A stretch of 64,000 nucleotides of DNA, taken from Sinorhizobium chiapasense. Lineage in GTDB: Bacteria > Pseudomonadota > Alphaproteobacteria > Rhizobiales > Rhizobiaceae. A program made the position numbers and the translations under genes. Location of the stretch: contig NZ_CP133148.1 in the NCBI RefSeq assembly GCF_036488675.1, positions 2,914,001-2,978,000 on the forward strand. The letters run 5' to 3'. Below the pieces are notes generated by a model. That model did no database searches. It saw only the letters and a list, made by a program, of their open reading frames with translations, and was not told the DNA's origin. How positions within the stretch are numbered: the first letter of the stretch is position 1; every line of letters begins with the position of its first letter. Below, piece by piece: positions 1 through 64,000 of this stretch.

Positions 1-790
1 GCGCTTCTGAAAGACCCTTGGCGCGCGCGGCGACGATATATTCCTGCTGCAGCTCGTTCAGCATGAAACTGCGGGTCATGCGGCTGATATAGGCGAGCGA
101 GAAGTATCCGAGCAGCGACGCCGGCAGGATGATGTGACGGAAGACATCGCGGAAGACGTCCCACTGCGCCTGCCAGAGCGCGTCGACGAGATAGAAGCCG
201 GTGATCGGCGAAAACGTGTATTCGTAGACGATGTCGATGCGGCCGGGATAGGCGACCCATTGCAGCCGGGCGTAGAAGACGAGCAGCGCCAGCAGCGCCA
301 GCCAGAAGATCGGAACCGAATAGCCGACGAGGCCGATGACGCGGACGATCTGGTCCGCAATGCTGCCGCGCTTGACTGCGGCGAGCACGCCGAGCGGCAC
401 GCCGATGAAGGCGCCAATCAGCGTTCCAAGCGTCGCAAGCTCGATCGTCGCCGGGAAAACGCGGCGGATATCCGTCATCACCGGGTTGGTCGTCAGCACC
501 GAAACGCCGAAATCGCCGGAAAGCGCCTGTCGGACATAGATGAAGAATTGCTGGTAGAGAGGCAGGTTGAGCCCCATCGCCTCACGGGTTCTCTCGACGA
601 CATGCGAAGGTGCCCGGTCGCCGAGAACGGCGAGGACCGGATCGATCGGAATCACGCGGCCGATGAAGAAGGTGACGGCGAGAAGGCCGAGATAGGTGGT
701 CGCCACGACGACAAGGAATTGCAATGCCGAGGCCACAGCCTTTCGGGAACGGGCGCGCCTGCGCCCGTTCAATCGTTCTGTTCCGCTCAT
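1..790 (-). CDS. Peptide ABC transporter permease (DppB-type), 3' end outside window
   Basis: Inner-membrane permease of a dipeptide/oligopeptide (or nickel) type ABC importer. The frame opens with ATG at 788-790 and runs to the left edge, so the C-terminus is missing. After a basic N-terminus (residues 4-17, rich in Arg) comes a first membrane helix, then the family-typical N-terminal pattern: helix, GRVIPIDPV, a periplasmic stretch with GLNLPLYQQF and a short GDFGVSV motif that is standard in DppB/OppB proteins. It lies 24 bp downstream of the peptide-binding protein gene on the same strand, so the two are one operon. Substrate cannot be read from the sequence; the neighbouring dipeptidase suggests peptides. 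Confidence 0.88.
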   Translation of the reverse strand, partial: MSGTERLNGRRRARSRKAVASALQFLVVVATTYLGLLAVTFFIGRVIPIDPVLAVLGDRAPSHVVERTREAMGLNLPLYQQFFIYVRQALSGDFGVSVLTTNPVMTDIRRVFPATIELATLGTLIGAFIGVPLGVLAAVKRGSIADQIVRVIGLVGYSVPIFWLALLALLVFYARLQWVAYPGRIDIVYEYTFSPITGFYLVDALWQAQWDVFRDVFRHIILPASLLGYFSLAYISRMTRSFMLNELQQEYIVAARAKGLSEA

Positions 791-814
791 GCTCAAGGGA
801 ACGGTCCTTTCGGG

Positions 815-2455
815 TTATTCCTTGGAGACGTTCCAGACGTAGTTGGTGTCGAAGCTCGGACCGAGCTTGAGGCCTTTTAGGTTGCCGCGAAGGCCGGCAA
901 CTTCCGTCTGCTGGAAGATGATGACGAACGGGCTCTCCGCGAGCACAGTCTTCTGGAGTTCCTTGTAGGTCTCGGCACGTTTCGCGCTATCGCGCTCAAG
1001 CAGCGCTTCCTTGGTCTTCTTCGTCAGTTCCGGAACGTCCCAGGCGTTGCGCCAGGCGAGCGTCTTGTTCTTGCCTTCGTCGGAATTGTCCGGGTTGCTG
1101 GTGAAGGTTTCGGCGTTCGAGTTCGGATCAAAATAATCCATGCCCCACTGACCGATATACATGTCGTGGTTGCGGGCGCGGTACTTCGTCAAAGTCTGCT
1201 TGCCGTCGCCGGGGATGATCTCGAGCTTCACGCCGGCCTGACCCAGCGTCTGCTGGAAGGACTCGGCAACGCCGGTGACCGGCTGGGTGTTGCGGACGTC
1301 CATGGTGACGGAGAAGCCGTCGGGATAGCCGGCTTTTGCCAGCAGTTCCTTGGCCTTGGCGACGTCCAGCTTGTAGGGGTTCTCGTCGAGCGCGCCCAGA
1401 ACCCCCTTCGGCAGGAAGCTCTGGTGGATTTCGCCGATGCCCTTGATCAGGGTCGAGCCGATCGCGTCGTAGTCGACAAGGTACTTGAACGCTTCGCGCA
1501 CTTCGGGCTTCGCCAATGCCTCGTTCTTCTGGTTGAGACTGATGTAGTAGACCGTGCCCTTCGCTGCGCTGGTCGTTGCCAGATCGCCGTTCTTCGCCAC
1601 GGCCTCGTAGTCGCCCGGCTCCAGGTTGCGAGCAACGTCGACGTCGCCGGCTTCGAGCGCCAGGCGCTGGCCGGAGCTTTCCTTCATGTGCCGATAGATG
1701 ACGCGGGCGAGTTTCGCCTGTTCGCCGTAATAGTTGTCGTTGCGCTCCAGCACGACGACTTCGTTCGCCCGCCATTCGCGCAGCTTGAACGGCCCGGAAC
1801 CGGCATAGCCCGTCTTCAGCCATTCGTTGCCGAAGTCGTTGTCATACTTGTAGTCCTCGGTCGGGGTCACGGCCTTGACGTGCTCGAGCACCAGCTTCTT
1901 GTCGACAACCGAAGCAACCGTCGCGGTCAGGCAGTTGAGGACAAAGCTCGGTGCATAGGCCTGGTCGACGGTGAAGACGAAGGTCGTTTCGTCGGCCGCC
2001 TTCGCCTTTTCGGTGACGTTGTCGCCGTTGAGGCCGAACTGGGTGAGGATGAAGGCCGGGCTCTTGTCGAGCTTCACGGCGCGCTCGAACGAATAGGCGA
2101 CGTCCTCTGCCGTGATCGGGTTGCCGGAGGCGAATTTCAGACCGGATTTCAGCTTGAACGTATAGGTCAGGCCATCATCGGAAACCGTCCAGCTTTCCGC
2201 GAGATCGCCGACGACCTTGGTCGTGTCGTTGAGGTCCAGGCGGACGAGCAGGCTGTAGGTGTTGCTGGTCATTTCGGCGGTCGAAAGCTCGAAGGCTTCG
2301 CCGGGATCCATGGTGATGATGTCATCGAATGCGAAGGCTTCGACCAGCGTGTCCTTCGGCGTTTCTGCGAAGGCAGGCTGGGAAGCGACCATCACCATGG
2401 CAAGTGCTGCCGAAGCGGCAAGCAGTCGAAAACGTCCATTGAGCTTGTGCATCAT
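815..2455 (-). CDS. Peptide ABC transporter substrate-binding protein (SBP_bac_5)
   Basis: Periplasmic solute-binding protein of family 5 (DppA/OppA type), 546 aa, the normal family length. Residues 1-30 form a signal peptide with a hydrophobic core and an AFA-ET cleavage site. The mature protein carries the expected blocks: an LDPG-like motif (MDPGEAF), LAESW, YTFKLK, GLKFASGNPITAEDVAYSFER and YRPWD-equivalent regions further on. ATG codons at 2455 and 2452 are both possible starts. It is first in an operon with the downstream permease, and an M19 dipeptidase lies 51 bp upstream on the same strand. Binding of di- or oligopeptides is inferred from the family and from the dipeptidase. Confidence 0.92.
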   Translation of the reverse strand: MMHKLNGRFRLLAASAALAMVMVASQPAFAETPKDTLVEAFAFDDIITMDPGEAFELSTAEMTSNTYSLLVRLDLNDTTKVVGDLAESWTVSDDGLTYTFKLKSGLKFASGNPITAEDVAYSFERAVKLDKSPAFILTQFGLNGDNVTEKAKAADETTFVFTVDQAYAPSFVLNCLTATVASVVDKKLVLEHVKAVTPTEDYKYDNDFGNEWLKTGYAGSGPFKLREWRANEVVVLERNDNYYGEQAKLARVIYRHMKESSGQRLALEAGDVDVARNLEPGDYEAVAKNGDLATTSAAKGTVYYISLNQKNEALAKPEVREAFKYLVDYDAIGSTLIKGIGEIHQSFLPKGVLGALDENPYKLDVAKAKELLAKAGYPDGFSVTMDVRNTQPVTGVAESFQQTLGQAGVKLEIIPGDGKQTLTKYRARNHDMYIGQWGMDYFDPNSNAETFTSNPDNSDEGKNKTLAWRNAWDVPELTKKTKEALLERDSAKRAETYKELQKTVLAESPFVIIFQQTEVAGLRGNLKGLKLGPSFDTNYVWNVSKE

Positions 2456-2506
2456 TTTTTGCAGTTCCCTCGTTTTATGCCCTTTTCCGGGCCTTTCTTC
2501 ACAGGA

Positions 2507-3562
2507 TCAGGCAGCCTCGTGCCATGCCTGTCCCAGAACTCTCAGCCAGTTCTCCCGGCATATCTTTGCCAGTTCGGACTCACCATATCCGGCGTCTTTA
2601 AGTGCGGCAACGAGCTTCTGGTTACCTGCCGCGTCGGCTATTTCCTCCGGTATGGTCGCGCCGTCGAAATCCGAACCGAGCGCGACGCAATCGATCCCCA
2701 TGCGCTCGATCATGTAATCGACATGACGCACCATGGCGGACAGAGGCGTTGCCGCATTCTCCTGGCCGTCCGGGCGAAGCATCGTCGTCGCGTAGTTGAG
2801 ACCGACAAGCCCGCGGCTTTCGCGCACGGCATCGAGCTGCCTGTCGGTGAGATTGCGCGCCACCGGTGTCAGCGCATGGGCATTGGAATGGCTGGCGACA
2901 AGCGGCTGGTCGGTGGTCTTCGCCACATCCCAGAAACCTTGCTCGGTGCTGTGTGCCAGATCGATCAGGATGCCGAGCCGGTTGCAGGCGCGCACCAGCT
3001 CGAAGCCCGCCTCGGTCAGTCCCGGGCCTGTGTCCGGAGACATGGGATAGGCGAACGGCACGCCGTGGCCGAAAACATTGTGACGGCTCCAGACCGGACC
3101 CAGCGAGCGAAGCCCGGCCGCATAAAAGGTTTCGAGCGACGAAAGGTCGGGCCCGATCGCCTCGCAGCCCTCCATATGCAGGACCGAGGCGAAGATACCG
3201 TCCGCGATCGCCGACCGGATTTCCGCGGTCGAGCGGCAAAGCCTCCAGGCCCCCGCACGATCGAGTCTCACGGCAATGTCGGCAAGCTCCATCGCCGTAG
3301 CAAGCGACGGCAGACGGTCAAGCGGTGCGGACAGAGGAGTGGCGTAGTGGCCGTTTTCGTCCGGCGTCTTCAGCACCAGATCGCCCGATGGAATGTAAAT
3401 TGCCGAAAGACCGCCGGCGAGGCCACCCCGCTTGGCGCGTGGCGCATCGATGTGGCCCTTGTCGGTTCCCTCGACGAATTCGGTTACCGGATCGCCTCCG
3501 CTGCGCCCGTGCTGCCAAAGGCGCAGAAGCACGTCGTTATGGCCGTCGAAAACCGCCTGCAT
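2507..3562 (-). CDS. Membrane dipeptidase (peptidase family M19)
   Basis: Zinc dipeptidase of the renal dipeptidase family, 351 aa. The first metal motif is HNDVL at residues 8-12. HMEGCEA supplies the bridging glutamate, SHSNAHAL contributes a metal histidine, and LGSDFDGA is the conserved C-terminal signature. There is no signal peptide, so it probably acts in the cytoplasm on imported dipeptides (including D-amino acid forms, as known for the family). It is the first gene of a block followed on the same strand by the peptide-binding protein and permease, which supports uptake plus hydrolysis as one job. Confidence 0.92.
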   Translation of the reverse strand: MQAVFDGHNDVLLRLWQHGRSGGDPVTEFVEGTDKGHIDAPRAKRGGLAGGLSAIYIPSGDLVLKTPDENGHYATPLSAPLDRLPSLATAMELADIAVRLDRAGAWRLCRSTAEIRSAIADGIFASVLHMEGCEAIGPDLSSLETFYAAGLRSLGPVWSRHNVFGHGVPFAYPMSPDTGPGLTEAGFELVRACNRLGILIDLAHSTEQGFWDVAKTTDQPLVASHSNAHALTPVARNLTDRQLDAVRESRGLVGLNYATTMLRPDGQENAATPLSAMVRHVDYMIERMGIDCVALGSDFDGATIPEEIADAAGNQKLVAALKDAGYGESELAKICRENWLRVLGQAWHEAA

Positions 3563-3786
3563 TCCAAAAATTCCTTCGCGTTATCAGGGAGATCGGATGG
3601 AATGCTTCCATACCGCATCCAAAGAAGGGACGCGGGCGATGCTATTGAAACAGATCGGCCATTTCAATGAAATTCAGGGGTTTTCCCAGCGTAGTCTGTA
3701 GCGAAAAGTTGCAGGGACGCCGCGCTGATTGCTGACACCAGCTGGCGCACGACCCGAAACACCGTTCGAAAGGCATCGTCGACGGG
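3563..3786. other. Intergenic gap, no feature recognised
   Basis: 224 bp between the dipeptidase start and the end of the SMR gene, both on the minus strand. It should hold the promoter for the dipeptidase-peptide transporter block. No convincing operator, repeat or terminator was seen. Confidence 0.4.
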
Positions 3787-4128
3787 TCAGTGAAACGTCG
3801 ACTTGGAACAGAGATTGAGAACCAGCACGCCGGCAATGATGAGCGCCAGCCCGAATACGGCTGGCAGGTCGAGCTTCTGACCGAAAACGAGATAGCCGGC
3901 GGCAGAAATCAGCACGATGCCGAGGCCGCTCCACAGGGCGTAGGCGATGCCGACCGGAATATAGCGCAGCGTGAAGGAGAGGAAAAAGAAAGCGACACCA
4001 TAGCACAGGACCATGATCACCGTGGGCGTCAGCCGCGAGAAATGCTGCGCCGCCTGCATGGCGGAGGTGCCGAGCACCTCGAAGACGATGGCGATCACCA
4101 GGACCGTATAAAGCATGGCGGGGTTCAT
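3787..4128 (-). CDS. SMR-family multidrug efflux protein (EmrE/SugE type)
   Basis: Small multidrug resistance transporter of 113 aa with four predicted membrane helices; such proteins act as dimers and exchange protons for cationic drugs or, in some subfamilies, guanidinium. The start at 4128 gives the normal N-terminus (MNPAMLYTVLVIAIVFEVLGTSAM) with the membrane-embedded glutamate in helix 1 (IVFEVLGT). The conserved block GIAYALWSGLGIVLI forms helix 3. A longer reading to 4284 is rejected because its extra residues are not membrane-like and overlap the preceding gene. It lies 49 bp downstream of a TetR gene on the same strand and is probably co-transcribed with it. Confidence 0.92.
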   Translation of the reverse strand: MNPAMLYTVLVIAIVFEVLGTSAMQAAQHFSRLTPTVIMVLCYGVAFFFLSFTLRYIPVGIAYALWSGLGIVLISAAGYLVFGQKLDLPAVFGLALIIAGVLVLNLCSKSTFH

Positions 4129-4177
4129 GGGACGTCTCCGGTGGAGTGGTTGAGAGCGGTCTGCTCCGACTTCTTGC

Positions 4178-4738
4178 CTATTGCAGTGAAAGCGCCTTGA
4201 GGTTCTGGAGCAGAATCGCTCGGGCCGGTGCATCGAGCTTGTGGCTCTCAAGCAGGTCCGCCAGCCAGACACCGTCGGCAGCAAAACGGGCGAGAAGGCA
4301 GCTCGGCGAGGAATCGGTCGCTGCGAACTCAGCCGCCCGTCGCGCCACCCAATCGCGCCAGCGCGCTTTGAGATGCGGCTCGGCGAGCAACGCGATCGTC
4401 AGCACCTGCCATCCCTTCCCTTCCGCCTCCGCCTCGAGCGCAAAGCAGACCGTCAGATAGGCGCGCGTAAACCGCCCTTGCTCGACATCGTCACTCGCCA
4501 TTGCCGCCTCGATCGCCCGATCGAAGCGCGCGACGAGTTCATCGAAGAGGCCGTCGAGCAGGGCGAGCTTGTTCGGAAAATGATGCAGCAGCCCGCCCTT
4601 GCTGACGCCGGCGGCCTGCGACACCGCGTCCAGCGTCACGGCGCCGATGCCCTGCTCCAGCGACAGGCGCGCGGCGACCTCCAGCAATTGCTGGCGAACG
4701 TGCTCCGGCTGCTTTTTCCTGCGATGAGCGTTTGTCAT
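4178..4738 (-). CDS. TetR-family repressor of the SMR pump
   Basis: 186 aa regulator with an N-terminal TetR helix-turn-helix (residues about 15-60, with GIGAVTLDAVSQAAGVSKGG and LLHHFPNK) and a ligand-binding domain of the TetR_C type. The N-terminus is basic (RRKKQPEHVRQQ). A perfect 14 bp palindrome lies 14 bp upstream of the start codon, positioned to let the protein repress its own transcript and the SMR gene behind it. The effector is unknown; by family it would be a cationic drug or a pump substrate. Confidence 0.9.
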   Translation of the reverse strand: MTNAHRRKKQPEHVRQQLLEVAARLSLEQGIGAVTLDAVSQAAGVSKGGLLHHFPNKLALLDGLFDELVARFDRAIEAAMASDDVEQGRFTRAYLTVCFALEAEAEGKGWQVLTIALLAEPHLKARWRDWVARRAAEFAATDSSPSCLLARFAADGVWLADLLESHKLDAPARAILLQNLKALSLQ

Positions 4739-4751
4739 ACCCCATAAAGAT

Positions 4752-4765
4752 ACCGTCTGGACGGT
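4752..4765. promoter_or_regulatory. Candidate TetR operator (14 bp palindrome)
   Basis: ACCGTCTGGACGGT is a perfect inverted repeat 14 bp upstream of the tetR ATG. Its size and place fit a TetR-type operator. It sits near the start point of tetR-SMR and also upstream of the divergent haemoglobin gene, though about 110 bp away from that start. Confidence 0.6.
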
Positions 4766-4875
4766 TTGTCAAGTATGTACTTGGCTCGACGCGATGAAAC
4801 GCCGCAAAGAGAAGACAGTGAAAGAGATTGTCGGAAGGCGGGTCGCGTTATACCAATCCGGCAAAGGACGACGAT

Positions 4876-5268
4876 ATGGCGGGAACCGAAACGACAACTC
4901 TTTACGAAGCGATCGGCGGCGACGCCACGGTTCGCGCGCTTACACGGCGCTTCTACGCGCTGATGGACAGCCTCCCGGAAGCCGCCCGCTGTCGCGCCGT
5001 TCATCCGCCGGACCTCTCGGGCAGCGAGGAGAAACTCTATGAATACTTGACCGGCTGGCTCGGCGGGCCACCGATCTATGTGGAAAAACGCGGTCATCCG
5101 ATGCTGCGACGCCGGCACTTCATCGCAGAGATCGGCCCGGCCGAGCGCGACGAATGGCTTCTTTGCTTCACACGCGCGCTTGAGGAGACCGTTGCCCATC
5201 CGAAATTGCGGGCAGTCATTCTCGAACCGATCACGCGGCTCGCTTATCACATGCAGAACAAGGAATAG
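4876..5268 (+). CDS. Group II truncated haemoglobin
   Basis: 130 aa globin of the truncated 2/2 fold, group II. Visible features are LYEAIGGDATVRALTRRFYALM (helices A and B with Phe26-Tyr27 at the B9-B10 position), the group II stretch WLGGPPIYVEKRGHPMLRRRHF with the proximal haem ligand His81, and Trp94 at the G8 position. Group II proteins bind O2 or NO and are mostly linked to nitrosative or oxidative stress or redox chemistry. The start at 4876 has AGGACG upstream; a reading from 4828 adds 16 residues without globin character. It is followed after 6 bp by a DUF423 gene. Confidence 0.9.
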   Translation: MAGTETTTLYEAIGGDATVRALTRRFYALMDSLPEAARCRAVHPPDLSGSEEKLYEYLTGWLGGPPIYVEKRGHPMLRRRHFIAEIGPAERDEWLLCFTRALEETVAHPKLRAVILEPITRLAYHMQNKE

Positions 5269-5274
5269 CTATCG

Positions 5275-5643
5275 ATGCCGAACAGCGCAGCGCGCTCGAC
5301 CGTGCTTTTCATTGCGGGGCTGATGGGACTTGCCGGTGTCGCGGCCGCGGCGGCGGCATCGCATGGCGCCGATCCACGACTTCTCGGCAGCGCCTCCGCC
5401 ATGTGCCTCGCCCATGCGCCGGCACTCGTCGCACTCCATGCCGGATGGGCCCATTTCCGCACGGCCGCGATCGCCGCACTGTTGTTGGCCGCCGGCACTG
5501 CGCTTTTCGCGGGCGATCTCGCGGCGCGCCATGCCCTCGGCCATGGCCTTTTTCCGATGTCGGCACCGCTCGGTGGACTGACGATGATGGCGGGTTGGCT
5601 CGCCGTGACGCTCGGGGCATTTCTGCCGTCGAGCGCGAGCTAA
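5275..5643 (+). CDS. DUF423 family membrane protein
   Basis: 122 aa protein with four hydrophobic helices and short loops, matching the small DUF423 (YwdK/YgdD-type) membrane family. The typical motifs are a Gly/Ala-rich first helix, then HGAD, a central segment with HAGWAHFR, and GDLAARHALGHGLFPMSAPLGGLTMMAGWLAV at the end. The function of the family is unknown. It starts 6 bp after the truncated haemoglobin gene, so the two are likely co-transcribed. Confidence 0.85.
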   Translation: MPNSAARSTVLFIAGLMGLAGVAAAAAASHGADPRLLGSASAMCLAHAPALVALHAGWAHFRTAAIAALLLAAGTALFAGDLAARHALGHGLFPMSAPLGGLTMMAGWLAVTLGAFLPSSAS

Positions 5644-5653
5644 AAAGCGTCGC

Positions 5654-5968
5654 TCACGCGCCCTCGACCACGGAATAACCTTCGAATTTCGGTGGGCCGA
5701 GATACATGGCCTTGTTGTCGCCGGCGCTCCGGTGCGCCGCGCGGAAATTTTCCGACTTCGTCCAGGCGATGAAAGCGTCCTTGCTTTCCCAGGTCGATTT
5801 CGAAATGAAGGGCGTATAGCCCTCTTCCGGCACGCTCTCCCCGCGAAGCAGGTGGAAGGCGATGAAGCCGGGCATTTCGGCCAAGCTCGTGTCCCGGCCT
5901 TTCCAGATGGCCTCGAACGCCGCTTCCCGGCCGATCGCAATGCGGAAACGGTTCATGGCGAAGTACAT
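5654..5968 (-). CDS. hmuQ: IsdG/HmuQ-type haem-degrading monooxygenase
   Basis: 104 aa ABM-fold protein. The patterns MNRFRIAIGREAAFEAIW near the N-terminus and STWESKDAFIAWTKSENFRAAH in the second half match the IsdG/HmuQ/HmuD haem monooxygenases, where an Asn near the N-terminus, a Trp and a His form the active site. These enzymes open haem to biliverdin-like products and iron. The start at 5968 has GGGAG eight bases upstream; 5986 is an alternative. Its closeness to tonB and hmuPSTUV supports a haem role over other ABM enzymes. The symbol is by analogy with Bradyrhizobium/Brucella and is not certain. Confidence 0.75.
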   Translation of the reverse strand: MYFAMNRFRIAIGREAAFEAIWKGRDTSLAEMPGFIAFHLLRGESVPEEGYTPFISKSTWESKDAFIAWTKSENFRAAHRSAGDNKAMYLGPPKFEGYSVVEGA

Positions 5969-5980
5969 GTCGTCGCTCCC

Positions 5981-6081
5981 GAGCATTTCATCGTTTCCTC
6001 GAAACGATGAAATGCTCTAACTCTTTGAAATTACGCAATTCCGGACGGAAAACCGTTACACACTTTCCCTGGAATTGCTCT
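5981..6081. repeat. RIME-like intergenic palindromic element
   Basis: About 101 bp holding two palindromes. The first is perfect: 17 bp arms at 5981-5997 and 6001-6017 (gagcatttcatcgtttc and its complement) with a 3 bp loop. The second has 8 bp arms gcaattcc (6035-6042) and ggaattgc (6071-6078) around a partly paired centre. This two-palindrome layout and the GCAATTCCGGACGGAAAA core match the Rhizobium intergenic mosaic elements (RIME) as I remember them. It fills the 5' side of the haem monooxygenase gene and could fold in its leader RNA. Confidence 0.7.
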
Positions 6082-6349
6082 ATGCACGATCTTTTTTCAA
6101 GGGAGCGTCGCTCCCGACGCTCGGGAACGGCAGGATAGCGCCCTCAAGCGGTGACGCAAGGCCGAGAGGATCCCTGCCCGGCTGCCGCGCCTGCCAAGTC
6201 GGAAACTCGGCGACGTTCGGATTTTCCTCCAGCATGCGGGCCCGGCGGGTCAGCAACTCGTAAAGTTCGGGCACCAGTCCATCGCCGAACTGCGAGGCCA
6301 GCTTGTGAAGGCCGATCATCGTCATGTGATCGGGACGCTCATCATTCAT
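6080..6349 (-). CDS. Hypothetical protein, 89 aa
   Basis: Small protein not recognised from any family. Start taken at ATG 6349; a start at 6367 would add MAGEPT. The N-terminal half (residues 10-35, with MIGLHKLASQFGDGLVPELYELLTRRARML) looks amphipathic and helical; the C-terminal half is rich in Pro and Gly. There is no signal peptide or membrane segment. It lies between the RIME-like element and a DUF2325 gene, on the same strand as the latter with 54 bp between. The 3' end touches the RIME-like element, so the last residues may have been changed by its insertion. Confidence 0.5.
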   Translation of the reverse strand: MNDERPDHMTMIGLHKLASQFGDGLVPELYELLTRRARMLEENPNVAEFPTWQARQPGRDPLGLASPLEGAILPFPSVGSDAPLKKDRA

Positions 6350-6403
6350 TGTCGGTTCTCCAGCCACGACGCGCCCCTGCGCACGCGTGACTTCGCTTTT
6401 TGG

Positions 6404-6814
6404 TTAGCCGTCGCGGCTGTTGGTGGTCAGATCCTGCAGCGCTCGCTCGAGACTCGATTTCGAGCCATTGCGCAGTGGCACGAAGGCCTTGCCCCACTTC
6501 TTGCAGCCGGTCTTCACGCGAAGACACGCATCGTGGCTGATGCAATCGATGGGGCAGAAGACGCAGTCGACCGAGGGAAGGACGCGGTCGATGCGTGACA
6601 CGGCTTCGCGCAGTCCCCCGTCATGATGGATCAACTCCGCGCCGAAGGAACTGGCGATCTCGCGCAGATGGGCAACCTGGCAGTCTCTGCCGCCGACATA
6701 GAGGAAGCTGCGACCCTCGAGGGTCGCCTTGCCGGCATCGGGCCTCTGTTCGGTTGCTGCATTCGCCGCTTTGCCCTTGCCGCCCTTGCCTGCGTTCTGC
6801 CGCTTACCGCGCAT
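6404..6814 (-). CDS. DUF2325 domain protein
   Basis: 136 aa. A basic, low-complexity N-terminus (residues 1-35, rich in Lys, Gly, Ala) is followed by the DUF2325 domain: FLYVGGRDCQVAHLREIASSFGAELIHHDGG, then DCVFCPIDCISHDACLRVK and KAFVPLRNGSKSSLERAL. The domain has conserved Cys and His residues that may bind metal, but no established function. The start at 6814 has GGAGAGG nine bases upstream; the longer reading to 6889 lacks a good ribosome site. A TGA-N9-TCA sequence lies 138 bp upstream, so iron control is possible. Confidence 0.82.
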   Translation of the reverse strand: MRGKRQNAGKGGKGKAANAATEQRPDAGKATLEGRSFLYVGGRDCQVAHLREIASSFGAELIHHDGGLREAVSRIDRVLPSVDCVFCPIDCISHDACLRVKTGCKKWGKAFVPLRNGSKSSLERALQDLTTNSRDG

Positions 6815-6951
6815 GCATTCCTCTCCATCTTGTTCCGCGTCTCCGGCGCTTCGCCGTTGGATCGCCCTCGCGATTGATTCAGAGCACACACCGAACGGTT
6901 GCGTGACGGCGGCAACCTATTAAACTTGATAATCAGAGTAAAGTATAAACA

Positions 6952-6966
6952 TGAGTTTTTAATTCA
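6952..6966. promoter_or_regulatory. Candidate RirA (IRO) box upstream of DUF2325 gene
   Basis: TGAGTTTTTAATTCA fits the TGA-N9-TCA form described for RirA iron-responsive operators in Rhizobiales and is nearly palindromic (ATGA...TCAT when one base is added on each side). It sits in an AT-rich gap upstream of the DUF2325 gene. The motif is short and occurs by chance, so only its place gives it weight. Confidence 0.4.
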
Positions 6967-7062
6967 TATTTTTTTCGAACTTTTTTAGCGAGTGTCCGGT
7001 GCCACTCACCGGCCGCTAGACGGGCGGCGGTGAATTCCCGTTCTTCACGCGCGTGCGCTGAC

Positions 7063-7971
7063 TTAGCGTTTGAATTCAAGCGGAATGGTGAAGACCCAAC
7101 TGTCGCGTCCGGCTCCGGCCGGGATCGCCGGGAAGGGAGCGGCGCGGCGCACGGCATCGAGAGCCGCTTCGTCGAGGATCGGCGAGCCGGCGCTTTTCGC
7201 CAAGCTGACGCTCGCCAGACCGCCATTGGACGTAACGGTGAAGCGCACATGAGCAACGCCGCGTAGACCCTGGCGCTTGGCTTCGGCCGGATAACGCCTT
7301 GTCCGACTGAGCTTGCGCCGCACCTTGCCCTTATAGTTGTCAACAGCGGCATTGCCAGCTTCCTGAGCGGCGGAGCCGCGCTTCTCGCCCGTAGCCGCGC
7401 TGACGGCGGCGTTCTCTGCGCCGTCCGCCTGGCCTTTGACCTGCGTTTTCGCCTGTTCGCCGCCCTCGCCGGCCTTCTTGCGTGCGACTTTTTTCTTCTT
7501 TACCGGCTCCTTCTTCGGTTCCGGTTTCTCGATCTTCTCTGGCTCCGGCTTCTCTTCCGGCACTACTGTTTCGACAGGCGCGACGCTCGCTGTTACCGGT
7601 GCGTCGGTGGCCTGAGTCGTCGGCATTTCATCCGCCGGCACGATGACATCCGCCTCCGTCGGCGGAATGTCGGACGGCTGTTTCGAGACACTCTCCGGCG
7701 TTGTCGGCGGGATCTCTTGCGCCATCTCTTCCGTCGGCGAAGCTTCGCTCGGCTTCACCTCCTCCGGTGCGTCCTCAATAGGTTCGACCGCGTCCAGAGG
7801 TTCTCCTGCCTGCAGCGCCTCCTCGAAGGCATTGCCAAGTAGCGTAACCTCAGTCGCCGCACCGCCAGCCATCAGAAAATCGTCCTCGCTAGGCTCCAGC
7901 AGCATTGCTCCACCGGCATGCGCCAGCAAGGAAAGGCCGATGGCCGCGGCCCATTTCATGATGTGCTTCAT
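7063..7971 (-). CDS. tonB: TonB energy-transducing protein
   Basis: 302 aa. One N-terminal membrane anchor (WAAAIGLSLLAHAGGAMLL, residues about 6-25), a long acidic Pro/Glu-rich stretch followed by a Lys/Pro/Glu region (PEPEKIEKPEPKKEPVKKKK), and a C-terminal TonB domain containing YKGKVRRKLSRTRRYPAEAKRQGLRG and a final VFTIPLEFKR. TonB spans the periplasm and passes proton-motive energy from ExbBD to outer-membrane receptors such as haem receptors. No exbB, exbD or receptor gene is in the window. The start at 7971 has GGAAGG nine bases before it. A secreted-protein gene lies 43 bp upstream on the same strand. Confidence 0.92.
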   Translation of the reverse strand: MKHIMKWAAAIGLSLLAHAGGAMLLEPSEDDFLMAGGAATEVTLLGNAFEEALQAGEPLDAVEPIEDAPEEVKPSEASPTEEMAQEIPPTTPESVSKQPSDIPPTEADVIVPADEMPTTQATDAPVTASVAPVETVVPEEKPEPEKIEKPEPKKEPVKKKKVARKKAGEGGEQAKTQVKGQADGAENAAVSAATGEKRGSAAQEAGNAAVDNYKGKVRRKLSRTRRYPAEAKRQGLRGVAHVRFTVTSNGGLASVSLAKSAGSPILDEAALDAVRRAAPFPAIPAGAGRDSWVFTIPLEFKR

Positions 7972-8014
7972 CTGTGCTTGCCTTCCAATCGGCAACGTCA
8001 AAAGGCCGAGGCTC

Positions 8015-8452
8015 TCAGCCCTTAAGCTCGACCGCCGACTTGGAACCGGTCTTCAGACCCGTCATGCAGGCGTTCTTGTCAACGCCCTCGCCGACGCATG
8101 CCGGTGCATCATTGATCAGCAGGCTCTTCACCGACTCGCATTTCGTGCCCGGCAGATCGAACTGGCGGACCTTCGTCTTGCCGGCGGGCAGCTCGCGGAA
8201 GTCGAGCACCGCCATTCGTTCCACCAGTCCCTGCCGATCGAAGAGAACGAATTCGAACGAAACTTTCGAGAGCGACTGCGGCAGCGCGTTGCCGGCAACG
8301 AAAGTCAGCTTGCAGCCCTTCTCCGACGGCGCGACCTCGTTCAACTCGATTGCGAGCCCGCCCGAAGCCGCCGCCTCCTGCGCGATGGCCGGCGCGGCCA
8401 CGGAAAAAAGCGCGAATACGGCCGAAAGAGCGAAACGGAAAGGATGCGTCAT
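8015..8452 (-). CDS. Secreted protein with four cysteines, haem-locus associated
   Basis: 145 aa with a clear signal peptide (MTHPFRFALSAVFALFSVAAPAIA-QE). The mature part is a beta-rich sequence with four Cys (in GCKLTF, GTKCESV, APACVG, NACMTG), enough for two disulfides, so a periplasmic or secreted location is likely. I do not recognise the family. It lies between hmuP (divergent) and tonB (same strand, 43 bp downstream) and probably shares the iron-responsive region with hmuP. ATG at 8470 is an alternative start. A role as partner of TonB or in haem handling is only an inference from position. Confidence 0.75.
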   Translation of the reverse strand: MTHPFRFALSAVFALFSVAAPAIAQEAAASGGLAIELNEVAPSEKGCKLTFVAGNALPQSLSKVSFEFVLFDRQGLVERMAVLDFRELPAGKTKVRQFDLPGTKCESVKSLLINDAPACVGEGVDKNACMTGLKTGSKSAVELKG

Positions 8453-8555
8453 CACAACACCACTCGACATCTGCACGCGTGCCCCGGCAATCCTCAAACA
8501 GCTCGCGCTCATAAACTTGACTATAAAAATCCGGTATTGCGTCCTTAAAGAAATA

Positions 8556-8570
8556 TGAGTAATGAAGTCA
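8556..8570. promoter_or_regulatory. Candidate RirA (IRO) box between hmuP and the secreted-protein/tonB genes
   Basis: TGAGTAATGAAGTCA fits TGA-N9-TCA. It lies 18 bp upstream of the hmuP start and 103 bp upstream of the divergent gene, in the AT-rich control region. RirA control of haem uptake genes is established in rhizobia; binding here is inferred. Confidence 0.55.
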
Positions 8571-8588
8571 AGATAATAAAAGGAATAC

Positions 8589-8822
8589 GTGGGGAGGAAA
8601 TCGGAAAACAGCCGGTTCGTCCCTCGCGAACTGGCCGAAACCGTGACACCTAACGATACCGATACCGAGCGCCCCTCGCGGCCGACACTGGCGGACCGAA
8701 ACCAGCGAATCGTGGAGAGCCGCGATCTCTTCCGCGGCGATAGCGAGATCCTCATTTCCCATGACGGTACGATCTACCGGATGAGGATCACCCGTCAGGG
8801 CAAACTGATCCTGAACAAATAG
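8589..8822 (+). CDS. hmuP: Haemin uptake protein HmuP (HemP family)
   Basis: 77 aa. The C-terminal half carries the whole HemP/HmuP signature: SRDLFRGDSEILISHDGTIYRMRITRQGKLILNK. In Bradyrhizobium HmuP is a transcriptional co-activator of haem uptake genes, acting with Irr. The start is GTG with AAAGGA just upstream; no suitable ATG precedes the domain. It is the first gene of hmuPSTUV, 10 bp before hmuS. Confidence 0.9.
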   Translation: MGRKSENSRFVPRELAETVTPNDTDTERPSRPTLADRNQRIVESRDLFRGDSEILISHDGTIYRMRITRQGKLILNK

Positions 8823-8832
8823 GCAAAAGATA

Positions 8833-9894
8833 ATGATCGAGAGCATTCGCCCAACCCCTTCCGAAATCCGTGCCTATCGCGCCGCCAATCCGAAGCTGCG
8901 CGAGCGCGATATCGCCGCGCAACTCGGCGTTTCGGAAGCTGCGCTCGTTGCCGCCGAATGCGGCCTCGCGGCGGTCCGCATCGATAGCGACGCCAACCGT
9001 TTCCTGGAGCGGGTCGAGGACCTGGGTGAAGTACTCGCGCTCACGCGCAACGAATGCGCGGTCCACGAGAAGATCGGCGTCTACGAGAACATCAAGGCGG
9101 GGAAGGCAGCCGCCCTGGTGCTGGGGGCCGAAATCGATCTGCGCATCTTCCCAAGTGCCTGGGCCCACGGCTTTGCCGTCAGCAAGACCGACTCGAATGG
9201 GGAGGTCCGCCGCAGCCTGCAATTCTTCGACAAGTGGGGCAACGCCGTCCACAAGGTCCACCTGCGCCCAGCCTCGAACGGAGCGGCCTACGACAGGATC
9301 GTCGAGGACCTCCGCCTGGACGATCAATCGCAGGACTTCGTTGCCGACGCGAGCGCACCGACGAGCGACGACAAGTCCGATGTTGCGGTCGATGCCGACG
9401 AGCTCCGGGACCGCTGGTCGAAACTGACCGACACCCACCAGTTCCACGGCATGTTGCGCAACCTGAACATCGGCCGGCGCCAAGCCCTGCATGCCGTCGG
9501 CGAGGACCTGGCCTGGCGTCTCGATCCGACGGGCGTCGAGGCGATGATGCGCGGCAGCGCCGAAATTGAACTGCCGATCATGTGCTTCGTCGGCAATCGC
9601 GGCGTCATTCAGATCCACTCCGGTCCGGTTGCCCGCATCGGGGTGATGGGCCCGTGGCTCAATGTTATGGATCCGACATTCCATCTGCATCTGCGCACGG
9701 ACCATATCGCCGAACTGTGGGCGGTCCGCAAACCGACGACCGACGGCCATGTCACCTCGCTCGAGGCACTCGACGCCAAGGGCGAGATGGTCATCCAGTT
9801 CTTCGGCAAGCGCAAGGAAGGCCTCGCCGAGCGGCCGGAATGGCGCAGCCTCGTCGAAGCCCTGCCCCGGCTCAACACGATCGTCGCAGCCTGA
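8833..9894 (+). CDS. hmuS: Haemin-degrading/haem chaperone factor HmuS
   Basis: 353 aa cytoplasmic protein of the HemS/ChuX family with two similar halves: residues about 1-170 (PSEIRAYRAANPKLRERDIAAQLGVSEAAL, then ALTRNECAVHEKIGVYENI) and about 190-350 (DTHQFHGMLRNLNIGRRQAL, PIMCFVGNRGVIQIHSGPV, and WLNVMDPTFHLHLRTDHIAELW). It receives haem from the HmuTUV importer and passes on or degrades it. HmuS sits second in the operon, 10 bp after hmuP and 9 bp before hmuT. Confidence 0.95.
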   Translation: MIESIRPTPSEIRAYRAANPKLRERDIAAQLGVSEAALVAAECGLAAVRIDSDANRFLERVEDLGEVLALTRNECAVHEKIGVYENIKAGKAAALVLGAEIDLRIFPSAWAHGFAVSKTDSNGEVRRSLQFFDKWGNAVHKVHLRPASNGAAYDRIVEDLRLDDQSQDFVADASAPTSDDKSDVAVDADELRDRWSKLTDTHQFHGMLRNLNIGRRQALHAVGEDLAWRLDPTGVEAMMRGSAEIELPIMCFVGNRGVIQIHSGPVARIGVMGPWLNVMDPTFHLHLRTDHIAELWAVRKPTTDGHVTSLEALDAKGEMVIQFFGKRKEGLAERPEWRSLVEALPRLNTIVAA

Positions 9895-9903
9895 GGAACG
9901 CTC

Positions 9904-10854
9904 ATGATCACCGGTCTCGATTTCCGCCGCCTTCGCCGCTGGGAACTCGCGCTTGCCGCCTTTGCGTTCTCCGCGCCCCTGTTGCTGCCGGCACTGGCCC
10001 CCGGAAGCCCCTCTTTCCTGCGCCCGGCAATGGCCGAGGATATGCAGCAACCGGACGTCTCCCGCGTCGTGTCGGTTGGTGGCGCGATCACAGAGATCAT
10101 CTACGCGCTCGGCGAAGAAAGCCGCCTCGTCGGTCGTGACTCCACCAGTACCTATCCGGAAGCGGCGACAAAGCTGCCGGACGTCGGCTATATGCGGCGA
10201 CTGGCACCTGAAGGCATCATCGCCGTCAATCCGACGGCAATCGTCGCGATCGAAGGCAGCGGACCGCCCGAGGCGCTCGCCGTGCTTAAGGAAGCAAAGA
10301 TTCCCTTCACCAGCGTTCCCGATGCCTTCGACAAAAACGGTATCGTCGCGAAGATCCGCGCCGTCGGCGCTTTTCTTGGCGTGAAGGACAAGGCGGAGGC
10401 GCTCGCCCAATCCGTGGAGAAAGATCTCGATGCTGCGCTGGCGGAGGCAGCCAAGCGCCCCGAAAGCGAACGCAAGCGTGTCCTCTTCATTCTCAGCACG
10501 CAGGGCGGCAAGATCCTGGCATCCGGCACTGGCACGGCCGCAGACGGCATCATCCAACTTTCAGGCGCGGTCAATGCGGCCGGGACGTTTCAGGGCTACA
10601 AGGCCCTGACGGACGAGGCGATCATCGAAGCCAAGCCGGATGTCGTCCTGATGATGACCCGGGGCGGCGGCGAATCGGCCGGCATCGACGAACTGTTCGC
10701 CATGCCGGCGATGAGTCTGACGCCGGCTGCAAAAAACAAGGCGCTGATCCGCATGGACGGGCTGCACCTGCTCGGCTTCGGCCCCCGCACCGCCGGCGCC
10801 ATCCGCGAACTGAACGACGCAATCTACGGAAAGAAGACCAATGCCTCGCAGTGA
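9904..10854 (+). CDS. hmuT: Haem ABC transporter, periplasmic binding protein HmuT
   Basis: 316 aa, class III (BtuF/FhuD-like) binding protein. A signal peptide covers residues 1 to about 41. The mature part has the two-lobe pattern RVVSVGGAITEIIYALGEESRLVGRD, then LPDVGYMRRLAPEGIIAVNPTAIV and, after the long backbone helix, KALTDEAIIEAKPDVVLMM and LGFGPRTAGAIREL. It delivers haem to HmuU. The 3' end overlaps hmuU by 14 bp, indicating translational coupling. Confidence 0.95.
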   Translation: MITGLDFRRLRRWELALAAFAFSAPLLLPALAPGSPSFLRPAMAEDMQQPDVSRVVSVGGAITEIIYALGEESRLVGRDSTSTYPEAATKLPDVGYMRRLAPEGIIAVNPTAIVAIEGSGPPEALAVLKEAKIPFTSVPDAFDKNGIVAKIRAVGAFLGVKDKAEALAQSVEKDLDAALAEAAKRPESERKRVLFILSTQGGKILASGTGTAADGIIQLSGAVNAAGTFQGYKALTDEAIIEAKPDVVLMMTRGGGESAGIDELFAMPAMSLTPAAKNKALIRMDGLHLLGFGPRTAGAIRELNDAIYGKKTNASQ

Positions 10855-11965
10855 GGCGATGGAAGGCAGCATGCGCGCGCCTGCCTTCGCCGCCAATATC
10901 GTCAGCGAATGGCGCGCGGGGAACCGCTCGGGTCTTGCGCGCCTGCTGATTGTCGTGCTCGCGGTTCTTGCAACGGCGACGTTCGTCACATCGATCATGA
11001 CCGGCGCCGCCGACGCCTCGCTCTCCAATGTAGTCCATTGGCTGGCCGGCGCGGAGGGTGCGGATCAGGCGCTGAGCGTCCGCGACCGCATCATCATCCT
11101 CGACATTCGCCTGCCGCGGGCGGTGCTCGGCTTGCTCGTCGGTGCGGCACTTGCCGTCTCCGGCGTGGTGATGCAGGGCCTCTTCCGCAATCCGCTCGCC
11201 GATCCTGGCCTCGTCGGCGTTTCGTCCGGCGCGAGTCTCGGCGCCGTCCTGCTGATCGTCCTCGGTTCGAGCGTGTTCGGCCCGCTCTTTGCGCTCGTCG
11301 GATTTTACGCGCTTCCAGTCGCCGCTTTCTTCGGCGGCCTTGCCACGACCCTGCTCCTCTACCGCATTGCGACGCGCGGTGGCCAGACTTCGGTGGCGAC
11401 AATGCTGCTTGCGGGCATCGCGCTTGGCGCGCTCACCGGTGCCGTCACCGGCGTGCTCGTCTTCATTGCCGACGACAAGCAACTGCGCGACCTGACCTTC
11501 TGGGGCCTCGGTTCGCTTGCCGGCGCCAACTGGACAAAGATCCTCGCCGCCGCACCGATCATCCTGATGTCGCTTGCCGTGGTCCCCTTCCTGGCACGTG
11601 GCCTGAACGCAATCACGCTCGGCGAAGCGGCGGCGTTCCACATGGGTATTCCCGTCCAGCGCCTCAAGAACATCGCAATCCTCAGTGTTGCGGCCGCGAC
11701 GGGCGCATCCGTTGCCGTCAGTGGCGGTATCGGTTTCGTCGGTATCGTCGTGCCTCATCTGCTGCGCCTCGTCATCGGTCCCGACCACCGCTACCTGCTG
11801 CCCGCCTCTGCGCTTCTCGGCGGCACCATGCTGATCTTCGCCGATATGGTGGCCCGGACGATCGTTTCGCCCGCCGAATTGCCGATCGGCATCATCACGG
11901 CCTTCGTCGGCGCGCCTTTCTTTCTCTGGATCCTGCTGCGCGGCCGATCGAACATGGGACTTTGA
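10841..11965 (+). CDS. hmuU: Haem ABC transporter permease HmuU
   Basis: 374 aa, FecCD/BtuC-type permease with about ten helices. The first 45 residues are a longer than usual cytoplasmic lead. Conserved motifs are DIRLPRAVLGLLVGAALAVSG, GLFRNPLADPGLVGVSSGAS, WGLGSLAGANW, and the ATPase-contact region with GGIGFVGIVVPHLLRLVIGPDHR and PAELPIGIITAFVGAPFF. It forms the haem pore with HmuV. It starts inside the end of hmuT. Confidence 0.95.
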   Translation: MPRSEAMEGSMRAPAFAANIVSEWRAGNRSGLARLLIVVLAVLATATFVTSIMTGAADASLSNVVHWLAGAEGADQALSVRDRIIILDIRLPRAVLGLLVGAALAVSGVVMQGLFRNPLADPGLVGVSSGASLGAVLLIVLGSSVFGPLFALVGFYALPVAAFFGGLATTLLLYRIATRGGQTSVATMLLAGIALGALTGAVTGVLVFIADDKQLRDLTFWGLGSLAGANWTKILAAAPIILMSLAVVPFLARGLNAITLGEAAAFHMGIPVQRLKNIAILSVAAATGASVAVSGGIGFVGIVVPHLLRLVIGPDHRYLLPASALLGGTMLIFADMVARTIVSPAELPIGIITAFVGAPFFLWILLRGRSNMGL

Positions 11966-11974
11966 GAGCGCGTC

Positions 11975-12766
11975 ATGATCACGGTTTCCGATATCTCCGT
12001 CCGTCTTGCCGGCAGGCAGGTGATCCATGGCGTCTCGTTCGATGCTGCTCCGGGCACGATGACGGCGATCGTCGGCCCGAACGGTTCGGGCAAGACAACC
12101 ACCCTGAAGGCCGTTTCCGGCGAACTCTCGCCCGTCACCGGCAAGGTCACCATCAACGGCCATGATCTCGCCGCCCTCAGGCCGTGGGAGCTTGCGTTTA
12201 AACGTGGTGTCCTGCCGCAATCGACCGTTATTTCCTTCTCTTTCACCGTGCGAGAAATCGTCCGTCTCGGCCTTTCGGCCGGCGACGCAGGCAGCCACTC
12301 CTCCAAAGACCGCATTGCCGACGATGCGCTCGAGGCCGTTGATCTGGCGGGCTTTGCCGGACGCTTCTATCAGGAGCTCTCGGGCGGCGAGCAACAGCGC
12401 GTGCAGCTTGCGCGTGTCCTTTGCCAGATCTCGGCCCCGGTCAGCGATGGCGAGCCTCGCTATCTCCTGCTCGACGAGCCCGTATCGAGCCTCGACATCC
12501 GCCACCAGCTGACAATCATGCAGCTTGCGCGCCAATTCTGCCAGCGCGGAGGCGGCGTCATCGCCGTCATGCACGACCTCAATCTGACCGCGATGTTCGC
12601 GGACCAGATGGTCATGATGAGGGCCGGTCGCGTCCGCGCGAGCGGACCGCCGCGGGAGGTTCTGAACGACGAGACCATGGAAGCCGTGTTCGGATGCCGA
12701 ATGCAGGTCAACGTCACTCCGGCGCGCGATATCCCTTTCGTGCTGCCACAATCGGTGGCGATCTGA
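11975..12766 (+). CDS. hmuV: Haem ABC transporter ATPase HmuV
   Basis: 263 aa ATPase. Walker A is GPNGSGKTT at residues 34-42, the signature is LSGGEQQRVQLARVL, Walker B is YLLLDEPVSSLD, and the switch His is in IAVMHDLNLT. It powers HmuU and is the last gene of hmuPSTUV, 9 bp after hmuU. Confidence 0.95.
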   Translation: MITVSDISVRLAGRQVIHGVSFDAAPGTMTAIVGPNGSGKTTTLKAVSGELSPVTGKVTINGHDLAALRPWELAFKRGVLPQSTVISFSFTVREIVRLGLSAGDAGSHSSKDRIADDALEAVDLAGFAGRFYQELSGGEQQRVQLARVLCQISAPVSDGEPRYLLLDEPVSSLDIRHQLTIMQLARQFCQRGGGVIAVMHDLNLTAMFADQMVMMRAGRVRASGPPREVLNDETMEAVFGCRMQVNVTPARDIPFVLPQSVAI

Positions 12767-12827
12767 TCGCTCCCGGACGCTTTTTCGCTATTTCCAGGAG
12801 CTATTTGCGGTAGCGGCAGGATTTATC

Positions 12828-12852
12828 GAAACGAATCTCGCCTTCATGCGTT
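12828..12852 (+). promoter_or_regulatory. Weak EcfG-like promoter upstream of DUF883 gene
   Basis: GAAAC (12828-12832), 16 bp, CGTT (12849-12852). One mismatch in the -35 box against GGAAC-N16/17-CGTT. It would start transcription about 85 bp upstream of the DUF883-type gene. Confidence 0.35.
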
Positions 12853-12944
12853 GTTCCGCTGAATGTCGGGCGAGGCGCTTCTTGCCCGAGGGGAATACGC
12901 GCCGGCTGTCTTGGCCGGCGTTGCAGCGAAAGGGAGCTCACATC

Positions 12945-13307
12945 ATGGCAACGGGCCTTTTCTCGAGTTCGAGCACCAGGAAACGCAACGGCGGGCACGG
13001 CGAAACCCCCATCGAAGACCAACTCCAAGAAATTCGAGCGGACATTGCGACACTCGTCGGACTGTTCAGCGAGCGCGGGGCGGCGGTTTCCCAGGATGCG
13101 AAAGCCAAAGCAAAAGGCGCGCGTGATCGGGCCGAAGCCGATCTCGAAAATCTGCTGGCAAGCGGCGAGCAATTGCTCTCGGATTTGCGCGACCGCTATT
13201 CCGGGACGGAAAGGGAGATCCGCAGGGCAGTGCGCGAGCATCCGATCGCGACGCTCGGCGCCGCAGCGGCGATAGGTCTTATCGCGGCTGCGCTTCTGCG
13301 CCGATAG
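12945..13307 (+). CDS. DUF883/ElaB-YqjD-type membrane-anchored protein
   Basis: 120 aa. The N-terminus is rich in Ser/Gly/Asn. Residues about 20-95 form a long charged helix (IEDQLQEIRADIATLVGLF, AKAKAKGARDRAEADLENLL), and the C-terminus has the family motif VREHPIATLGAAAAIGLIAAALLRR, a single membrane anchor with a basic end. ElaB and YqjD are inner-membrane, ribosome-associated, stationary-phase proteins in E. coli; the rhizobial role is unknown. The start at 12945 has AGGGAG upstream. It probably pairs with the holin-like membrane protein 77 bp downstream. Confidence 0.85.
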   Translation: MATGLFSSSSTRKRNGGHGETPIEDQLQEIRADIATLVGLFSERGAAVSQDAKAKAKGARDRAEADLENLLASGEQLLSDLRDRYSGTEREIRRAVREHPIATLGAAAAIGLIAAALLRR

Positions 13308-13384
13308 GCGTTTCCACAGCGTGAACAATCTGCAGCAGGAAGGCCGCTCTTCCTGCCCCGCACGACGCAATCGGAGTGACTCGC

Positions 13385-13816
13385 ATGGGAACGCTGGGGG
13401 CCGCCTTGTCCGCCTTGCTGGCAGCCGACGTGGCTGCAGCCACCTCACGCTACAGGCGCAACGCGATTTTATGGGCGATCATCGCGACCTTGCTCGGCAC
13501 GGCTTATGTCTTTGCGCTGGCAGCAGTCACGCTGTTTCTCGCCGCGCGCTACTCGCCGGTGGCGGCGGCTGCGACGATGGCCGTCGTTCTGTTCGCGACG
13601 GCGTTGATCGTAATCGCGGTGATGGCAGGGCTTCGCGCCCGCGACCGGCGGCTCGCCGAAGAGCGCCGGCGCCTCTTGGCGATGCAGACGAATCTGGCAC
13701 TCGTGGCTGCCGCCGGCATCTTGCGAAGGCAGCCGCTGCTCGCCGTGGCGACCGCCGTTGCGGTCGGAGCCGTGCTCGGCCTCGGCAAAGGCCGCCCTCG
13801 CAATGAAGAGCGCTGA
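13385..13816 (+). CDS. Phage-holin-like (Phage_holin_3_6 type) membrane protein
   Basis: 143 aa with two long membrane helices (ILWAIIATLLGTAYVFALAAVTLFLAA and AAAATMAVVLFATALIVIAVMAGL), a basic cytoplasmic segment (RARDRRLAEERRRLL) and a third weaker helix near the C-terminus. Such proteins often follow DUF883 genes and are annotated as putative Actinobacteriophage holin III/phage holin superfamily or YqjE-like; no lytic role is implied. Start at ATG 13385 with CGGAG eight bases before; a GTG at 13376 is an alternative. Confidence 0.75.
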   Translation: MGTLGAALSALLAADVAAATSRYRRNAILWAIIATLLGTAYVFALAAVTLFLAARYSPVAAAATMAVVLFATALIVIAVMAGLRARDRRLAEERRRLLAMQTNLALVAAAGILRRQPLLAVATAVAVGAVLGLGKGRPRNEER

Positions 13817-13849
13817 CTTCTGCATGCATCCCGCTGCCGCAACCCATGG

Positions 13850-15367
13850 TTAAAGCGGCAACCGGATGAGCGCGGTCACGCCGGCCGGCAGATATTCGAC
13901 CTTGACCGAGCTGCCTATGACCTTGTCGAGGCTGCGCTCGATCAGGATCGAGCCGAAACCACGCCTTCTCGGTTCGCGAACCGGCGGGCCGCCAACCTCG
14001 GTCCAGGTTAGATGCAGCACCGAGCCGCCGTCTTCTACGACGCCCCGCGCGGTCAGCACGACCTTGCCTTTCGGCACCGAGAGCGACCCGTATTTCAGTG
14101 CATTCGTCGCCAGCTCGTGCAGCACCAATCCAAGTCCAACCGCCTGATCGGGCCCCAGCAGGATTTCGTCCTTATGGATCTCGACCTGTTCGGCATAGTC
14201 GCTGACATAGGGGCGCAACTGCTTCGATATCAGTTCCGACAGGCGGATCGTGCCCCATTCGTAGTCGGACAGCAGCCCGTGCGCGTCCGAGATGGACTGA
14301 AGCCGGCCGGCGAATGCAGCCATGAACTCGGCAGGATCGCTCGTCTGTCGAAGTGTCTGACGGGCGAGCGACTGCAACATCGCCAAGGTATTCTTGACCC
14401 GGTGGTTCAGTTCCTTGAGCAGAAGCCGCGTCCGCTGTACCGCAGCCTGCTGGTCGGTGACATCGATGGTCATGCCGAGGAAGGTCAGCGGAGCACCCTT
14501 GCCGTCGCGGTCGTGCACCCTGCCGCGCCCGAGCAGCCAGCGCCCACTGTCGCCGATGCGAAACATGCCGTCATATTCCTCGTTCGCGGCCATCGCCTGC
14601 CTGAGCTTGGAAAACGTCGAGATGCGGTCGTCCGGATGGATGGCGGCGAAGATCGCCCTGGCGCCGACCGAGCGTTCAGCCGGCAGCCCGAACATGCGCA
14701 TCATCGCGCTGTTGCCCGCAACCGTGCCGGCGCGGATGTCCCAAAGCCAACTGCCGACATTCGCTGCGTCGAGCGCCATCGCGAGGCGCTGTTCCTCGCG
14801 CGAAAGCGCCGCCTCCTTGAGCGCGCGCCGGCGCGACTCGTCCTTGAGCTTGAGCAGTGATGCGGCAATGCCGGCAATCCGGCGAAGCTCATCGATCAAT
14901 TTCGGCTCGATTTCCTTACGCGGCGCCACGTCGAAAACACAGACAGTGCCGACCGCCTGGCCGTCCAAGAGAATGGAAGCGCCTGCATAGAAACGCAGGA
15001 ACGGTGCGTCGGTGACCCTTGGCCGATGACGAAACAATGGGTGCCGCGACGCGTCGAGCACGACAAAGACGCCGTCGGGATCCGCGACCGTGTGGAGGCA
15101 GAAAGATTCGTCGCAGCGCAGCCGCGTGTCCGTCGTTCCGACGGCCGCCTTGAACCATTGCCATTCACTATCAACGAGGCTGACGAGCGCAATTGGTGCG
15201 CTGAACAGGCTTCCCGCGAGCTTCGCAAGCCCGTCGAAGTCGCTGTCCGGCACCGCCATGTCGGGCACGACGGCATGCAGGACGCCAAGCCGTTCGCGGG
15301 CATCCAGCACCTGCGCTACCGTTGGAAGCATCGCCTCGGTCTTCTCGCGCATCCGGTCCAACTCCAA
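13850..15367 (-). CDS. HWE-family sensor histidine kinase (GAF-PAS)
   Basis: 505 aa with no membrane segment. Residues about 20-170 form a GAF domain (FSAPIALVSLVDSEWQWFK, ASILLDGQAVGTVCVFD). About 190-310 is a PAS domain with PAC end (MALDAANVGSWLWDI, FLGMTIDVTDQQ). The dimerisation box LLKELNHRVKNTL places the phospho-acceptor at His322, typical of HWE/HisKA_2 kinases that feed PhyR. The ATPase part has LVLHELATNALKYGSLS and a GFGSILIERSL glycine region. It lies 234 bp downstream of ecfG on the same strand, so it is a likely input or modulator of the NepR-PhyR switch. Confidence 0.92.
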   Translation of the reverse strand: MELDRMREKTEAMLPTVAQVLDARERLGVLHAVVPDMAVPDSDFDGLAKLAGSLFSAPIALVSLVDSEWQWFKAAVGTTDTRLRCDESFCLHTVADPDGVFVVLDASRHPLFRHRPRVTDAPFLRFYAGASILLDGQAVGTVCVFDVAPRKEIEPKLIDELRRIAGIAASLLKLKDESRRRALKEAALSREEQRLAMALDAANVGSWLWDIRAGTVAGNSAMMRMFGLPAERSVGARAIFAAIHPDDRISTFSKLRQAMAANEEYDGMFRIGDSGRWLLGRGRVHDRDGKGAPLTFLGMTIDVTDQQAAVQRTRLLLKELNHRVKNTLAMLQSLARQTLRQTSDPAEFMAAFAGRLQSISDAHGLLSDYEWGTIRLSELISKQLRPYVSDYAEQVEIHKDEILLGPDQAVGLGLVLHELATNALKYGSLSVPKGKVVLTARGVVEDGGSVLHLTWTEVGGPPVREPRRRGFGSILIERSLDKVIGSSVKVEYLPAGVTALIRLPL

Positions 15368-15405
15368 ACTCGCGCACCCGCCGCAGCAGAACCGATCAGG
15401 GTCAA

Positions 15406-15506
15406 CTGCATGTTTCCTTAAATCGCACCCGATTTAAGGTTAAACATGCAGCAGTTCAAAGTGCTACAGCGTCCTTTGCGCGTCTGAAAGACGCGCGGCG
15501 CCGCAG
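15406..15506. repeat. Dispersed bipartite palindromic repeat, copy A
   Basis: AT-rich stem ctgcatgtttccttaaatc (15406-15424) pairs with 15431-15451 with a two-base bulge. A GC-rich hairpin follows: gcgcgtct (15478-15485) and agacgcgc (15489-15496). Copies B (17551-17654) and C (43449-43550) carry the same two parts in the opposite order, so copy A is inverted relative to them. It lies in the 234 bp gap between ecfG and the histidine kinase gene. Confidence 0.8.
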
Positions 15507-15514
15507 AAGGTTCC
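15490..15514 (-). promoter_or_regulatory. EcfG-like promoter for the histidine kinase gene
   Basis: On the minus strand GGAAC (15514-15510), 16 bp, CGTC (15493-15490): one mismatch in the last -10 base. The -10 element falls in the GC hairpin of repeat copy A, and the start point would be about 115 bp upstream of the kinase ATG. Confidence 0.35.
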
Positions 15515-15601
15515 CGCCCTCACCGCCGTGACTGGTGCTCCAAGCAAAAAAGCAGGACCGCCGACGACTTGCAACGGTCTGGCTTCACGAGCGCACGAAG
15601 A

Positions 15602-16156
15602 TCACGAAACGAATGCGCGCGAGGTAATGGGCGCCGAGGTCTCGTCAGGGCCGTAGTCGTTCTCGCCTTGCACCTGGAGAATTTCCTGAAGGCGCTGGCG
15701 CGCGCGATTGACGCGGCTCTTGATGGTACCGAGCGCGCAGCCGCAGATCTTGGCAGCTTCTTCGTAGGAGAAGCCGGATGCCCCGACCAGGATGATCGCT
15801 TCGCGCTGGTCCGGTGGCAACTGATCTAGAGCCCGCCGGAAATCCTGGAGATCGAGCGAACCATATTGCTCGGGATGGTGGGCGAGCGTTTCGGTGAAAT
15901 GGCCGTCGCTGTCCTGGATCTCCCGACCGCGCTTGCGCATCTGGCTGTAGAGTTCGTTGCGCAGGATCGTGAAGAGCCAAGCCTTCATGTTCGTGCCGAT
16001 CTCGAAATGGTCCTGTTTCGCCCAGGCTTTCATGATCGTGTCCTGCACGAGATCATCCGCTCGGTCGTGGCGGCCGATCAGCGACATGGCAAAGGCGCGT
16101 AGGCTGGGAAGTGCGGCGAGCATCTCGCGCTTGAATTCTTGATTTTCGGACGGCAT
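15602..16156 (-). CDS. rpoE2: General stress response ECF sigma factor EcfG (RpoE2)
   Basis: 184 aa ECF sigma factor of group ECF15. Sigma region 2 spans about residues 10-80 (LIGRHDRADDLVQDTIMKAWAK, NMKAWLFTILRNELYSQMRKR) and region 4 about 100-160 (DQLPPDQREAIILVGASGFSYEEAAKICGCALGTIKSRVNRAR). It directs RNA polymerase to GGAAC-N16/17-CGTT promoters during starvation, heat, salt and stationary phase. NepR holds it inactive until phosphorylated PhyR takes NepR away. The gene is 7 bp downstream of nepR, with which it shares an EcfG promoter, so it is autoregulated. Confidence 0.96.
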   Translation of the reverse strand: MPSENQEFKREMLAALPSLRAFAMSLIGRHDRADDLVQDTIMKAWAKQDHFEIGTNMKAWLFTILRNELYSQMRKRGREIQDSDGHFTETLAHHPEQYGSLDLQDFRRALDQLPPDQREAIILVGASGFSYEEAAKICGCALGTIKSRVNRARQRLQEILQVQGENDYGPDETSAPITSRAFVS

Positions 16157-16163
16157 TCGGCGC

Positions 16164-16376
16164 CTACTCCCTCCCTTGCAGAACCGATCGGCCTTGCAGA
16201 GTCGAGTGTTGTTCCGCTGCGTCGAGCTTTTCCAGCAAATCGAGGAACCTTGCTGGAATCGCCTCCTCCTGCACTGATTGATAGAGCGCCTTCAGCTTCG
16301 CTGCGATCTGTGCATTCGGATCACCGGTCGACGAGCTTGTGCCAATCGGCCGCCCTGCCCCTGAATTATATCTCAT
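16164..16376 (-). CDS. nepR: Anti-sigma factor NepR (RsiA1)
   Basis: 70 aa. The conserved NepR core is NAQIAAKLKALYQSVQEEAIPARFLDLLEKLDAAE (residues about 22-57), two helices joined by a short linker with the P-x-R-F/L-LDLL element. Both flanks are low-complexity, as usual. It binds EcfG in unstressed cells and phospho-PhyR under stress. It starts the nepR-ecfG operon, divergent from phyR across 138 bp that holds an EcfG promoter for each side. Confidence 0.93.
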   Translation of the reverse strand: MRYNSGAGRPIGTSSSTGDPNAQIAAKLKALYQSVQEEAIPARFLDLLEKLDAAEQHSTLQGRSVLQGRE

Positions 16377-16413
16377 CTTGCAATCGTCACCTTAGAGAGT
16401 TCGCCTGCACCAT

Positions 16414-16439
16414 AACGCAGGAAAAAAATGAAATGTTCC
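16414..16439 (-). promoter_or_regulatory. EcfG promoter of nepR-ecfG
   Basis: On the minus strand GGAAC (16439-16435), 17 bp with a run of seven T, then CGTT (16417-16414). A full match to the EcfG consensus, giving a start point about 30 bp before the nepR ATG. Confidence 0.88.
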
Positions 16440-16444
16440 AGCGC

Positions 16445-16469
16445 GGAACCTTTTTTTCGGCCGGGCGTT
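16445..16469 (+). promoter_or_regulatory. EcfG promoter of phyR
   Basis: GGAAC (16445-16449), 16 bp, CGTT (16466-16469). A full match, with the start point about 40 bp before the phyR ATG. Its -35 box is 5 bp from that of the nepR promoter, so the two face away from each other. Confidence 0.88.
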
Positions 16470-16514
16470 TCCGCGTCGAGACAAGAACCGAAGAGATGAC
16501 TGAGGGAGTCCTGT

Positions 16515-17309
16515 ATGACACTGTCTAACCGGATCGCGCCGCTCCTGCCCTATTTGCGCCGTTATTCCCGCGCGCTGACAGGCTCGCAAACCTCGGGCGA
16601 TGCTTATGTGGCCGCGGTTCTTGAGGCTCTTATCGCGGACACGACAATCTTTCCCGAAGCAAGCAACGACAGGGTCTCCCTGTTTCGCCTTTATACGTCC
16701 TTGTTCGGCTCATCCTCGGTCCTGATCCCCGAGCCGGTTTCGCCTTTTGCCTGGGAACAGCGGGCATCGGTCAACCTCGCGGCGGTGTCGCCACTGGCAC
16801 GCCAGGCCTTCCTGCTGGTGTCGGTGGAAGGCTTCAGCCCCAACGAGGCTGCAGAGGTGCTTGATGTCGATGCAGACAAACTGAGCGCGCTTCTGGAACG
16901 GGCATCGCAGGAAATCTCCCGTCAGGTTGTGACCGATATCATGATCATCGAGGACGAACCGCTGATCGCGATCGACATCGAGCAGATGGTCAAGAGTCTC
17001 GGCCATCGCGTCACCGGCATCGCGCGGACCCGGGACGAGGCAATCGCCCTCTACAAGGAAACGAAGCCGAGCATGGTGCTCGCCGACATTCAGTTGGCCG
17101 ATGGAAGTTCCGGCATAGATGCGGTGAACGAGATCCTGAAGACCGCCGCCATTCCGGTGATTTTCATCACCGCCTTCCCCGAAAGGCTGTTGACCGGCGA
17201 ACGGCCCGAACCAACCTTCCTCGTCACGAAGCCCTTCAATCCGGAAATGGTTAAGGCGCTTATCAGCCAGGCGCTCTTCTTCAACGAATCGACGAAGGCG
17301 GCCGCCTGA
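16515..17309 (+). CDS. phyR: Anti-anti-sigma response regulator PhyR (RsiB1)
   Basis: 264 aa. Residues 1 to about 125 form the sigma-factor-like domain that mimics EcfG and captures NepR (LLPYLRRYSRALTGSQTSGDAYVAAVLEAL; region-4-like LLVSVEGFSPNEAAEVL). Residues about 140-260 are a receiver domain with acidic pair Glu146-Asp147, phospho-acceptor Asp191 (MVLADIQLADG), Thr219 and Lys239. When phosphorylated by HWE kinases it opens and sequesters NepR, freeing EcfG. It is divergent from nepR-ecfG. A candidate EcfG-dependent small RNA lies just downstream on the other strand. Confidence 0.96.
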   Translation: MTLSNRIAPLLPYLRRYSRALTGSQTSGDAYVAAVLEALIADTTIFPEASNDRVSLFRLYTSLFGSSSVLIPEPVSPFAWEQRASVNLAAVSPLARQAFLLVSVEGFSPNEAAEVLDVDADKLSALLERASQEISRQVVTDIMIIEDEPLIAIDIEQMVKSLGHRVTGIARTRDEAIALYKETKPSMVLADIQLADGSSGIDAVNEILKTAAIPVIFITAFPERLLTGERPEPTFLVTKPFNPEMVKALISQALFFNESTKAAA

Positions 17310-17370
17310 ACCGCAATCCGAAAGCGACGGGCGATCGCCCGTCTGCGAAAGGGTCATACTCTCATAACGC

Positions 17371-17499
17371 AAAACAGCCAGTGCCGAGGGAAAGGCACTG
17401 GCTGAGCTTTATCAACTCACAGAGGGGATGTGAGTTGGGCAACCGGCGGTATGCCTCCGGCGTCACATTGGGGGCGATGTGCGCCACCGTCCGGTTGTC
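17371..17499 (-). ncRNA. Candidate GsrN-like general-stress small RNA
   Basis: About 129 nt predicted on the minus strand, with start near 17498-17499, set by a perfect EcfG promoter, and end at a Rho-independent terminator. On the RNA strand there are three hairpins with C-rich loops. Hairpin 1 (17464-17481) has CACAT/ATGTG arms and loop CGCCCCCA. Hairpin 2 (17413-17437) has 8 bp arms and loop ATCCCCTCT. Hairpin 3 (17376-17403) has 10 bp arms and loop TTTCCCTC, followed by GTTTT. A 7 bp helix CAACCGG/CCGGTTG (17491-17497 with 17440-17446) encloses hairpin 1. EcfG control, C-rich loops and position beside phyR match GsrN of Caulobacter, an sRNA that pairs with G-rich mRNA leaders. The homology is inferred from structure, not alignment. 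Confidence 0.68.
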
Positions 17500-17505
17500 C
17501 GCCCC

Positions 17506-17530
17506 AACGCGCGAGGAGGAGAAAGGTTCC
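17506..17530 (-). promoter_or_regulatory. EcfG promoter of the candidate small RNA
   Basis: On the minus strand GGAAC (17530-17526), 16 bp, CGTT (17509-17506). A full consensus match with the same spacing as the phyR promoter. No protein gene lies downstream on this strand before the end of phyR, so the promoter points to a non-coding transcript. Confidence 0.82.
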
Positions 17531-17550
17531 ACAAAAAATGAAATCGATTC

Positions 17551-17654
17551 CTGCAGCGCCGCGCGTCTTTTCAGACGCGCAAAGGACGCTGCAGGACTTT
17601 GGATTGCTGCATGTTCTTATCCTTAAATCAGGTACGATTTAAGGAAACATGCAG
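17551..17654. repeat. Dispersed bipartite palindromic repeat, copy B
   Basis: Outer arms ctgcagcg (17551-17558) and cgctgcag (17587-17594) enclose a hairpin gcgcgtct/agacgcgc (17561-17580). An AT-rich stem follows: ctgcatgttcttatccttaaatc pairs with gatttaaggaaacatgcag, ending at 17654. Same orientation as copy C, inverted relative to copy A. Lies between the small-RNA promoter and the 3' end of the FGGY kinase gene. Confidence 0.8.
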
Positions 17655-17667
17655 TAGCTCCTTCCTC

Positions 17668-19251
17668 CTACTCCATCGCTTCCAGCTCGGCCCGATGTCG
17701 GTATAGCGCAAGAAACCGCCGATAGTCGCGATCGTAGAGGTTGCGCAACGCGGCATCGGGACGACGTTCCTGCCCGCCCGACGACATTGCCGTCCCCGCC
17801 CCTGCGAGATCGGAATGAAGCCCGCCGGCAACAGCAGCCGCCATCGCAGTGCCTAGCAGGACGGCATCGGGCGTCTCGGGCGCAACCACGCGGCAGCCGG
17901 TCGCGTCGCAATAGAGCTCCATCAGCAACGGATTGCGCACATGGCCGCCGGTCACGTGCAGCGTATCGAGATTGTACCCCGCCTCTTTCATCATTTCGAG
18001 GATATGCCGGATTCCAAGTGCGATCGCGACGCAGGTGCGCCAATAGAGACGGCAAAGCGCATCGAACGAGGAATCGAGCGCCAGACCGCTGACGACGCCG
18101 AGGGCGTGCGGATCGGCGAGCGGCGACCGGTTGCCGTGAAAATCAGGAAGGACGTGCAGCCGATCGGCGAAAGCCGGGCCATGCAGCGCGCGCAGTTCCT
18201 GCACGCGCTCGATGATCTTCATGTGCGTGTCCGCCGTCGGCTCCTGCCCGCCGCCATGCACGCGCACGATATGATCGAGCAGCGCGCCCGTCGCCGACTG
18301 CCCGCCCTCGACCAACCAGCAACCTGGAAGCACCGCCTCGAAATACGGTCCCCACATGCCGAAGCCAGGTTTCATATCCTTCGAAAAGGCCACGATGCAG
18401 CTCGACGTTCCGGCGATCAGAGCGAGCTGGCGCTCGAGCTTTGCAGGATCGCCGGCAAATTCGCCGAGGACCCCGAGCGCCCCTGCATAGGCGTCGATCA
18501 GCCCGGGTGCGACCCGGCATTGGGTGTCGAGCCCGAGCTCATCAGCAGCGGTTGGCGTAAGGTGACCGACAGCGCGCTCCATGGGAAGGGTTTCCTCAGG
18601 CAATCCGCCTCGGTCAAGCAGGTCTTCAAGGCCGATCCGCTCCAGATAATCTTGCTGCCAACCGCGCTCCTCATGGGCGAGATAGTTCCACTTCGCCGTC
18701 AGCGTACAGCGCGATCGGGCAGCACTCCCCGTCGCGCGCCAGGACATGTAGTCCGCGAGATCGAAGAAATAGCCCGCCTTCTCCCATTGCTGCGGCAGAT
18801 TCCGCTTCAGCCACATCAGCTTCGGCATTTCCATTTCCGGCGACATCACCCGGCCCGAATGGTTCAGGACGGGATGCTCCGTCGCCGTGCAGAAATCGGC
18901 CTCGGCAAGCGCCCGGTGATCGAGCCAGACGATCGTGTCCCAGCGTGCCTCCCCCCGGCGATTGACCGATAGCGGCGCGCCGTCGCGGTCGCGCACGACC
19001 AGCGAGCAGGTCGCGTCGAAGCCGATCGCGGCGATATCCGTCGCTTCAACGCCGCCCTTCTCCCGGGCCGCCCTCACCGCCGCACAGACCGACGCCCAAA
19101 TGTCCTCGGAATCATGCTCGGCGTGGTTTTCTTCCGGCCGGTTCATCGCAATCGGCCTGTCGGCCCGCGCGAGAAGCTTGCCTTTCCGGTCAAAAATGCC
19201 GGCACGGGCGCTACCGGTGCCGATATCGACCGCAACGACATATTCGCGCAT
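17668..19251 (-). CDS. FGGY-family pentulose kinase (ribulokinase-like)
   Basis: 527 aa sugar kinase of the FGGY family. The N-terminal phosphate motif is DIGTGSARAGIFD (Asp9 onward). AAIGFDATCSLVV and WLDHRA fit the D-ribulose/ribitol kinase branch. The C-terminal ATP-site pattern is LHVTGGHVRNPLLMELYCDATGC with PDAVLLGTAMAAAVAGG. It phosphorylates a ketose, probably D-ribulose or D-xylulose; the exact sugar cannot be read. ATG 19251 is preferred to a GTG at 19278 because MREYVVAVD is the normal start. It is the last gene on the strand after mtlK and the HAD gene, with 88 bp between. Confidence 0.88.
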   Translation of the reverse strand: MREYVVAVDIGTGSARAGIFDRKGKLLARADRPIAMNRPEENHAEHDSEDIWASVCAAVRAAREKGGVEATDIAAIGFDATCSLVVRDRDGAPLSVNRRGEARWDTIVWLDHRALAEADFCTATEHPVLNHSGRVMSPEMEMPKLMWLKRNLPQQWEKAGYFFDLADYMSWRATGSAARSRCTLTAKWNYLAHEERGWQQDYLERIGLEDLLDRGGLPEETLPMERAVGHLTPTAADELGLDTQCRVAPGLIDAYAGALGVLGEFAGDPAKLERQLALIAGTSSCIVAFSKDMKPGFGMWGPYFEAVLPGCWLVEGGQSATGALLDHIVRVHGGGQEPTADTHMKIIERVQELRALHGPAFADRLHVLPDFHGNRSPLADPHALGVVSGLALDSSFDALCRLYWRTCVAIALGIRHILEMMKEAGYNLDTLHVTGGHVRNPLLMELYCDATGCRVVAPETPDAVLLGTAMAAAVAGGLHSDLAGAGTAMSSGGQERRPDAALRNLYDRDYRRFLALYRHRAELEAME

Positions 19252-19339
19252 AAATGGATATCTCCGTCCCGAGATCACGATGATTTAAGAGGTCAGAAGG
19301 GGATGTGGTACGCTCTGTCTGCCGCGATCCTGCTCTGAC

Positions 19340-20008
19340 TTATTGTCGGACAAACTGTATCAATTCGCCCATATCGTCAAACAGCACATCGGGACGGAGT
19401 CGAGCCAGCGCTCGCCGATGCCGGTCGTTTCGCGCGTGGCTTGCGCCGGCGAAGGCAAAGACGCGCATGCCGGCCGCTTTCGCCGCCTCGATGCCGGCCG
19501 GGCTGTCTTCCACGACGACGCAATCGGCGGACGCGTAGCCCATTTGCTCGCTCGCATAGAGGAAGAGATCGGGCGCTGGCTTGCCGTGCGCGACCATGCT
19601 GGCGCTGAAGATGTGCGGCTCGAAGAGATCGATCAGTCCGGTCACCGTCAGGGAAAGACGAATGCGCTCGGGCTGGCTCGACGACGCGACGCAGCAGGCT
19701 CCGTCGAGCTGTTCGATCGCCCGGCGAATGCCGTCAACGGGCTTCAGTTCATCGCGAAAGCGCGCATAAAGGCGCGTCCGCATGCCTTCGAGAAAGGCGT
19801 CGTCGGTCGCAAGACCGTGTTCGTCATGAAGGATGGCAGACATGCTTTTGAGGCTGCGGCCGAGGAAACGTTCGCTCGCCTCGGCCGTCGTCATCGATAT
19901 TCCCGCCGCATGCAGCGCCTCGACAAGGACGGCAAGCGAGATCGGTTCGCTGTCGACCAGGACGCCGTCGCAGTCGAAGATCACCAGCCTGGAGGCGCCG
20001 CCCGCCAT
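19340..20008 (-). CDS. HAD-superfamily sugar phosphatase
   Basis: 222 aa, beta-phosphoglucomutase-like HAD hydrolase. Motif I is IFDCDGVLVDSE (nucleophile Asp12, acid Asp14), motif II is ASSSQ, motif III has the Lys in HGKPAPDLFLYA, and motif IV is VVVEDSPAGIEAA. It probably removes phosphate from a sugar or polyol phosphate. The start at 20008 is 2 bp after the mtlK stop, with GAGGGA as ribosome site, so it is the last member of the smo-mtlK operon. Longer readings overlap mtlK and lack the domain's normal beginning. Confidence 0.9.
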   Translation of the reverse strand: MAGGASRLVIFDCDGVLVDSEPISLAVLVEALHAAGISMTTAEASERFLGRSLKSMSAILHDEHGLATDDAFLEGMRTRLYARFRDELKPVDGIRRAIEQLDGACCVASSSQPERIRLSLTVTGLIDLFEPHIFSASMVAHGKPAPDLFLYASEQMGYASADCVVVEDSPAGIEAAKAAGMRVFAFAGASHARNDRHRRALARLRPDVLFDDMGELIQFVRQ

Positions 20009-20010
20009 CA

Positions 20011-21495
20011 CTATCCCTCGAGTTTGTCGTCCAGATAGAGCTGGAGCGTTGCGCGCGTACCCTTTTCCCAGAGTGTTTTCAGTGCATGTCCGAAGCGCCG
20101 CCGGAAGAGGTCGGATCCGGCGACGTCGCCGAAAATGTCGGAAAGCGCGAGGAAGGCCATCGGGTCTTCCTTCGCTGCAAGGGCGGCGGCGTGCAGCCGG
20201 TCGGCGCTTGCATCGTTGAAGACGATATCCTTGCCGCTGTCCGATTTGCCGGCAAAATAGCGGCACCAGAGGGCAGAGACCAGCGACAGTCCTACCACAT
20301 CTTCGCCGCGGCGCAGGCGATCAGCGGTCGACGGCAGGATAAACTTCGGCTGGCGGTTCGAACCATCCTGAGCGAGCCGCGGAATGGTGTCGCCGATCTT
20401 CGGATTGGCGAAGCGCGTCTCGATGAGCCTGTAGTAATCCTTGAGATCCGTATCCGGGACCGGCGGGATGACCGGGATGATTTCGTCGTGCTCGAGCTTC
20501 GCCAGGAAGCCGCGGATCAACGGCTCTTCCATCGCCTCGTGGACGAAATGGATATCGAGCAAGGCCGCCGGATAGGCGATTGCGGCATGGCCGCCGTTGA
20601 GGATGCGAATTTTCATGTGCTCATAAGGAGCGACGTCGGGGACGAACTGGACACCGACCTTTTCGAGTGCCGGGCGGCCTTGCGGGAAATGATCCTCCAG
20701 CACCCATTGCTTGAATTCTTCGCAAAAGACCGGCCAGGCGTCGTCGATGCCGTATTCCGAGGCGACGAAACCGATCTCCCGGTCGCCGGTCGCGGGCGTG
20801 ATACGGTCGACCATGCCGTTCGGAAAGGCGACATTGGCATCGATCCAGTCCGCGAAGGCGGGATCCGAGAGGCGCGCAAGACCGGAAACGGCCGCGTGCG
20901 TGACCTCGCCATTGCCGGGGATATTGTCACAGGACATCACCGTGAACGGCGGGATGCCCTTCGCTCGACGCGCGGCAAGCCCGGCGAGGATCAATCCGAA
21001 GACGGTCTTCGGTGCTGCCGGATTTTGCGAATCCCCGACGATCGCCGGGTGGGCGGGATTGAAGACGCCAGAGGCCGGATCGATGAAATAGCCGCCTTCG
21101 GTGATCGTCAACGATACGATACGAATGGAAGGACTTGCGAGCTGTGCCACGATTGCCGGCATATCACCGGGCTTGATATAGGCGATCATCGCGCCGGTGA
21201 CATGCGCACCCGTGCGGTTGTTGTCCTGCTCGACCACAGTCGTCAGGAAATCCTGTGCTTCGAGCTTGGCCCGCATGACCTCGTCCGCCGGCAACACCCC
21301 TGCCCCGATGATCGCCCAGTCACGGTCGAGCCCGAGGTTGAAGAGATCATCGAGATAGACGGCCTGGTGGGCGCGATGAAAGTTGCCGACGCCGAAATGG
21401 ACGATGCCGGCGCGCAGATCGTGCCGATCATATTTCGGCACGCCAGCCTTGGCCTTGACTGCGTCGAGTGTGGCAAGGGAGAGTTTGGTCGTCAT
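20011..21495 (-). CDS. mtlK: Mannitol 2-dehydrogenase MtlK
   Basis: 494 aa long-chain polyol dehydrogenase. FGVGNFHRAHQAVYLDDL (residues 34-51) is the N-terminal NAD-binding signature. The catalytic pattern K-x4-N-x2-H is visible in KIRILNGGHAAIA (Lys295, Asn300, His303). It oxidises D-mannitol (and D-arabitol in some members) to fructose with NAD. It lies 36 bp after smoS on the same strand, in the sorbitol/mannitol operon. Confidence 0.94.
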   Translation of the reverse strand: MTTKLSLATLDAVKAKAGVPKYDRHDLRAGIVHFGVGNFHRAHQAVYLDDLFNLGLDRDWAIIGAGVLPADEVMRAKLEAQDFLTTVVEQDNNRTGAHVTGAMIAYIKPGDMPAIVAQLASPSIRIVSLTITEGGYFIDPASGVFNPAHPAIVGDSQNPAAPKTVFGLILAGLAARRAKGIPPFTVMSCDNIPGNGEVTHAAVSGLARLSDPAFADWIDANVAFPNGMVDRITPATGDREIGFVASEYGIDDAWPVFCEEFKQWVLEDHFPQGRPALEKVGVQFVPDVAPYEHMKIRILNGGHAAIAYPAALLDIHFVHEAMEEPLIRGFLAKLEHDEIIPVIPPVPDTDLKDYYRLIETRFANPKIGDTIPRLAQDGSNRQPKFILPSTADRLRRGEDVVGLSLVSALWCRYFAGKSDSGKDIVFNDASADRLHAAALAAKEDPMAFLALSDIFGDVAGSDLFRRRFGHALKTLWEKGTRATLQLYLDDKLEG

Positions 21496-21531
21496 CCTAT
21501 CGTTCCTTTCGACTCGTCTTGCGACGAAGCC

Positions 21532-22301
21532 TCAGCTCATCCAGTTGCCGCCATCGACGTTATAGGTCTGGGCGACGACGTAGTCGCTTTCCGATGAGGC
21601 CAGGAAAATCGCCATGCCGGTGAGATCTTCGGCAGTGCCCATCCGTCCGTAAGGTACCTCCTCGCCAACCAGGCGCTTCTTTTCGCCGAGCGGACGGTTC
21701 TCGTACCTGGCAAAGAGCGCGTCGACGCCATCCCAGTGTTCGCCGTCGACAACGCCCGGAGCGATCGCGTTCACGTTGATGCGATGCTTGATGAGATTGA
21801 GCCCGGCCGACTGCGTAAGGCTGATGACGGCCGCCTTGGTGGCGCAATAGACGGCGACCAGTGCCTCGCCGCGGCGGCCCGCCTGGCTTGCCATGTTGAT
21901 GATCTTGCCGCCGCGCCCCTGCGCGATCATCTGCCTAGCCGCCGCCTGCAGGGTGAAGAGCGTGCCGGCGACATTGATCGAAAACAGTTTTTCGTAGCTT
22001 TCTCGGGTGATCTCGATGATCGGCGCCAGATCGAAAAGCGCGGCATTGTTGATCAGGATGTCCAGGCCGCCCGCATGGTCGACGACGGCAGCGATCGCCG
22101 CATCGATCGACTCCTGTCGGGTCACATCCATTTGCACGGCATAGGCCGCCGGTCCGATTTCCGCGGCCGTCTGCTTCGCCCGGTCGAGATTGATGTCGGC
22201 GATCGCGACGGTGGCCCCCTCGCGCGCATAGGCTTCGGCGAAGGCACGGCCGATACCCCGCGCGGATCCGGTGATCAACGCGCTTTTCCCTTCAAGACGT
22301 T

Positions 22302-22305
<4 letters not shown>
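21532..22305 (-). CDS. smoS: Sorbitol dehydrogenase SmoS (SDR family)
   Basis: 257 aa short-chain dehydrogenase. The cofactor motif is TGSARGIG (12-19), with NNAA at 87-90. The catalytic triad is Ser140, Tyr153 (VYCATK) and Lys157; FNVDGGNW-like residues close the protein. It converts sorbitol to fructose and galactitol to tagatose in related bacteria. Its start overlaps the smoK stop by 4 bp, indicating coupled translation. Confidence 0.93.
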
Positions 22306-23303
<998 letters not shown>

Positions 23304-23313
23304 GGTCGTATCC

Positions 23314-24144
23314 TTATTTGACCGCGCCGAAGGTCAGGCCGCGTACAAGCTGCTTCTGCGAGAACCAGCCGAGAATGAGAATGGGGGCGATCGCCATCGT
23401 GGAGGCGGCCGAGAGCTTCGCGTAGAAGAGGCCTTCCGGGCTCGAATAGGCAGCTATGAAGGCGGTCAGCGGTGCTGCTTTCGCCGCGCTCAGGTTCAAG
23501 GTCCAGAACGCCTCGTTCCAGGCGAGAATGATGTTGAGGAGCAGCGTCGATGCGATGCCGGGGATCGCCATCGGCGTCAGCACGTAGATGATCTCCTTGG
23601 AGAGCGAGGCGCCGTCCATGCGCGCCGCTTCCAGGATCTCGCCGGGGATTTCCTTGAAGTAGGTATAGAGCATCCAGATGATGATCGGCAGGTTGATCAG
23701 CGTCAGGACGATCACCAGGCCGGTGCGCGTGTCGAGGAGCGCCGAGTTGCGGTACATCAGATACATCGGCACCAGTACGCCGACGGGCGGCATCATCTTC
23801 GTGGACAGCATCCACATCAGCACGTCCTTGGTCCGTTTCGTCGGGGCGAAGGCCATGGCCCAGGCCGACGGAATGGCGATGATGAGGCCGAGCAGCGTCG
23901 AGCCGAAGGAGATGACCACCGAGTTCATGAAGTGCTTGAAATAGTTCGAGCGACTTTGCACCTCGAAGTAGTTCTCGGTCGTCCAATCGAAGAAGAGGAA
24001 TGCCGGCGGCGAGGCGATCGCCTGCGCCTCCGTCTTGAAGCTCGTCAGGAACGTCCACAGGATCGGGAAGAAGATCAGGATGCCGACCGTCCAGGCGACG
24101 ACGGTGACAACCACCTTGTGTCGAGTCGAAACATTGCGTGCCAT
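23314..24144 (-). CDS. smoG: Sorbitol/mannitol ABC transporter permease SmoG
   Basis: 276 aa MalG-type permease with six helices. The EAA loop [29 protein letters not shown] contacts the ATPase. The start at 24144 ([10 protein letters not shown]) gives the normal length; the frame stays open further upstream through smoF but without membrane character. Five bp separate it from smoF. Confidence 0.93.
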
Positions 24145-24149
24145 GGGTC

Positions 24150-25022
24150 TCAAGCCTCCAGCGTCTTGCCGATCATGCGCATCAGGAAGAATGCGACGAT
24201 ATTGGCGAGGATGACCGCGATGATGCCGCCGGCGGAGGCGCCGCCCACGTCGAACTGCAGGAGAGCCTGCGCATAGACGAGAAAGGTGAGGTTCGTGCTC
24301 TGCGTACCGGGCCCGCCGTTGGTGGTGACGAGGATTTCGGCAAAGACGGAGAGCAGGAAGATCGTCTGGATCAGGATCACAACGGTGATTGCGCGCGAAA
24401 GATGCGGCAGCACCAGATAGAAGAAGCGGCTCCAGGCGCCGGCACCATCCATCTGCGCGGCCTCCTTCTGTTCCTCGTCGAGCGACTGCAGCGCCGTCAG
24501 CAGGATGAGCGTCGCAAAGGGTAGCCATTGCCAGGCGACGATAAGGATGATCGAGAACAGCGGCGCATTGGCGAGGAAGTCGAAGGGCTGCAGGCCGACG
24601 AGCTTGGCGAGCCAGGCAAACAGCCCGTTCACCGGGTTCATGAACATGTTCTTCCAGACGAGCGCCGCAACGGTCGGCATGATCAGGAACGGCGCGATCA
24701 CCAGGATGCGCACGATCCCCTGCCCGAACATCGGCTGGTCGAGAAGAAGCGCGAGGGCGATCCCGCCGATCACCGTGATGAACAGTACGCCGAGCACGAT
24801 TGCGAGCGTGTTGAAGATTGCGTGGAAGAATGCCGGATCGGTCAGAAAGTAGATGTAGTTGGAGAGCCCTGCGAACTCCTCCATTCCGGGCATCAGCAGA
24901 TTGTAGCGCAGAAGCGAGAAATAGATGGTCATGGCCAGCGGAACGATCATCCAGGCCAGAAGCAGGAGCACCGAGGGCGCGATCATCAGCCGCGCAGCGG
25001 AGCGGGTATGCAAGGTCGCCAT
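24150..25022 (-). CDS. smoF: Sorbitol/mannitol ABC transporter permease SmoF
   Basis: 290 aa MalF-type permease with six helices starting near residue 15 (MIAPSVLLLLAWMIVPLAMTIYFSLL). The EAA loop is LDEEQKEAAQMDGAGAWSRFFYLVLPHLS. Partner of SmoG. Separated from smoE by 190 bp that contain an attenuator-like stem-loop. Confidence 0.93.
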   Translation of the reverse strand: MATLHTRSAARLMIAPSVLLLLAWMIVPLAMTIYFSLLRYNLLMPGMEEFAGLSNYIYFLTDPAFFHAIFNTLAIVLGVLFITVIGGIALALLLDQPMFGQGIVRILVIAPFLIMPTVAALVWKNMFMNPVNGLFAWLAKLVGLQPFDFLANAPLFSIILIVAWQWLPFATLILLTALQSLDEEQKEAAQMDGAGAWSRFFYLVLPHLSRAITVVILIQTIFLLSVFAEILVTTNGGPGTQSTNLTFLVYAQALLQFDVGGASAGGIIAVILANIVAFFLMRMIGKTLEA

Positions 25023-25115
25023 GGCGTCCTCCCGTAATTGTCAACGCTGTTCCATGAAGGCGGGCGCGGTTTACCGCGCATGCCGGACGCGCCGTGACCG
25101 ATCAAAAAAGTCAGA

Positions 25116-25155
25116 GCGGGAAGCGGAAAACCCGTTCCGCTTTTCCCCATCCCGC
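25116..25155 (-). terminator. Attenuator-like stem-loop between smoE and smoF
   Basis: Inner arms aagcgga (25121-25127) and tccgctt (25136-25142), outer arms gcggg (25116-25120) and cccgc (25151-25155). On the minus strand a TTTTTT run follows at 25104-25109. It would cut or protect the transcript after smoE, giving more binding protein than permease. Confidence 0.6.
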
Positions 25156-25212
25156 CCTGAGAGTTGCCGGGACACCAGCCGTTTCCAGCCAGCGCCCCGG
25201 CCCTTGGGAGCC

Positions 25213-26523
25213 TTACTTGATGTAACCGGCCTTGGTCATTTCGCGGGTCGACAGTTGCTGCGCGCTGGCAAGCGCCTGATCCACGCTCATCTGACCGGCC
25301 AGTGCTGCCGAGAAGACCTGGCCGACGGCGGTGCCGAGGCCCTGGAATTCCGGGATCGCGACGAACTGCACGCCGACATAGGGCACCGGCTTGACCGCAG
25401 GGTTCTTCGGGTCGGCGGCGTTGATCGAGTCGAGCGTCATTTTCGCAAACGGCGCCGCCTTCTGGTACTCCGGGTTCTCATAAAGAGACGTGCGGGTACC
25501 GGGCGGAACGTTTGCCCAGCCTTCCTTCTCGGCGACGAGCTTCAGATAGTCCTTGCCAGTTGCCCAGGCGATGAACTTTTCGGCCGCCTCCGCCTTCTGC
25601 GAGCCTGCGGGGATCGCGAGGTTCCACGCCCAGAGCCAGTTGCCGCGTTTGCCAAGGCCGGTATCGGGTGCGAGTGCGAAACCGACCTTGTCGGCAACCG
25701 TCGATTCCTTCGGGTTGGTCACGAAGGAAGCGGCAACCGTCGCGTCGATCCACATGCCGCACTTGCCGGTCTGGAAGAGTGACAGGTTTTCGTTGAAACC
25801 GTTCGAGGAGGCACCGGGCGGGCCTGCGTCATTCATCAGCTTGACGTAGAAGTCGAGCGCATTCTTCCATTCGGGCTGATCAAACTGCGGCTGCCATTTC
25901 TCGTCGAACCAGCGCGCGCCGAAAGCGTTGGCCGTCGCTGTCAGGAAGGCCATGTTCTCGCCCCAGCCGGCCTTGCCGCGCAGGCAGATGCCGTAGATTT
26001 CACTGTCCTTGTCGGTGATCTTGCGGGCAGCTTCCGCGATGAAGTCCCAGGTCGGGGCGTCGGGCATGGTGAGACCGGCTTTTTCGAACAGGTCCTTGCG
26101 ATACATCACCATCGAGCTTTCGCCATAGAAGGGTGCGGCATAAAGCTTGTCGTCGATCGTCAGGCCGCTGCGGATCGCCGGCAAGAGGTCATCGACGTCG
26201 TAATCGGCGCCAAGGTTGTCGAGCGGCAGGAGCCAGCCCTGCTTGGCCCAGATCGGCACTTCGTAGGTGCCGATCGTCATGATGTCGTACTGGCCGCCCT
26301 TGGTCGCGATATCCGTCGTCACGCGCTGGCGCAGCACGTTTTCCTCGAGCGTTACCCACTCGAGCTGAATGTCCGGATTTTTCGAGGTGAAATCCTCCGT
26401 CAGCTTCTGCATCCGGATCATGTCGCCATTGTTCACGGTCGCAATGGTCAGGGTTTCTGCTTGGGCCAGACCCGCCAGAGCGACTGCCGAGCACGTGCCC
26501 AGCAGGAAAGTTCTCAAATTCAT
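25213..26523 (-). CDS. smoE: Sorbitol/mannitol ABC transporter binding protein SmoE
   Basis: 436 aa family 1 solute-binding protein. Signal peptide residues 1-22 (LRTFLLGTCSAVALAGLAQA). The mature part begins with ETLTIATVNNGDMIRMQKLTEDF and has the polyol-binder pattern WVTLEENVLRQRVTTDIATKGGQYDIMTIGTYEVPIW. It captures sorbitol, mannitol and probably dulcitol in the periplasm. First gene of smoEFGK-smoS-mtlK, with a candidate operator 21 bp upstream of its start. Confidence 0.94.
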   Translation of the reverse strand: MNLRTFLLGTCSAVALAGLAQAETLTIATVNNGDMIRMQKLTEDFTSKNPDIQLEWVTLEENVLRQRVTTDIATKGGQYDIMTIGTYEVPIWAKQGWLLPLDNLGADYDVDDLLPAIRSGLTIDDKLYAAPFYGESSMVMYRKDLFEKAGLTMPDAPTWDFIAEAARKITDKDSEIYGICLRGKAGWGENMAFLTATANAFGARWFDEKWQPQFDQPEWKNALDFYVKLMNDAGPPGASSNGFNENLSLFQTGKCGMWIDATVAASFVTNPKESTVADKVGFALAPDTGLGKRGNWLWAWNLAIPAGSQKAEAAEKFIAWATGKDYLKLVAEKEGWANVPPGTRTSLYENPEYQKAAPFAKMTLDSINAADPKNPAVKPVPYVGVQFVAIPEFQGLGTAVGQVFSAALAGQMSVDQALASAQQLSTREMTKAGYIK

Positions 26524-26543
26524 CGACTTCCTCCCAGAAGAAA

Positions 26544-26564
26544 ATGAGCATTTGCTTTGCTCAT
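26544..26564. promoter_or_regulatory. Candidate operator for the SorC-type regulator upstream of smoE
   Basis: ATGAGCA (26544-26550), 7 bp, TGCTCAT (26558-26564): a 21 bp inverted repeat with perfect 7 bp arms, 21 bp upstream of the smoE start. A related half site follows (ACTCACTCATTGG, 26573-26585). Place and size fit a SorC/DeoR-type site. Confidence 0.5.
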
Positions 26565-26748
26565 GGGCAATTACTCACTCATTGGCGCAAAATGTCAATG
26601 TGCATTCGATGCTGCGACGCACCCGAAATTGTTAATGGGCTGTTTTAGCTATGGATTTTTTGTCAAGCTCGGCGCACAGAATGCACGCTCGCAACCCGGG
26701 CGGCGGCGTTCTCGAAGCTCGATGTTGCCGAGTTTTATCTTGGCTGAA

Positions 26749-27702
26749 TCACGCGCCAAGCAAAAAGTCGGCAGTGGTTTCGTCGGTGACAAGGCCGTTG
26801 ATGATGCGGCCCTTGAGCGCTGCGCGGAGCGCCTCGTATTTGCGCCTGCCCTTGGCAATGCCGATGACCGATGCCCGATCGCGCGGCGGCAGCGGAATGG
26901 AGGCGACGCGTTCGTTGATGCTGCCCGTCAGCAACTCGCCCTCGTGATCGAACATCCAGCCGCAAATTTCCCCTGCGGCACCGGCTGCCGTTAGCCGCGC
27001 CATTTCCTCGCGCGCCAGGAAGCCGTCCTCGCAGAGCGGTGCGTCCGGCCCGAGTTCGCCCACGCCGACGAAGGCGGCATTGGCTTCTGCACCGAGCTTG
27101 AGCGCGATCTTAACGAGACTCTGGTTGTGCAGGACCTCGCGCTCCTCGGGCGACGAAACGAGCACCGGCAGGGGCATGGGAAAATGGCGCGCCTTGATCG
27201 TATCCGCCATGCTGAAGATGACGTTGTAATAGGCGGCCGAACCATCGAGCCTGATATTGCCGGTCAGCGAGACGATCCGATGCTGCGGGCACTCCATCGG
27301 GGGCAACTGGTCGATCGTCGCCTTCAGCGTCCGCCCGGTTCCGATCGCCAGAACCACCGGGTCCGTCGATTTCAGCCAGCGCTCGATCTCCACTGCGCCG
27401 GCTTCCGCGATGCCGACCGTCGTCGAACTCGAACCGGGATCGCTCGGCACGACGTCGACATGTTTCAGCTCGTATTTTTCCTTGAGCCGGGCGGCGGTTT
27501 CGAGGCAGGCGGCAATCGGATGATCGAGCCGAACCTTGATCAGTCGCTCGGCCATGGCGAGGGAGACGAGGCGCTGCGCCGATTGCCGCGAGATGCCCAT
27601 GACCGATGCAATCTCGTCCTGCGTTCGGCCGGCGACATAGTATAGCCAGCCAGCCCGGGCAGCATCGTCCAGCCTGTTGTTGGTCTCCGGCCTGCGCGCC
27701 AT
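26749..27702 (-). CDS. smoC: SorC-family sugar-binding transcriptional regulator (SmoC)
   Basis: 317 aa. An N-terminal helix-turn-helix (residues about 10-55, with AGWLYYVAGRTQDEIASVMGISRQSAQRLVSLAMAE) and a C-terminal sugar-binding domain related to phosphosugar isomerases (LAIGTGRTLKATIDQLPP, SLTGNIRLDGSAAYYN, VGVGELG, GRRKYEALRAALKGRIINGLVTDETTA). It is expected to control smoEFGK-smoS-mtlK in response to a polyol or its phosphate. It is transcribed toward smoE with 225 bp between. Confidence 0.9.
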   Translation of the reverse strand: MARRPETNNRLDDAARAGWLYYVAGRTQDEIASVMGISRQSAQRLVSLAMAERLIKVRLDHPIAACLETAARLKEKYELKHVDVVPSDPGSSSTTVGIAEAGAVEIERWLKSTDPVVLAIGTGRTLKATIDQLPPMECPQHRIVSLTGNIRLDGSAAYYNVIFSMADTIKARHFPMPLPVLVSSPEEREVLHNQSLVKIALKLGAEANAAFVGVGELGPDAPLCEDGFLAREEMARLTAAGAAGEICGWMFDHEGELLTGSINERVASIPLPPRDRASVIGIAKGRRKYEALRAALKGRIINGLVTDETTADFLLGA

Positions 27703-27904
27703 AAGATTGTCTCCTTCCCCCTTGATTTGCTGCCACTATTTGCCCTGCCCTGTCAAACAAACGTGCAGGGCGAACAGGATGCGTGAAGAGAAAGCCCGGG
27801 TTCTTGGGGCGTTCGGCAAGTTTCCGAAGCAAACTTTTACCGTTTGATAAAAAAATAAAGCGTGTTACCGTTCTCTCATCCTGAGAAAACATTGGGAGCT
27901 AAAA
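27703..27904. other. Divergent control region smoC/preT
   Basis: 202 bp between two divergent starts. It holds an imperfect inverted repeat gccctg (27742-27755 region) / cagggc near 27766-27771 and an AT-rich tract (gataaaaaaataaag) close to preT. No clear RutR-like site was found here. Confidence 0.4.
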
Positions 27905-29266
27905 ATGGGAACGACGCAATCTGGGATCCTTGGCGGCCGGCTGCCGTTCAAGGAATACGAAGCCAATTTCTCCGACCTTCATCCGCCGCTCGACAAACAC
28001 GAGGCTGTGGTCGCTGCCGACCGCTGCTACTTCTGTCACGATGCGCCGTGCATGACGGCCTGTCCCACCTCGATCGACATCCCGATGTTCATCCGGCAGA
28101 TTGCAACAGGCAATCCAATCGGCTCGGCGAAGACGATCTTCGACCAGAACATTCTCGGCGGCATGTGCGCCCGCGTCTGTCCCACCGAAACGCTCTGCGA
28201 GCAGGCCTGCGTGCGCAACACGGCCGAGGAACGGCCGGTGGAGATCGGCAGGCTGCAGCGTTACGCGACCGATATTGCGATAAAGGAGAACAAGCAGTTC
28301 TACGCGCGGGCCGCCTCGTCCGGTCGAAAGGTAGCCGTGGTCGGTGCCGGGCCTGCGGGCCTTGCCTGCGCCCACCGGCTAGCGGTCAAGGGCCACGACG
28401 TGGTCGTCTACGATGCGCGCGAGAAATCCGGCGGGCTCAATGAATACGGCATCGCCGCCTACAAGTCGGTGGACGACTTCGCCCAGAAGGAGGTCGATTA
28501 CGTCCTTTCGATCGGCGGTATCGAGATGCGCCATGGCCTGGCGCTTGGCCGCGACTTCTCGCTTGCCGACCTGGCCGAGCAATATGACGCCGTCTTCCTC
28601 GGCCTCGGCCTTGCCGGCGTCAACGCGCTCCGGATCGAAGGCGAGAATGCCGAAGGGGTCCAGGACGCCGTCGACTTCATCGCCGCACTCCGCCAGTCGA
28701 AGACCAAGGCCGACATCCCGGTCGGCCGGCGGGTCGTGGTGCTCGGCGGCGGCATGACCGCAATCGACGCGGCCGTCCAGTCGAAGCTCCTCGGCGCCGA
28801 AGAAGTGACGATCTGTTACCGCCGCGGCAAGGAACACATGAATGCCTCCGAGTTCGAGCAGGATTTGGCTACCTCCAAAGGCGTCACCATTCGCCACTGG
28901 CTGCAGCCGAAGCGCATCGCGCTGAAGGACGGCCGGGTCGCCGGCATCGAGCTCGACTACACGACGCTCGATAACGGCAAGCTGACGACAACCGGGGAAA
29001 CGGGTATCATTGCAGCCGACCAGATCTTCAAGGCGATCGGCCAGACCTTCGAAGCATCAGGCCTCGGCGCGCTTCAGATGGAGAGCGGGCGCATCGTCGT
29101 CGATGCCGAGGGCCGGACCTCGCTCGCCAAGGTCTGGGCGGGCGGCGACTGCGTTCTCGGCGGAGAGGATCTGACCGTTTCCGCCGTCGCCATGGGGCGT
29201 GACGCCGCCGAATCGATCAACCGGGCCTTCGCCGCGGCTCAGCCGCTGGCGAGCGCGGTCGCGTAA
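27905..29266 (+). CDS. preT: NAD-dependent dihydropyrimidine dehydrogenase subunit PreT
   Basis: 453 aa, the N-terminal half of mammalian dihydropyrimidine dehydrogenase and a relative of the small subunit of glutamate synthase. Cys41, 44, 49 and 53 and Cys88, 92, 98 and 102 can bind two [4Fe-4S] clusters. FAD site VAVVGAGPAGLA (Gly147-Gly152), NAD site VVVLGGGMTAID, and a C-terminal GGDC motif. With PreA it reduces uracil and thymine to the 5,6-dihydro forms, the first step of the reductive pathway. It is followed by preA after 31 bp. Confidence 0.94.
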   Translation: MGTTQSGILGGRLPFKEYEANFSDLHPPLDKHEAVVAADRCYFCHDAPCMTACPTSIDIPMFIRQIATGNPIGSAKTIFDQNILGGMCARVCPTETLCEQACVRNTAEERPVEIGRLQRYATDIAIKENKQFYARAASSGRKVAVVGAGPAGLACAHRLAVKGHDVVVYDAREKSGGLNEYGIAAYKSVDDFAQKEVDYVLSIGGIEMRHGLALGRDFSLADLAEQYDAVFLGLGLAGVNALRIEGENAEGVQDAVDFIAALRQSKTKADIPVGRRVVVLGGGMTAIDAAVQSKLLGAEEVTICYRRGKEHMNASEFEQDLATSKGVTIRHWLQPKRIALKDGRVAGIELDYTTLDNGKLTTTGETGIIAADQIFKAIGQTFEASGLGALQMESGRIVVDAEGRTSLAKVWAGGDCVLGGEDLTVSAVAMGRDAAESINRAFAAAQPLASAVA

Positions 29267-29297
29267 GAAGCGGAACAGGATCGAGAGGAAGAGAACA

Positions 29298-30611
29298 ATG
29301 GCTGATCTTCGCAACAATTTTGTCGGCATCAAATCCCCGAACCCGTTCTGGCTCGCCTCGGCGCCGCCGACGGACAAGGCCTATAACGTCGAGCGCGCGT
29401 TCAAAGCCGGCTGGGGCGGCGTCGTCTGGAAGACGCTGGGCGAGGAAGGACCGCCCGTCGTCAACGTCAACGGGCCGCGCTACGGCGCGATCTGGGGCGC
29501 CGACCGGCGCCTGCTCGGCTTGAACAACATCGAGCTCATCACCGACCGGGATCTTTACGTGAACCTGCGCGAGATGAAGCAAGTGAAGATGAACTGGCCC
29601 GACCGGGCGCTGATCGCTTCGATCATGGTGCCCTGCGTCGAGGACGCGTGGAAAGCGATCTTGCCACTGGTCGAAGAAACCGGGGCCGACGGCATCGAAC
29701 TCAATTTCGGCTGTCCGCACGGCATGTCCGAGCGCGGCATGGGTTCGGCGGTCGGCCAGGTACCCGAATATATCGAGATGGTCGTGCGCTGGTGCAAACA
29801 GTACACGCGCATGCCCGTGATCACCAAGCTGACGCCGAACATCACCGATATCCGCAAGCCCGCCCGCGCCGCCAAGGCCGGCGGCACCGACGCCGTGTCA
29901 CTGATCAACACGATCAACTCGATCACTTCGGTCAATCTCGACACGTTCTCGCCGGAGCCTTCGATCGACGGCCGGGGCAGCCACGGCGGCTATTGCGGCC
30001 CGGCCGTGAAGCCGATCGCGCTCAACATGGTCGCCGAGATCGCCCGCGATCCGGAAACCCACGGGCTGCCGATTTCCGGCATCGGCGGGATCACCACATG
30101 GCGCGACGCGGCCGAATTCCTGGCGCTCGGCGCCGGCAACGTCCAGGTCTGCACGGCGGCGATGACCTACGGCTTCAAGATCGTCCAGGAAATGATCTCC
30201 GGCCTCTCCGACTGGATGGACGCCAAGGGCCACCGCACACTCGACGACATCTGCGGTCGCGCCGTACCGAACGTCACCGACTGGCAGTATCTAAACCTCA
30301 ACTACGTCGCCAAGGCGAAGATCGACCAGGACGCCTGCATCAAATGTGGCCGCTGTCACATCGCCTGCGAGGACACCTCGCACCAGGCGATCACCCAGTT
30401 CGTCAACGGCGTGCGTCATTTCGAGGTGATCGAAGAGGAATGCGTCGGCTGCAATCTCTGCGTCAACGTCTGTCCGGTTGACAACTGCATCACGATGGAG
30501 CCGCTGGCAGCCGGCACTGTCGACAAACGCACCGGCAAGGCCGTCGATCCAAACTATGCCAACTGGACGACCCATCCAAACAATCCGATGGCGCGGCCGG
30601 CCGCCGAGTGA
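29298..30611 (+). CDS. preA: NAD-dependent dihydropyrimidine dehydrogenase subunit PreA
   Basis: 437 aa. Residues 1 to about 310 form an FMN TIM barrel of the dihydroorotate dehydrogenase type (NPFWLASAPPTDKAYNV, GADGIELNFGCPHGMSERGMG with the active-site Cys loop nearby, and PISGIGGITTWRDAAEFLALGA). The C-terminal part holds two [4Fe-4S] motifs, CIKCGRCHIACEDTSHQ and CVGCNLCVNVCPVDNC. The start at 29298 has GAGGAA upstream; a reading from 29199 overlaps preT. It is followed by a strong stem-loop terminator. Confidence 0.95.
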   Translation: MADLRNNFVGIKSPNPFWLASAPPTDKAYNVERAFKAGWGGVVWKTLGEEGPPVVNVNGPRYGAIWGADRRLLGLNNIELITDRDLYVNLREMKQVKMNWPDRALIASIMVPCVEDAWKAILPLVEETGADGIELNFGCPHGMSERGMGSAVGQVPEYIEMVVRWCKQYTRMPVITKLTPNITDIRKPARAAKAGGTDAVSLINTINSITSVNLDTFSPEPSIDGRGSHGGYCGPAVKPIALNMVAEIARDPETHGLPISGIGGITTWRDAAEFLALGAGNVQVCTAAMTYGFKIVQEMISGLSDWMDAKGHRTLDDICGRAVPNVTDWQYLNLNYVAKAKIDQDACIKCGRCHIACEDTSHQAITQFVNGVRHFEVIEEECVGCNLCVNVCPVDNCITMEPLAAGTVDKRTGKAVDPNYANWTTHPNNPMARPAAE

Positions 30612-30630
30612 CTCGACGCTGATAAAACAG

Positions 30631-30663
30631 GAAGGCCGCCGGGTGAGAATTCCGGCGGCCTTC
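30631..30663. terminator. Bidirectional terminator after preA
   Basis: Perfect 12 bp arms gaaggccgccgg (30631-30642) and ccggcggccttc (30652-30663) with a 9 bp loop. It lies 19 bp after preA and 14 bp after the convergent oxidoreductase gene, so it can serve both. Confidence 0.85.
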
Positions 30664-30677
30664 GTATTCGTGGCATG

Positions 30678-31700
30678 TCAGAACTCGATCACCAGTTTGC
30701 CGAACGGCCCGCGATCGAGATGCGCCAGCGCCTCGCGGAACTCGACGAACGTATATCGCCTGTCGATGACCGGTTTCAGGCGCAAGCGGTCGACGGCGCC
30801 GACCAGGTCTTCGAGCGCCCGGCGATGTCCCACGCTGATGCCCTGCAGCACCGGGGATTTCAGAAGCAGCGGCGCCGCGGGCCCCGAAATTTCGAAGCCT
30901 TCCAACACGCCGATCACGGAAATGCGCCCGTCCGCCGCGACGGCTTTCAACGACTGACCAAGGCCGGCGCCGCCGGCTATTTCCAGAATGTGGTCGGCGC
31001 CATGGTCTGCGGTCAGTTGATAGACCCGCTCGACCCAGTCCTCCGATTTGCGATTGATGCCGTGGTCGGCGCCAAGTGCCAGCGCCCGCGTGAGCTTTTC
31101 CTGGCTCCCCGACGTGACGATCACCTCCGCACCGTTCGCTTTGGCGATCTGCAGGCCGAAGAGAGCCACGCCGCCTGTTCCCTGGACGACGACGCGATCG
31201 CCGGGTCTGAGACGGCCCTTTTCCACCAGCGCGAACCAGGCCGTGAGGCCGGCGCAAGGCAAGGTGCTCGCCTCGGCCGCGTCGAGGCTCTTCGGCGCGG
31301 CGACGAACCAATCTTCGGGGAACGCCACAAATTCCGACATGACGCCCGGATGCACGCCGCCAAGCGTCGCATAGGAAGGCGCCCTGCCGCTTCCCGGCCT
31401 GAGACCATCGAGCCAGTCGGGGTGGAAGGTCGAGATGACGCGATCGCCGGGCCTAAAGCGCGTCACGCCTTTGCCCACGCTTTCGACGACACCACTCATG
31501 TCCGAGGCCGGCACGAAGGGGAAGTTGAGACCCAGTCCCATGCCGGTTTCAAGTATCAGCTTGTCGCGATAATTGAGCGACACGGCCGTCGTCCGGACGA
31601 GCACGTCATGGTCACCGATATCCGGCACAGGACGCTCGGCAACCTTGAGATTTTGCGGGCCGATCGCGTCGATGCTCCATTCCCTCATCCATTTCGTCAT
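30678..31700 (-). CDS. Zinc-type alcohol dehydrogenase family/quinone reductase-like oxidoreductase
   Basis: 340 aa MDR-superfamily NAD(P)-dependent enzyme. GroES-like part with VSLNYRDKLILETGMG and PFVPASDMSGVVESVGKGVTRFRPGDRV, then cofactor site VVQGTGGVALFGLQIAKANGAEVIVT. The Cys residues of the structural zinc lobe of classic alcohol dehydrogenases are absent, as in quinone reductase-like members. The substrate is unknown. ATG 31700 has AAAGGAG upstream; a GTG at 31715 is less likely. Divergent from a LysR gene that probably controls it. Confidence 0.88.
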   Translation of the reverse strand: MTKWMREWSIDAIGPQNLKVAERPVPDIGDHDVLVRTTAVSLNYRDKLILETGMGLGLNFPFVPASDMSGVVESVGKGVTRFRPGDRVISTFHPDWLDGLRPGSGRAPSYATLGGVHPGVMSEFVAFPEDWFVAAPKSLDAAEASTLPCAGLTAWFALVEKGRLRPGDRVVVQGTGGVALFGLQIAKANGAEVIVTSGSQEKLTRALALGADHGINRKSEDWVERVYQLTADHGADHILEIAGGAGLGQSLKAVAADGRISVIGVLEGFEISGPAAPLLLKSPVLQGISVGHRRALEDLVGAVDRLRLKPVIDRRYTFVEFREALAHLDRGPFGKLVIEF

Positions 31701-31710
31701 GATCACTCCT

Positions 31711-31720
31711 TTCACGTGAA
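31711..31720. promoter_or_regulatory. Small palindrome in the LysR/oxidoreductase divergent region
   Basis: TTCACGTGAA is a perfect 10 bp palindrome just upstream of the oxidoreductase start, overlapping its 5' leader. It could be part of the LysR site, but it is short. Confidence 0.25.
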
Positions 31721-31806
31721 TGGTGATGGGACGAGCATAGTGTTGAAGTCAGATCGCCAGTTGCGATAAGATTTCCCATCATTGGTTCTCAAATGGATAC
31801 AATCCG

Positions 31807-32706
31807 ATGGAGAGGCTGAACGGTATTTCCGTCTTCGTGGAGGTCGCCGATGCCGGCGGTTTCTCCGCCGCCGCCGAGCGGTTGAACCTCTCCCGCTCGG
31901 CCGTGGGCAAGACGATCGCGCGGCTTGAGCAGCGACTTGGCGTGCGCCTCTTTCATCGCACCACCCGGACACAAAGCCTGACCGACGAGGGCCAGCTCTT
32001 CTACCGAAGCTGCCTGAAGGCGATTGACGAAGTGCGTAACGCGGAAGCGCTGCTAGAATCCGGCAGACAAGAAATTCGCGGTCGCTTGCGTATTTCGATG
32101 CCTGTGCTCTTCGGCCGCCAATGCGTCGCGCCGCTCCTGCACGACGTGCTTCGTGCGCACCCGCATCTGGAGCTGGATCTTTCCTTCAATGACCGCGTCG
32201 TCGATCTGTTCGACGAGGGCTTCGATCTCGCTATCCGCAACGGTTCCGCGGGCACTGACCCGGGCCTCATGGCACGGGCGATCGCCGATCAGCGCATGAC
32301 TGTCTGCGCCGCGCCCGCCTATCTCGAAGCACACGGCACACCAACAAGCCTTGATGACCTCACCAGACACCATGCCGTTGTCTACGCGCGGAGCGGATAC
32401 CAGCGCGCGTGGTCCTTTCCAGTCAACGGGAATACGACCGAAGAAGTGACGCCGAAGACCCGTTTGCGGCTGGATGATCTTGCCGCCATCGCTGATGCCG
32501 CGGCCGATGGCCTTGGCCTTGCCTGGCTGCCGTGCTGGCTGGTGCGCGAGCGCGTGCAGCGCGGCGAACTCGTGCGGGTCATTACGGACCGACCCGGTGA
32601 GATCTTCAAGGCCTACGCGGTGTGGCCGCAAACACAGCTTATGCTGCCAAAACTCCGGGTGGTGATCGACAAGCTCGCCAAGCGGCTACCCCGGATCATG
32701 GAGTAG
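31807..32706 (+). CDS. LysR-family transcriptional regulator
   Basis: 299 aa. N-terminal winged helix of the LysR type (residues 1-60: MERLNGISVFVEVADAGGFSAAAERLNLSRSAVGKTIARLEQRLGVRLFHRTTRT) and a PBP2-type effector domain of the CrgA/YafC group (LRISMPVLFGRQCVAPLL, DEGFDLAIRNG). It is divergent from the oxidoreductase gene across 106 bp and likely regulates it, as is common for this group. The effector is unknown. Confidence 0.9.
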   Translation: MERLNGISVFVEVADAGGFSAAAERLNLSRSAVGKTIARLEQRLGVRLFHRTTRTQSLTDEGQLFYRSCLKAIDEVRNAEALLESGRQEIRGRLRISMPVLFGRQCVAPLLHDVLRAHPHLELDLSFNDRVVDLFDEGFDLAIRNGSAGTDPGLMARAIADQRMTVCAAPAYLEAHGTPTSLDDLTRHHAVVYARSGYQRAWSFPVNGNTTEEVTPKTRLRLDDLAAIADAAADGLGLAWLPCWLVRERVQRGELVRVITDRPGEIFKAYAVWPQTQLMLPKLRVVIDKLAKRLPRIME

Positions 32707-32896
32707 CATAGGTACCCACGCTATCCGACCGAAGCCACCGGGCGCGCCATGGAAGCGATCGAGTACCGCTAACAATGCGGTCACGAAAACGAAACAGTTT
32801 GTGTAGAAAACGTAAGTTGTCGGTACCCGCGATCTGGTTAATAAGGAACGGAATCAGCAATAGCCGGCCAGAACCGGCGAATACCGGGCAGAGTGC

Positions 32897-34570
32897 TTGA
32901 CGACCTTTTCCATCAGCGCACGCAAGAAGATACACCTGATCTCGGGGGCCGTGCTCGGCACATTCATCCTCTGCCATTTCTTCAATCATTCGCTCGGCCT
33001 GATCTCGATCGACGCCATGGAATCCGGCAGGCGGACGTTCAATCTCCTGTGGCACAGCGTACCCGGGACGATACTGCTCTACGGCGCGCTTCTCCTGCAT
33101 TTCATGATGGCGCTCGAGAGCCTCTACCGGCGGCAGACGCTCAGAATGCCCGCCCGCGAGGCGTTCAAAATCGTCTTCGGCCTCAGCTTGCCTTTCGTGC
33201 TGATGGTGCATGTGGTCGCCGCCCGGGTGGAGCCGATCTTCTCCGGGATTGAAGCCACTTATCCCGACATCCTCCGATCGCTCTGGTCGAGTTCCATTGG
33301 CACGACCCGGCAGACGGCGGCGCTTCTGCTTGCCTGGAGCCATGGATGTCTTGGCGCCTGGTTCTGGATGCGCGGTCGAGCCTGGTTTCCGCGTTATGAG
33401 ATCCTGCTCTACACGATTGCGCTGCTCGTCCCGATCTTCGCGCTGCTCGGCTTCGTCAACGGTGCGCGGTCGCTTGAGCGCGTCTATGCGGAACATGGCG
33501 GCTATGGCGACACGGCTTACGTCAGTCACAAGCCGCGGGTCGATCCGGCGCTCATGGAAAACATCCGCCTGGCGCTCTACGCCGGTTTCGGTGGCCTGAT
33601 CGCGGGCACTCTCGCTCTTCGCGCACTGCCGACGCGCGGCCGGATTCGCGTGCGCTACCCCGACGGCCGTGTCGCGGCGGTGAGCCTTGGCTTCAGCGTC
33701 TTGGAGGCAAGCCGTGCCGCGGGTATTCCCCACGTCTCCGTCTGCGGCGGACGTGGCCGCTGTTCTACATGCCGGGTCCGCGTGATCCAGGGGCTCGAGG
33801 GCCAACCGGCGCCGGAGACAGCGGAGCGGGCGACATTGGCCCGAATCGGCGCGCCGGACAATGTGCGGCTCGCCTGCCAGTTCCGGCCGGTTCACAGCGT
33901 GACCGTCGTCCCCATTCTCGACACCGACAGCCTCGGTATAAAGAAGCAGCTCGCTCAGCAGGACGGCGAGGGCCGCGAGCGTCGGATCGCCGTGCTCTTC
34001 TGCGATCTGCGCGATTTCACCCGCATCGCCGAGCATAAGCTACCCTTCGATACGGTGTTCCTGCTCAACCGCTACTTCGAGATGGTCGGCGAAGCCGTCG
34101 AAAGTTCGGGCGGCGTGATCGACAAGTTCATCGGCGATGGTGCACTTGCGATCTTCGGACTGAAGAGCCCGTTTCAGGAAGCATGCCTTCAGTCACTCGC
34201 GGCCGCAGTCCGATTGTCCAAGGGGATCCAGGCGCTCAATCAGACATTTCACGGAGAGCTCGAACAGCCGCTGCGGCTGGCGATCGGCCTGCACGCAGGC
34301 CCGGCGATCATCGGCGAGATGGGATACGGCCGGGCGACTTCGCTGACCGCGGTCGGCGATACGATCAACACCGCAAGCCGGCTCGAGGGCCTGGCGAAGG
34401 AGCATGATGCCGAACTCGCGGTTTCGGTCGAACTCGTTCGTCGCGCCGGCCTCGATCTCGAAGGGAACATGCGGCTCGATATTGGCCTGCGCGGCCGGCA
34501 GGCGAAACTCGAAACCTGGATCGTCGACAGCGCCGATCACATCGCGGATGCCCTGCCGGCATCGGCTTGA
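32897..34570 (+). CDS. Membrane adenylate cyclase with 2Fe-2S ferredoxin domain
   Basis: 557 aa, three parts. Residues 1 to about 245 hold some six membrane helices with several intramembrane His (27, 31, 69, 105, 149), reminiscent of b-type cytochrome anchors. About 248-340 is a plant-type ferredoxin domain with Cys283, 289, 292 and 327 (CGGRGRCSTC). About 360-545 is a class III cyclase catalytic domain: metal residues Asp370 (LFCDLRDFT) and Asp414 (FIGDGALAIF), and the TAVGDTINTASRLEGLA substrate region. The layout suggests cAMP output controlled by redox state. The start is TTG at 32897. It lies alone between LysR and TetR genes. Confidence 0.88.
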   Translation: MTTFSISARKKIHLISGAVLGTFILCHFFNHSLGLISIDAMESGRRTFNLLWHSVPGTILLYGALLLHFMMALESLYRRQTLRMPAREAFKIVFGLSLPFVLMVHVVAARVEPIFSGIEATYPDILRSLWSSSIGTTRQTAALLLAWSHGCLGAWFWMRGRAWFPRYEILLYTIALLVPIFALLGFVNGARSLERVYAEHGGYGDTAYVSHKPRVDPALMENIRLALYAGFGGLIAGTLALRALPTRGRIRVRYPDGRVAAVSLGFSVLEASRAAGIPHVSVCGGRGRCSTCRVRVIQGLEGQPAPETAERATLARIGAPDNVRLACQFRPVHSVTVVPILDTDSLGIKKQLAQQDGEGRERRIAVLFCDLRDFTRIAEHKLPFDTVFLLNRYFEMVGEAVESSGGVIDKFIGDGALAIFGLKSPFQEACLQSLAAAVRLSKGIQALNQTFHGELEQPLRLAIGLHAGPAIIGEMGYGRATSLTAVGDTINTASRLEGLAKEHDAELAVSVELVRRAGLDLEGNMRLDIGLRGRQAKLETWIVDSADHIADALPASA

Positions 34571-34603
34571 CGAGGAACACTCCGGTACCCGGTTCCGCAG
34601 GGC

Positions 34604-35257
34604 TTAGGATGCCGGTTGCTCGCGGACCTGCAGGCCGTCGACGAACAGCCGCTCAAGGAAGCGTGCGGCATCCTCGAAGCGCCCGTCGCCTGCGTTTTCC
34701 TGGCCGAGCACCGCGCGCACCTGCACGTCGAAATCGGCGTAGTGCTGCGTCGTCGACCAGATTGCGAAGATCAGGTGATAGGGATCGCACGTGGCGATCT
34801 TGCCGGCCTTTGCCCAGGCGCGGATGACTTCGGCCTTCTCGTCAACGAGTTCTTTCAGCGGGCCCTTCAGCTCATCCTCGATATGGGGCGCGCCCTGTAG
34901 CACCTCATTGGCGAACAGCCGGCTTTCGCGCGGGAAATCACGCGCCATCTCCAGCTTCCGCCGGATGTAGCTGCGGATCTCGGCGACCGGGTTTCCCTCG
35001 GCATTGAACTCGCGGAGCGGATCGAGCCAGGTATCGAGCACGCGGTCGATCAACGCCCGGTGCATCGCCTCCTTGGTGCGGAAGTAATAGAGCAGATTCG
35101 GCTTCGACATGCCCGCCACTTCGGCGATCTGATCGATGGTCGAGCCGCGAAAGCCGTGGGCCGAAAAGACCTCCAGCGCGGCCTCGAGGATCTGCTCCTC
35201 CTTCTCCTCCTGGATGCGTGTACGCCTCTGGGTTTTGGCCGCTCTTGGAAGTACCAT
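34604..35257 (-). CDS. TetR-family regulator, RutR-like
   Basis: 217 aa. HTH at about 20-65 (ILEAALEVFSAHGFRGSTIDQIAEVAGMSKPNLLYYFRTKEAMHRAL). The C-terminal domain is of the YcdC/RutR type (SRLFANEVLQGAPHIEDEL, KIATCDPYHLIFAIWSTTQHYADFDVQV). RutR of E. coli senses uracil and thymine. Location between preTA and hyuC-hydA, and a RutR-like box in the divergent region, support control of pyrimidine degradation. The start at 35257 gives the normal N-terminus; a reading to 35398 adds 47 unrelated residues. Confidence 0.9.
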   Translation of the reverse strand: MVLPRAAKTQRRTRIQEEKEEQILEAALEVFSAHGFRGSTIDQIAEVAGMSKPNLLYYFRTKEAMHRALIDRVLDTWLDPLREFNAEGNPVAEIRSYIRRKLEMARDFPRESRLFANEVLQGAPHIEDELKGPLKELVDEKAEVIRAWAKAGKIATCDPYHLIFAIWSTTQHYADFDVQVRAVLGQENAGDGRFEDAARFLERLFVDGLQVREQPAS

Positions 35258-35390
35258 CTTGCCCCCACCCCTAATGCAAACCCAACGATGCCCGCGCCGA
35301 TTTGCCCAAAAATCGGACGCGCCATTTTTTTGGGCAACAACTCCGATTTTTTCTTTTTCCGGCTTGAGTGCCGCCACGGAAGTTGTAATG

Positions 35391-35406
35391 TTTACCAACC
35401 GGTCAA
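35391..35406. promoter_or_regulatory. RutR-like operator in the tetR/hyuC divergent region
   Basis: On the minus strand the site reads TTGACCGGTTGGTAAA, matching the RutR consensus TTGACCAnnTGGTCAA at 12 of 14 set positions. It is 126 bp upstream of hyuC and 133 bp upstream of the regulator's own start. Confidence 0.6.
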
Positions 35407-35532
35407 ATTATCAGTCAGATTGCCGACAAAGGCAACGACTGATCGAAGGGCACCAAAAACAAAGCCTGGATTTGACCGGCGGGAACATGAGGGCTGCACC
35501 GCGAGGGCAAGCCGAAAAACGAGGAGAACGCC

Positions 35533-36783
35533 ATGGCAGCACCTGGCGAGAACATGCGCGTCAACGCTGACCGCCTGTGGGATTCGTTGATGGATATGGC
35601 GAAGATCGGCCCCGGCGTCGCCGGCGGCAACAATCGCCAGACGCTGACGGATGAAGACGGCGAGGGTCGCCGGCTTTTCCAGTCCTGGTGCGAGGCGGCC
35701 GGACTTACCATGGGTGTCGACAAGATGGGCACCATGTTTTTCACCCGCCCCGGCACCGATCCGGATGCGCTGCCCGTGCACATCGGCTCCCATCTCGACA
35801 CGCAACCGACCGGCGGCAAGTTCGACGGCGTGCTCGGTGTGTTAAGCGGTCTTGAGGTCGTGCGAACGATGAACGATCTCGGCATCCGCACCAAGCACCC
35901 CATCGTGGTGACGAACTGGACCAATGAAGAGGGCGCGCGATTTGCCCCAGCGATGATCGCCTCAGGCGTGTTTGCAGGCGCGCTCACGCTTGACTACGCC
36001 TATGCCCGCAAGGATCCCGAGGGAAAAAGCTTCGGCGACGAACTGAAGCGCATCGGCTGGCTCGGCGACGAGGAAGTGGGTGCACGCAAGATGCACGCCT
36101 ATTTCGAATACCACATCGAACAGGGGCCGATTCTGGAAGTCGAGAGCAAGCAGATCGGTGTCGTCACGCACTGTCAGGGCCTGTGGTGGCTGGAAGTCAC
36201 GCTCACCGGTCGGGAGGCGCACACCGGCTCAACGCCGATGAATATGCGGCTCAATGCCGGTCTCGCCATGGCGAGGATCTTCGAGATGGTGCAGAACGTC
36301 GCTATCGAAAACCAGCCGGGTGCCGTCGGCGGTGTCGGCCAGGTGTTCTTCTCACCCAATTCACGCAACGTGCTCCCCGGCAAGGTCGTCTTCACCATCG
36401 ACATTCGCTCGCCCGACCAAGCCAAGCTCGACGGTATGCGCGCGCGGATCGAGGCCGAGGCGCCGAAGATCGCCGAGGCGCTGGGTGTCGGCTGTTCGAT
36501 CGAGGCGGTCGGCCATTTCGATCCCGTGACCTTTGACCCCAAACTCGTCGCAACTGTGCGCGGCGCCGCCGAGAAGCTCGGCTACAGCCACATGAATCTC
36601 ATCTCGGGCGCCGGCCACGATGCCTGTTGGGCCGCGAAGGTCGCCCCGACCACGATGATCATGTGCCCCTGCGTCGGCGGGCTCAGCCACAACGAGGCGG
36701 AAGATATCTCCAAGGAGTGGGCTTCCGCGGGGGCCGATGTCCTCTTCCATGCCGTGGTCGAAACGGCCGAAATCGTAAAGTGA
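35533..36783 (+). CDS. hyuC: N-carbamoyl-amino acid hydrolase/beta-ureidopropionase (M20 family)
   Basis: 416 aa Zn amidohydrolase of the allantoate/N-carbamoyl-L-amino acid hydrolase family. Metal motifs HIGSHLDTQPTGGKFDGVLGV, NWTNEEGARF and a later AGHDACWAAKVAPTTMIMCP; HIEQGPILE supplies another ligand. In this cluster it most likely cleaves N-carbamoyl-beta-alanine (and the methyl form from thymine) to beta-amino acid, CO2 and ammonia, the third step of the reductive pathway. It is followed by hydA after 79 bp. Control by the RutR-like protein is inferred. Confidence 0.92.
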   Translation: MAAPGENMRVNADRLWDSLMDMAKIGPGVAGGNNRQTLTDEDGEGRRLFQSWCEAAGLTMGVDKMGTMFFTRPGTDPDALPVHIGSHLDTQPTGGKFDGVLGVLSGLEVVRTMNDLGIRTKHPIVVTNWTNEEGARFAPAMIASGVFAGALTLDYAYARKDPEGKSFGDELKRIGWLGDEEVGARKMHAYFEYHIEQGPILEVESKQIGVVTHCQGLWWLEVTLTGREAHTGSTPMNMRLNAGLAMARIFEMVQNVAIENQPGAVGGVGQVFFSPNSRNVLPGKVVFTIDIRSPDQAKLDGMRARIEAEAPKIAEALGVGCSIEAVGHFDPVTFDPKLVATVRGAAEKLGYSHMNLISGAGHDACWAAKVAPTTMIMCPCVGGLSHNEAEDISKEWASAGADVLFHAVVETAEIVK

Positions 36784-36862
36784 CATTGTGGGCGGGACGA
36801 CGGTTCCGCCCTTTTTCTTGGCCCTCCGGCGGCCGAAAACACAATCGCAAGGGAACTAGCCA

Positions 36863-38317
36863 ATGAGCACTGTGATCAAGGGTGGTACCATCGTCACGGC
36901 CGACCTCACCTACAAGGCCGACGTCAAGATCGATGGCGGCAGGATCGTCGAGATTGGCCCCAACCTCTCCGGCACCGAGACGCTGGATGCGACCGGCTGC
37001 TATGTCATGCCCGGCGGCATCGACCCGCACACGCATCTCGAAATGCCCTTCATGGGTACCTATTCCTCGGACGATTTCGAAAGCGGCACGCGCGCGGCCC
37101 TCGCCGGCGGCACGACCATGGTCGTCGATTTTGCCCTCCCCTCGCCCGGTCAGTCGCTCTTGGAAGCGCTCACGATGTGGGACAACAAGTCGACTCGCGC
37201 CAATTGCGACTATTCCTTCCACATGGCGATCACCTGGTGGGGCGAGCAGGTCTTCAACGAGATGGAGAGCATCGTCAAGGAAAAGGGCATCAACACCTTC
37301 AAGCATTTCATGGCCTACAAAGGCGCGCTGATGGTGGATGACGACGAGATGTTTTCCTCGTTCCAGCGCTGCGCCGGCCTCGGCGCCCTGCCGCTCGTCC
37401 ACGCCGAAAACGGCGACGTCGTCGCCCAGTTGCAGGCGAAGCTGCTCGCCGAAGGCAACAACGGCCCCGAGGCCCACGCCTATTCACGGCCTGCGGAAGT
37501 CGAAGGCGAGGCGACCAACCGTGCGATCATGATCGCAGACATGGCCGGCTGTCCCGTTTATATCGTCCACACCTCCTGCGAACAGGCGCATGAGGCGATC
37601 CGGCGCGCTCGCGCCAAGGGCATGCGGGTCTTCGGCGAGCCGTTGATCCAGCACCTGACGCTCGATGAAAGCGAATATTTCAACAAGGATTGGGACCACG
37701 CCGCTCGCCGCGTGATGTCGCCGCCCTTCCGCAACAAGCAGCATCAGGATAGCCTCTGGGCCGGGCTTGCCTCCGGCTCGCTGCAGGTGGTCGCGACAGA
37801 CCATTGCGCCTTCACCACCGACCAGAAGCGCTTCGGCGTCGGCGATTTCACCAAGATCCCGAACGGCACCGGAGGCCTCGAAGACCGGATGCCGATGCTG
37901 TGGACCCACGGCGTCGCGACCGGCCGCATCACCATGAACGAATTCGTCGCGGTGACCTCGACCAACATAGCCAAGATCCTGAACATCTACCCGAAGAAGG
38001 GCGCGATCCTTGTCGGCGCCGATGCCGACCTCGTCGTCTGGGATCCGAAGCGGTCGAAGACGATCTCGGCCAAGACCCAGCAATCGTCGATCGACTACAA
38101 TGTTTTCGAGGGCAAGACCGTGACGGGGCTACCTCGCTTCACGCTCACCCGCGGCGTTGTTTCGATCGAGGAAGGCGCGCTGAAGACGCAGGAAGGCCAC
38201 GGAGAATTCGTCAGGCGCGATCCCTTCCCCGCTGTCAGCACGGCCTTGACCACATGGAAGGAAGTGACGGCGCCGCGGGCCGTACAGCGCACCGGCATTC
38301 CGGCAAGCGGGGTTTGA
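36863..38317 (+). CDS. hydA: Dihydropyrimidinase (D-hydantoinase)
   Basis: 484 aa cyclic amidohydrolase. Binuclear metal site His57 and His59 (DPHTHLEMPFMG), carbamylated Lys153 (FMAYKGALMVDDDE), and later ligands in LVHAENGD, VYIVHTSCEQA and VATDHCAF. It opens dihydrouracil and dihydrothymine to N-carbamoyl-beta-amino acids, the second step after PreTA and before HyuC. Full family length. Confidence 0.95.
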   Translation: MSTVIKGGTIVTADLTYKADVKIDGGRIVEIGPNLSGTETLDATGCYVMPGGIDPHTHLEMPFMGTYSSDDFESGTRAALAGGTTMVVDFALPSPGQSLLEALTMWDNKSTRANCDYSFHMAITWWGEQVFNEMESIVKEKGINTFKHFMAYKGALMVDDDEMFSSFQRCAGLGALPLVHAENGDVVAQLQAKLLAEGNNGPEAHAYSRPAEVEGEATNRAIMIADMAGCPVYIVHTSCEQAHEAIRRARAKGMRVFGEPLIQHLTLDESEYFNKDWDHAARRVMSPPFRNKQHQDSLWAGLASGSLQVVATDHCAFTTDQKRFGVGDFTKIPNGTGGLEDRMPMLWTHGVATGRITMNEFVAVTSTNIAKILNIYPKKGAILVGADADLVVWDPKRSKTISAKTQQSSIDYNVFEGKTVTGLPRFTLTRGVVSIEEGALKTQEGHGEFVRRDPFPAVSTALTTWKEVTAPRAVQRTGIPASGV

Positions 38318-38346
38318 TCGGGGGCGACGGGGACAGGCTGCTAGCG

Positions 38347-38862
38347 ATGTATGCTCATGAGCGGGCGAACTGGTTTCCACGGCTACACGCGGCGGCTGTC
38401 CTCGGGGGCACCTACACGGCGTTTGCGATGCTGATATTCGTCGAGCCTCAGTCGATTTCCGATGTCTCTCTCCCGGCTCTCATCCCGGTCAGCATTGTGT
38501 TGCCATGCTTCGCATCCCTGGTCGCATTTCCTGTCTTTGCTCCGGCAAGTTTCGGGCTGTACTGGCTCATGGAGCGGTTTGGCCGACGAAATCTGAGCGA
38601 CCACTGCCTTGCAGGCGTCGTGTGCGTCGCGCTGACATTCGCATTCATTTGTCTGGCGGCATATGTGGGCTCTCTTTTCGAAAATGCGCCTGAGCGACCG
38701 GAGGATATCGGCCTCTACGGCCAGCCATTGGGATGGCAGGATCAACTATTTTTCGCAGCCTGCGCGATCAGCGGCGCAGCAGGGGGAGCAGCCTTCTATT
38801 TCGCGCGGAAGACTCGGGGTTCAAGACGCCCGGCGGGGAAAGCAACCGGGGGGCTAACATAG
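38347..38862 (+). CDS. Hypothetical membrane protein, 171 aa
   Basis: Four hydrophobic segments, at residues about 15-35 (AAVLGGTYTAFAMLIFV), 45-70 (ALIPVSIVLPCFASLVAFPVF), 95-115 (VVCVALTFAFICLAAYVG) and 137-155, with a basic C-terminus (RKTRGSRRPAGK). No family recognised. The gene begins 29 bp after hydA with only a weak ribosome site and may be expressed by read-through. Its lower GC share in places than its neighbours hints at a separate origin, but this was judged by eye. Confidence 0.55.
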   Translation: MYAHERANWFPRLHAAAVLGGTYTAFAMLIFVEPQSISDVSLPALIPVSIVLPCFASLVAFPVFAPASFGLYWLMERFGRRNLSDHCLAGVVCVALTFAFICLAAYVGSLFENAPERPEDIGLYGQPLGWQDQLFFAACAISGAAGGAAFYFARKTRGSRRPAGKATGGLT

Positions 38863-38982
38863 ATGGTTCAAGTGCTGTCAGTTCGGGCATCGCTGCCGTT
38901 GTTCGCCTACGTCAGCCTCACTGACCTTGCGCCTTCAAGAGGCGAGACCCGGAACTTGCGGCAAGTTGCGGCAATCTCCGCT

Positions 38983-39393
38983 TCACGGCACCAGCCCGTC
39001 CAGTTCGGGCAGCAGTACGACGCTCTCCTGTTCGTTCGGATCTGTCCGGGCGATCACCGCCGAGCACGGCTTGTCGGAGAGATTGGCGGGCAGGTGCGGC
39101 ACGCCGGCCGGGATGTAGAACATCTCGCCGGCCTTGACGATCACATGCTGTTCGAGCCGGTCGCCGAACCAGGTATGCGCCTCGCCGGCAAGAATGTAGA
39201 TCGCGGTTTCGTGGCTTTCATGCAGATGCGCCTTGGCCCGCGCGCCAGGCGGAATGGTCAGGAGGTGCATGCAAATGCCCGTCGAGCCGACAGTTTCCGC
39301 GGCAATGCCCTCGAAATAGTTAAGCCCTTGCTTGCCGGCATAGGTGTCGCCCGGACGAACCACGCGACAGCCAGAATTGGATGATCGAGACAT
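38983..39393 (-). CDS. Cupin-domain protein
   Basis: 136 aa single-domain cupin. Motif 1 is KAHLHESHETAIYILAGEAHTWFGD and motif 2 is GEMFYIPAGVPHLPANLSD, with His and Glu residues placed to bind a metal ion. It resembles small cupins annotated as dioxygenase or isomerase relatives; no reaction can be assigned. Start taken at ATG 39393; longer readings run antisense into the ABC gene on the other strand. It is divergent from the pyrimidine-type ABC importer genes. Confidence 0.85.
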   Translation of the reverse strand: MSRSSNSGCRVVRPGDTYAGKQGLNYFEGIAAETVGSTGICMHLLTIPPGARAKAHLHESHETAIYILAGEAHTWFGDRLEQHVIVKAGEMFYIPAGVPHLPANLSDKPCSAVIARTDPNEQESVVLLPELDGLVP

Positions 39394-39505
39394 GAACGCT
39401 CTCCAGAATTCGCTGAAAAAACCGCAACAGACGACATCGGCGGCATTGCATGTTGCAGGTTCGGATAGCAGTCTGCCACAGACAAGCCACAATGAGAATC
39501 CGCCC

Positions 39506-40297
39506 ATGACATCCAATTCTGCCTCCGTGGTCTCGGCTCGGGACCTCGGCCTCACGTTCCAGACCAGCGACGGGCCGGTCAGCGCATTGACGGGCGTGAA
39601 CCTCGACGTGGCCAAGGGCGATTTCGTTTCCTTCATCGGCCCGTCCGGATGCGGCAAGACGACATTCCTGCGCGTTATCGCCGATCTCGAGAAACCGACC
39701 TCCGGCGCTATCGCGGTCAACGGCATGACGCCGGAAGAGGCCCGCCGTCATCGCGCCTACGGCTATGTTTTCCAGGCGGCGGCCCTTTACCCCTGGCGCA
39801 CGATCGAAAAGAACATCGCGCTGCCGCTCGAAATCATGGGCTATTCGAGAGACGAGCAGAAGGCGCGGATCGAGCGGACGCTCGAACTCGTCAACCTTTC
39901 GGGTTTCGGCAAGAAATATCCCTGGCAGCTTTCCGGCGGCATGCAGCAGCGGGCCTCGATCGCCCGCGCGCTCGCCTTCGACGCCGATCTCCTGCTGATG
40001 GATGAGCCGTTCGGCGCCCTCGACGAGATCGTCCGCGATCACCTCAACGAGCAGCTTTTGAAGCTCTGGGCGCGTACGAACAAGACGATCTGTTTCGTCA
40101 CCCATTCGATTCCGGAGGCGGTGTATCTCTCTACCAAGATCGTCGTCATGAGCCCACGTCCGGGTCGTGTGACCGACATCATCGAATCCACTCTCCCGCG
40201 GGAGCGGCCACTCGGCATTCGCGAGACGCCCGAGTTCCTGGAAATCGCCCATCGGGTGCGCGAGGGTTTGAGAGCGGGGCACAGCTATGACGAGTAG
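39506..40297 (+). CDS. ABC transporter ATPase (nitrate/sulfonate/pyrimidine type)
   Basis: 263 aa. Walker A GPSGCGKTT (45-53), signature LSGGMQQRASIARAL, Walker B LLMDEPFGALDEI, switch FVTHSIPEAVYLS, typical of the SsuB/TauB/ThiZ group. Partner of the two permeases and the NMT1-type binding protein downstream. Start at 39506; an ATG at 39392 would overlap the divergent cupin start and add a non-conserved lead. Confidence 0.92.
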   Translation: MTSNSASVVSARDLGLTFQTSDGPVSALTGVNLDVAKGDFVSFIGPSGCGKTTFLRVIADLEKPTSGAIAVNGMTPEEARRHRAYGYVFQAAALYPWRTIEKNIALPLEIMGYSRDEQKARIERTLELVNLSGFGKKYPWQLSGGMQQRASIARALAFDADLLLMDEPFGALDEIVRDHLNEQLLKLWARTNKTICFVTHSIPEAVYLSTKIVVMSPRPGRVTDIIESTLPRERPLGIRETPEFLEIAHRVREGLRAGHSYDE

Positions 40298-40323
40298 CTG
40301 TTGGAACGTTTTCACCCCTCCCC

Positions 40324-40350
40324 AACCCCTCCCCACAAGGGGGAGGGGTT
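40324..40350. repeat. C-rich/G-rich intergenic hairpin
   Basis: Perfect 11 bp arms aacccctcccc (40324-40334) and ggggaggggtt (40340-40350) with a 5 bp loop. This type of CCCCTCCCC hairpin is scattered in many alphaproteobacterial genomes. Here it separates the ATPase gene from the first permease gene in the same operon. Confidence 0.6.
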
Positions 40351-40461
40351 TCATCGCGTACGCCTCACGGTCACGCTCCAACCGCACCATTCGCGCAAGT
40401 GGTGGTCGCACGAGAAAGGTCGTGGTCAACAGCAGGGATTCGGTGGGCAGGAGTGTTTGAC

Positions 40462-41346
40462 ATGCGCGAAGAGAGCTTCTTCAGAGACAAGCTGCTTCCA
40501 ATCTCTACAGTGGTCCTCATCCTGATCGCCGTTTGGTACGTCGCCGCCATTTTCCTCAACGCGCCCTTCGAGCGCGATGCGGCCGCACGTGCTGGCACCG
40601 AGATCGGATTCTCCGATATCGTCCGGAACACAATGGCGCAGGAGCGGCCCGTCCTGCCCGCCCCTCACCAGGTCGTCGCCGAAATCTGGGATACGACCGC
40701 CAACAAGGCGATCACGTCGAAGCGCAGCCTCGTCTATCACGCCTGGATCACGCTTTCCGCAACGCTGCTCGGCTTCGGCATTGGCGCCGCACTCGGTGTG
40801 CTGCTCGCCGTCGGCATCGTTCACAACCGTGCAATGGACAGGTCCTTGATGCCGTGGGTAATCGCCAGCCAGACCATCCCGATCCTCGCCATTGCCCCGA
40901 TGATCATCGTCGTTCTGAACGCGATCGGCATCGCCGGATTACTGCCGAAAGCGCTGATCTCGACCTATCTTTCGTTCTTTCCGGTCGTGGTCGGCATGGT
41001 GAAGGGACTGCGCAGTCCGGAGACGATCCAGCTCGATCTGATGCACACGTATAATGCATCGCCGGCGCAGACTTTCTGGAAATTGCGCTGGCCCTCCTCC
41101 ATGCCCTACCTCTTCACTTCGCTGAAAGTCGCCGTCGCAATCTCGCTTGTCGGCGCAATCGTGGGCGAGCTGCCGACAGGCGCGGTGGCGGGGCTCGGCG
41201 CCCGCCTGCTTGCCGGGTCCTATTACGGCCAGACAGTGCAGATCTGGGCGGCCCTGTTCATGGCTGCAGCGCTCGCGGCCGTCCTCGTAATGATTGTCGG
41301 CCTCGCCCACACCGCCGTCCTCAAGCGCATGGGAGCCAAGCCGTGA
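40462..41346 (+). CDS. ABC transporter permease 1 (pyrimidine/HMP-type importer)
   Basis: 294 aa SsuC/ThiX-type permease. First helix near residues 10-30, a long periplasmic insert (40-85), then five helices. The EAA-like loop LMHTYNASPAQTFWKLRWPSSMPYLF is clear. The start at 40462 has AGGAG nine bases upstream. Its stop overlaps the next permease start (GTGA), so translation is coupled. Confidence 0.9.
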   Translation: MREESFFRDKLLPISTVVLILIAVWYVAAIFLNAPFERDAAARAGTEIGFSDIVRNTMAQERPVLPAPHQVVAEIWDTTANKAITSKRSLVYHAWITLSATLLGFGIGAALGVLLAVGIVHNRAMDRSLMPWVIASQTIPILAIAPMIIVVLNAIGIAGLLPKALISTYLSFFPVVVGMVKGLRSPETIQLDLMHTYNASPAQTFWKLRWPSSMPYLFTSLKVAVAISLVGAIVGELPTGAVAGLGARLLAGSYYGQTVQIWAALFMAAALAAVLVMIVGLAHTAVLKRMGAKP

Positions 41347-42212
41347 ACCTTCCCGTTCTCGCCGGAGCCGTTCTCTTCTGGCTCGCTGCCTGGGCTTTCA
41401 ACGAATGGCTTGTGCGCCAGCGCTTCGCGCACCCTTCGGCTGCCAACGCCGCGCGTTTCGCCGTTCCCCTCCTCTTCGGCATCACCATTCTTGTGCTTTG
41501 GGAGGGCATCGTCCGCGGCTTCGGCATTCCGTCGGTGCTGCTGCCGGCGCCGTCGATGATCTGGCAGCGTCTCGTCAACTCGCTGCCGACGCTGGTGGCC
41601 GATTTCCGGCAGACCTTCCTCAAGGCTGTGCTGACCGGCTATGCGCTCGGCTGCGGCCTCGGCTTCGCCGTCGCGATCCTTATCGACCGCTCTCCTTTCC
41701 TGCAGAAAGGCCTGCTGCCGCTCGGCAACTTCGTCTCCGCCCTGCCCGTCATCGGCGTCGCGCCGATCACGGTCATGTGGTTCGGCTTCGACTGGCAGTC
41801 GAAGGTCGCCGTCGTCGTCATCATGACCTTCTTCCCGATGCTGGTGAACACGGTCTCCGGCCTGGCGGCGGCCAGCCACATGGAGCGCGACCTGATGCGC
41901 ACCTACGCCGCGACATGGTGGCAGACGCTCGTCAAGCTGCGCCTCCCCGCCGCCTGGCCTTTCATTTTCAACGCGCTCAAGATCAACTCCACGCTGGCGC
42001 TGATCGGCGCCATCGTGGCCGAATTTTTCGGAACGCCCATTGTCGGCATGGGCTTCCGGATCTCCACGGAAGTGGGCCGCATGAACGTCGACATGGTTTG
42101 GGCCGAGATCGCCGTGGCGGCGGTGGCTGGCTCCGCCTTCTACGGGGTGGTCGCGTTCGCCGAGCGTGCCGTCACCTTCTGGCATCCGTCCATCCGCAGT
42201 GGACGGGCTTAA
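41343..42212 (+). CDS. ABC transporter permease 2 (pyrimidine/HMP-type importer)
   Basis: 289 aa permease with six helices; EAA-type loop LMRTYAATWWQTLVKLRLPAAWPFIF. GTG start overlapping the stop of permease 1 by 4 bp. Forms the membrane channel with permease 1 and the ATPase. Confidence 0.9.
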   Translation: MNLPVLAGAVLFWLAAWAFNEWLVRQRFAHPSAANAARFAVPLLFGITILVLWEGIVRGFGIPSVLLPAPSMIWQRLVNSLPTLVADFRQTFLKAVLTGYALGCGLGFAVAILIDRSPFLQKGLLPLGNFVSALPVIGVAPITVMWFGFDWQSKVAVVVIMTFFPMLVNTVSGLAAASHMERDLMRTYAATWWQTLVKLRLPAAWPFIFNALKINSTLALIGAIVAEFFGTPIVGMGFRISTEVGRMNVDMVWAEIAVAAVAGSAFYGVVAFAERAVTFWHPSIRSGRA

Positions 42213-42216
42213 CGCA

Positions 42217-42316
42217 TGTCGCCCGAAAGTGTGCAGCGGTTTCGGGACAACGACATGCATGCAAACAAAGACTTAAAGCGCGTCGCCCGGCTCCTGTTGA
42301 ATGCGACGCGCTTTAA
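42217..42316. repeat. Intergenic repeat with long palindrome
   Basis: The segment ends in perfect 14 bp arms ttaaagcgcgtcgc (42273-42286) and gcgacgcgctttaa (42303-42316) around a 16 bp loop; it is preceded by a tract (cggtttcgggacaacgacat) that I remember as frequent between rhizobial genes. It separates permease 2 from the binding-protein gene and may act as a processing or attenuation site. Confidence 0.6.
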
Positions 42317-42361
42317 AATGAAGCGACAATGAGAATGAACCAACAATAAGAGGGAACAGAC

Positions 42362-43354
42362 ATGAACGAGAAACTTGCGTCTCTGCTTGCTGCAGGCGTC
42401 TTTTCGCTTGCCGCCTTCCATGCCAATGCCGCCGACAAGGTCGCGCTGCAACTGAAGTGGGTCACCCAGGCTCAGTTTGCCGGCTACTACGTCGCCAAGG
42501 ACAAGGGCTTCTACGAGGAAGAGGGCCTCGACGTCGATATCAAGCCCGGCGGTCCGGATATCGCGCCGGCGCAGGTGATTGCCGGCGGCGGCGCCGACGT
42601 CATCGTCGACTGGATGCCTTCCGCTCTTGCCACGCGCGAAAAGGGCGTGCCGCTCGTCAACATCGCCCAGCCGTTCAAGCACTCCGGCATGATGCTGACC
42701 TGTCTCAAGGAATCCGGCGTGACGAGCCCCGACAACTTCAAGGGCAAGACGCTCGGGGTCTGGTTCTTCGGCAACGAATATCCGTTCCTCTCCTGGATGT
42801 CGCACTTGAAGATCCCGACGGACGGTGGCCCGGAAGGCGTGACCGTCTTGAAGCAGGGCTTCAACGTCGATCCGCTGATCCAGAAGCAGGCCGCCTGCAT
42901 CTCCACGATGACCTACAACGAGTATTGGCAGGTGATCGACGCCGGCATCAAGCCGGAAGACCTCGTTACCTTCAAGTACGAAGACCAGGGCGTCGCCACC
43001 CTTGAGGACGGGCTTTACGTGCTTGAGGACAAGCTCAAGGATCCGGCCTTCAAGGAGCGGATGGTGAAGTTCGTCCGCGCCTCGATGAAGGGCTGGAAAT
43101 ATGCCGAGGAGAACCCGGACGAGGCCGCCGATATCGTTCTGGAGAACGATTCCACCGGTGCCCAGACGGAGAAGCACCAGAAGCGCATGATGGGCGAAAT
43201 CGCCAAGCTGACAGCAGGCTCCAACGGCGCGCTCGACGAGGCCGACTACAAGCGCACGGTTCAGTCGCTGCTCGCCGGGGGCTCCGACCCGGTCATCTCC
43301 AAGGAGCCGGAAGGCGCCTGGACGCACGAAGTAACGGACCAAGCGCTCAAGTAA
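42362..43354 (+). CDS. NMT1/THI5-like ABC transporter binding protein
   Basis: 330 aa. Signal peptide residues 1-23 (LASLLAAGVFSLAAFHANA). The mature start DKVALQLKWVTQAQFAGYYVAKDKGFYEEEGLDV is the hallmark of NMT1/THI5-like binders (ThiY group), followed by GGGADVIVDWMPSALATREKG. Such proteins bind hydroxymethylpyrimidine or related rings. Near preTA-hydA-hyuC, uptake of uracil, thymine or their breakdown forms is a reasonable inference; thiamine-precursor uptake is the alternative. No THI box was recognised upstream. Confidence 0.9.
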   Translation: MNEKLASLLAAGVFSLAAFHANAADKVALQLKWVTQAQFAGYYVAKDKGFYEEEGLDVDIKPGGPDIAPAQVIAGGGADVIVDWMPSALATREKGVPLVNIAQPFKHSGMMLTCLKESGVTSPDNFKGKTLGVWFFGNEYPFLSWMSHLKIPTDGGPEGVTVLKQGFNVDPLIQKQAACISTMTYNEYWQVIDAGIKPEDLVTFKYEDQGVATLEDGLYVLEDKLKDPAFKERMVKFVRASMKGWKYAEENPDEAADIVLENDSTGAQTEKHQKRMMGEIAKLTAGSNGALDEADYKRTVQSLLAGGSDPVISKEPEGAWTHEVTDQALK

Positions 43355-43937
43355 TACACGCTGAAGCCGATGGAAACCGGAGCGTGCGGCGCCTGCCGCG
43401 CGCTCCTTTTTCTTAAAGCCGGTGACGGCGCAAGATCAGCCGAAGCATTACAGCCCCGTGCGTCTGTTCAGACGCACAAAGGTCGCTGTAGTACTTTGAA
43501 TTGCCGGATGTTTTGTCCTTAAATCGGCTACGTTTTCAGGACACATGCAGCGGTCAAAATGTCGCGCCGAAGTTGCATCCTCTGCATTCTCGCCATATTG
43601 CACTGCGAGATATACGAGAATAAAAATAGTGAGGCACCATCTCTTCGACGACCTTGTAAGCATTTCGCACGACGATTACATAGGCCAAAGCGTTTGGCTG
43701 GAGCGGGCGCAGGGAGGAAATCGTTTTCTTAAGCTTTGCCCTTTAGGGAACTTTTTCCTGGACTCGATGTATTCGGTCTGAAACCGGCTGCATTGGGCGA
43801 AATTTAAGCTTGTGACCATGTCCGTGGACCTGGCGATCGTCGGCGGTGCAGGGAACACAAGAGAATAACGTGATTTAAGCCAGACCTTCGCCGCCTGGGC
43901 GCGATGTCCGGTACTTCATTTTTAGGAAAACAGGCCG
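43355..43937. other. 583 bp gene-free gap
   Basis: Holds repeat copy C (43449-43550) and, beyond it, a relatively AT-rich stretch (43590-43760) with no supported gene on either strand. The last 100 bp should contain the promoter of the RND efflux genes. No operator or regulator gene was recognised. Confidence 0.5.
43449..43550. repeat. Dispersed bipartite palindromic repeat, copy C
   Basis: Outer arms tacagc (43449-43454) and gctgta; hairpin gtgcgtct/agacgcac (43458-43477); then the AT-rich stem with tccttaaatcgg and acacatgcag at the end. Compared with copies A and B the hairpin has C-to-T in one arm and G-to-A in the other, so pairing is kept. The second stem is more decayed than in A and B. 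Confidence 0.75.
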
Positions 43938-45125
43938 ATGGCTCAGAAACTTCTATCTCTTTTCGGCGCCTGCGCGGCAATGACACTGTGCGTATTTTCC
44001 GTCGCCTTCGCCGAAGAGGCCGCCAAGCCGCAACAATCGCAGACGCTCCCCTCCATCGTCGTCACCGAAGCGGCACAGCGATCGATCAGTGACCGCGTCA
44101 TCGCCACCGGCTCGATCGAGGCGGTCGAAGAAACCTACGTCTCGCCGCTGGTCGACGGTCTTTCCATCCGATCGCTGAACGTCGATGTCGGCGATAGAGT
44201 CGAGGAAGGCAGCACCCTGGTCGTCCTCAACGACGATGCGCTGCTTTTGCAGAGGAGCCAGCTCGAAGCCAATCTCGCCAAAGCGGAGGCGTCGCTCGCC
44301 CAACTGCATGCCCAGCTCGCCGAAATGACGGCAAATTCGGAAGAAGCGACACGCGTTGCCGATCGTGCCGTGCGCCTGTCTGAAAACGGCACGGTGTCGA
44401 CTGCCGAATCCGACCGCTTGAAGGCACTCGCCGCCGCCGCTCGCGCCCGCGTTCATTCCGCCGAGCAATCGGTGAGCGTCGCTACGGCAGACATCAAGGT
44501 GGTGCAGGCACAGATCGACGACATCGACCTGCGTCTTGCGCGTACCGCCGTGAAGGCTCCCGTCAGTGGCGTGATCTCCGCCAAGAACGCCAAGATCGGC
44601 GCCATCGCCAGCGGTAGCGGTGAGCCGCTCTTCGCCATCATCCGCGACGGTGCGATCGAGATGAAGGCGGATGTCGCCGAGGCAGACATCATCAAACTCG
44701 CTGTCGGGCAGCCGGCGACGGTCAGGCTCGCCGGAAGCAGCACCACGATCGAGGGCAGGATCCGGCTGATCGAACCGACCGTAGACCCTCAGACGCGGCT
44801 TGGTTCCGTCGACATTACTCTCAGCGACACGTCCAAGGCTCGCGCCGGCATGTATGCGAGCGCGGTCGTCACTGTCGAACAAAAGCAAGCGGTTGTTTTG
44901 CCGCAAACGGCTGTTACAGCCGAAGACGGCAAGGCAATCGTCCGCAAGGTCGAAGACGGCGTCGTGCGGCTGGTGCCGGTGGTAACCGGTATCCAGGACG
45001 GGCAGTTCGTCGAAATCCTTTCAGGCCTCAAGGCAGGTGAACAGACAGTGGCGAAGGCCGGCGCTTACGTGCGCGACGGCGACCGCGTCAATCCGGTTAA
45101 ATCCGCGCAGCCGGCAACCAACTGA
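43938..45125 (+). CDS. RND efflux periplasmic adaptor (MFP) subunit
   Basis: 395 aa. Signal peptide residues 1-25; no lipoprotein Cys at the cleavage point. Biotinyl-lipoyl-like part (GLSIRSLNVDVGDRVEEGSTLVVLN), a coiled-coil hairpin (residues about 95-190, rich in Ala, Glu and Ser), the second lipoyl half (LARTAVKAPVSGVISAKNAKIGA) and beta-barrel domain. It links the RND pump to an outer-membrane channel. 14 bp before the pump gene; no outer-membrane channel gene is present nearby. Confidence 0.92.
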   Translation: MAQKLLSLFGACAAMTLCVFSVAFAEEAAKPQQSQTLPSIVVTEAAQRSISDRVIATGSIEAVEETYVSPLVDGLSIRSLNVDVGDRVEEGSTLVVLNDDALLLQRSQLEANLAKAEASLAQLHAQLAEMTANSEEATRVADRAVRLSENGTVSTAESDRLKALAAAARARVHSAEQSVSVATADIKVVQAQIDDIDLRLARTAVKAPVSGVISAKNAKIGAIASGSGEPLFAIIRDGAIEMKADVAEADIIKLAVGQPATVRLAGSSTTIEGRIRLIEPTVDPQTRLGSVDITLSDTSKARAGMYASAVVTVEQKQAVVLPQTAVTAEDGKAIVRKVEDGVVRLVPVVTGIQDGQFVEILSGLKAGEQTVAKAGAYVRDGDRVNPVKSAQPATN

Positions 45126-45139
45126 CGGGAACAGAGACC

Positions 45140-48100
45140 ATGAACTTCTCAGCCTGGTCCATCCGCAATCCGGTCGCGCCGATCCTGGCCTTCTTCGTGC
45201 TGGTCGTGCTCGGATGGCAGTCGTTCAATTCCCTGCCGATCACCCGTTTCCCGAACATCGACGTGCCGATCGTTCAGATCAGCGTCACACAAAGCGGTGC
45301 CGCTCCTGCCGAACTCGAGACCCAAGTCACCAAGGAGATCGAGGATGCGGTCGCGGGTGTCTCAGGTGTGGACCATATCCAGTCGACGATCACCGACGGC
45401 ACCTCGACCACCGCCGTCATCTTCCGCATGGAGGTGCCGACAACTCAAGCCGTGCAGGACGTCAAGGACGCGATCGACCGCATCCGCAGCGACCTGCCGA
45501 CCTCGATTGAAGAGCCTATCGTCTCGAAGGTCGACGTCGAAGGCCAGGCGATCCAGACGTTCTCCGTCTCCTCACCCGGCATGACGCTGGAAGAATTGTC
45601 CTGGTTCGTTGACGACACGATCAAGCGCGCGATCCAAGGTCAAGTTGGCATCGGCCGCGTCGACCGCTATGGCGGCTCCGACCGGGAGGTGCGCATCGAG
45701 CTCGACGAAGACCGCCTGAACTCCTACGGCATCACCGCTGCCGACGTGAACGGCCAACTTCGCCGCATGAACATGGATCTCGGCTCCGGTCGCGGCCAGG
45801 TCGGCGGTAGCGAACAGGCAATCCGCACGCTGGGCGACACGCGTGACGTGGCCGAACTCGCGAATACCATGATCGGGCTGCCGAACGGACGCTTCGTCCG
45901 CCTGTCGGAACTCGGCAAGGTGATCGATACCTACGAGGAGCCGAAGTCCTTCTCCCGATTCAACGGTCATCCGGGCGTGACGTTCGCCGTCTTCCGCGCC
46001 AAGGGCGCAAGCGAAGTCACCGTCGCCGAAACGGTCGCCGAGACGCTCGACGAGATCCGCGCCAAGCACCCGGATGTCACCATCGAGAAGGTCGACGATT
46101 CGGTCTACTTCACCTACGGCAACTACGAGGCTGCGATCCATACGTTGATCGAGGGAGCACTGCTCGCCGTCGTCGTCGTGCTGCTGTTCTTGCGCAACTG
46201 GCGTGCAACGCTGATTTCCGCGATCGCGCTGCCGCTCTCGGCCATCCCGACCTTCTGGGTGATGGAACTCCTAGGCTTCTCGCTGAACCTCGTCAGCTTC
46301 CTCGCAATGACGCTCGCGACCGGTATCCTCGTCGACGACGCGATCGTGGAGATCGAGAATATCGAGCGGCATATCCGCATGGGCAAGTCGCCCTACCGCG
46401 CCGCGATCGAGGCGGCAGACGAGATCGGCCTGGCGGTGATCGCCACCACCTTCACCATCATCGCCGTCTTTGTCCCGGTCTCGTTCATGCCAGGCATTCC
46501 GGGGCAATACTTCATCCAGTTCGGCTTGACGGTCGCCGTCTCCGTCTTCTTCTCGCTGCTCGTCGCCCGCCTGATCACGCCGGTCATGGCGGCCTATCTG
46601 ATGAAACCGACGGACGTTGGTGGCGGCCATCACGACGGTGAAGGCTTCATGATGCGGCAGTACACGCGCGTCGTGCGCTTCACCACGAAACGCTGGTACA
46701 CGCGCTATCTCACGCTGCTTGCCGCAATCTTGCTCTCGATCGGCTCCGTGATCGCACTGATCGTCTTCGTGCCGGGCAGCTTCCTGCCACCGGAAGACAA
46801 TTCGCGCGTCAGCCTGTCGATCGAATTGCCGCCGGATGCGATGCTTGAAGACACGGATCGGACGACGACAGAAATCTACAACCGCATCAAGGATATGGAC
46901 GGCGTCGAGAACGTCTTCGTGCTCGGCGGCGCCTCGCCGAAGGGCGATCTTGAGCTGCGGCGCGCTGCTGTCACCGTGCTTCTCAAGAAGCTCGACCACT
47001 CGCTCGTCAACAAGGTCGTCAACGACGTCATCGGCCGCATGCCGCTGATCGGTGAGTACCTGCCCAAGCTGCCGCCCGCGGGTCGCATCAAGCCGCAATC
47101 GCAGATCGAAAGGGAGATTTTCGCAAACCTGCGCTCGATCCCCGACGTTCGTGTCACCAAGCTCAACGACCGCGGCGAGCGCGATCTGTCGTTCAACCTG
47201 CTCTCCAACAACGACGCAGACCTCGACAGCGCCGTCGCAGCTCTTGAAGTCAAGCTGCGCAGTGACCCGCTGCTCGCCAACGTCAGCCCCGATGGCGCGC
47301 TGCCGCGGCCGGAACTGCAGATCCGTCCGCGCGCCGATCAGATGTCCCGCCTCGGCATCACCACGCAGCAGATCTCCGAGGTGATCCGCATCGCCACCAT
47401 CGGCGACATCGACGCGCAACTCACCAAGATCGCGCTCGACGACCGGCTGATTCCGATCCGCGTCCAGCTCAATCGGGATTTCCGCACGGATCTCGCGGCA
47501 ATCCGCAACCTCAAGGTCCAGACCGCGTCCGGCGCGACCGTTCCGCTTTCGAGCGTTGCGGACATCAACTATTCGGAAGGGCCGAGCTCGATCAAGCGCT
47601 ATGACCGTTACCGCGTCGTGACACTGGGTGCCGACCTTCCGGTTGGCGTCGCGCTCGACACAGCGTCCAATCGCTTCAAAGAGATCGCAGCCGAAGTTAA
47701 GCTGCCGGGAACCGTCGAGTTCCGTGAGGCCGGCGATGCCGAGGTGCAGGCGGAAATGCAGCAGAGCTTCGGCAACGCCATGTTGCTCGGCCTGATGATG
47801 GTGTTGGTCGTGCTCATCTTGCTGTTCAAGGATGTGATCCAGCCCTTCACCATCCTGTTCTCCCTGCCGCTCGCGATCGGCGGCGTGGCTGCAGCCCTGA
47901 TCCTGACCCAGAACGCGCTCTCGATGCCGGTGCTGATCGGCATCCTGATGCTCATGGGCATCGTCACCAAGAACGCGATCCTGCTTGTCGATTTCGGTAT
48001 CGAAATGATGCATCACGGCATGGACCGCACGCTGTCGATGATCGAAGCCGGCCGCAAGCGCGCCCGCCCGATCGTCATGACCTCGATCGCCATGTCCGCC

Positions 48101-48457
48101 GGCATGCTGCCGTCGGCGCTCGGCGTCGGTGAAGGCGGCTCCTTCCGCGCGCCGATGGCGATCGCGGTGATCGGCGGCATCATCGTCTCGACCGTCTTGA
48201 GCCTCGTCGTCGTTCCCTCCTTCTTCCTGATCATGGACGACCTGTCGCGGCTGCTCGCCTGGATCTTCGGCCGCTTCGTCGGCAAGAAGGACGAGGAGGA
48301 TCTGCCGCTCGATCGCGAGGCGCTGACAAGGCTCGCCGCCGAGCAGGGCGGCACGATCGAGGAACTGCAGGAACGCATCAACGCGCTGGAAGAGCAGCAG
48401 CGTGACGACAAGTCCGGCCGCAAGGTCATCAACCATCCGGCGCTTGCAGCCGAGTAA
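45140..48457 (+). CDS. RND efflux inner-membrane pump (AcrB/MdtB/MdtC superfamily)
   Basis: 1105 aa, twelve membrane helices and two large periplasmic loops. Features include FSAWSIRNPVAPILAFFVLVVLGW at the start, DAIVEIENIERHIRMGK with the proton-relay Asp region in helix 4, the second-half equivalents GIVTKNAILLVDFGIEMM and RPIVMTSIAMSAGMLPSALGVGEGG. The C-terminal tail is long and charged (DEEDLPLDREAL, EELQERINALEEQQRDD) with coiled-coil character. Substrate unknown. It ends at a strong terminator. Confidence 0.94.
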   Translation: MNFSAWSIRNPVAPILAFFVLVVLGWQSFNSLPITRFPNIDVPIVQISVTQSGAAPAELETQVTKEIEDAVAGVSGVDHIQSTITDGTSTTAVIFRMEVPTTQAVQDVKDAIDRIRSDLPTSIEEPIVSKVDVEGQAIQTFSVSSPGMTLEELSWFVDDTIKRAIQGQVGIGRVDRYGGSDREVRIELDEDRLNSYGITAADVNGQLRRMNMDLGSGRGQVGGSEQAIRTLGDTRDVAELANTMIGLPNGRFVRLSELGKVIDTYEEPKSFSRFNGHPGVTFAVFRAKGASEVTVAETVAETLDEIRAKHPDVTIEKVDDSVYFTYGNYEAAIHTLIEGALLAVVVVLLFLRNWRATLISAIALPLSAIPTFWVMELLGFSLNLVSFLAMTLATGILVDDAIVEIENIERHIRMGKSPYRAAIEAADEIGLAVIATTFTIIAVFVPVSFMPGIPGQYFIQFGLTVAVSVFFSLLVARLITPVMAAYLMKPTDVGGGHHDGEGFMMRQYTRVVRFTTKRWYTRYLTLLAAILLSIGSVIALIVFVPGSFLPPEDNSRVSLSIELPPDAMLEDTDRTTTEIYNRIKDMDGVENVFVLGGASPKGDLELRRAAVTVLLKKLDHSLVNKVVNDVIGRMPLIGEYLPKLPPAGRIKPQSQIEREIFANLRSIPDVRVTKLNDRGERDLSFNLLSNNDADLDSAVAALEVKLRSDPLLANVSPDGALPRPELQIRPRADQMSRLGITTQQISEVIRIATIGDIDAQLTKIALDDRLIPIRVQLNRDFRTDLAAIRNLKVQTASGATVPLSSVADINYSEGPSSIKRYDRYRVVTLGADLPVGVALDTASNRFKEIAAEVKLPGTVEFREAGDAEVQAEMQQSFGNAMLLGLMMVLVVLILLFKDVIQPFTILFSLPLAIGGVAAALILTQNALSMPVLIGILMLMGIVTKNAILLVDFGIEMMHHGMDRTLSMIEAGRKRARPIVMTSIAMSAGMLPSALGVGEGGSFRAPMAIAVIGGIIVSTVLSLVVVPSFFLIMDDLSRLLAWIFGRFVGKKDEEDLPLDREALTRLAAEQGGTIEELQERINALEEQQRDDKSGRKVINHPALAAE

Positions 48458-48491
48458 AGCCGCTCCTGCGCCGTAAGACGCACACTATCCG

Positions 48492-48521
48492 AGGCCCGCG
48501 CCGTCCTGCGCGGGCCTTTTT
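48492..48521 (+). terminator. Rho-independent terminator of the RND operon
   Basis: Arms aggcccgcgc (48492-48501) and gcgcgggcct (48508-48517), 6 bp loop, then TTTTT (48517-48521). Confidence 0.9.
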
Positions 48522-48594
48522 GTGAGAGTTATTTGATCGGGGTCAATTCGCATCTCTCGATGCCCGATTAGGATCTCTTCGATCCAATTCGGGA

Positions 48595-49284
48595 ATGGCA
48601 CGGATGAAGACATTGCGATTGACCTCGACCGACAGAAGCGTTCTTCTCGATTCGCGTTTTTTTGCGAGACTGCCGCAACCGACGGCAGAGGCCATCCTTG
48701 AGGGCGCAATCGTTTCCACGCACGAGGAACACGATATCCTGTTTCGTCAGGACGACCCGATCGACCATGTCTTCTTCGTGCTCTCGGGTCTCGTCCGGCT
48801 CTACCGCTTGGGCAAGGACGGTCGCGAAGCCGACATTGCCGTATTGCCGAAGGGCGAGATCTTCGGCGCAAACGCCATGTTCCTGGAGCATCGTGCGACC
48901 GCCAATGCGCAGGCTGCGGAGGCATTGCTCGTCGCGCGGTTCGAAAGCCGCAAGCTCCGCCAGCTTGCCGCGGAAAATACCGATGTCGCCCAGGCGCTCA
49001 TCGAACTTCTCTGCCGCCATGGCAAGATGACGGAAGACTGCCTTGCCGAGGACCGGTTGCTCACCGCGCCTCAGCGGGTCGCGAGCTATATCCTCAGCCA
49101 CTGCCCGGACGGTCTGAGCAGCTTCTCGTTCCGCCTTCCGTTCCAGAAGAACGTGCTTGCGGGCAAGCTCGGCCTCGCGCCGGAGGCTTTGTCGCGCGCC
49201 TTCTCGACACTCCGCCAATCAGGCGTCACGGTCAAAGGCCGCTTGATCGAAATCCGCGACCGGCAAGCGCTCGAACGGTTTTGA
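48595..49284 (+). CDS. Crp/Fnr-family transcriptional regulator
   Basis: 229 aa. Cyclic-nucleotide-binding-like domain at about 20-135 (ILFRQDDPIDHVFFVLSGLVRLYRLGKDGREADIAVLPKGEIFGANAMFL) and a winged HTH at about 155-225 (TAPQRVASYILSHCP, KNVLAGKLGLAPEALSRAFSTLRQSGV). The N-terminal Cys cluster of Fnr is absent. It resembles the Dnr/NnrR-like branch more than Crp. Target genes are unknown. It lies between the RND terminator and convergent ureG. ATG at 48604 is an alternative start. Confidence 0.88.
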   Translation: MARMKTLRLTSTDRSVLLDSRFFARLPQPTAEAILEGAIVSTHEEHDILFRQDDPIDHVFFVLSGLVRLYRLGKDGREADIAVLPKGEIFGANAMFLEHRATANAQAAEALLVARFESRKLRQLAAENTDVAQALIELLCRHGKMTEDCLAEDRLLTAPQRVASYILSHCPDGLSSFSFRLPFQKNVLAGKLGLAPEALSRAFSTLRQSGVTVKGRLIEIRDRQALERF

Positions 49285-49323
49285 GGCGCTTGCCCGCTGA
49301 AAACCGGCGTTGCGCCTCGTGCT

Positions 49324-49935
49324 TCAGAGCCCGCCTTCCACGGTCAGGAATTCGACGATCCGGTCTATGCCGTCGCCGCGCTTCATGTCCGAAAACACAA
49401 ACGGCTTTGCCGCGCGCATCCGCTCCGCATCCCGTTCCATCACGTCTAGGTCGGCCCCGACATAGGGCGCGAGGTCCTTCTTGTTGATCACAAGGAGGTC
49501 GGACTTGGTGATCCCCGGACCGCCCTTGCGCGGGATCTCTTCGCCCTGGCAGACGGAAATCACGTAGATCGTCAGGTCAGCGAGATCGGGAGAAAAGGTC
49601 GCCGCCAGGTTGTCACCACCCGATTCGATGAAGACCACGTCGAGATCCGGAATCCGGCGATTGAGATCGGCGATCGCCTGCAGATTGATCGACGCGTCCT
49701 CGCGGATCGCCGTATGCGGGCAGCCGCCGGTTTCGACGCCGACGATCCGCTCCGACGGCAGCGCCTGCATCCGCACCAGCGCTTCGGCGTCCTCCTTGGT
49801 ATAGATGTCGTTGGTGACGACCGCGACGGAATATTTCTCGCGCATCGCCTTGCACAGCTTTTCGGTCAGCGCCGTCTTGCCGGAACCGACCGGGCCGCCG
49901 ATGCCGACGCGAAGGGGACCGTTTTTCGATGGCAT
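49324..49935 (-). CDS. ureG: Urease accessory GTPase UreG
   Basis: 203 aa SIMIBI GTPase. Walker [10 protein letters not shown] at 13-21; [20 protein letters not shown] contains the invariant Cys-Pro-His that binds nickel; the guanine motif is NKKD. It drives GTP-dependent nickel insertion into urease with UreD, UreF and UreE. Last gene of the ure cluster, 30 bp after ureF. Confidence 0.97.
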
Positions 49936-49965
49936 TTGCTTTTCCTTTCAGGACGCGGCTGCCCG

Positions 49966-50637
49966 TCAGGAGCGGAACAGGCGGGTATGCAGGGTCTCGT
50001 GTCTCAGCGATGAAATATCGGCCATGATCGTCGCGGAGCCAAGCTCGTCCAGCGAGGCTGGCGCAGCGCGATCGGCAACAGCGGCAATGGTGCTCTCGAG
50101 GCCTGCCAACACACCGACGCCGCCGCGCTGACCGATGACGCCGCAGCGGATGGCAGCCGAAACGGCGTTCGAGGCCGCAGCACCGAGATAGGCCGCAAGT
50201 GCCGGCCGCAATCCCGTGCGATGCGCGCCCGCCACGGCGCCAACCGCCACCGGATAGGCCGCCACCGGTTCGAGCGACTCGAATACGGCGCTCGGCCAAC
50301 TGCGCGCAGCGGCAAGAAACGCCTCGCCCTGCAGCACGGTTTCCATGTGACGCTCCGACGAACCCGCCATCGCTTCGGCCAGTTCGCTCGCCGCCTTCAG
50401 CCGTTGCGGATCGTCATGCCCCTCATAGCTTTCGGCAAGCAGAAGGGCGTCGTTCCACATGGCGCCCCGCGTCAGCAGCGTTTCCAGCCAAAGCCGCAGC
50501 TCTTCAGCACCGGTCACGAGGCCATCGTGAACCGCCTGCTCCAGCCCTCCGGAGTAGGCGAAGGAACCGACCGGAAATGCAGGCGATAGCCAGGTGACAA
50601 GACGCAACAGCGCCTGCGTGTCGGCCTGGTCAGCCAT
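49966..50637 (-). CDS. ureF: Urease accessory protein UreF
   Basis: 223 aa, all-helical. Conserved motifs [20 protein letters not shown] near the N-terminus and [18 protein letters not shown] toward the C-terminus. It joins UreD and UreG on the apo-urease. The start at 50637 (MADQADTQ) lies inside the end of ureE (8 bp overlap); the upstream frame to 50694 only mirrors the His-rich codons of ureE. Confidence 0.94.
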
Positions 50638-51109
50638 GATCGTGGTGGTGACCGCCATGACCGTGATCGTGCCCGCCACCATGATAAGCGCCACGCAGCG
50701 GTTGGAAGGGTTCGGTCACTTCGCCGACGGCAGCACCCAAGCCTTCAAGCATCGCACGGATGACGGGATCGCGGGCGATCAGGATCCGCCCTTCTTCGAC
50801 CGCCGCCGGAAGATGTCGATTGCCGAGATGCCAGGCAAGTTCGATGAGATGCACGCCGTCGCTCGCGCGAACTTCGTAAAGCGCCTCGTCGGCGGCCTTG
50901 ATCCGGATATAGCCGCCACCTTCCAGCACCAGGAGGTCGCCGTCGGCGAGCATCACCGGCTGCTTGAGGTCGAGCATCACCACATCGTCGTTTTCGAGAT
51001 GGAGCAGCTTGCGCCGCAGATGGCGCTGATCGTGGGTGAGCGTCACACTGTGGAGCGCCGCCTTGTCTGCTGGGCCCGGCGACAGAACTTCGGTCGAGCG
51101 ATAAGGCAC
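50630..51109 (-). CDS. ureE: Urease nickel metallochaperone UreE
   Basis: 159 aa. N-terminal peptide-binding domain (residues about 20-75) and C-terminal nickel-binding domain ([41 protein letters not shown]). The tail is His-rich ([18 protein letters not shown]), which raises nickel capacity. Overlaps ureF by 8 bp and lies 1 bp from the monooxygenase-like gene. Confidence 0.95.
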
Positions 51110-51110
51110 C

Positions 51111-51407
51111 TCAGATCACCTCTATCTTTTCCGGATGCACGATCTCGATGCGAACCTCTGCCAAGAGATCCGCCATCGCCGCCTCAAAGGCCTTGAGATG
51201 CGGCTCGACAAAATGAGCGTCCACCGCCGTCCGGTCTTTCCAGTTCTCGATGAAGACCAGCGTGTCCGGTTCCGCGGGCTTGCGGTAGAGATCATAGCTG
51301 ATGCAGCCCGGTTCCTTGCGGGTGGCCTCGATCAGCGCCGCCGCCAGGGCGACGACATCATCACCCTTGCCCGCATGTGCCTTCAGATATGCGATAACGT
51401 AAACCAT
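51111..51407 (-). CDS. ABM-family putative quinol monooxygenase
   Basis: 98 aa antibiotic biosynthesis monooxygenase (ABM/YgiN-like) dimeric ferredoxin-like fold: [62 protein letters not shown]. Possible role in quinone redox cycling or small-molecule oxidation; not assigned. It sits 1 bp upstream of ureE on the same strand, so it is translated with the urease accessory genes. Confidence 0.88.
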
Positions 51408-51444
51408 CGATTCTTGCCGCGCCCTTTCCGGCTAATGTAACAAG

Positions 51445-51514
51445 AAAAGGCCCCGGCGCCAGCAGGAAGGCGGAAAGCAAATGGTTTCACGCGACCTATC
51501 TGGGAACCGGGGCC
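51445..51514 (-). terminator. Long stem-loop terminator after the peroxiredoxin gene
   Basis: Arms ggccccgg (51449-51456) and ccggggcc (51507-51514) enclose a 50 nt apical region; on the minus strand TTTT follows at 51445-51448. It lies 55 bp after the peroxiredoxin stop and ends that transcript. The large apical part is unusual for a plain terminator. Confidence 0.6.
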
Positions 51515-51568
51515 CTCAGTCGTTTTCAGCCCTGCACCTCTCGTGAGGCACAGGCATTCACGAACAGA

Positions 51569-52108
51569 TCAGGCGGCGATCTTCGGCGACTTGAGCGCGT
51601 CAAGGATGTTTTGCGGCGAGGAAACTCCGTAGGGGTCGCTGTCGCAATTGTCGGAGTAGCCTTCCTCTTCGAACCACTGCTCGACGACGCCGTTGTTGAT
51701 GACGGCGCCGTAGCGCCACGAGCGCATGCCGAAGCCGAGATTGTCCTTGGCAACCAGCATGCCCATCTTGCGGGTGAACTCGCCCGAGCCGTCCGGGATC
51801 AGCTTGACGTTTTCGAGGCCCTGCGACTTGCCCCAGGCGTTCATCACGAAGGCGTCGTTGACCGAGATGCAGTAGAGCTCGTCGATACCTTCGGCGCGGA
51901 ACTCAGCCGCAAGCTTTTCGAAATCCGGAAGCTGGTAGGTCGAGCAGGTCGGGGTGAAGGCGCCCGGGAGTGAAAACAGCACGACGCGCTTGCCGGCGAA
52001 ATACTCGTCCGACGAAACATCCTGCCAGCGGAACGGATTGGAGCCGCCGACGGCTTCGTCGCGGACGCGGGTACGGAAGGTTACAGAGGGAACTTTTCTG
52101 CCGAGCAT
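51569..52108 (-). CDS. Peroxiredoxin (Prx5/AhpE-type, glutaredoxin-linked group)
   Basis: 179 aa thiol peroxidase of the Prx5 group. The active site is SLPGAFTPTCSTYQLPDFE with the peroxidatic Cys; further motifs are CISVNDAFVMNAWGKSQG and GMRSWRYGAVINNGVVEQWFEEEG. A second Cys in DNCDSDPYGVSSPQNIL may act as the resolving residue. It reduces H2O2 and organic peroxides. Start chosen at 52108 (AAGGAG with six-base spacing); ATGs at 52111 and 52114 lie too close to the ribosome site. It lies between ureC and the ureEFG part. Confidence 0.93.
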   Translation of the reverse strand: MLGRKVPSVTFRTRVRDEAVGGSNPFRWQDVSSDEYFAGKRVVLFSLPGAFTPTCSTYQLPDFEKLAAEFRAEGIDELYCISVNDAFVMNAWGKSQGLENVKLIPDGSGEFTRKMGMLVAKDNLGFGMRSWRYGAVINNGVVEQWFEEEGYSDNCDSDPYGVSSPQNILDALKSPKIAA

Positions 52109-52306
52109 CATCATCTCCTTCGGGACAGGCTGCCGGCCGCGATCAGTCTTGGGAGGAAGCGCAGCCGGCCGGAAATTGAGAGCCCTTTCCTATCGGAGTT
52201 TCCGCTGCCGTGCAGCATCAAAGCGGCGTTTTCGGTGTCCCCGCATGGCTGCCATGCGGTGGTCGCATGGCTTTCTGCTTTCGCCTGCTGCTCCGAAGCC
52301 GGCCGC

Positions 52307-54019
52307 CTAAAACAGGAAGTAACGTTGTGCCATCGGCAGGACCGTCGCCGGCTCGCAGGTCAGCAGTTCGCCGTCGGCACGGACCTCGTAGGTTTCGGGG
52401 TCGACTTCCACATGCGGCGTCAGGCTGTTGTGGATCATCGACGCCTTGCCGATGCCGCCGCGGGTGTTCTGGACGGCGACGAGCTGCTTGGCGACTCCCA
52501 GCCGTCCCGCAAGCCCCGCATCGAGCGACGCCTGTGAGACGAAGGTGACGGATGAGTTGGTCCGGTTGCGGCCATAGGCTGCGAACATCGGCCGGTAGTG
52601 AACGGGCTGCGGCGTCGGGATCGAGGCGTTCGGATCGCCCATCGGTGCCGCGGCGATCGAGCCGCCGAGCAGCACCATGTCGGGCTTCACGCCGAAAAAG
52701 GCTGGGTTCCAGATGACGAGGTCGGCGCGCTTGCCGACTTCCAGCGAACCGATCTCATGGCTGAGGCCATGCGCGATCGCCGGGTTGATCGTGTACTTGG
52801 CGATGTAGCGCTTGACCCGAAAATTGTCGTTGTCGCCCTTCTCCTCTTTCAGCCGCCCGCGCTGGCGCTTCATCTTGTCGGCCGTCTGCCAGGTGCGGAT
52901 CGCCACTTCGCCGACGCGGCCCATGGCCTGGCTGTCCGACGAGATGATCGAGAAGGCGCCGATGTCATGCAGGATATCCTCTGCTGCGATCGTTTCCTTG
53001 CGGATGCGGCTTTCGGCAAAGGCGATGTCCTCCGGGATGGAGGGCGACAGATGATGGCAGACCATCAGCATGTCGAGATGCTCCGCCAGCGTGTTGAGCG
53101 TGTAGGGCCGCGTCGGATTGGTCGAAGACGGAATGACATTCGGCTGGCCACAGATCTTGATGATATCCGGCGCATGGCCGCCCCCCGCTCCTTCCGTATG
53201 GAAGGCATGGATCGTCCGGCCCTTGATCGCGGCGATCGTATCCTCGACGAAGCCGCTCTCGTTCAGCGTATCGGTGTGTATCATCGCCTGGACGTCATAT
53301 TCATCGGCGACCGACAGGCAGCAGTCGATCGCCGCTGGCGTCGTCCCCCAATCCTCGTGCAGCTTCAGCGAGGTGGCGCCGCCGAGCACCATTTCGACAA
53401 GCGCTCCGGGCAGTGAGGCATTGCCCTTGCCGGCAAAGGCGAGGTTCATGGGGAATGCATCAGCCGCCTCGATCATCCGGGCGATGTGCCAGGGACCTGG
53501 CGTGCAGGTCGTTGCGAGCGTGCCATGCGCGGGGCCGGTGCCGCCGCCGAGCATGCAGGTGAGACCGCTCATCAGCGCTTCCTCGATCTGCTGCGGGCAG
53601 ATGAAGTGGATATGGCTGTCCATGCCGCCGGCCGTGACGATCTTGCCCTCGCCGGCGATCACTTCCGTGCCCGGCCCGACGACGATCGTGACGCCCGGCT
53701 GCGTGTCCGGATTGCCGGCCTTGCCGATCGCCGCGATCCGTCCGTCCTTGAGGCCGATATCCGCCTTCACGACCCCCCAATGGTCGACGATCAGCGCGTT
53801 GGTGATCACGGTGTCGACCGCGCCGCCCTCGCGCGTGACCTGGCTTTGCCCCATGCCGTCGCGGATAACCTTGCCGCCGCCGAACTTCACCTCTTCGCCA
53901 TAGGTGGTGAAATCCTTCTCCACCTCGATGAAAAGCTCGGTATCGGCAAGGCGCACCTTGTCGCCCACCGTCGGACCGAACATGTTGGCATAGGCCGCGC
54001 GCGACATCTTGTAAGGCAT
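52307..54019 (-). CDS. ureC: Urease alpha subunit UreC
   Basis: 570 aa catalytic subunit. Nickel ligands and active-site residues are in place: His136 and His138 ([10 protein letters not shown]), carbamylated Lys219 ([12 protein letters not shown]), His248, His274, the mobile-flap Cys321-His322-His323 (MVCHHLSP), and the later Asp region [12 protein letters not shown]. It hydrolyses urea to ammonia and carbamate in the cytoplasm with UreA and UreB. It is 3 bp downstream of the GT29-like gene. Confidence 0.97.
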
Positions 54020-54022
54020 GGA

Positions 54023-54670
54023 TCAGGCTCCTTGGGCAAAGTCTGAAGACTGAGATTGATCGAGACGGCGAAGACGGCCTTCGGCGGCAAGCGCTTCGAC
54101 GTAGCGGCGCTCGGCCGCAAAGGGATGCCATTCCCAGCCGCCATGGCCGAAGCCGGCAAGCACGACATCGTCTCCGGGGCGGACGAAATCGGACAGGATG
54201 TCGGCGATCACCACCAGGCCGCTCGACGGCACGACATAGGGCGCCGGCGCGAACCGGGCGAGATCGCGATCGAGCCGCTCGTGCGTTTCCACCGGGATCA
54301 CCCGATGACGCCGGCCAGTCGCGCGAGCAAAAGCTTCGAAGCCTATCGTATAATCGTCGCAAAAATCGTCGAGATCCGGGTGCGTCTTCATAAGATCCGC
54401 CCGCATGGCCCCAAACTTCGCACCCGAACGGACGCTCCAGAACTCGCTCGCCCGCCGCACTGCATCGCTGGTCTTCCACCGTCCTCCACCGAGCATCGAC
54501 AGCGCAGGGCGACCGGTGTTGCAGACCGCGACAATGTCGGTTTTTGTGCCGCCCTTGCCGACCGAGCGGCAATCGTTGAAGCGGATGACGAGATCGGCGG
54601 CGTCGATCGCGGCGGCGGCGCCGTGCGCCACATCGCCATTGCCAACGATGGTGATGGTGCGGCCGCTCAA
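54023..54670 (-). CDS. Urease-operon accessory protein, GT29 sialyltransferase-like
   Basis: 215 aa. The start TITIVGNGDVAHGAAAAIDAADLVIRFNDCRSVGKGGTKTDIVAVCNTG resembles the sialylmotif L region of glycosyltransferase family 29 proteins (VGNG ... ID ... DLVIRFN ... GTKTD). The end has DDVVLAGFGHGGWEWHPFAAERRYVEALAAEGRLRRL. There is no signal peptide, so it acts in the cytoplasm. Similar genes sit in rhizobial urease operons and are annotated only as urease operon accessory proteins. It is packed 3 bp from both the LprI-like gene and ureC. No reaction can be assigned. Confidence 0.82.
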   Translation of the reverse strand: MSGRTITIVGNGDVAHGAAAAIDAADLVIRFNDCRSVGKGGTKTDIVAVCNTGRPALSMLGGGRWKTSDAVRRASEFWSVRSGAKFGAMRADLMKTHPDLDDFCDDYTIGFEAFARATGRRHRVIPVETHERLDRDLARFAPAPYVVPSSGLVVIADILSDFVRPGDDVVLAGFGHGGWEWHPFAAERRYVEALAAEGRLRRLDQSQSSDFAQGA

Positions 54671-54673
54671 CGG

Positions 54674-55096
54674 TCAGTTTCCACTCGGTTCGAGGAGTTG
54701 CTTCAATTCGGCTGTTCGCTTGCGGGTCAGCTCCGCCAGGCAACCTGAAACCAGCATCGGCTCCATAGAGCCGCCGCGCGCCTCGAACCCGGCCAGCTCG
54801 CACTGCCCGTCGCGGTAGCCGATCCAGGCCCGTTGCGCCTTCTTCAATGCCTCTTCCGCGCCGGGATAGGCGGCGTCGATTTCGCCGAGTTCCTTGTCCA
54901 TCGCCTTCATGGCAGCGACCGCCTGTTTGTAGACTTCATTCAGGTCGGCGTCGGCTTTGCCATAGTCCTGGCCAGCGCAGATATTCATGTCCATCTGCGT
55001 CACAGCGTTCTGGCAATCGACCGGTGGCTGTTCTTGCGCGGCTACCGAAAGCGCTGACAGCAGAAGCAAGCCGGATAGAGACGCGAACATCCTCAT
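54674..55096 (-). CDS. LprI-like periplasmic protein (DUF1311)
   Basis: 140 aa with a signal peptide ([18 protein letters not shown]) and the LprI/DUF1311 pattern: [34 protein letters not shown], then [49 protein letters not shown]. Four Cys likely pair. Family members include lysozyme inhibitors. Its start overlaps the ureB stop (ATGA), so it is translated with the urease genes although its product is exported. Confidence 0.9.
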
Positions 55097-55398
55097 AGCT
55101 TGCCCATGATCGCCTGGCGGAAGCCAAACACCTCGCGCTTGCCTGAAAGCGGGATCAACGTCACTTGCCTCGTCTGGCCCGGCTCGAAGCGCACCGCGGT
55201 GCCGGCCGGAATGTCGAGTCGTCTGCCGCGGGCCGCCTCCCGATCGAAGATCAGGCCAGGGTTCGTCTCGGCGAAATGATAGTGGCTCCCCACCTGCACG
55301 GGACGGTCGCCGGAGTTGGAAACCTCGATCATGACGGTCTGGAAACCGATGTTCAGTTCGATCTCGCCTTCAGCTGCGATGATTTCGCCAGGAATCAT
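55093..55398 (-). CDS. ureB: Urease beta subunit UreB
   Basis: 101 aa. Typical start [16 protein letters not shown], then [18 protein letters not shown] and [33 protein letters not shown]. Structural subunit of urease. Overlaps the LprI-like gene by 4 bp. Confidence 0.96.
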
Positions 55399-55410
55399 GT
55401 CCTCTCCTCT

Positions 55411-55665
55411 TCAAGCCGCTCGACCGTCCGCGCAACCTTGCGGCTTCAACACGCGCTCCGTCGACGCCGGATATTTCGCAAGCATCGCAGCCGGACGGAC
55501 CGGCCGGCGAACCAGTTCGCCGCTGCAATTCGGGCAGATTCCGCCAAGCCTCGCCTCGGCACAATCGGCACAGAAGGTGCATTCGAACGTGCAGATCATG
55601 GCCTCCCGGTTCTCGGGCGGCAGGTCGCGATCACAGCATTCGCAGTTCGGGCGTAAGCTCAGCAT
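55411..55665 (-). CDS. DUF1272 zinc-ribbon-like protein
   Basis: 84 aa. Residues 1-45 match DUF1272: LRPNCECCDRDLPPENREAMICTFECTFCADCAEARLGGICPNCSGEL, with eight Cys arranged as zinc-ribbon pairs. The C-terminal tail is unrelated. Function unknown; metal binding is likely. It lies between ureA and ureB, 12 bp before ureB. Confidence 0.88.
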   Translation of the reverse strand: MLSLRPNCECCDRDLPPENREAMICTFECTFCADCAEARLGGICPNCSGELVRRPVRPAAMLAKYPASTERVLKPQGCADGRAA

Positions 55666-55728
55666 GGTTTTCCCTCAACGTTGACGGCGGGTCCGGTCAG
55701 AAGTCGCTCCGCACTCTTCCGCCGTGTC

Positions 55729-56031
55729 CTAGCGGATCGGTTCGTGTACCGTGACGAGCTTCGTCCCATCCGGAAACGTCGCCTCGATCTGAATGTCATG
55801 GATCATTTCGGGGATCCCTTCCATGACCTGGTCGCGGGTCAGCACATGCGCGCCGGCTTCCATCAGCTCGGCCACGGAACGCCCGTCCCGCGCACCTTCG
55901 ACGACGAAATCGGTGATGAGAGCGATCGCTTCCGGATGGTTGAGCTTCACGCCACGCTCCAGCCTCCGGCGCGCGACCATCGCCGCCATGGAAATCAACA
56001 GCTTGTCCTTTTCGCGCGGGGTGAGATTCAT
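55729..56031 (-). CDS. ureA: Urease gamma subunit UreA
   Basis: 100 aa, exactly the family length. Start [39 protein letters not shown] and end [21 protein letters not shown]. Smallest structural urease subunit. 26 bp after ureD. Confidence 0.97.
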
Positions 56032-56057
56032 GCGTCGCCGTCCAATGAATTGTGGGA

Positions 56058-56891
56058 TCAGAGAGTCCAGACTTTCGGCACAGACGCATCGTTGCGCAAG
56101 TGCGAAATAACCGGAACGAGAACTTTTCTAAGTGCGAATCCGTCGGTCGCAGCGATACGCGCGACCAGCTTGTCGCGACCGGCAACCTGAACATGGCTGA
56201 CACCGGCATTCGCGTGGCTGCCGAGCGTGCCTCGCAGCCTGGGCAGCATCGCTTCGCAATCCGTTCCGACATAAAGCAATGTCGCAAAAGCAGCCGCGCC
56301 GCCGAGCACCACGGAACGCTCTGCAAGTGCGGCGATATCATTGGCAAGCGTCAGGTTCTCCGCATGCAGCAGCCGGCCACCGCTTCTCACCCGCCAGCGA
56401 TCACGAAGGAGACCAGCCTGCACCACTTCGCCCATGGCTTTGCGGCCGAGAAGAACGGCCTCGACCGCCAGAAAGGTTGCATCTCCGGCGAGCTCGACCT
56501 CCAGGGAACGCGACAAGGATGCGCAATTGAAAAGGATGGTTTCCTGCGGAAGCCAATCGACCCGGCTTCCGCCAGCAACAGAGATCCGCGTGGAGATATC
56601 GGCCGTTCCCGCACTTGCCTTGTAGATTTTTTCGCAGGCCTGCGTCGTCAACGTCAATGCCGTGCCCTCGCCCGCCTCGAACGCCCAGGTCATCCGGTCG
56701 CCGCCTGTGATGCCCCCCGAAGAATTGATCAGCACCGCTTCAAGCGACGCATCAAAGGTCTTTGGCAGACGGATCTTGGCGCAGCCTTCCTGATAGAGTT
56801 CGGCGATAGCCGTACGGCCGCTCCGGGATTTGGCAACGAGCCGCCCTTTTCCCCACGCCCGCTGCGGAGCGATGATTGCTGCATCATTCAT
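56058..56891 (-). CDS. ureD: Urease accessory protein UreD
   Basis: 277 aa. Motifs [61 protein letters not shown], and [22 protein letters not shown] are standard. It binds apo-urease and recruits UreF and UreG. The start at 56891 ([18 protein letters not shown]) is the normal one; upstream codons to 57140 are not conserved in character. First gene of the urease operon. Confidence 0.95.
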
Positions 56892-57181
56892 GAAACGCCG
56901 TTGGATACTTTTGCGACACACGGCATGCGTCGATGGCGGTATCGTCCGCGAGCCGCCCCCCAAAGTCAAGACGTTGTTTCGCAAGGCGAATTCGCGAGGG
57001 ATTTGGCGCGACGCTTGTTGCTTATGCCACCCTTTCCGGCGGTCACGACCGGCGAACAAGACGGTGACGTTGTCGACGACCTCATGCCGTTTACGATCGG
57101 TTTCTTCCGTCGCGGTCGGCCCGCTTGCCGTGAAAAGCAAAAGGGCGCCGCTCGGGCGCCCCCCACTCTTTCGCTCGAAGA
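56892..57181. other. Urease promoter region
   Basis: 290 bp between ureD and the hydrolase/peroxidase gene. It holds the terminator of the latter at 57139-57161 and must contain the ureD promoter. No NtrC-type or sigma54 (GG-N10-GC) site was recognised with confidence. Confidence 0.45.
57139..57161 (-). terminator. Rho-independent terminator of the Tat-exported hydrolase gene
   Basis: Arms gggcgcc (57143-57149) and ggcgccc (57155-57161) with a 5 bp loop; on the minus strand TTTTGCTTTT follows (57133-57142). Lies 20 bp after the stop. Confidence 0.85.
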
Positions 57182-58174
57182 CTAGGACCGTGCGAATTCG
57201 AGCAGGTCTTGGTTGAGCTGATCCTTGTGGGTGTCGGTGATGCCGTGCGGAGCACCGGGATAGACCTTCACCACGGCCTGCGGGATGAGTTTCTTCGAGG
57301 CCCGCGCCGCCGCGTCGATCGGCACGATCTGGTCGTCGTCGCCATGGATGATCAGGGTCGGCACGTCGAACTTCTTCAGGTCCTCGGTAAAGTCGGTCTG
57401 CGAGAAGGCGACGATCGAGTCGTAGGTGTTCTTGTGGCCACCCATCATGCCCTGCAGCCAGAAGCTGTCGATCATGCCCTGCGAGACCTTGGCGCCCGGA
57501 CGGTTGAAGCCGAAGAACGGCCCGGAGGCGATGTCCTTGTAGAGTTGCGAGCGGTCGACGACACTTGCCGCCTGGAGATTGTCGAACACCTCCTTCGGCA
57601 GCCCGCCGGGGTTGGTGTCGGTCTTGACCATCAACGGCGGCACCGCCGAGATCAGCCCGGCCTTGGCGACGCGCTTGGTGCCGTGGCGGCCGATATAGCG
57701 GGAGATCTCGCCGCCGCCGGTCGAAAAGCCGGCGAGGAAGATGCCGGTCAAGTCCAGTTGTTCGATCAGTTCGGCGAGATCGTCGGCATAGTGGTCCATG
57801 TCGTTGCCGTCCCAGGGCTGGCTGGAGCGGCCATGGCCGCGGCGGTCATGGGTGATGACGCGGAAGCCGTTGTTGGCGAGGTGGAAGGCCTGCGCCTCCC
57901 AGCTGTCGGAAGACAGCGGCCAGCCGTGGCTGAGCACGATGACCGGGCCGTCCTTCGGACCCCAGTCCTTGTAGTAGATTTCGACGCCGTCGCGGGTGAC
58001 GATCCTGCTGCCCATGGTCCTTGCTCCTTCGCTGGTTATGGTGGTGGTCTTCGCGGTACTTGCCGCCGAAGTCGGGCGTGCAGCAGATACTGCCGCGGCG
58101 GCGCCGAGAGTGCCAGCCAGTACGTTTCTTCGAGAGATGCCGTTCGTCATTGCGCTTGCCCTTGTCGTCGTCAT
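57182..58174 (-). CDS. cpo: Tat-exported alpha/beta hydrolase, chloroperoxidase type
   Basis: 330 aa. Twin-arginine signal at residues 13-21 (SRRNVLAG) followed by a hydrophobic Ala-rich stretch, so it is exported folded. The body is a cofactor-free haloperoxidase-type alpha/beta hydrolase: oxyanion [16 protein letters not shown], nucleophile Ser151 in GFSTGG, acid in HGDDDQIVP (Asp280/281), His310 in GAPHGIT. A secreted peroxidase of this kind, induced by oxidative stress, is known in S. meliloti. Divergent from ohrR with two operator-like palindromes between. GGGAG six bases before the ATG supports the start. Confidence 0.9.
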
Positions 58175-58213
58175 GGGATGCTCCCTTGTTCGTTACTCAT
58201 TCCGCTCATATCT

Positions 58214-58228
58214 CACGATTAAATCGTG
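58214..58228. promoter_or_regulatory. OhrR-type operator 1
   Basis: CACGATTAAATCGTG is a perfect 15 bp palindrome (6 bp arms, TAA centre) 39 bp upstream of the hydrolase start; followed by cacgat. Fits the AT-centred palindromes bound by OhrR/MarR proteins. Confidence 0.7.
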
Positions 58229-58267
58229 CACGATATTTATAATGACGAATTCGGCGTGTCAATACCT

Positions 58268-58282
58268 TGCGATTAGATCGTG
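58268..58282. promoter_or_regulatory. OhrR-type operator 2
   Basis: TGCGATTAGATCGTG resembles operator 1 (core CGAT-TAG-ATCG at 58270-58280) and is likewise followed by aacgat. It lies about 41 bp upstream of ohrR and suggests autoregulation. Confidence 0.6.
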
Positions 58283-58323
58283 AACGATTTATTTTATCCT
58301 GTGATCAAATCTGAGTTGGAACA

Positions 58324-58776
58324 ATGACCAAGGCAGACAGCCCCTCTCACGAAGATCTTATGAAACTCGACAATTTTCTGTGCTTCGCGATCTATTCGAC
58401 GAACCACGCGTTTACGCGTGTCTACAAGCCGCTGTTGGACGAGTTGGACCTCACCTATCCGCAATATCTCGTGATGGTCGTCCTTTGGGAAAAAGACGAC
58501 CAGACCGTCGGCAGTTTGGGCGAAAGGCTTTTTCTGGAATCGAGCACGCTCACACCCATGCTGAAGCGCCTCGAAGCCATGGGCTACATATCGCGGGCCC
58601 GGGATCGGACCGACGAACGACAAGTGCGCGTGAAATTGACCGAAAGCGGCCGCGCCCTGCGGACAAAGGCTGACAATGTTCCGTATGGGATTGCCAGCGC
58701 CACGGGGATGGAGCCTGCGGAACTCGTCCGGCTCAAGCAGGAGATCGCGACGCTGCGTACGTCGCTGCTGAGGTAA
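58324..58776 (+). CDS. ohrR: OhrR-type MarR regulator of organic peroxide response
   Basis: 150 aa MarR-family protein. The sensing Cys20 lies in [12 protein letters not shown], the position of the reactive Cys of OhrR. Dimer tyrosines are in [15 protein letters not shown]; the winged helix is [28 protein letters not shown] with the [10 protein letters not shown] wing. Oxidation of Cys20 by organic peroxides would release DNA. It is divergent from the exported hydrolase gene, its likely target. Confidence 0.93.
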
Positions 58777-58840
58777 GGCGCGCTATCCAGGCGATGACGC
58801 ATGCGCATCGCGACTGCATGTGCACGGCTGTCACAGGAAC

Positions 58841-58870
58841 AAAAAAGACCCGGCGCTTCCACGCCGGGTC
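58841..58870 (-). terminator. Terminator of the liv operon
   Basis: Arms gacccggcg (58847-58855) and cgccgggtc (58862-58870), 6 bp loop; TTTTTT on the minus strand at 58841-58846. 25 bp after the livK stop. Confidence 0.92.
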
Positions 58871-58895
58871 CTCCAAAAGCGGAACGAAATGACGA

Positions 58896-60014
58896 CTACT
58901 CGTTCTGGAAGTAGCTGTACTTGCCGTCGTCACCCTTCTTCCAGGTGTACATGACGTAGTCCGGGCGGGTGATGTCGCCCTTTTCGTCGTAGCCGAGTTC
59001 GCCGATCGCCGTGTTGAACGGACCCTTGGCCTTGATGGCTTCGGCAACGGCCTGCGGATCGTTGCCGCCGGCAGCCTTCGCGCCTTCAGCGATCACCTGG
59101 AGAGCCGCATAGGCATAGAGCGTGTAGGCTTCCGGTTCGAAGCCGGCAGTGCGGAACTTCTCGACGAGGTCCTTGGCATTTGGGTTCTTGCGCGGATCCG
59201 GCGAGAAGGTCATCAGCGTGCCGTCAACGGCATCACCGGCGATCGAGGCCAGTTCGTTCGAGACGATGCCGTCACCCGACATCATCGTTGCCTTCAGGCC
59301 CTGGTCCTTCATCTGGCGCATGATCAGGCCAGCTTCCGTGTGCAGACCGCCGTAATAGACGATGGAAACGCCGGCCTGCTTCATCTTCGCGATCAGCGCG
59401 GAGAAGTCCTTGTCACCCGTGTTGATACCTTCGTAGAGCGCTTCGGTGAGGCCGGCTTCGTTCATTGCCTTCTTGGTTTCATCGGCAAGGCCCTGGCCAT
59501 AGGGGGTCTTGTCGTGAACGACGGCGATCTTCGCGTCCTTGAAGTTGGCGGCGAGGTAGGCACCGGCAACCGCACCCTGCTGGTCGTCGCGACCGCAAGT
59601 ACGGAACGTGTTCCACAGGCCGCGCTCAGTGAACTGCGGGTTCGTGGAGGCCGGCGTGATCTGCAGGAGGCCGTTCTCGGCGTAGATTTCCGAAGCCGGG
59701 ATGGATACGCCCGAGTTGAAGTGGCCGACGACGAACTTCACGCCGTCAGCAACGAATTTGTTGGCGACCGAAACGCCCTGCTTGGCGTCGGACACGTCGT
59801 CGCCGAGCACAACCTTGATCTGTTCACCGTTGATGCCGCCTGCAGCGTTGATATCGGCAGCCGCCTGTTCCGCACCTTTCTGAAGCTGCGCACCGAACGC
59901 AGCATTCGGGCCGGTCAACGGGCCGGCAACACCGACCAGAATGTCAGCCCACGCAGAGCCGCTAAAGGCGACCATTGCCGTCAGCGCAACGGCCGACAAA
60001 AGAGACTTTTTCAT
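58896..60014 (-). CDS. livK: Branched-chain amino acid binding protein LivK/BraC
   Basis: 372 aa family 4 solute-binding protein. Signal peptide residues 1-22 ([19 protein letters not shown]). The mature start [40 protein letters not shown] is typical, with two Cys expected to form the family disulfide. It binds Leu, Ile, Val and related amino acids. Start at 60014; the upstream codons to 60116 are not a signal peptide. It is last in the operon, 113 bp after the DUF6867 gene with a stabilising hairpin between. Confidence 0.94.
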
Positions 60015-60078
60015 CTTGTTACTCCCAATAATCGAGCGGGTCTCGTTTCCAAGCCTGCGCAATGCCCACCTTAATTGC

Positions 60079-60100
60079 GCCGGTGTTCTTTCGCACCGGC
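60079..60100 (-). other. Hairpin between DUF6867 gene and livK
   Basis: Arms gccggtg (60079-60085) and caccggc (60094-60100), 8 bp loop, no T run on either side. It lies in the leader of livK and may shield the livK mRNA, which fits the need for more binding protein than permease. Confidence 0.45.
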
Positions 60101-60127
60101 CGCAATCGACCGGCACGCGCTGTTCCC

Positions 60128-60472
60128 TTATTTGGTCTTCCAGGAGAAGGGCGACGCCTTCTCATAGAGCCAGTAGTAGTTATTGGTCATTTGCCTGGTT
60201 CGGTAGTATCGGAAACCGGCGGTAGCAAACAACAAAAGCACGATCGTGTCCACGATATAGTACTGCAGGCTGAACATCGTGCCACCGAAAAGAGCGTGAT
60301 GAATGAAGCGGATAGCCCAACCCAGCAGCGCCACGTAGAGCAGCAGCCGCGGAAAGTTGTGCCACGTATCGGCGACGCTCTTGCCCGTCCGCCAGGCGGT
60401 CCAGCCACCCAGCACACAGGTGATGAATAGAAACTGCCAGATGGAGGCTTCTTCGTAGAGAATTCCCTGCAT
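60128..60472 (-). CDS. DUF6867 membrane protein of the liv operon
   Basis: 114 aa with three membrane helices (about 10-28 [17 protein letters not shown], 42-60 [15 protein letters not shown], 68-88 [17 protein letters not shown]) and an aromatic tail ([16 protein letters not shown]). It matches the small conserved protein found inside liv operons of Rhizobiales. Function unknown; a link to the LivHM permeases is inferred from constant position. 25 bp after livF. Confidence 0.85.
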
Positions 60473-60497
60473 GTCACTTAACTCCAGGCGCGGCGCG

Positions 60498-61223
60498 TCA
60501 ATGGCGGCCGCCTTCGAGATAGGCCGAGCGGACCTCCGGATTGGCGAGAAGATCCTTGCCCGTGCCGCTCATGGTCACCCTGCCGTTGACCAGAACGTAG
60601 CCGCGGTCTGACAGCTTCAGCGCTGCGAAGGCGTTCTGTTCGACCAGGAATACGGTGAGGCCCTCTTGCTTGTTGAGCTTCTTGATCGCCTCGAAAATGC
60701 CCTTAACGATCAGCGGCGCAAGGCCGAGCGAAGGCTCGTCAAGCAACAGCAGCTTCGGTCGGGCCATCAGGGCGCGCCCGATCGACAACATCTGCTGTTC
60801 GCCGCCCGATAGTGTGCCGCCGCGCTGGGCCTGGCGCTCCTTGAGCCGCGGAAAGAGCGTGAAGACCTTCTCCACGTCTTCCTTGAAATGCTTCAGATCG
60901 TCGAGGCTCGCCCCCATTTGGAGATTCTCGAGCACCGTCATGCGCGGGAAGATCCGCCGTCCTTCCGGCGATTGCGCGATCCTGAGGCGTGCGATCTCAT
61001 GGGTCGGCAGACGCGTGATATCCTGACCCTCGAAGAAGACGGACCCGGTGCGGGCCTGCGGCCGGCCGCAGATCGTCATCATCAGCGTCGATTTACCAGC
61101 GCCATTTGCACCGATCAGCGAAACTATTTCCCCACGGTTGACCTCGACATCGACGCCGTTCAGCGCGCGGATGTTGCCGTAATAGGTCTCGACACCTCTC
61201 ACATTCAGCAGCGGAGCAGTCAT
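60498..61223 (-). CDS. livF: Branched-chain amino acid ABC ATPase LivF
   Basis: 241 aa. Walker A GANGAGKST (38-46), signature LSGGEQQMLSIGRAL, Walker B LLLLDEPSLGLAP, switch LVEQNAFAAL. Overlaps livG by 4 bp. Confidence 0.95.
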   Translation of the reverse strand: MTAPLLNVRGVETYYGNIRALNGVDVEVNRGEIVSLIGANGAGKSTLMMTICGRPQARTGSVFFEGQDITRLPTHEIARLRIAQSPEGRRIFPRMTVLENLQMGASLDDLKHFKEDVEKVFTLFPRLKERQAQRGGTLSGGEQQMLSIGRALMARPKLLLLDEPSLGLAPLIVKGIFEAIKKLNKQEGLTVFLVEQNAFAALKLSDRGYVLVNGRVTMSGTGKDLLANPEVRSAYLEGGRH

Positions 61224-62107
61224 TGCCTGGTGCCTCCCTGCTCGCCTTCGATTTCCTCGATCTGTTCGATCACCTCTTCAACCTCTTCGTCCTCGACACC
61301 CAGATAGGCCGCAATGACCCTTGGATCGCTCTTCACGAAATCCGGATTGCCGTCGGAAATCTTCTGGCCATATTCGAGCACGACCACGTGATCGGAGATC
61401 TCCATCACCACCGACATGTCGTGCTCGATCAACAGTATGGATGTGCCGGTATCGCGACGGATGCCCTGCAACAGCTCGTTGAGCGCATGCGATTCGCGCG
61501 GGTTGAGGCCGGCCGCTGGCTCATCGAGGCAGAGAAGCTCCGGCTCTGTGCACATGGCGCGGGCAATCTCGAGCCGCCGCTGCGCACCATAGGGCAGGTC
61601 GCCGGCCGGATCGTCGGCGCGGTCTATCAGTGACGCCCTTTCGAGCCAATGCCTGGCGAACTCGATGGCCTCCTTGGACGCCTGACGATAGGCCGGGAAG
61701 CCAACCAGGCCGAGGAAGGTGTAGCCGGACGCCAGCATCAGCTTGTTGTGCTGAGCGACAAGCAGGTTTTCCAGAACCGTCATGCCCGAGAACATCCGTA
61801 TGTTCTGGAACGTGCGCGCCACCTTGGCCTGCTTGGTGATCTCGAAATCGGGTAGGCGTTCCAGCAGATACTCCTTGCCGGACCGCTGGCGCATGGTGAT
61901 CATGCCCATCGTCGGCTTGTAGAAGCCGGTGATGCAGTTGAACACCGTCGTCTTGCCCGCTCCGTTCGGGCCGATCAGGGCGGTGATGTCGCCGCGCCCG
62001 GCCTCAAAGGAGAAGTCGTTGATGGCCATGAGACCGCCGAAGCGCATCGACAGGTGCTCGACCTTGAGAATGGGATCATTTGTCATTGTGCTAGTCTCGG
62101 GGGCCAT
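61220..62107 (-). CDS. livG: Branched-chain amino acid ABC ATPase LivG
   Basis: 295 aa. Walker A GPNGAGKTT, signature LPYGAQRRLEIARAM, Walker B LLCLDEPAAGLNP, switch LLIEHDMSVVM; the tail is acidic (EDEEVEEVIEQIEEIEGEQ), longer than usual. The start at 62107 overlaps the livM stop by one base (TGATG) and has GGAAGG nine bases upstream; 62086 is an alternative. Confidence 0.94.
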   Translation of the reverse strand: MAPETSTMTNDPILKVEHLSMRFGGLMAINDFSFEAGRGDITALIGPNGAGKTTVFNCITGFYKPTMGMITMRQRSGKEYLLERLPDFEITKQAKVARTFQNIRMFSGMTVLENLLVAQHNKLMLASGYTFLGLVGFPAYRQASKEAIEFARHWLERASLIDRADDPAGDLPYGAQRRLEIARAMCTEPELLCLDEPAAGLNPRESHALNELLQGIRRDTGTSILLIEHDMSVVMEISDHVVVLEYGQKISDGNPDFVKSDPRVIAAYLGVEDEEVEEVIEQIEEIEGEQGGTRQ

Positions 62108-63492
62108 CAGCCGTGCCCTTCCTTCGTAAAGCTGCCGGAAACGGCCTTGCGTTCGCGCAGGAACGCGGTCGGTTCGCGCGATCCGACGAAGCCGCGCGGC
62201 TTCCAGACCATCACGATGACCATGGCCAGGCCAAAGATCAGCATGCGATAGAGTTCAGGCGTGAAGTTCGGTCCGAAGATCACCTTGAGGAAGGTGAGTT
62301 CGCGCAGGATCTCTGTGCCGCCGATCATCACAATGGCCGCAACAGCGATACCGGTCAGCGAGCCCATGCCGCCAAGCACGACGATCGCAAGGATGACGGC
62401 CGACTCGAGGAATACGAAGGATTCCGGCGAGACGAAACCCTGGCGCACCGCGAAGAACGACCCGGCAAAGCCGCCGAACATGGCGCCCGTGGCGAATGCC
62501 GTCAGCTTGGTGGTCGTCGTGTTGATGCCGAGCGACCGGCAGGCGATCTCGTCCTCGCGCAGCGCTTCCCAGGCCCGGCCGACCGGCATACGGCGCAGCC
62601 GGATGGTGACGAAGGCCGTGATCATGCAAAGGCCGAGGATCAGGTAGAAGAGGAAGATCTTGTAATAGGCCGATGAGATCGGCAGCCCCATCATCGCCGC
62701 GAAGCCGGTCTTCGAGGCATCGAACTTGATGCCGAACAGCGTCGCCTTGGCGATGCCGGACACGCCGAACGTGCCCTTGGTCACTTCGGTCCAGTTGATC
62801 AGCACGAGACGGATGATTTCACCGAAAGCGAGCGTCACGATCGCCAGGTAGTCGCCGCGCAGGCGCAGTACCGGGAAGCCCAGAATCATACCCCAGCACG
62901 CGGACAGAAGACCGGCGATCGGCAACAGCACCCAGAAGGACAGGCCGAAATAGCTGGAGAGCAGCGCATAGGAGTAGGCGCCGACCGCATAGAAGGCAAC
63001 GTATCCGAGGTCGAGCAGACCGGCGAGGCCGACCACGATGTTGAGGCCCCAGGCGAGCATCACGTAGATGAGGATCTGGATGCCAAAATTGTCGACCCAC
63101 TTCAGCGAGCCCTGGACACCGGTGAGAGCCAGGATGACCGGCGGATAGAGAATGAGCGCGACGATCGCGATCTTGGAGAAGTTACGGCTGAAGAAGCCTT
63201 CTTCCTTGGCGACCTCTTCGACGGCGGCCTTCGCCGCCTTTCTCTGCGCAAGCCAGGGCTGTGCGTAGGCGACCATCAGAAAGCGGCCGACCATGGCAAT
63301 GATCACGAACGTCGCCAGCAGACCCCAGCGCTGGGTAAGGACCAGCTCGTTGCGGATGTTCTGGTCGGTCTTGAGGCCGACGAACAGAACGAACAGGCCG
63401 AGGGTGACGAGGCCCGCGAAGACAGCCTCGCGCAGGGCCCGCGCCGTCACCTCAGTACCGGCGCTTGCAGTAGTAGATGCAATGTTTGCCAT
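62107..63492 (-). CDS. livM: Branched-chain amino acid ABC permease LivM
   Basis: 461 aa with about ten helices. Two extra N-terminal helices (residues 25-70) and a charged loop ([18 protein letters not shown]) precede the core, which has [35 protein letters not shown] and [38 protein letters not shown] (EAA-type loop). Pairs with LivH. Confidence 0.95.
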
Positions 63493-63496
63493 GGAA

Positions 63497-64000
63497 TTAT
63501 ACCTTCTCGACTTCCGGTCGTCCGAGAATACCCGACGGCTTGAAGATCAGGACGATCGCGAGAATCGAGAACGTCGCGACATCCTTGTAGTCGATGGTGA
63601 AATAGGCCGACCACAATGACTCGATGAGGCCGATCAGCAATCCGCCGAGAACGGCGCCCGGCAGCGAGCCGATACCTCCGAGAACGGCGGCGGTAAACGC
63701 CTTGACACCCGGAGCGAAACCGTCGGTGAAAACGACGACGCCATAATACATGAGGAACATCGTGCCGGCGACGGCAGCGAGCCCCGCACCCATGATGAAA
63801 GTTACCGAGATGGTGCGATCGACGTCGACCCCAAGCAGCGCCGCCATCTTGCTGTCCTGCTCGGTGGCACGCTGCGCGCGGCCGAGCGGCGTCTTGTTGA
63901 CGATGTACCAGAACACCGAGAGCAGAACGGCCGTGATGACAACGATGATGATCTGCTTCAGCGAAATGGCGATGCCGAAGATATCATAGACCGACGAGAC
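63497..64000 (-). CDS. livH: Branched-chain amino acid ABC permease LivH, 5' end outside window
   Basis: The last 167 residues of LivH are visible; the frame stays open to the right edge. Motifs [45 protein letters not shown] and [28 protein letters not shown] are typical. It precedes livM by 4 bp. Confidence 0.94.

Follow-up and report, generated by a model that had tools for sequence, protein, structure and literature searches.

The general stress response of Alphaproteobacteria has been well mapped for PhyR, NepR and EcfG, and less so for its RNA arm in rhizobia. Of the actions of GsrN in Caulobacter crescentus, the one set out most fully is not masking: GsrN activates katG by way of the katG leader (PMC5869019). 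Tien et al. 2018 proposed putative GsrN homologs at the phyR locus of R. etli, S. meliloti, B. abortus, A. radiobacter, R. palustris and B. diazoefficiens (PMC5869019). In R. etli, tiling arrays and northern blots revealed the RNA ReC64 and an additional larger band of unexplained origin (PMC2881028), and ReC64 has been seen in both exponential and stationary phase. It was described as an 88-nt RNA downstream of phyR-tcrY, with 5' RACE, reporter expression that was lost in an ecfG1 mutant, and control by both EcfG1 and EcfG2 (PMC3892343); a further study reported its increase in salt shock and predicted overlapping SigA and RpoH promoters instead (PMC4167512). SmelC601 (SMc06778) of S. meliloti 1021 is a chromosomal, minus-strand RNA of 127 nt with a predicted RpoE2 promoter, listed as expressed in nodule zones; the same table places it on one strand with SmelC587 ('rnTrpL?'), 49.4 kb away (PMC7143759). 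A 2011 listing placed it among the families restricted to Sinorhizobium (PMC3927594). In Brucella, Bsr6 needs RpoE1 (PMC12772402). These statements reflect the excerpts of the cited papers that were available, and a search of the literature, with most subscription journals outside it, returned no functional study of the rhizobial RNA.

The window analyzed here is a stretch of 64,000 nucleotides from Sinorhizobium chiapasense, and a preliminary description of it had proposed a rhizobial GsrN counterpart beside phyR. This idea is already known, and the RNA already described, since the start and EcfG dependence of ReC64 were published by 2013 and homology to GsrN was proposed in 2018. What is new is the firmness of the conservation beside phyR, the definition of the family, and an unpaired GGAGGYA patch in Sinorhizobium/Ensifer. 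The features of the locus are as follows.

15602..16156, minus strand: ecfG (rpoE2-type) sigma factor gene (Pfam Sigma70_r2 and Sigma70_r4_2)
16164..16376, minus strand: nepR (Pfam NepR, 56 bits)
16515..17309, plus strand: phyR (Pfam PhyR_sigma2, PhyR_sigma-like and Response_reg), convergent with the small RNA
17371..17499, minus strand: small RNA of about 129 nt (fold, covariance models and synteny), with its start placed from the promoter
17440..17497, minus strand: 5' domain, helix P1 (17497-17486 with 17450-17440) around hairpin P2 (folds of 12 orthologs)
17469..17476, minus strand: P2 apical loop CGCCCCCA, the GsrN-like 5' C-rich loop
17451..17458, minus strand: unpaired strand GGAGGCAU, a Shine-Dalgarno-like patch
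17413..17437, minus strand: hairpin P3, loop UCCCCUC
17371..17404, minus strand: terminator hairpin P4, loop UUUCCCUC, stem 17404-17375, then UUUU (fold)
17506..17530, minus strand: EcfG promoter GGAAC-N16-CGTT (pattern match)

The feature at 17499-17371, with its EcfG-type promoter, is confirmed as a real and well-conserved small RNA beside phyR. Its fold energy was -63.1 kcal/mol against -38.4 (sd 3.6) for shuffled sequences (z -6.84; none of 200 as low). The fold bore out the three strong hairpins of the preliminary description, with C-rich loops and the last hairpin as terminator, and the GTTTT noted behind that hairpin is the last G of the stem followed by UUUU; the proposed long-range helix of 7 bp is also present, as the outer segment of a longer, bulged helix (7 + 4 pairs). 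Single folds of 12 orthologs gave the shared plan in 11, while in the remaining one (L044) the minimum free energy structure differed in the 5' domain and the centroid agreed. These folds place an exposed C-rich site within a domain closed by the 5' end, as in GsrN. The strand GGAGGCAU at 17458-17451 was absent from the preliminary description. A DNA search found a single copy of the RNA in the genome, the other nine own-genome matches being short (15-33 bases) with E values of 0.6 or worse.

The stretch had been described as gene-free. A 56-aa GTG ORF is open at 17532-17362, and the chance that the feature is a small protein-coding gene is close to nil, because none of three ORFs of at least 50 aa across the stretch had a Pfam match over the cut-off (best 20.2 bits against 27), the 17532-17362 ORF included, and loop lengths shift by one or two bases among close relatives. 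On the Pfam results and the loop-length changes, the coding ORFs across 17371-17499 were rejected, and compensatory base changes likewise argue against coding.

The promoter that had been reported, GGAAC-N16-CGTT at 17530-17506 on the minus strand, was recovered by pattern match. GGAACN{15,18}CGTT occurs seven times in the 64-kb window against 2.24 expected, a count reached by two of 100 shuffles, and three of the seven matches fall in the ecfG-nepR-phyR locus. Among the best 80 of 566 PhyR relatives (named records), an EcfG box lay upstream of the homologous RNA in 76, in the strict CGTT form in 54, against a background of 24 among 3200 random stretches of 50 bases drawn from these loci. In 74 of these 76 boxed loci the spacer was N16, and the distance from box to model start (R2, see below) was 6-8 positions; the four loci outside the pattern have GGAAC with a weaker -10. 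As read from the box itself, the RNA at 17499-17371 shares the EcfG-type promoter of GsrN. Two further boxes stand back to back in the nepR-phyR gap (16414-16439 minus and 16445-16469 plus), an arrangement consistent with autoregulation.

The surroundings of the locus showed several other features. Genes for an HWE kinase and an FGGY sugar kinase adjoin it (Pfam). A palindromic repeat at 17536-17664 (minus strand), between the small RNA promoter and the FGGY kinase gene, recurs at 15396-15490 and resembles the Brucella sRNA family BASRCI27 below threshold (42.7 bits; gathering 59.8); this Rfam family may touch a repeat element, because it has at least 48 matches in the same genome (40 of 622 candidates scored). 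At 53578-53866 (plus strand) lies a match of 104.5 bits to the Rfam family 5_ureB_sRNA, whose name presumably derives from Helicobacter. The genome also encodes a second PhyR-type protein (G000:C1:498225-499007, minus strand; 68% identical), and the 4 kb around its gene held no match to R2 at E 5 or better. In S. medicae, inserted ORFs (L123, 5200-7325; one LysR-like by eye) split phyR from the small RNA, leaving about 2.2 kb between them and the promoter in place.

Two covariance models were built without the promoter, R1 from 21 sequences of the genus and R2 from 26 sequences. The scan that started from PhyR kept the best 80 of 566 relatives, and the sample therefore consists of near relatives, the nearest over 10 kb being Ensifer sp. 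IC3342 at about 90%. R2 matched all of these best 80 loci (53 to 138.7 bits), and the synteny check suggested by the preliminary description placed the RNA downstream of phyR, on the opposite strand and convergent with it, in 80/80. A DNA search of 60 genomes including our own matched 33, namely our own, 31 of 32 from the genus (the one missed is 70% complete) and, weakly, one of three others in the family. R1 recovered the RNA in at least 23 of 247 family genomes and at least 10 genera, and by inspection its 19 matches outside the genus have GGAAC and GTT or ATT about rightly placed. With R2, at least 69 of 394 family genomes matched at E 0.01 or better, and at least 58, from at least 14 genera of the GTDB family, at 36.4 bits or more. 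Most sampled family genomes gave no match; the family search scored 8-14 candidates per genome, so that these counts are lower bounds. phyR adjoins the RNA in all 56 inspected of the 58 matches at 36.4 bits or more (G591 and G654 excluded), in three of them visible only in a longer stretch, and in none of 18 longer loci fetched for matches at 34.2 bits or less. Among the phyR-linked matches of the family search the lowest score is 36.4 bits, a narrow gap above unlinked places; R2 scored up to 34.8 bits at short extra terminator-like places, and a score in the mid-30s alone therefore proves nothing. Short extra matches of the DNA search, mostly to the terminator part (eight places fetched), were taken as chance, because the one checked (L359) falls within a 532-aa open frame of the opposite strand that by eye resembles a membrane transporter.

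Alignments of the RNA indicated that the structure is maintained. Both-side changes were found in 9 of 24 pairs in a MAFFT alignment (A2; slid structures 1-4) and in 25 of 38 pairs in a model-fitted alignment that leans towards structure (A4; slid 5-11), and in each case none of 500 shuffles, which ignore relatedness, was as high. P1, the least regular helix, had both-side changes at 10 of 10 pairs in A4, with 81-84% of cells paired. Across the best 80 of 566 PhyR relatives, the terminator stem was the most conserved part (0.95), and the linker (0.47) and internal strand (0.48) were the least conserved. The near-invariance of this stem (CAGCCAGUG/CACUGGCUG, 17404-17375, minus strand) is at odds with the freedom of such stems to covary.

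A loss of the C-loops in related genomes had been named as grounds for rejecting the GsrN reading, and the C-runs proved to be kept among the best 80 of 566 PhyR relatives. Within bases 16-60 of the RNA, CCC occurs in 80/80 and CCCC in 70/80 of these loci; the loop region of P3, the middle hairpin, has CCCC in 80/80, and the 3' part has CCC in 79/80. The P2 loop reads CGCCCCCA in 40 of the best 80 and is merely six bases long in 16; in both six-base cases whose sequence was inspected (L189 and L194), the C-run lies in the neighboring internal strand. The P3 loop looks like a recognition site in addition to the GsrN-like 5' loop, because its C-run is present in 80/80.

The constant orientation could also reflect a cis role, in which the RNA would act on the mRNA of the convergent phyR (or phyR-tcrY), either as an antisense RNA overlapping its 3' end or by way of a shared terminator. 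Convergence in each of the best 80 loci and the nearly invariant sequence of the terminator stem would suit such a role, but the neighbor varies: in 52 of the best 80 of 566 PhyR relatives phyR and the RNA have a tcrY-like kinase gene between them, which is absent there in 28 (26 Sinorhizobium/Ensifer and two others), and the separation in S. medicae is wide. The conserved C-loops, moreover, favor pairing in trans, and we regard a cis role as improbable.

Membership of the ar14 (NfeR1; RF02344) family, with three hairpins and an anti-Shine-Dalgarno motif in every loop, would be another way to read the fold. Both RNAs have three hairpins with pyrimidine-rich, C/U-rich loops, and a search of 2.5 kb returned a sub-threshold Rfam match (24.4 bits, E 0.069), but this score is far under the gathering threshold of 58.8 bits. 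The eight ar14 matches of the genome (E 0.01 or better) all lie elsewhere, seven of them with UCCUCCC or UCCUCCC-like loops and none with an EcfG box within 60 bases upstream by eye; the available excerpts of the ar14 literature give that family the loop motif UCCUCCC and a sigma70-type promoter. A search of 17 orthologs (E 1, 53 kb) likewise listed no ar14 match, but this counts for little, because a 24-bit match would go unlisted there. This reading is thoroughly implausible and is rejected on score, loops (without a UCCUCCC-type anti-Shine-Dalgarno motif) and promoter.

The loops CGCCCCCA, UCCCCUC and UUUCCCUC of the present RNA are without the anti-Shine-Dalgarno core CCUCC that is present in the unrelated ar14 RNAs, and CGCCCCCA is complementary to UGGGGGCG, close to the GGGGGCG(U) sites of GsrN partners given in the available part of the GsrN study (PMC5869019). 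The masking of ribosome sites, which the preliminary description foresaw with three loops at once, would thus not be the default expectation, because the Caulobacter precedent is activation of katG and the loops are also without the CCUCC core.

The unpaired GGAGGYA was found in 26 of 26 Sinorhizobium/Ensifer loci (L140-L165, of which L160 is titled only 'Rhizobiales bacterium') and in none of the other 54 among the best 80 of 566 PhyR relatives; the other sampled genera mostly have C-rich sequence in its place. It thus appears to be a Shine-Dalgarno mimic specific to this clade within the best 80. Predicted duplexes with seven RNAs with ar14-type loops ranged from -9.5 to -13.3 kcal/mol, against -15.6 kcal/mol with an eighth, sub-cut-off ar14 match, -6.0 to -8.6 kcal/mol with the RNA's own loops and -9.5 kcal/mol with the 16S tail, its sequence being our assumption; all these energies ignore accessibility and were calculated without a shuffle control. 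The argument for the patch therefore rests on its fixation in one clade, because any CCUCC would pair in this way.

Such a patch might indicate that the main partner of the transcript is a protein or, in a sponge role, another small RNA, and not mRNAs. Its presence in 26/26 Sinorhizobium/Ensifer loci of the best 80 and its predicted pairing with the seven ar14-type RNAs would be consistent with this role, but the other 54 loci keep the C-loops and have no such patch, and energies that disregard accessibility, in the absence of shuffles, put the 16S tail level with the weakest of these duplexes. A transcript acting mainly in this manner is quite improbable. An RNA with two faces in Sinorhizobium/Ensifer, with C-loops for G-rich mRNAs and a GGAGGYA that captures ar14/NfeR1 RNAs or the C-loops of a second copy, is in our judgment unlikely. 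If true, the general stress response would, besides acting on targets of its own, release those held by ar14 RNAs, and the clade-specific patch offers in this respect the sharper and unexpected hypothesis.

Beyond the family, R1 (289 class genomes including our own, with a strict first filter) gave one weak match elsewhere (L062, E 0.055), with no phyR within its 3.1 kb; over these genomes and the 249 order genomes searched with R2, matches outside the family were weak, and those fetched were without phyR nearby. A PhyR match was present in 89 genomes outside the family (31 + 58), from which 39 loci were fetched (L283-L321), and with R2 these and the locus of the second phyR (L322) yielded three matches whose E value was 5 or better. 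One of them, outside the order (L303, 6146-6268, minus strand; 24.1 bits, E 0.0036), lies convergently downstream of phyR and alone of the three showed a strict EcfG box directly upstream; the RNA has a similar architecture, its middle hairpin being without a C-run, and is retained as a lead. EcfG-like boxes also precede short C-rich hairpin RNAs near phyR at L306 (~6886, plus), L308 (~4993, plus) and L302 (~4910, plus), which have other architectures and are unmatched by R2. The RNAs of L306 and L308, from one other family, have two hairpins, and the PhyR of that family is at most 64% identical to structure 3n0r, which we take to be that of Caulobacter PhyR. For these loci as a group, at least two CCC loops followed 6 of 208 EcfG boxes against 13 of 1170 random places, and at least one CCC loop followed 36 of 208 against 263 of 1170, in the opposite direction; a general rule of C-loop RNAs after EcfG boxes is not supported there.

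Taken together, we consider it probable (about 0.8) that 17499-17371 (minus strand) is the gene of a small RNA that acts in trans in the general stress response, is orthologous to ReC64 and very probably also to SmelC601, and works in the manner of GsrN. PhyR would free EcfG from NepR, and EcfG would then drive the RNA, whose single-stranded C-rich sites in the P2 loop, the P3 loop and possibly the P4 loop would pair with G-rich stretches of mRNA leaders. By analogy with GsrN, such pairing would change the translation or stability of stress genes, and the P3 loop, C-rich in 80/80 orthologs of the best 80 of 566 PhyR relatives, may be the most likely shared pairing site. As a single conserved RNA next to phyR in many rhizobial genera, it lends itself readily to study and could show whether the mode of action of GsrN is general.

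Judged by locus and promoter, and with R. lentis as stand-in, the RNA is the ortholog of R. etli ReC64. Like ReC64 of R. etli CFN42 (Vercruysse 2010, Jans 2013), it is intergenic, lies downstream of phyR(-tcrY) and has an EcfG box; the ReC64/SmelC601 traits of a place downstream of and convergent with phyR, and of an EcfG promoter directly upstream, are both found here. In contrast, tcrY is said to sit between phyR and ReC64, as a tcrY-like gene does in R. lentis (L218: phyR, tcrY-like gene, RNA), whereas the window has no tcrY there, and ReC64 is put at 88 nt against the 129 nt predicted here. Counted from 17499, 88 nt reach to 17412, the first base beyond P3. The 88-nt ReC64 may be a processed 5' isoform ending after P3, and the larger ReC64 band could correspond to the full RNA.

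The RNA is very probably the ortholog of S. meliloti SmelC601 as well, as judged from its length, strand and type of promoter, and from a distance that differs by nearly 4 kb. In S. meliloti 4H41 (L142), the RNA is 128 nt long, has an EcfG box and lies about 45.7 kb from a trpE match on the same strand; we take rnTrpL to precede trpE. The listing of SmelC601 confined it to Sinorhizobium, whereas our model finds the RNA in at least 14 genera of the GTDB family.

The claim of a GsrN counterpart stands insofar as the RNA occupies the same place as the one that others call a putative rhizobial GsrN homolog and combines an EcfG-type promoter with conserved C-loops. With GsrN of Caulobacter crescentus, as described in the accessible part of its report, it shares control by EcfG (SigT), the usual position of homologs near the general stress response locus, a 5' domain with an exposed C-rich loop, a terminator and a length of about 100 nt (PMC5869019). 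GsrN is further characterized by a stable 5' isoform that arises by cleavage, by pairing with the katG leader and by peroxide survival, and the 88-nt form of ReC64 recalls this isoform, a parallel that is suggestive only. One 5' recognition loop has been described for GsrN, whereas the present RNA has a second C-rich hairpin, conserved in 80/80 of the best 80 of 566 PhyR relatives.
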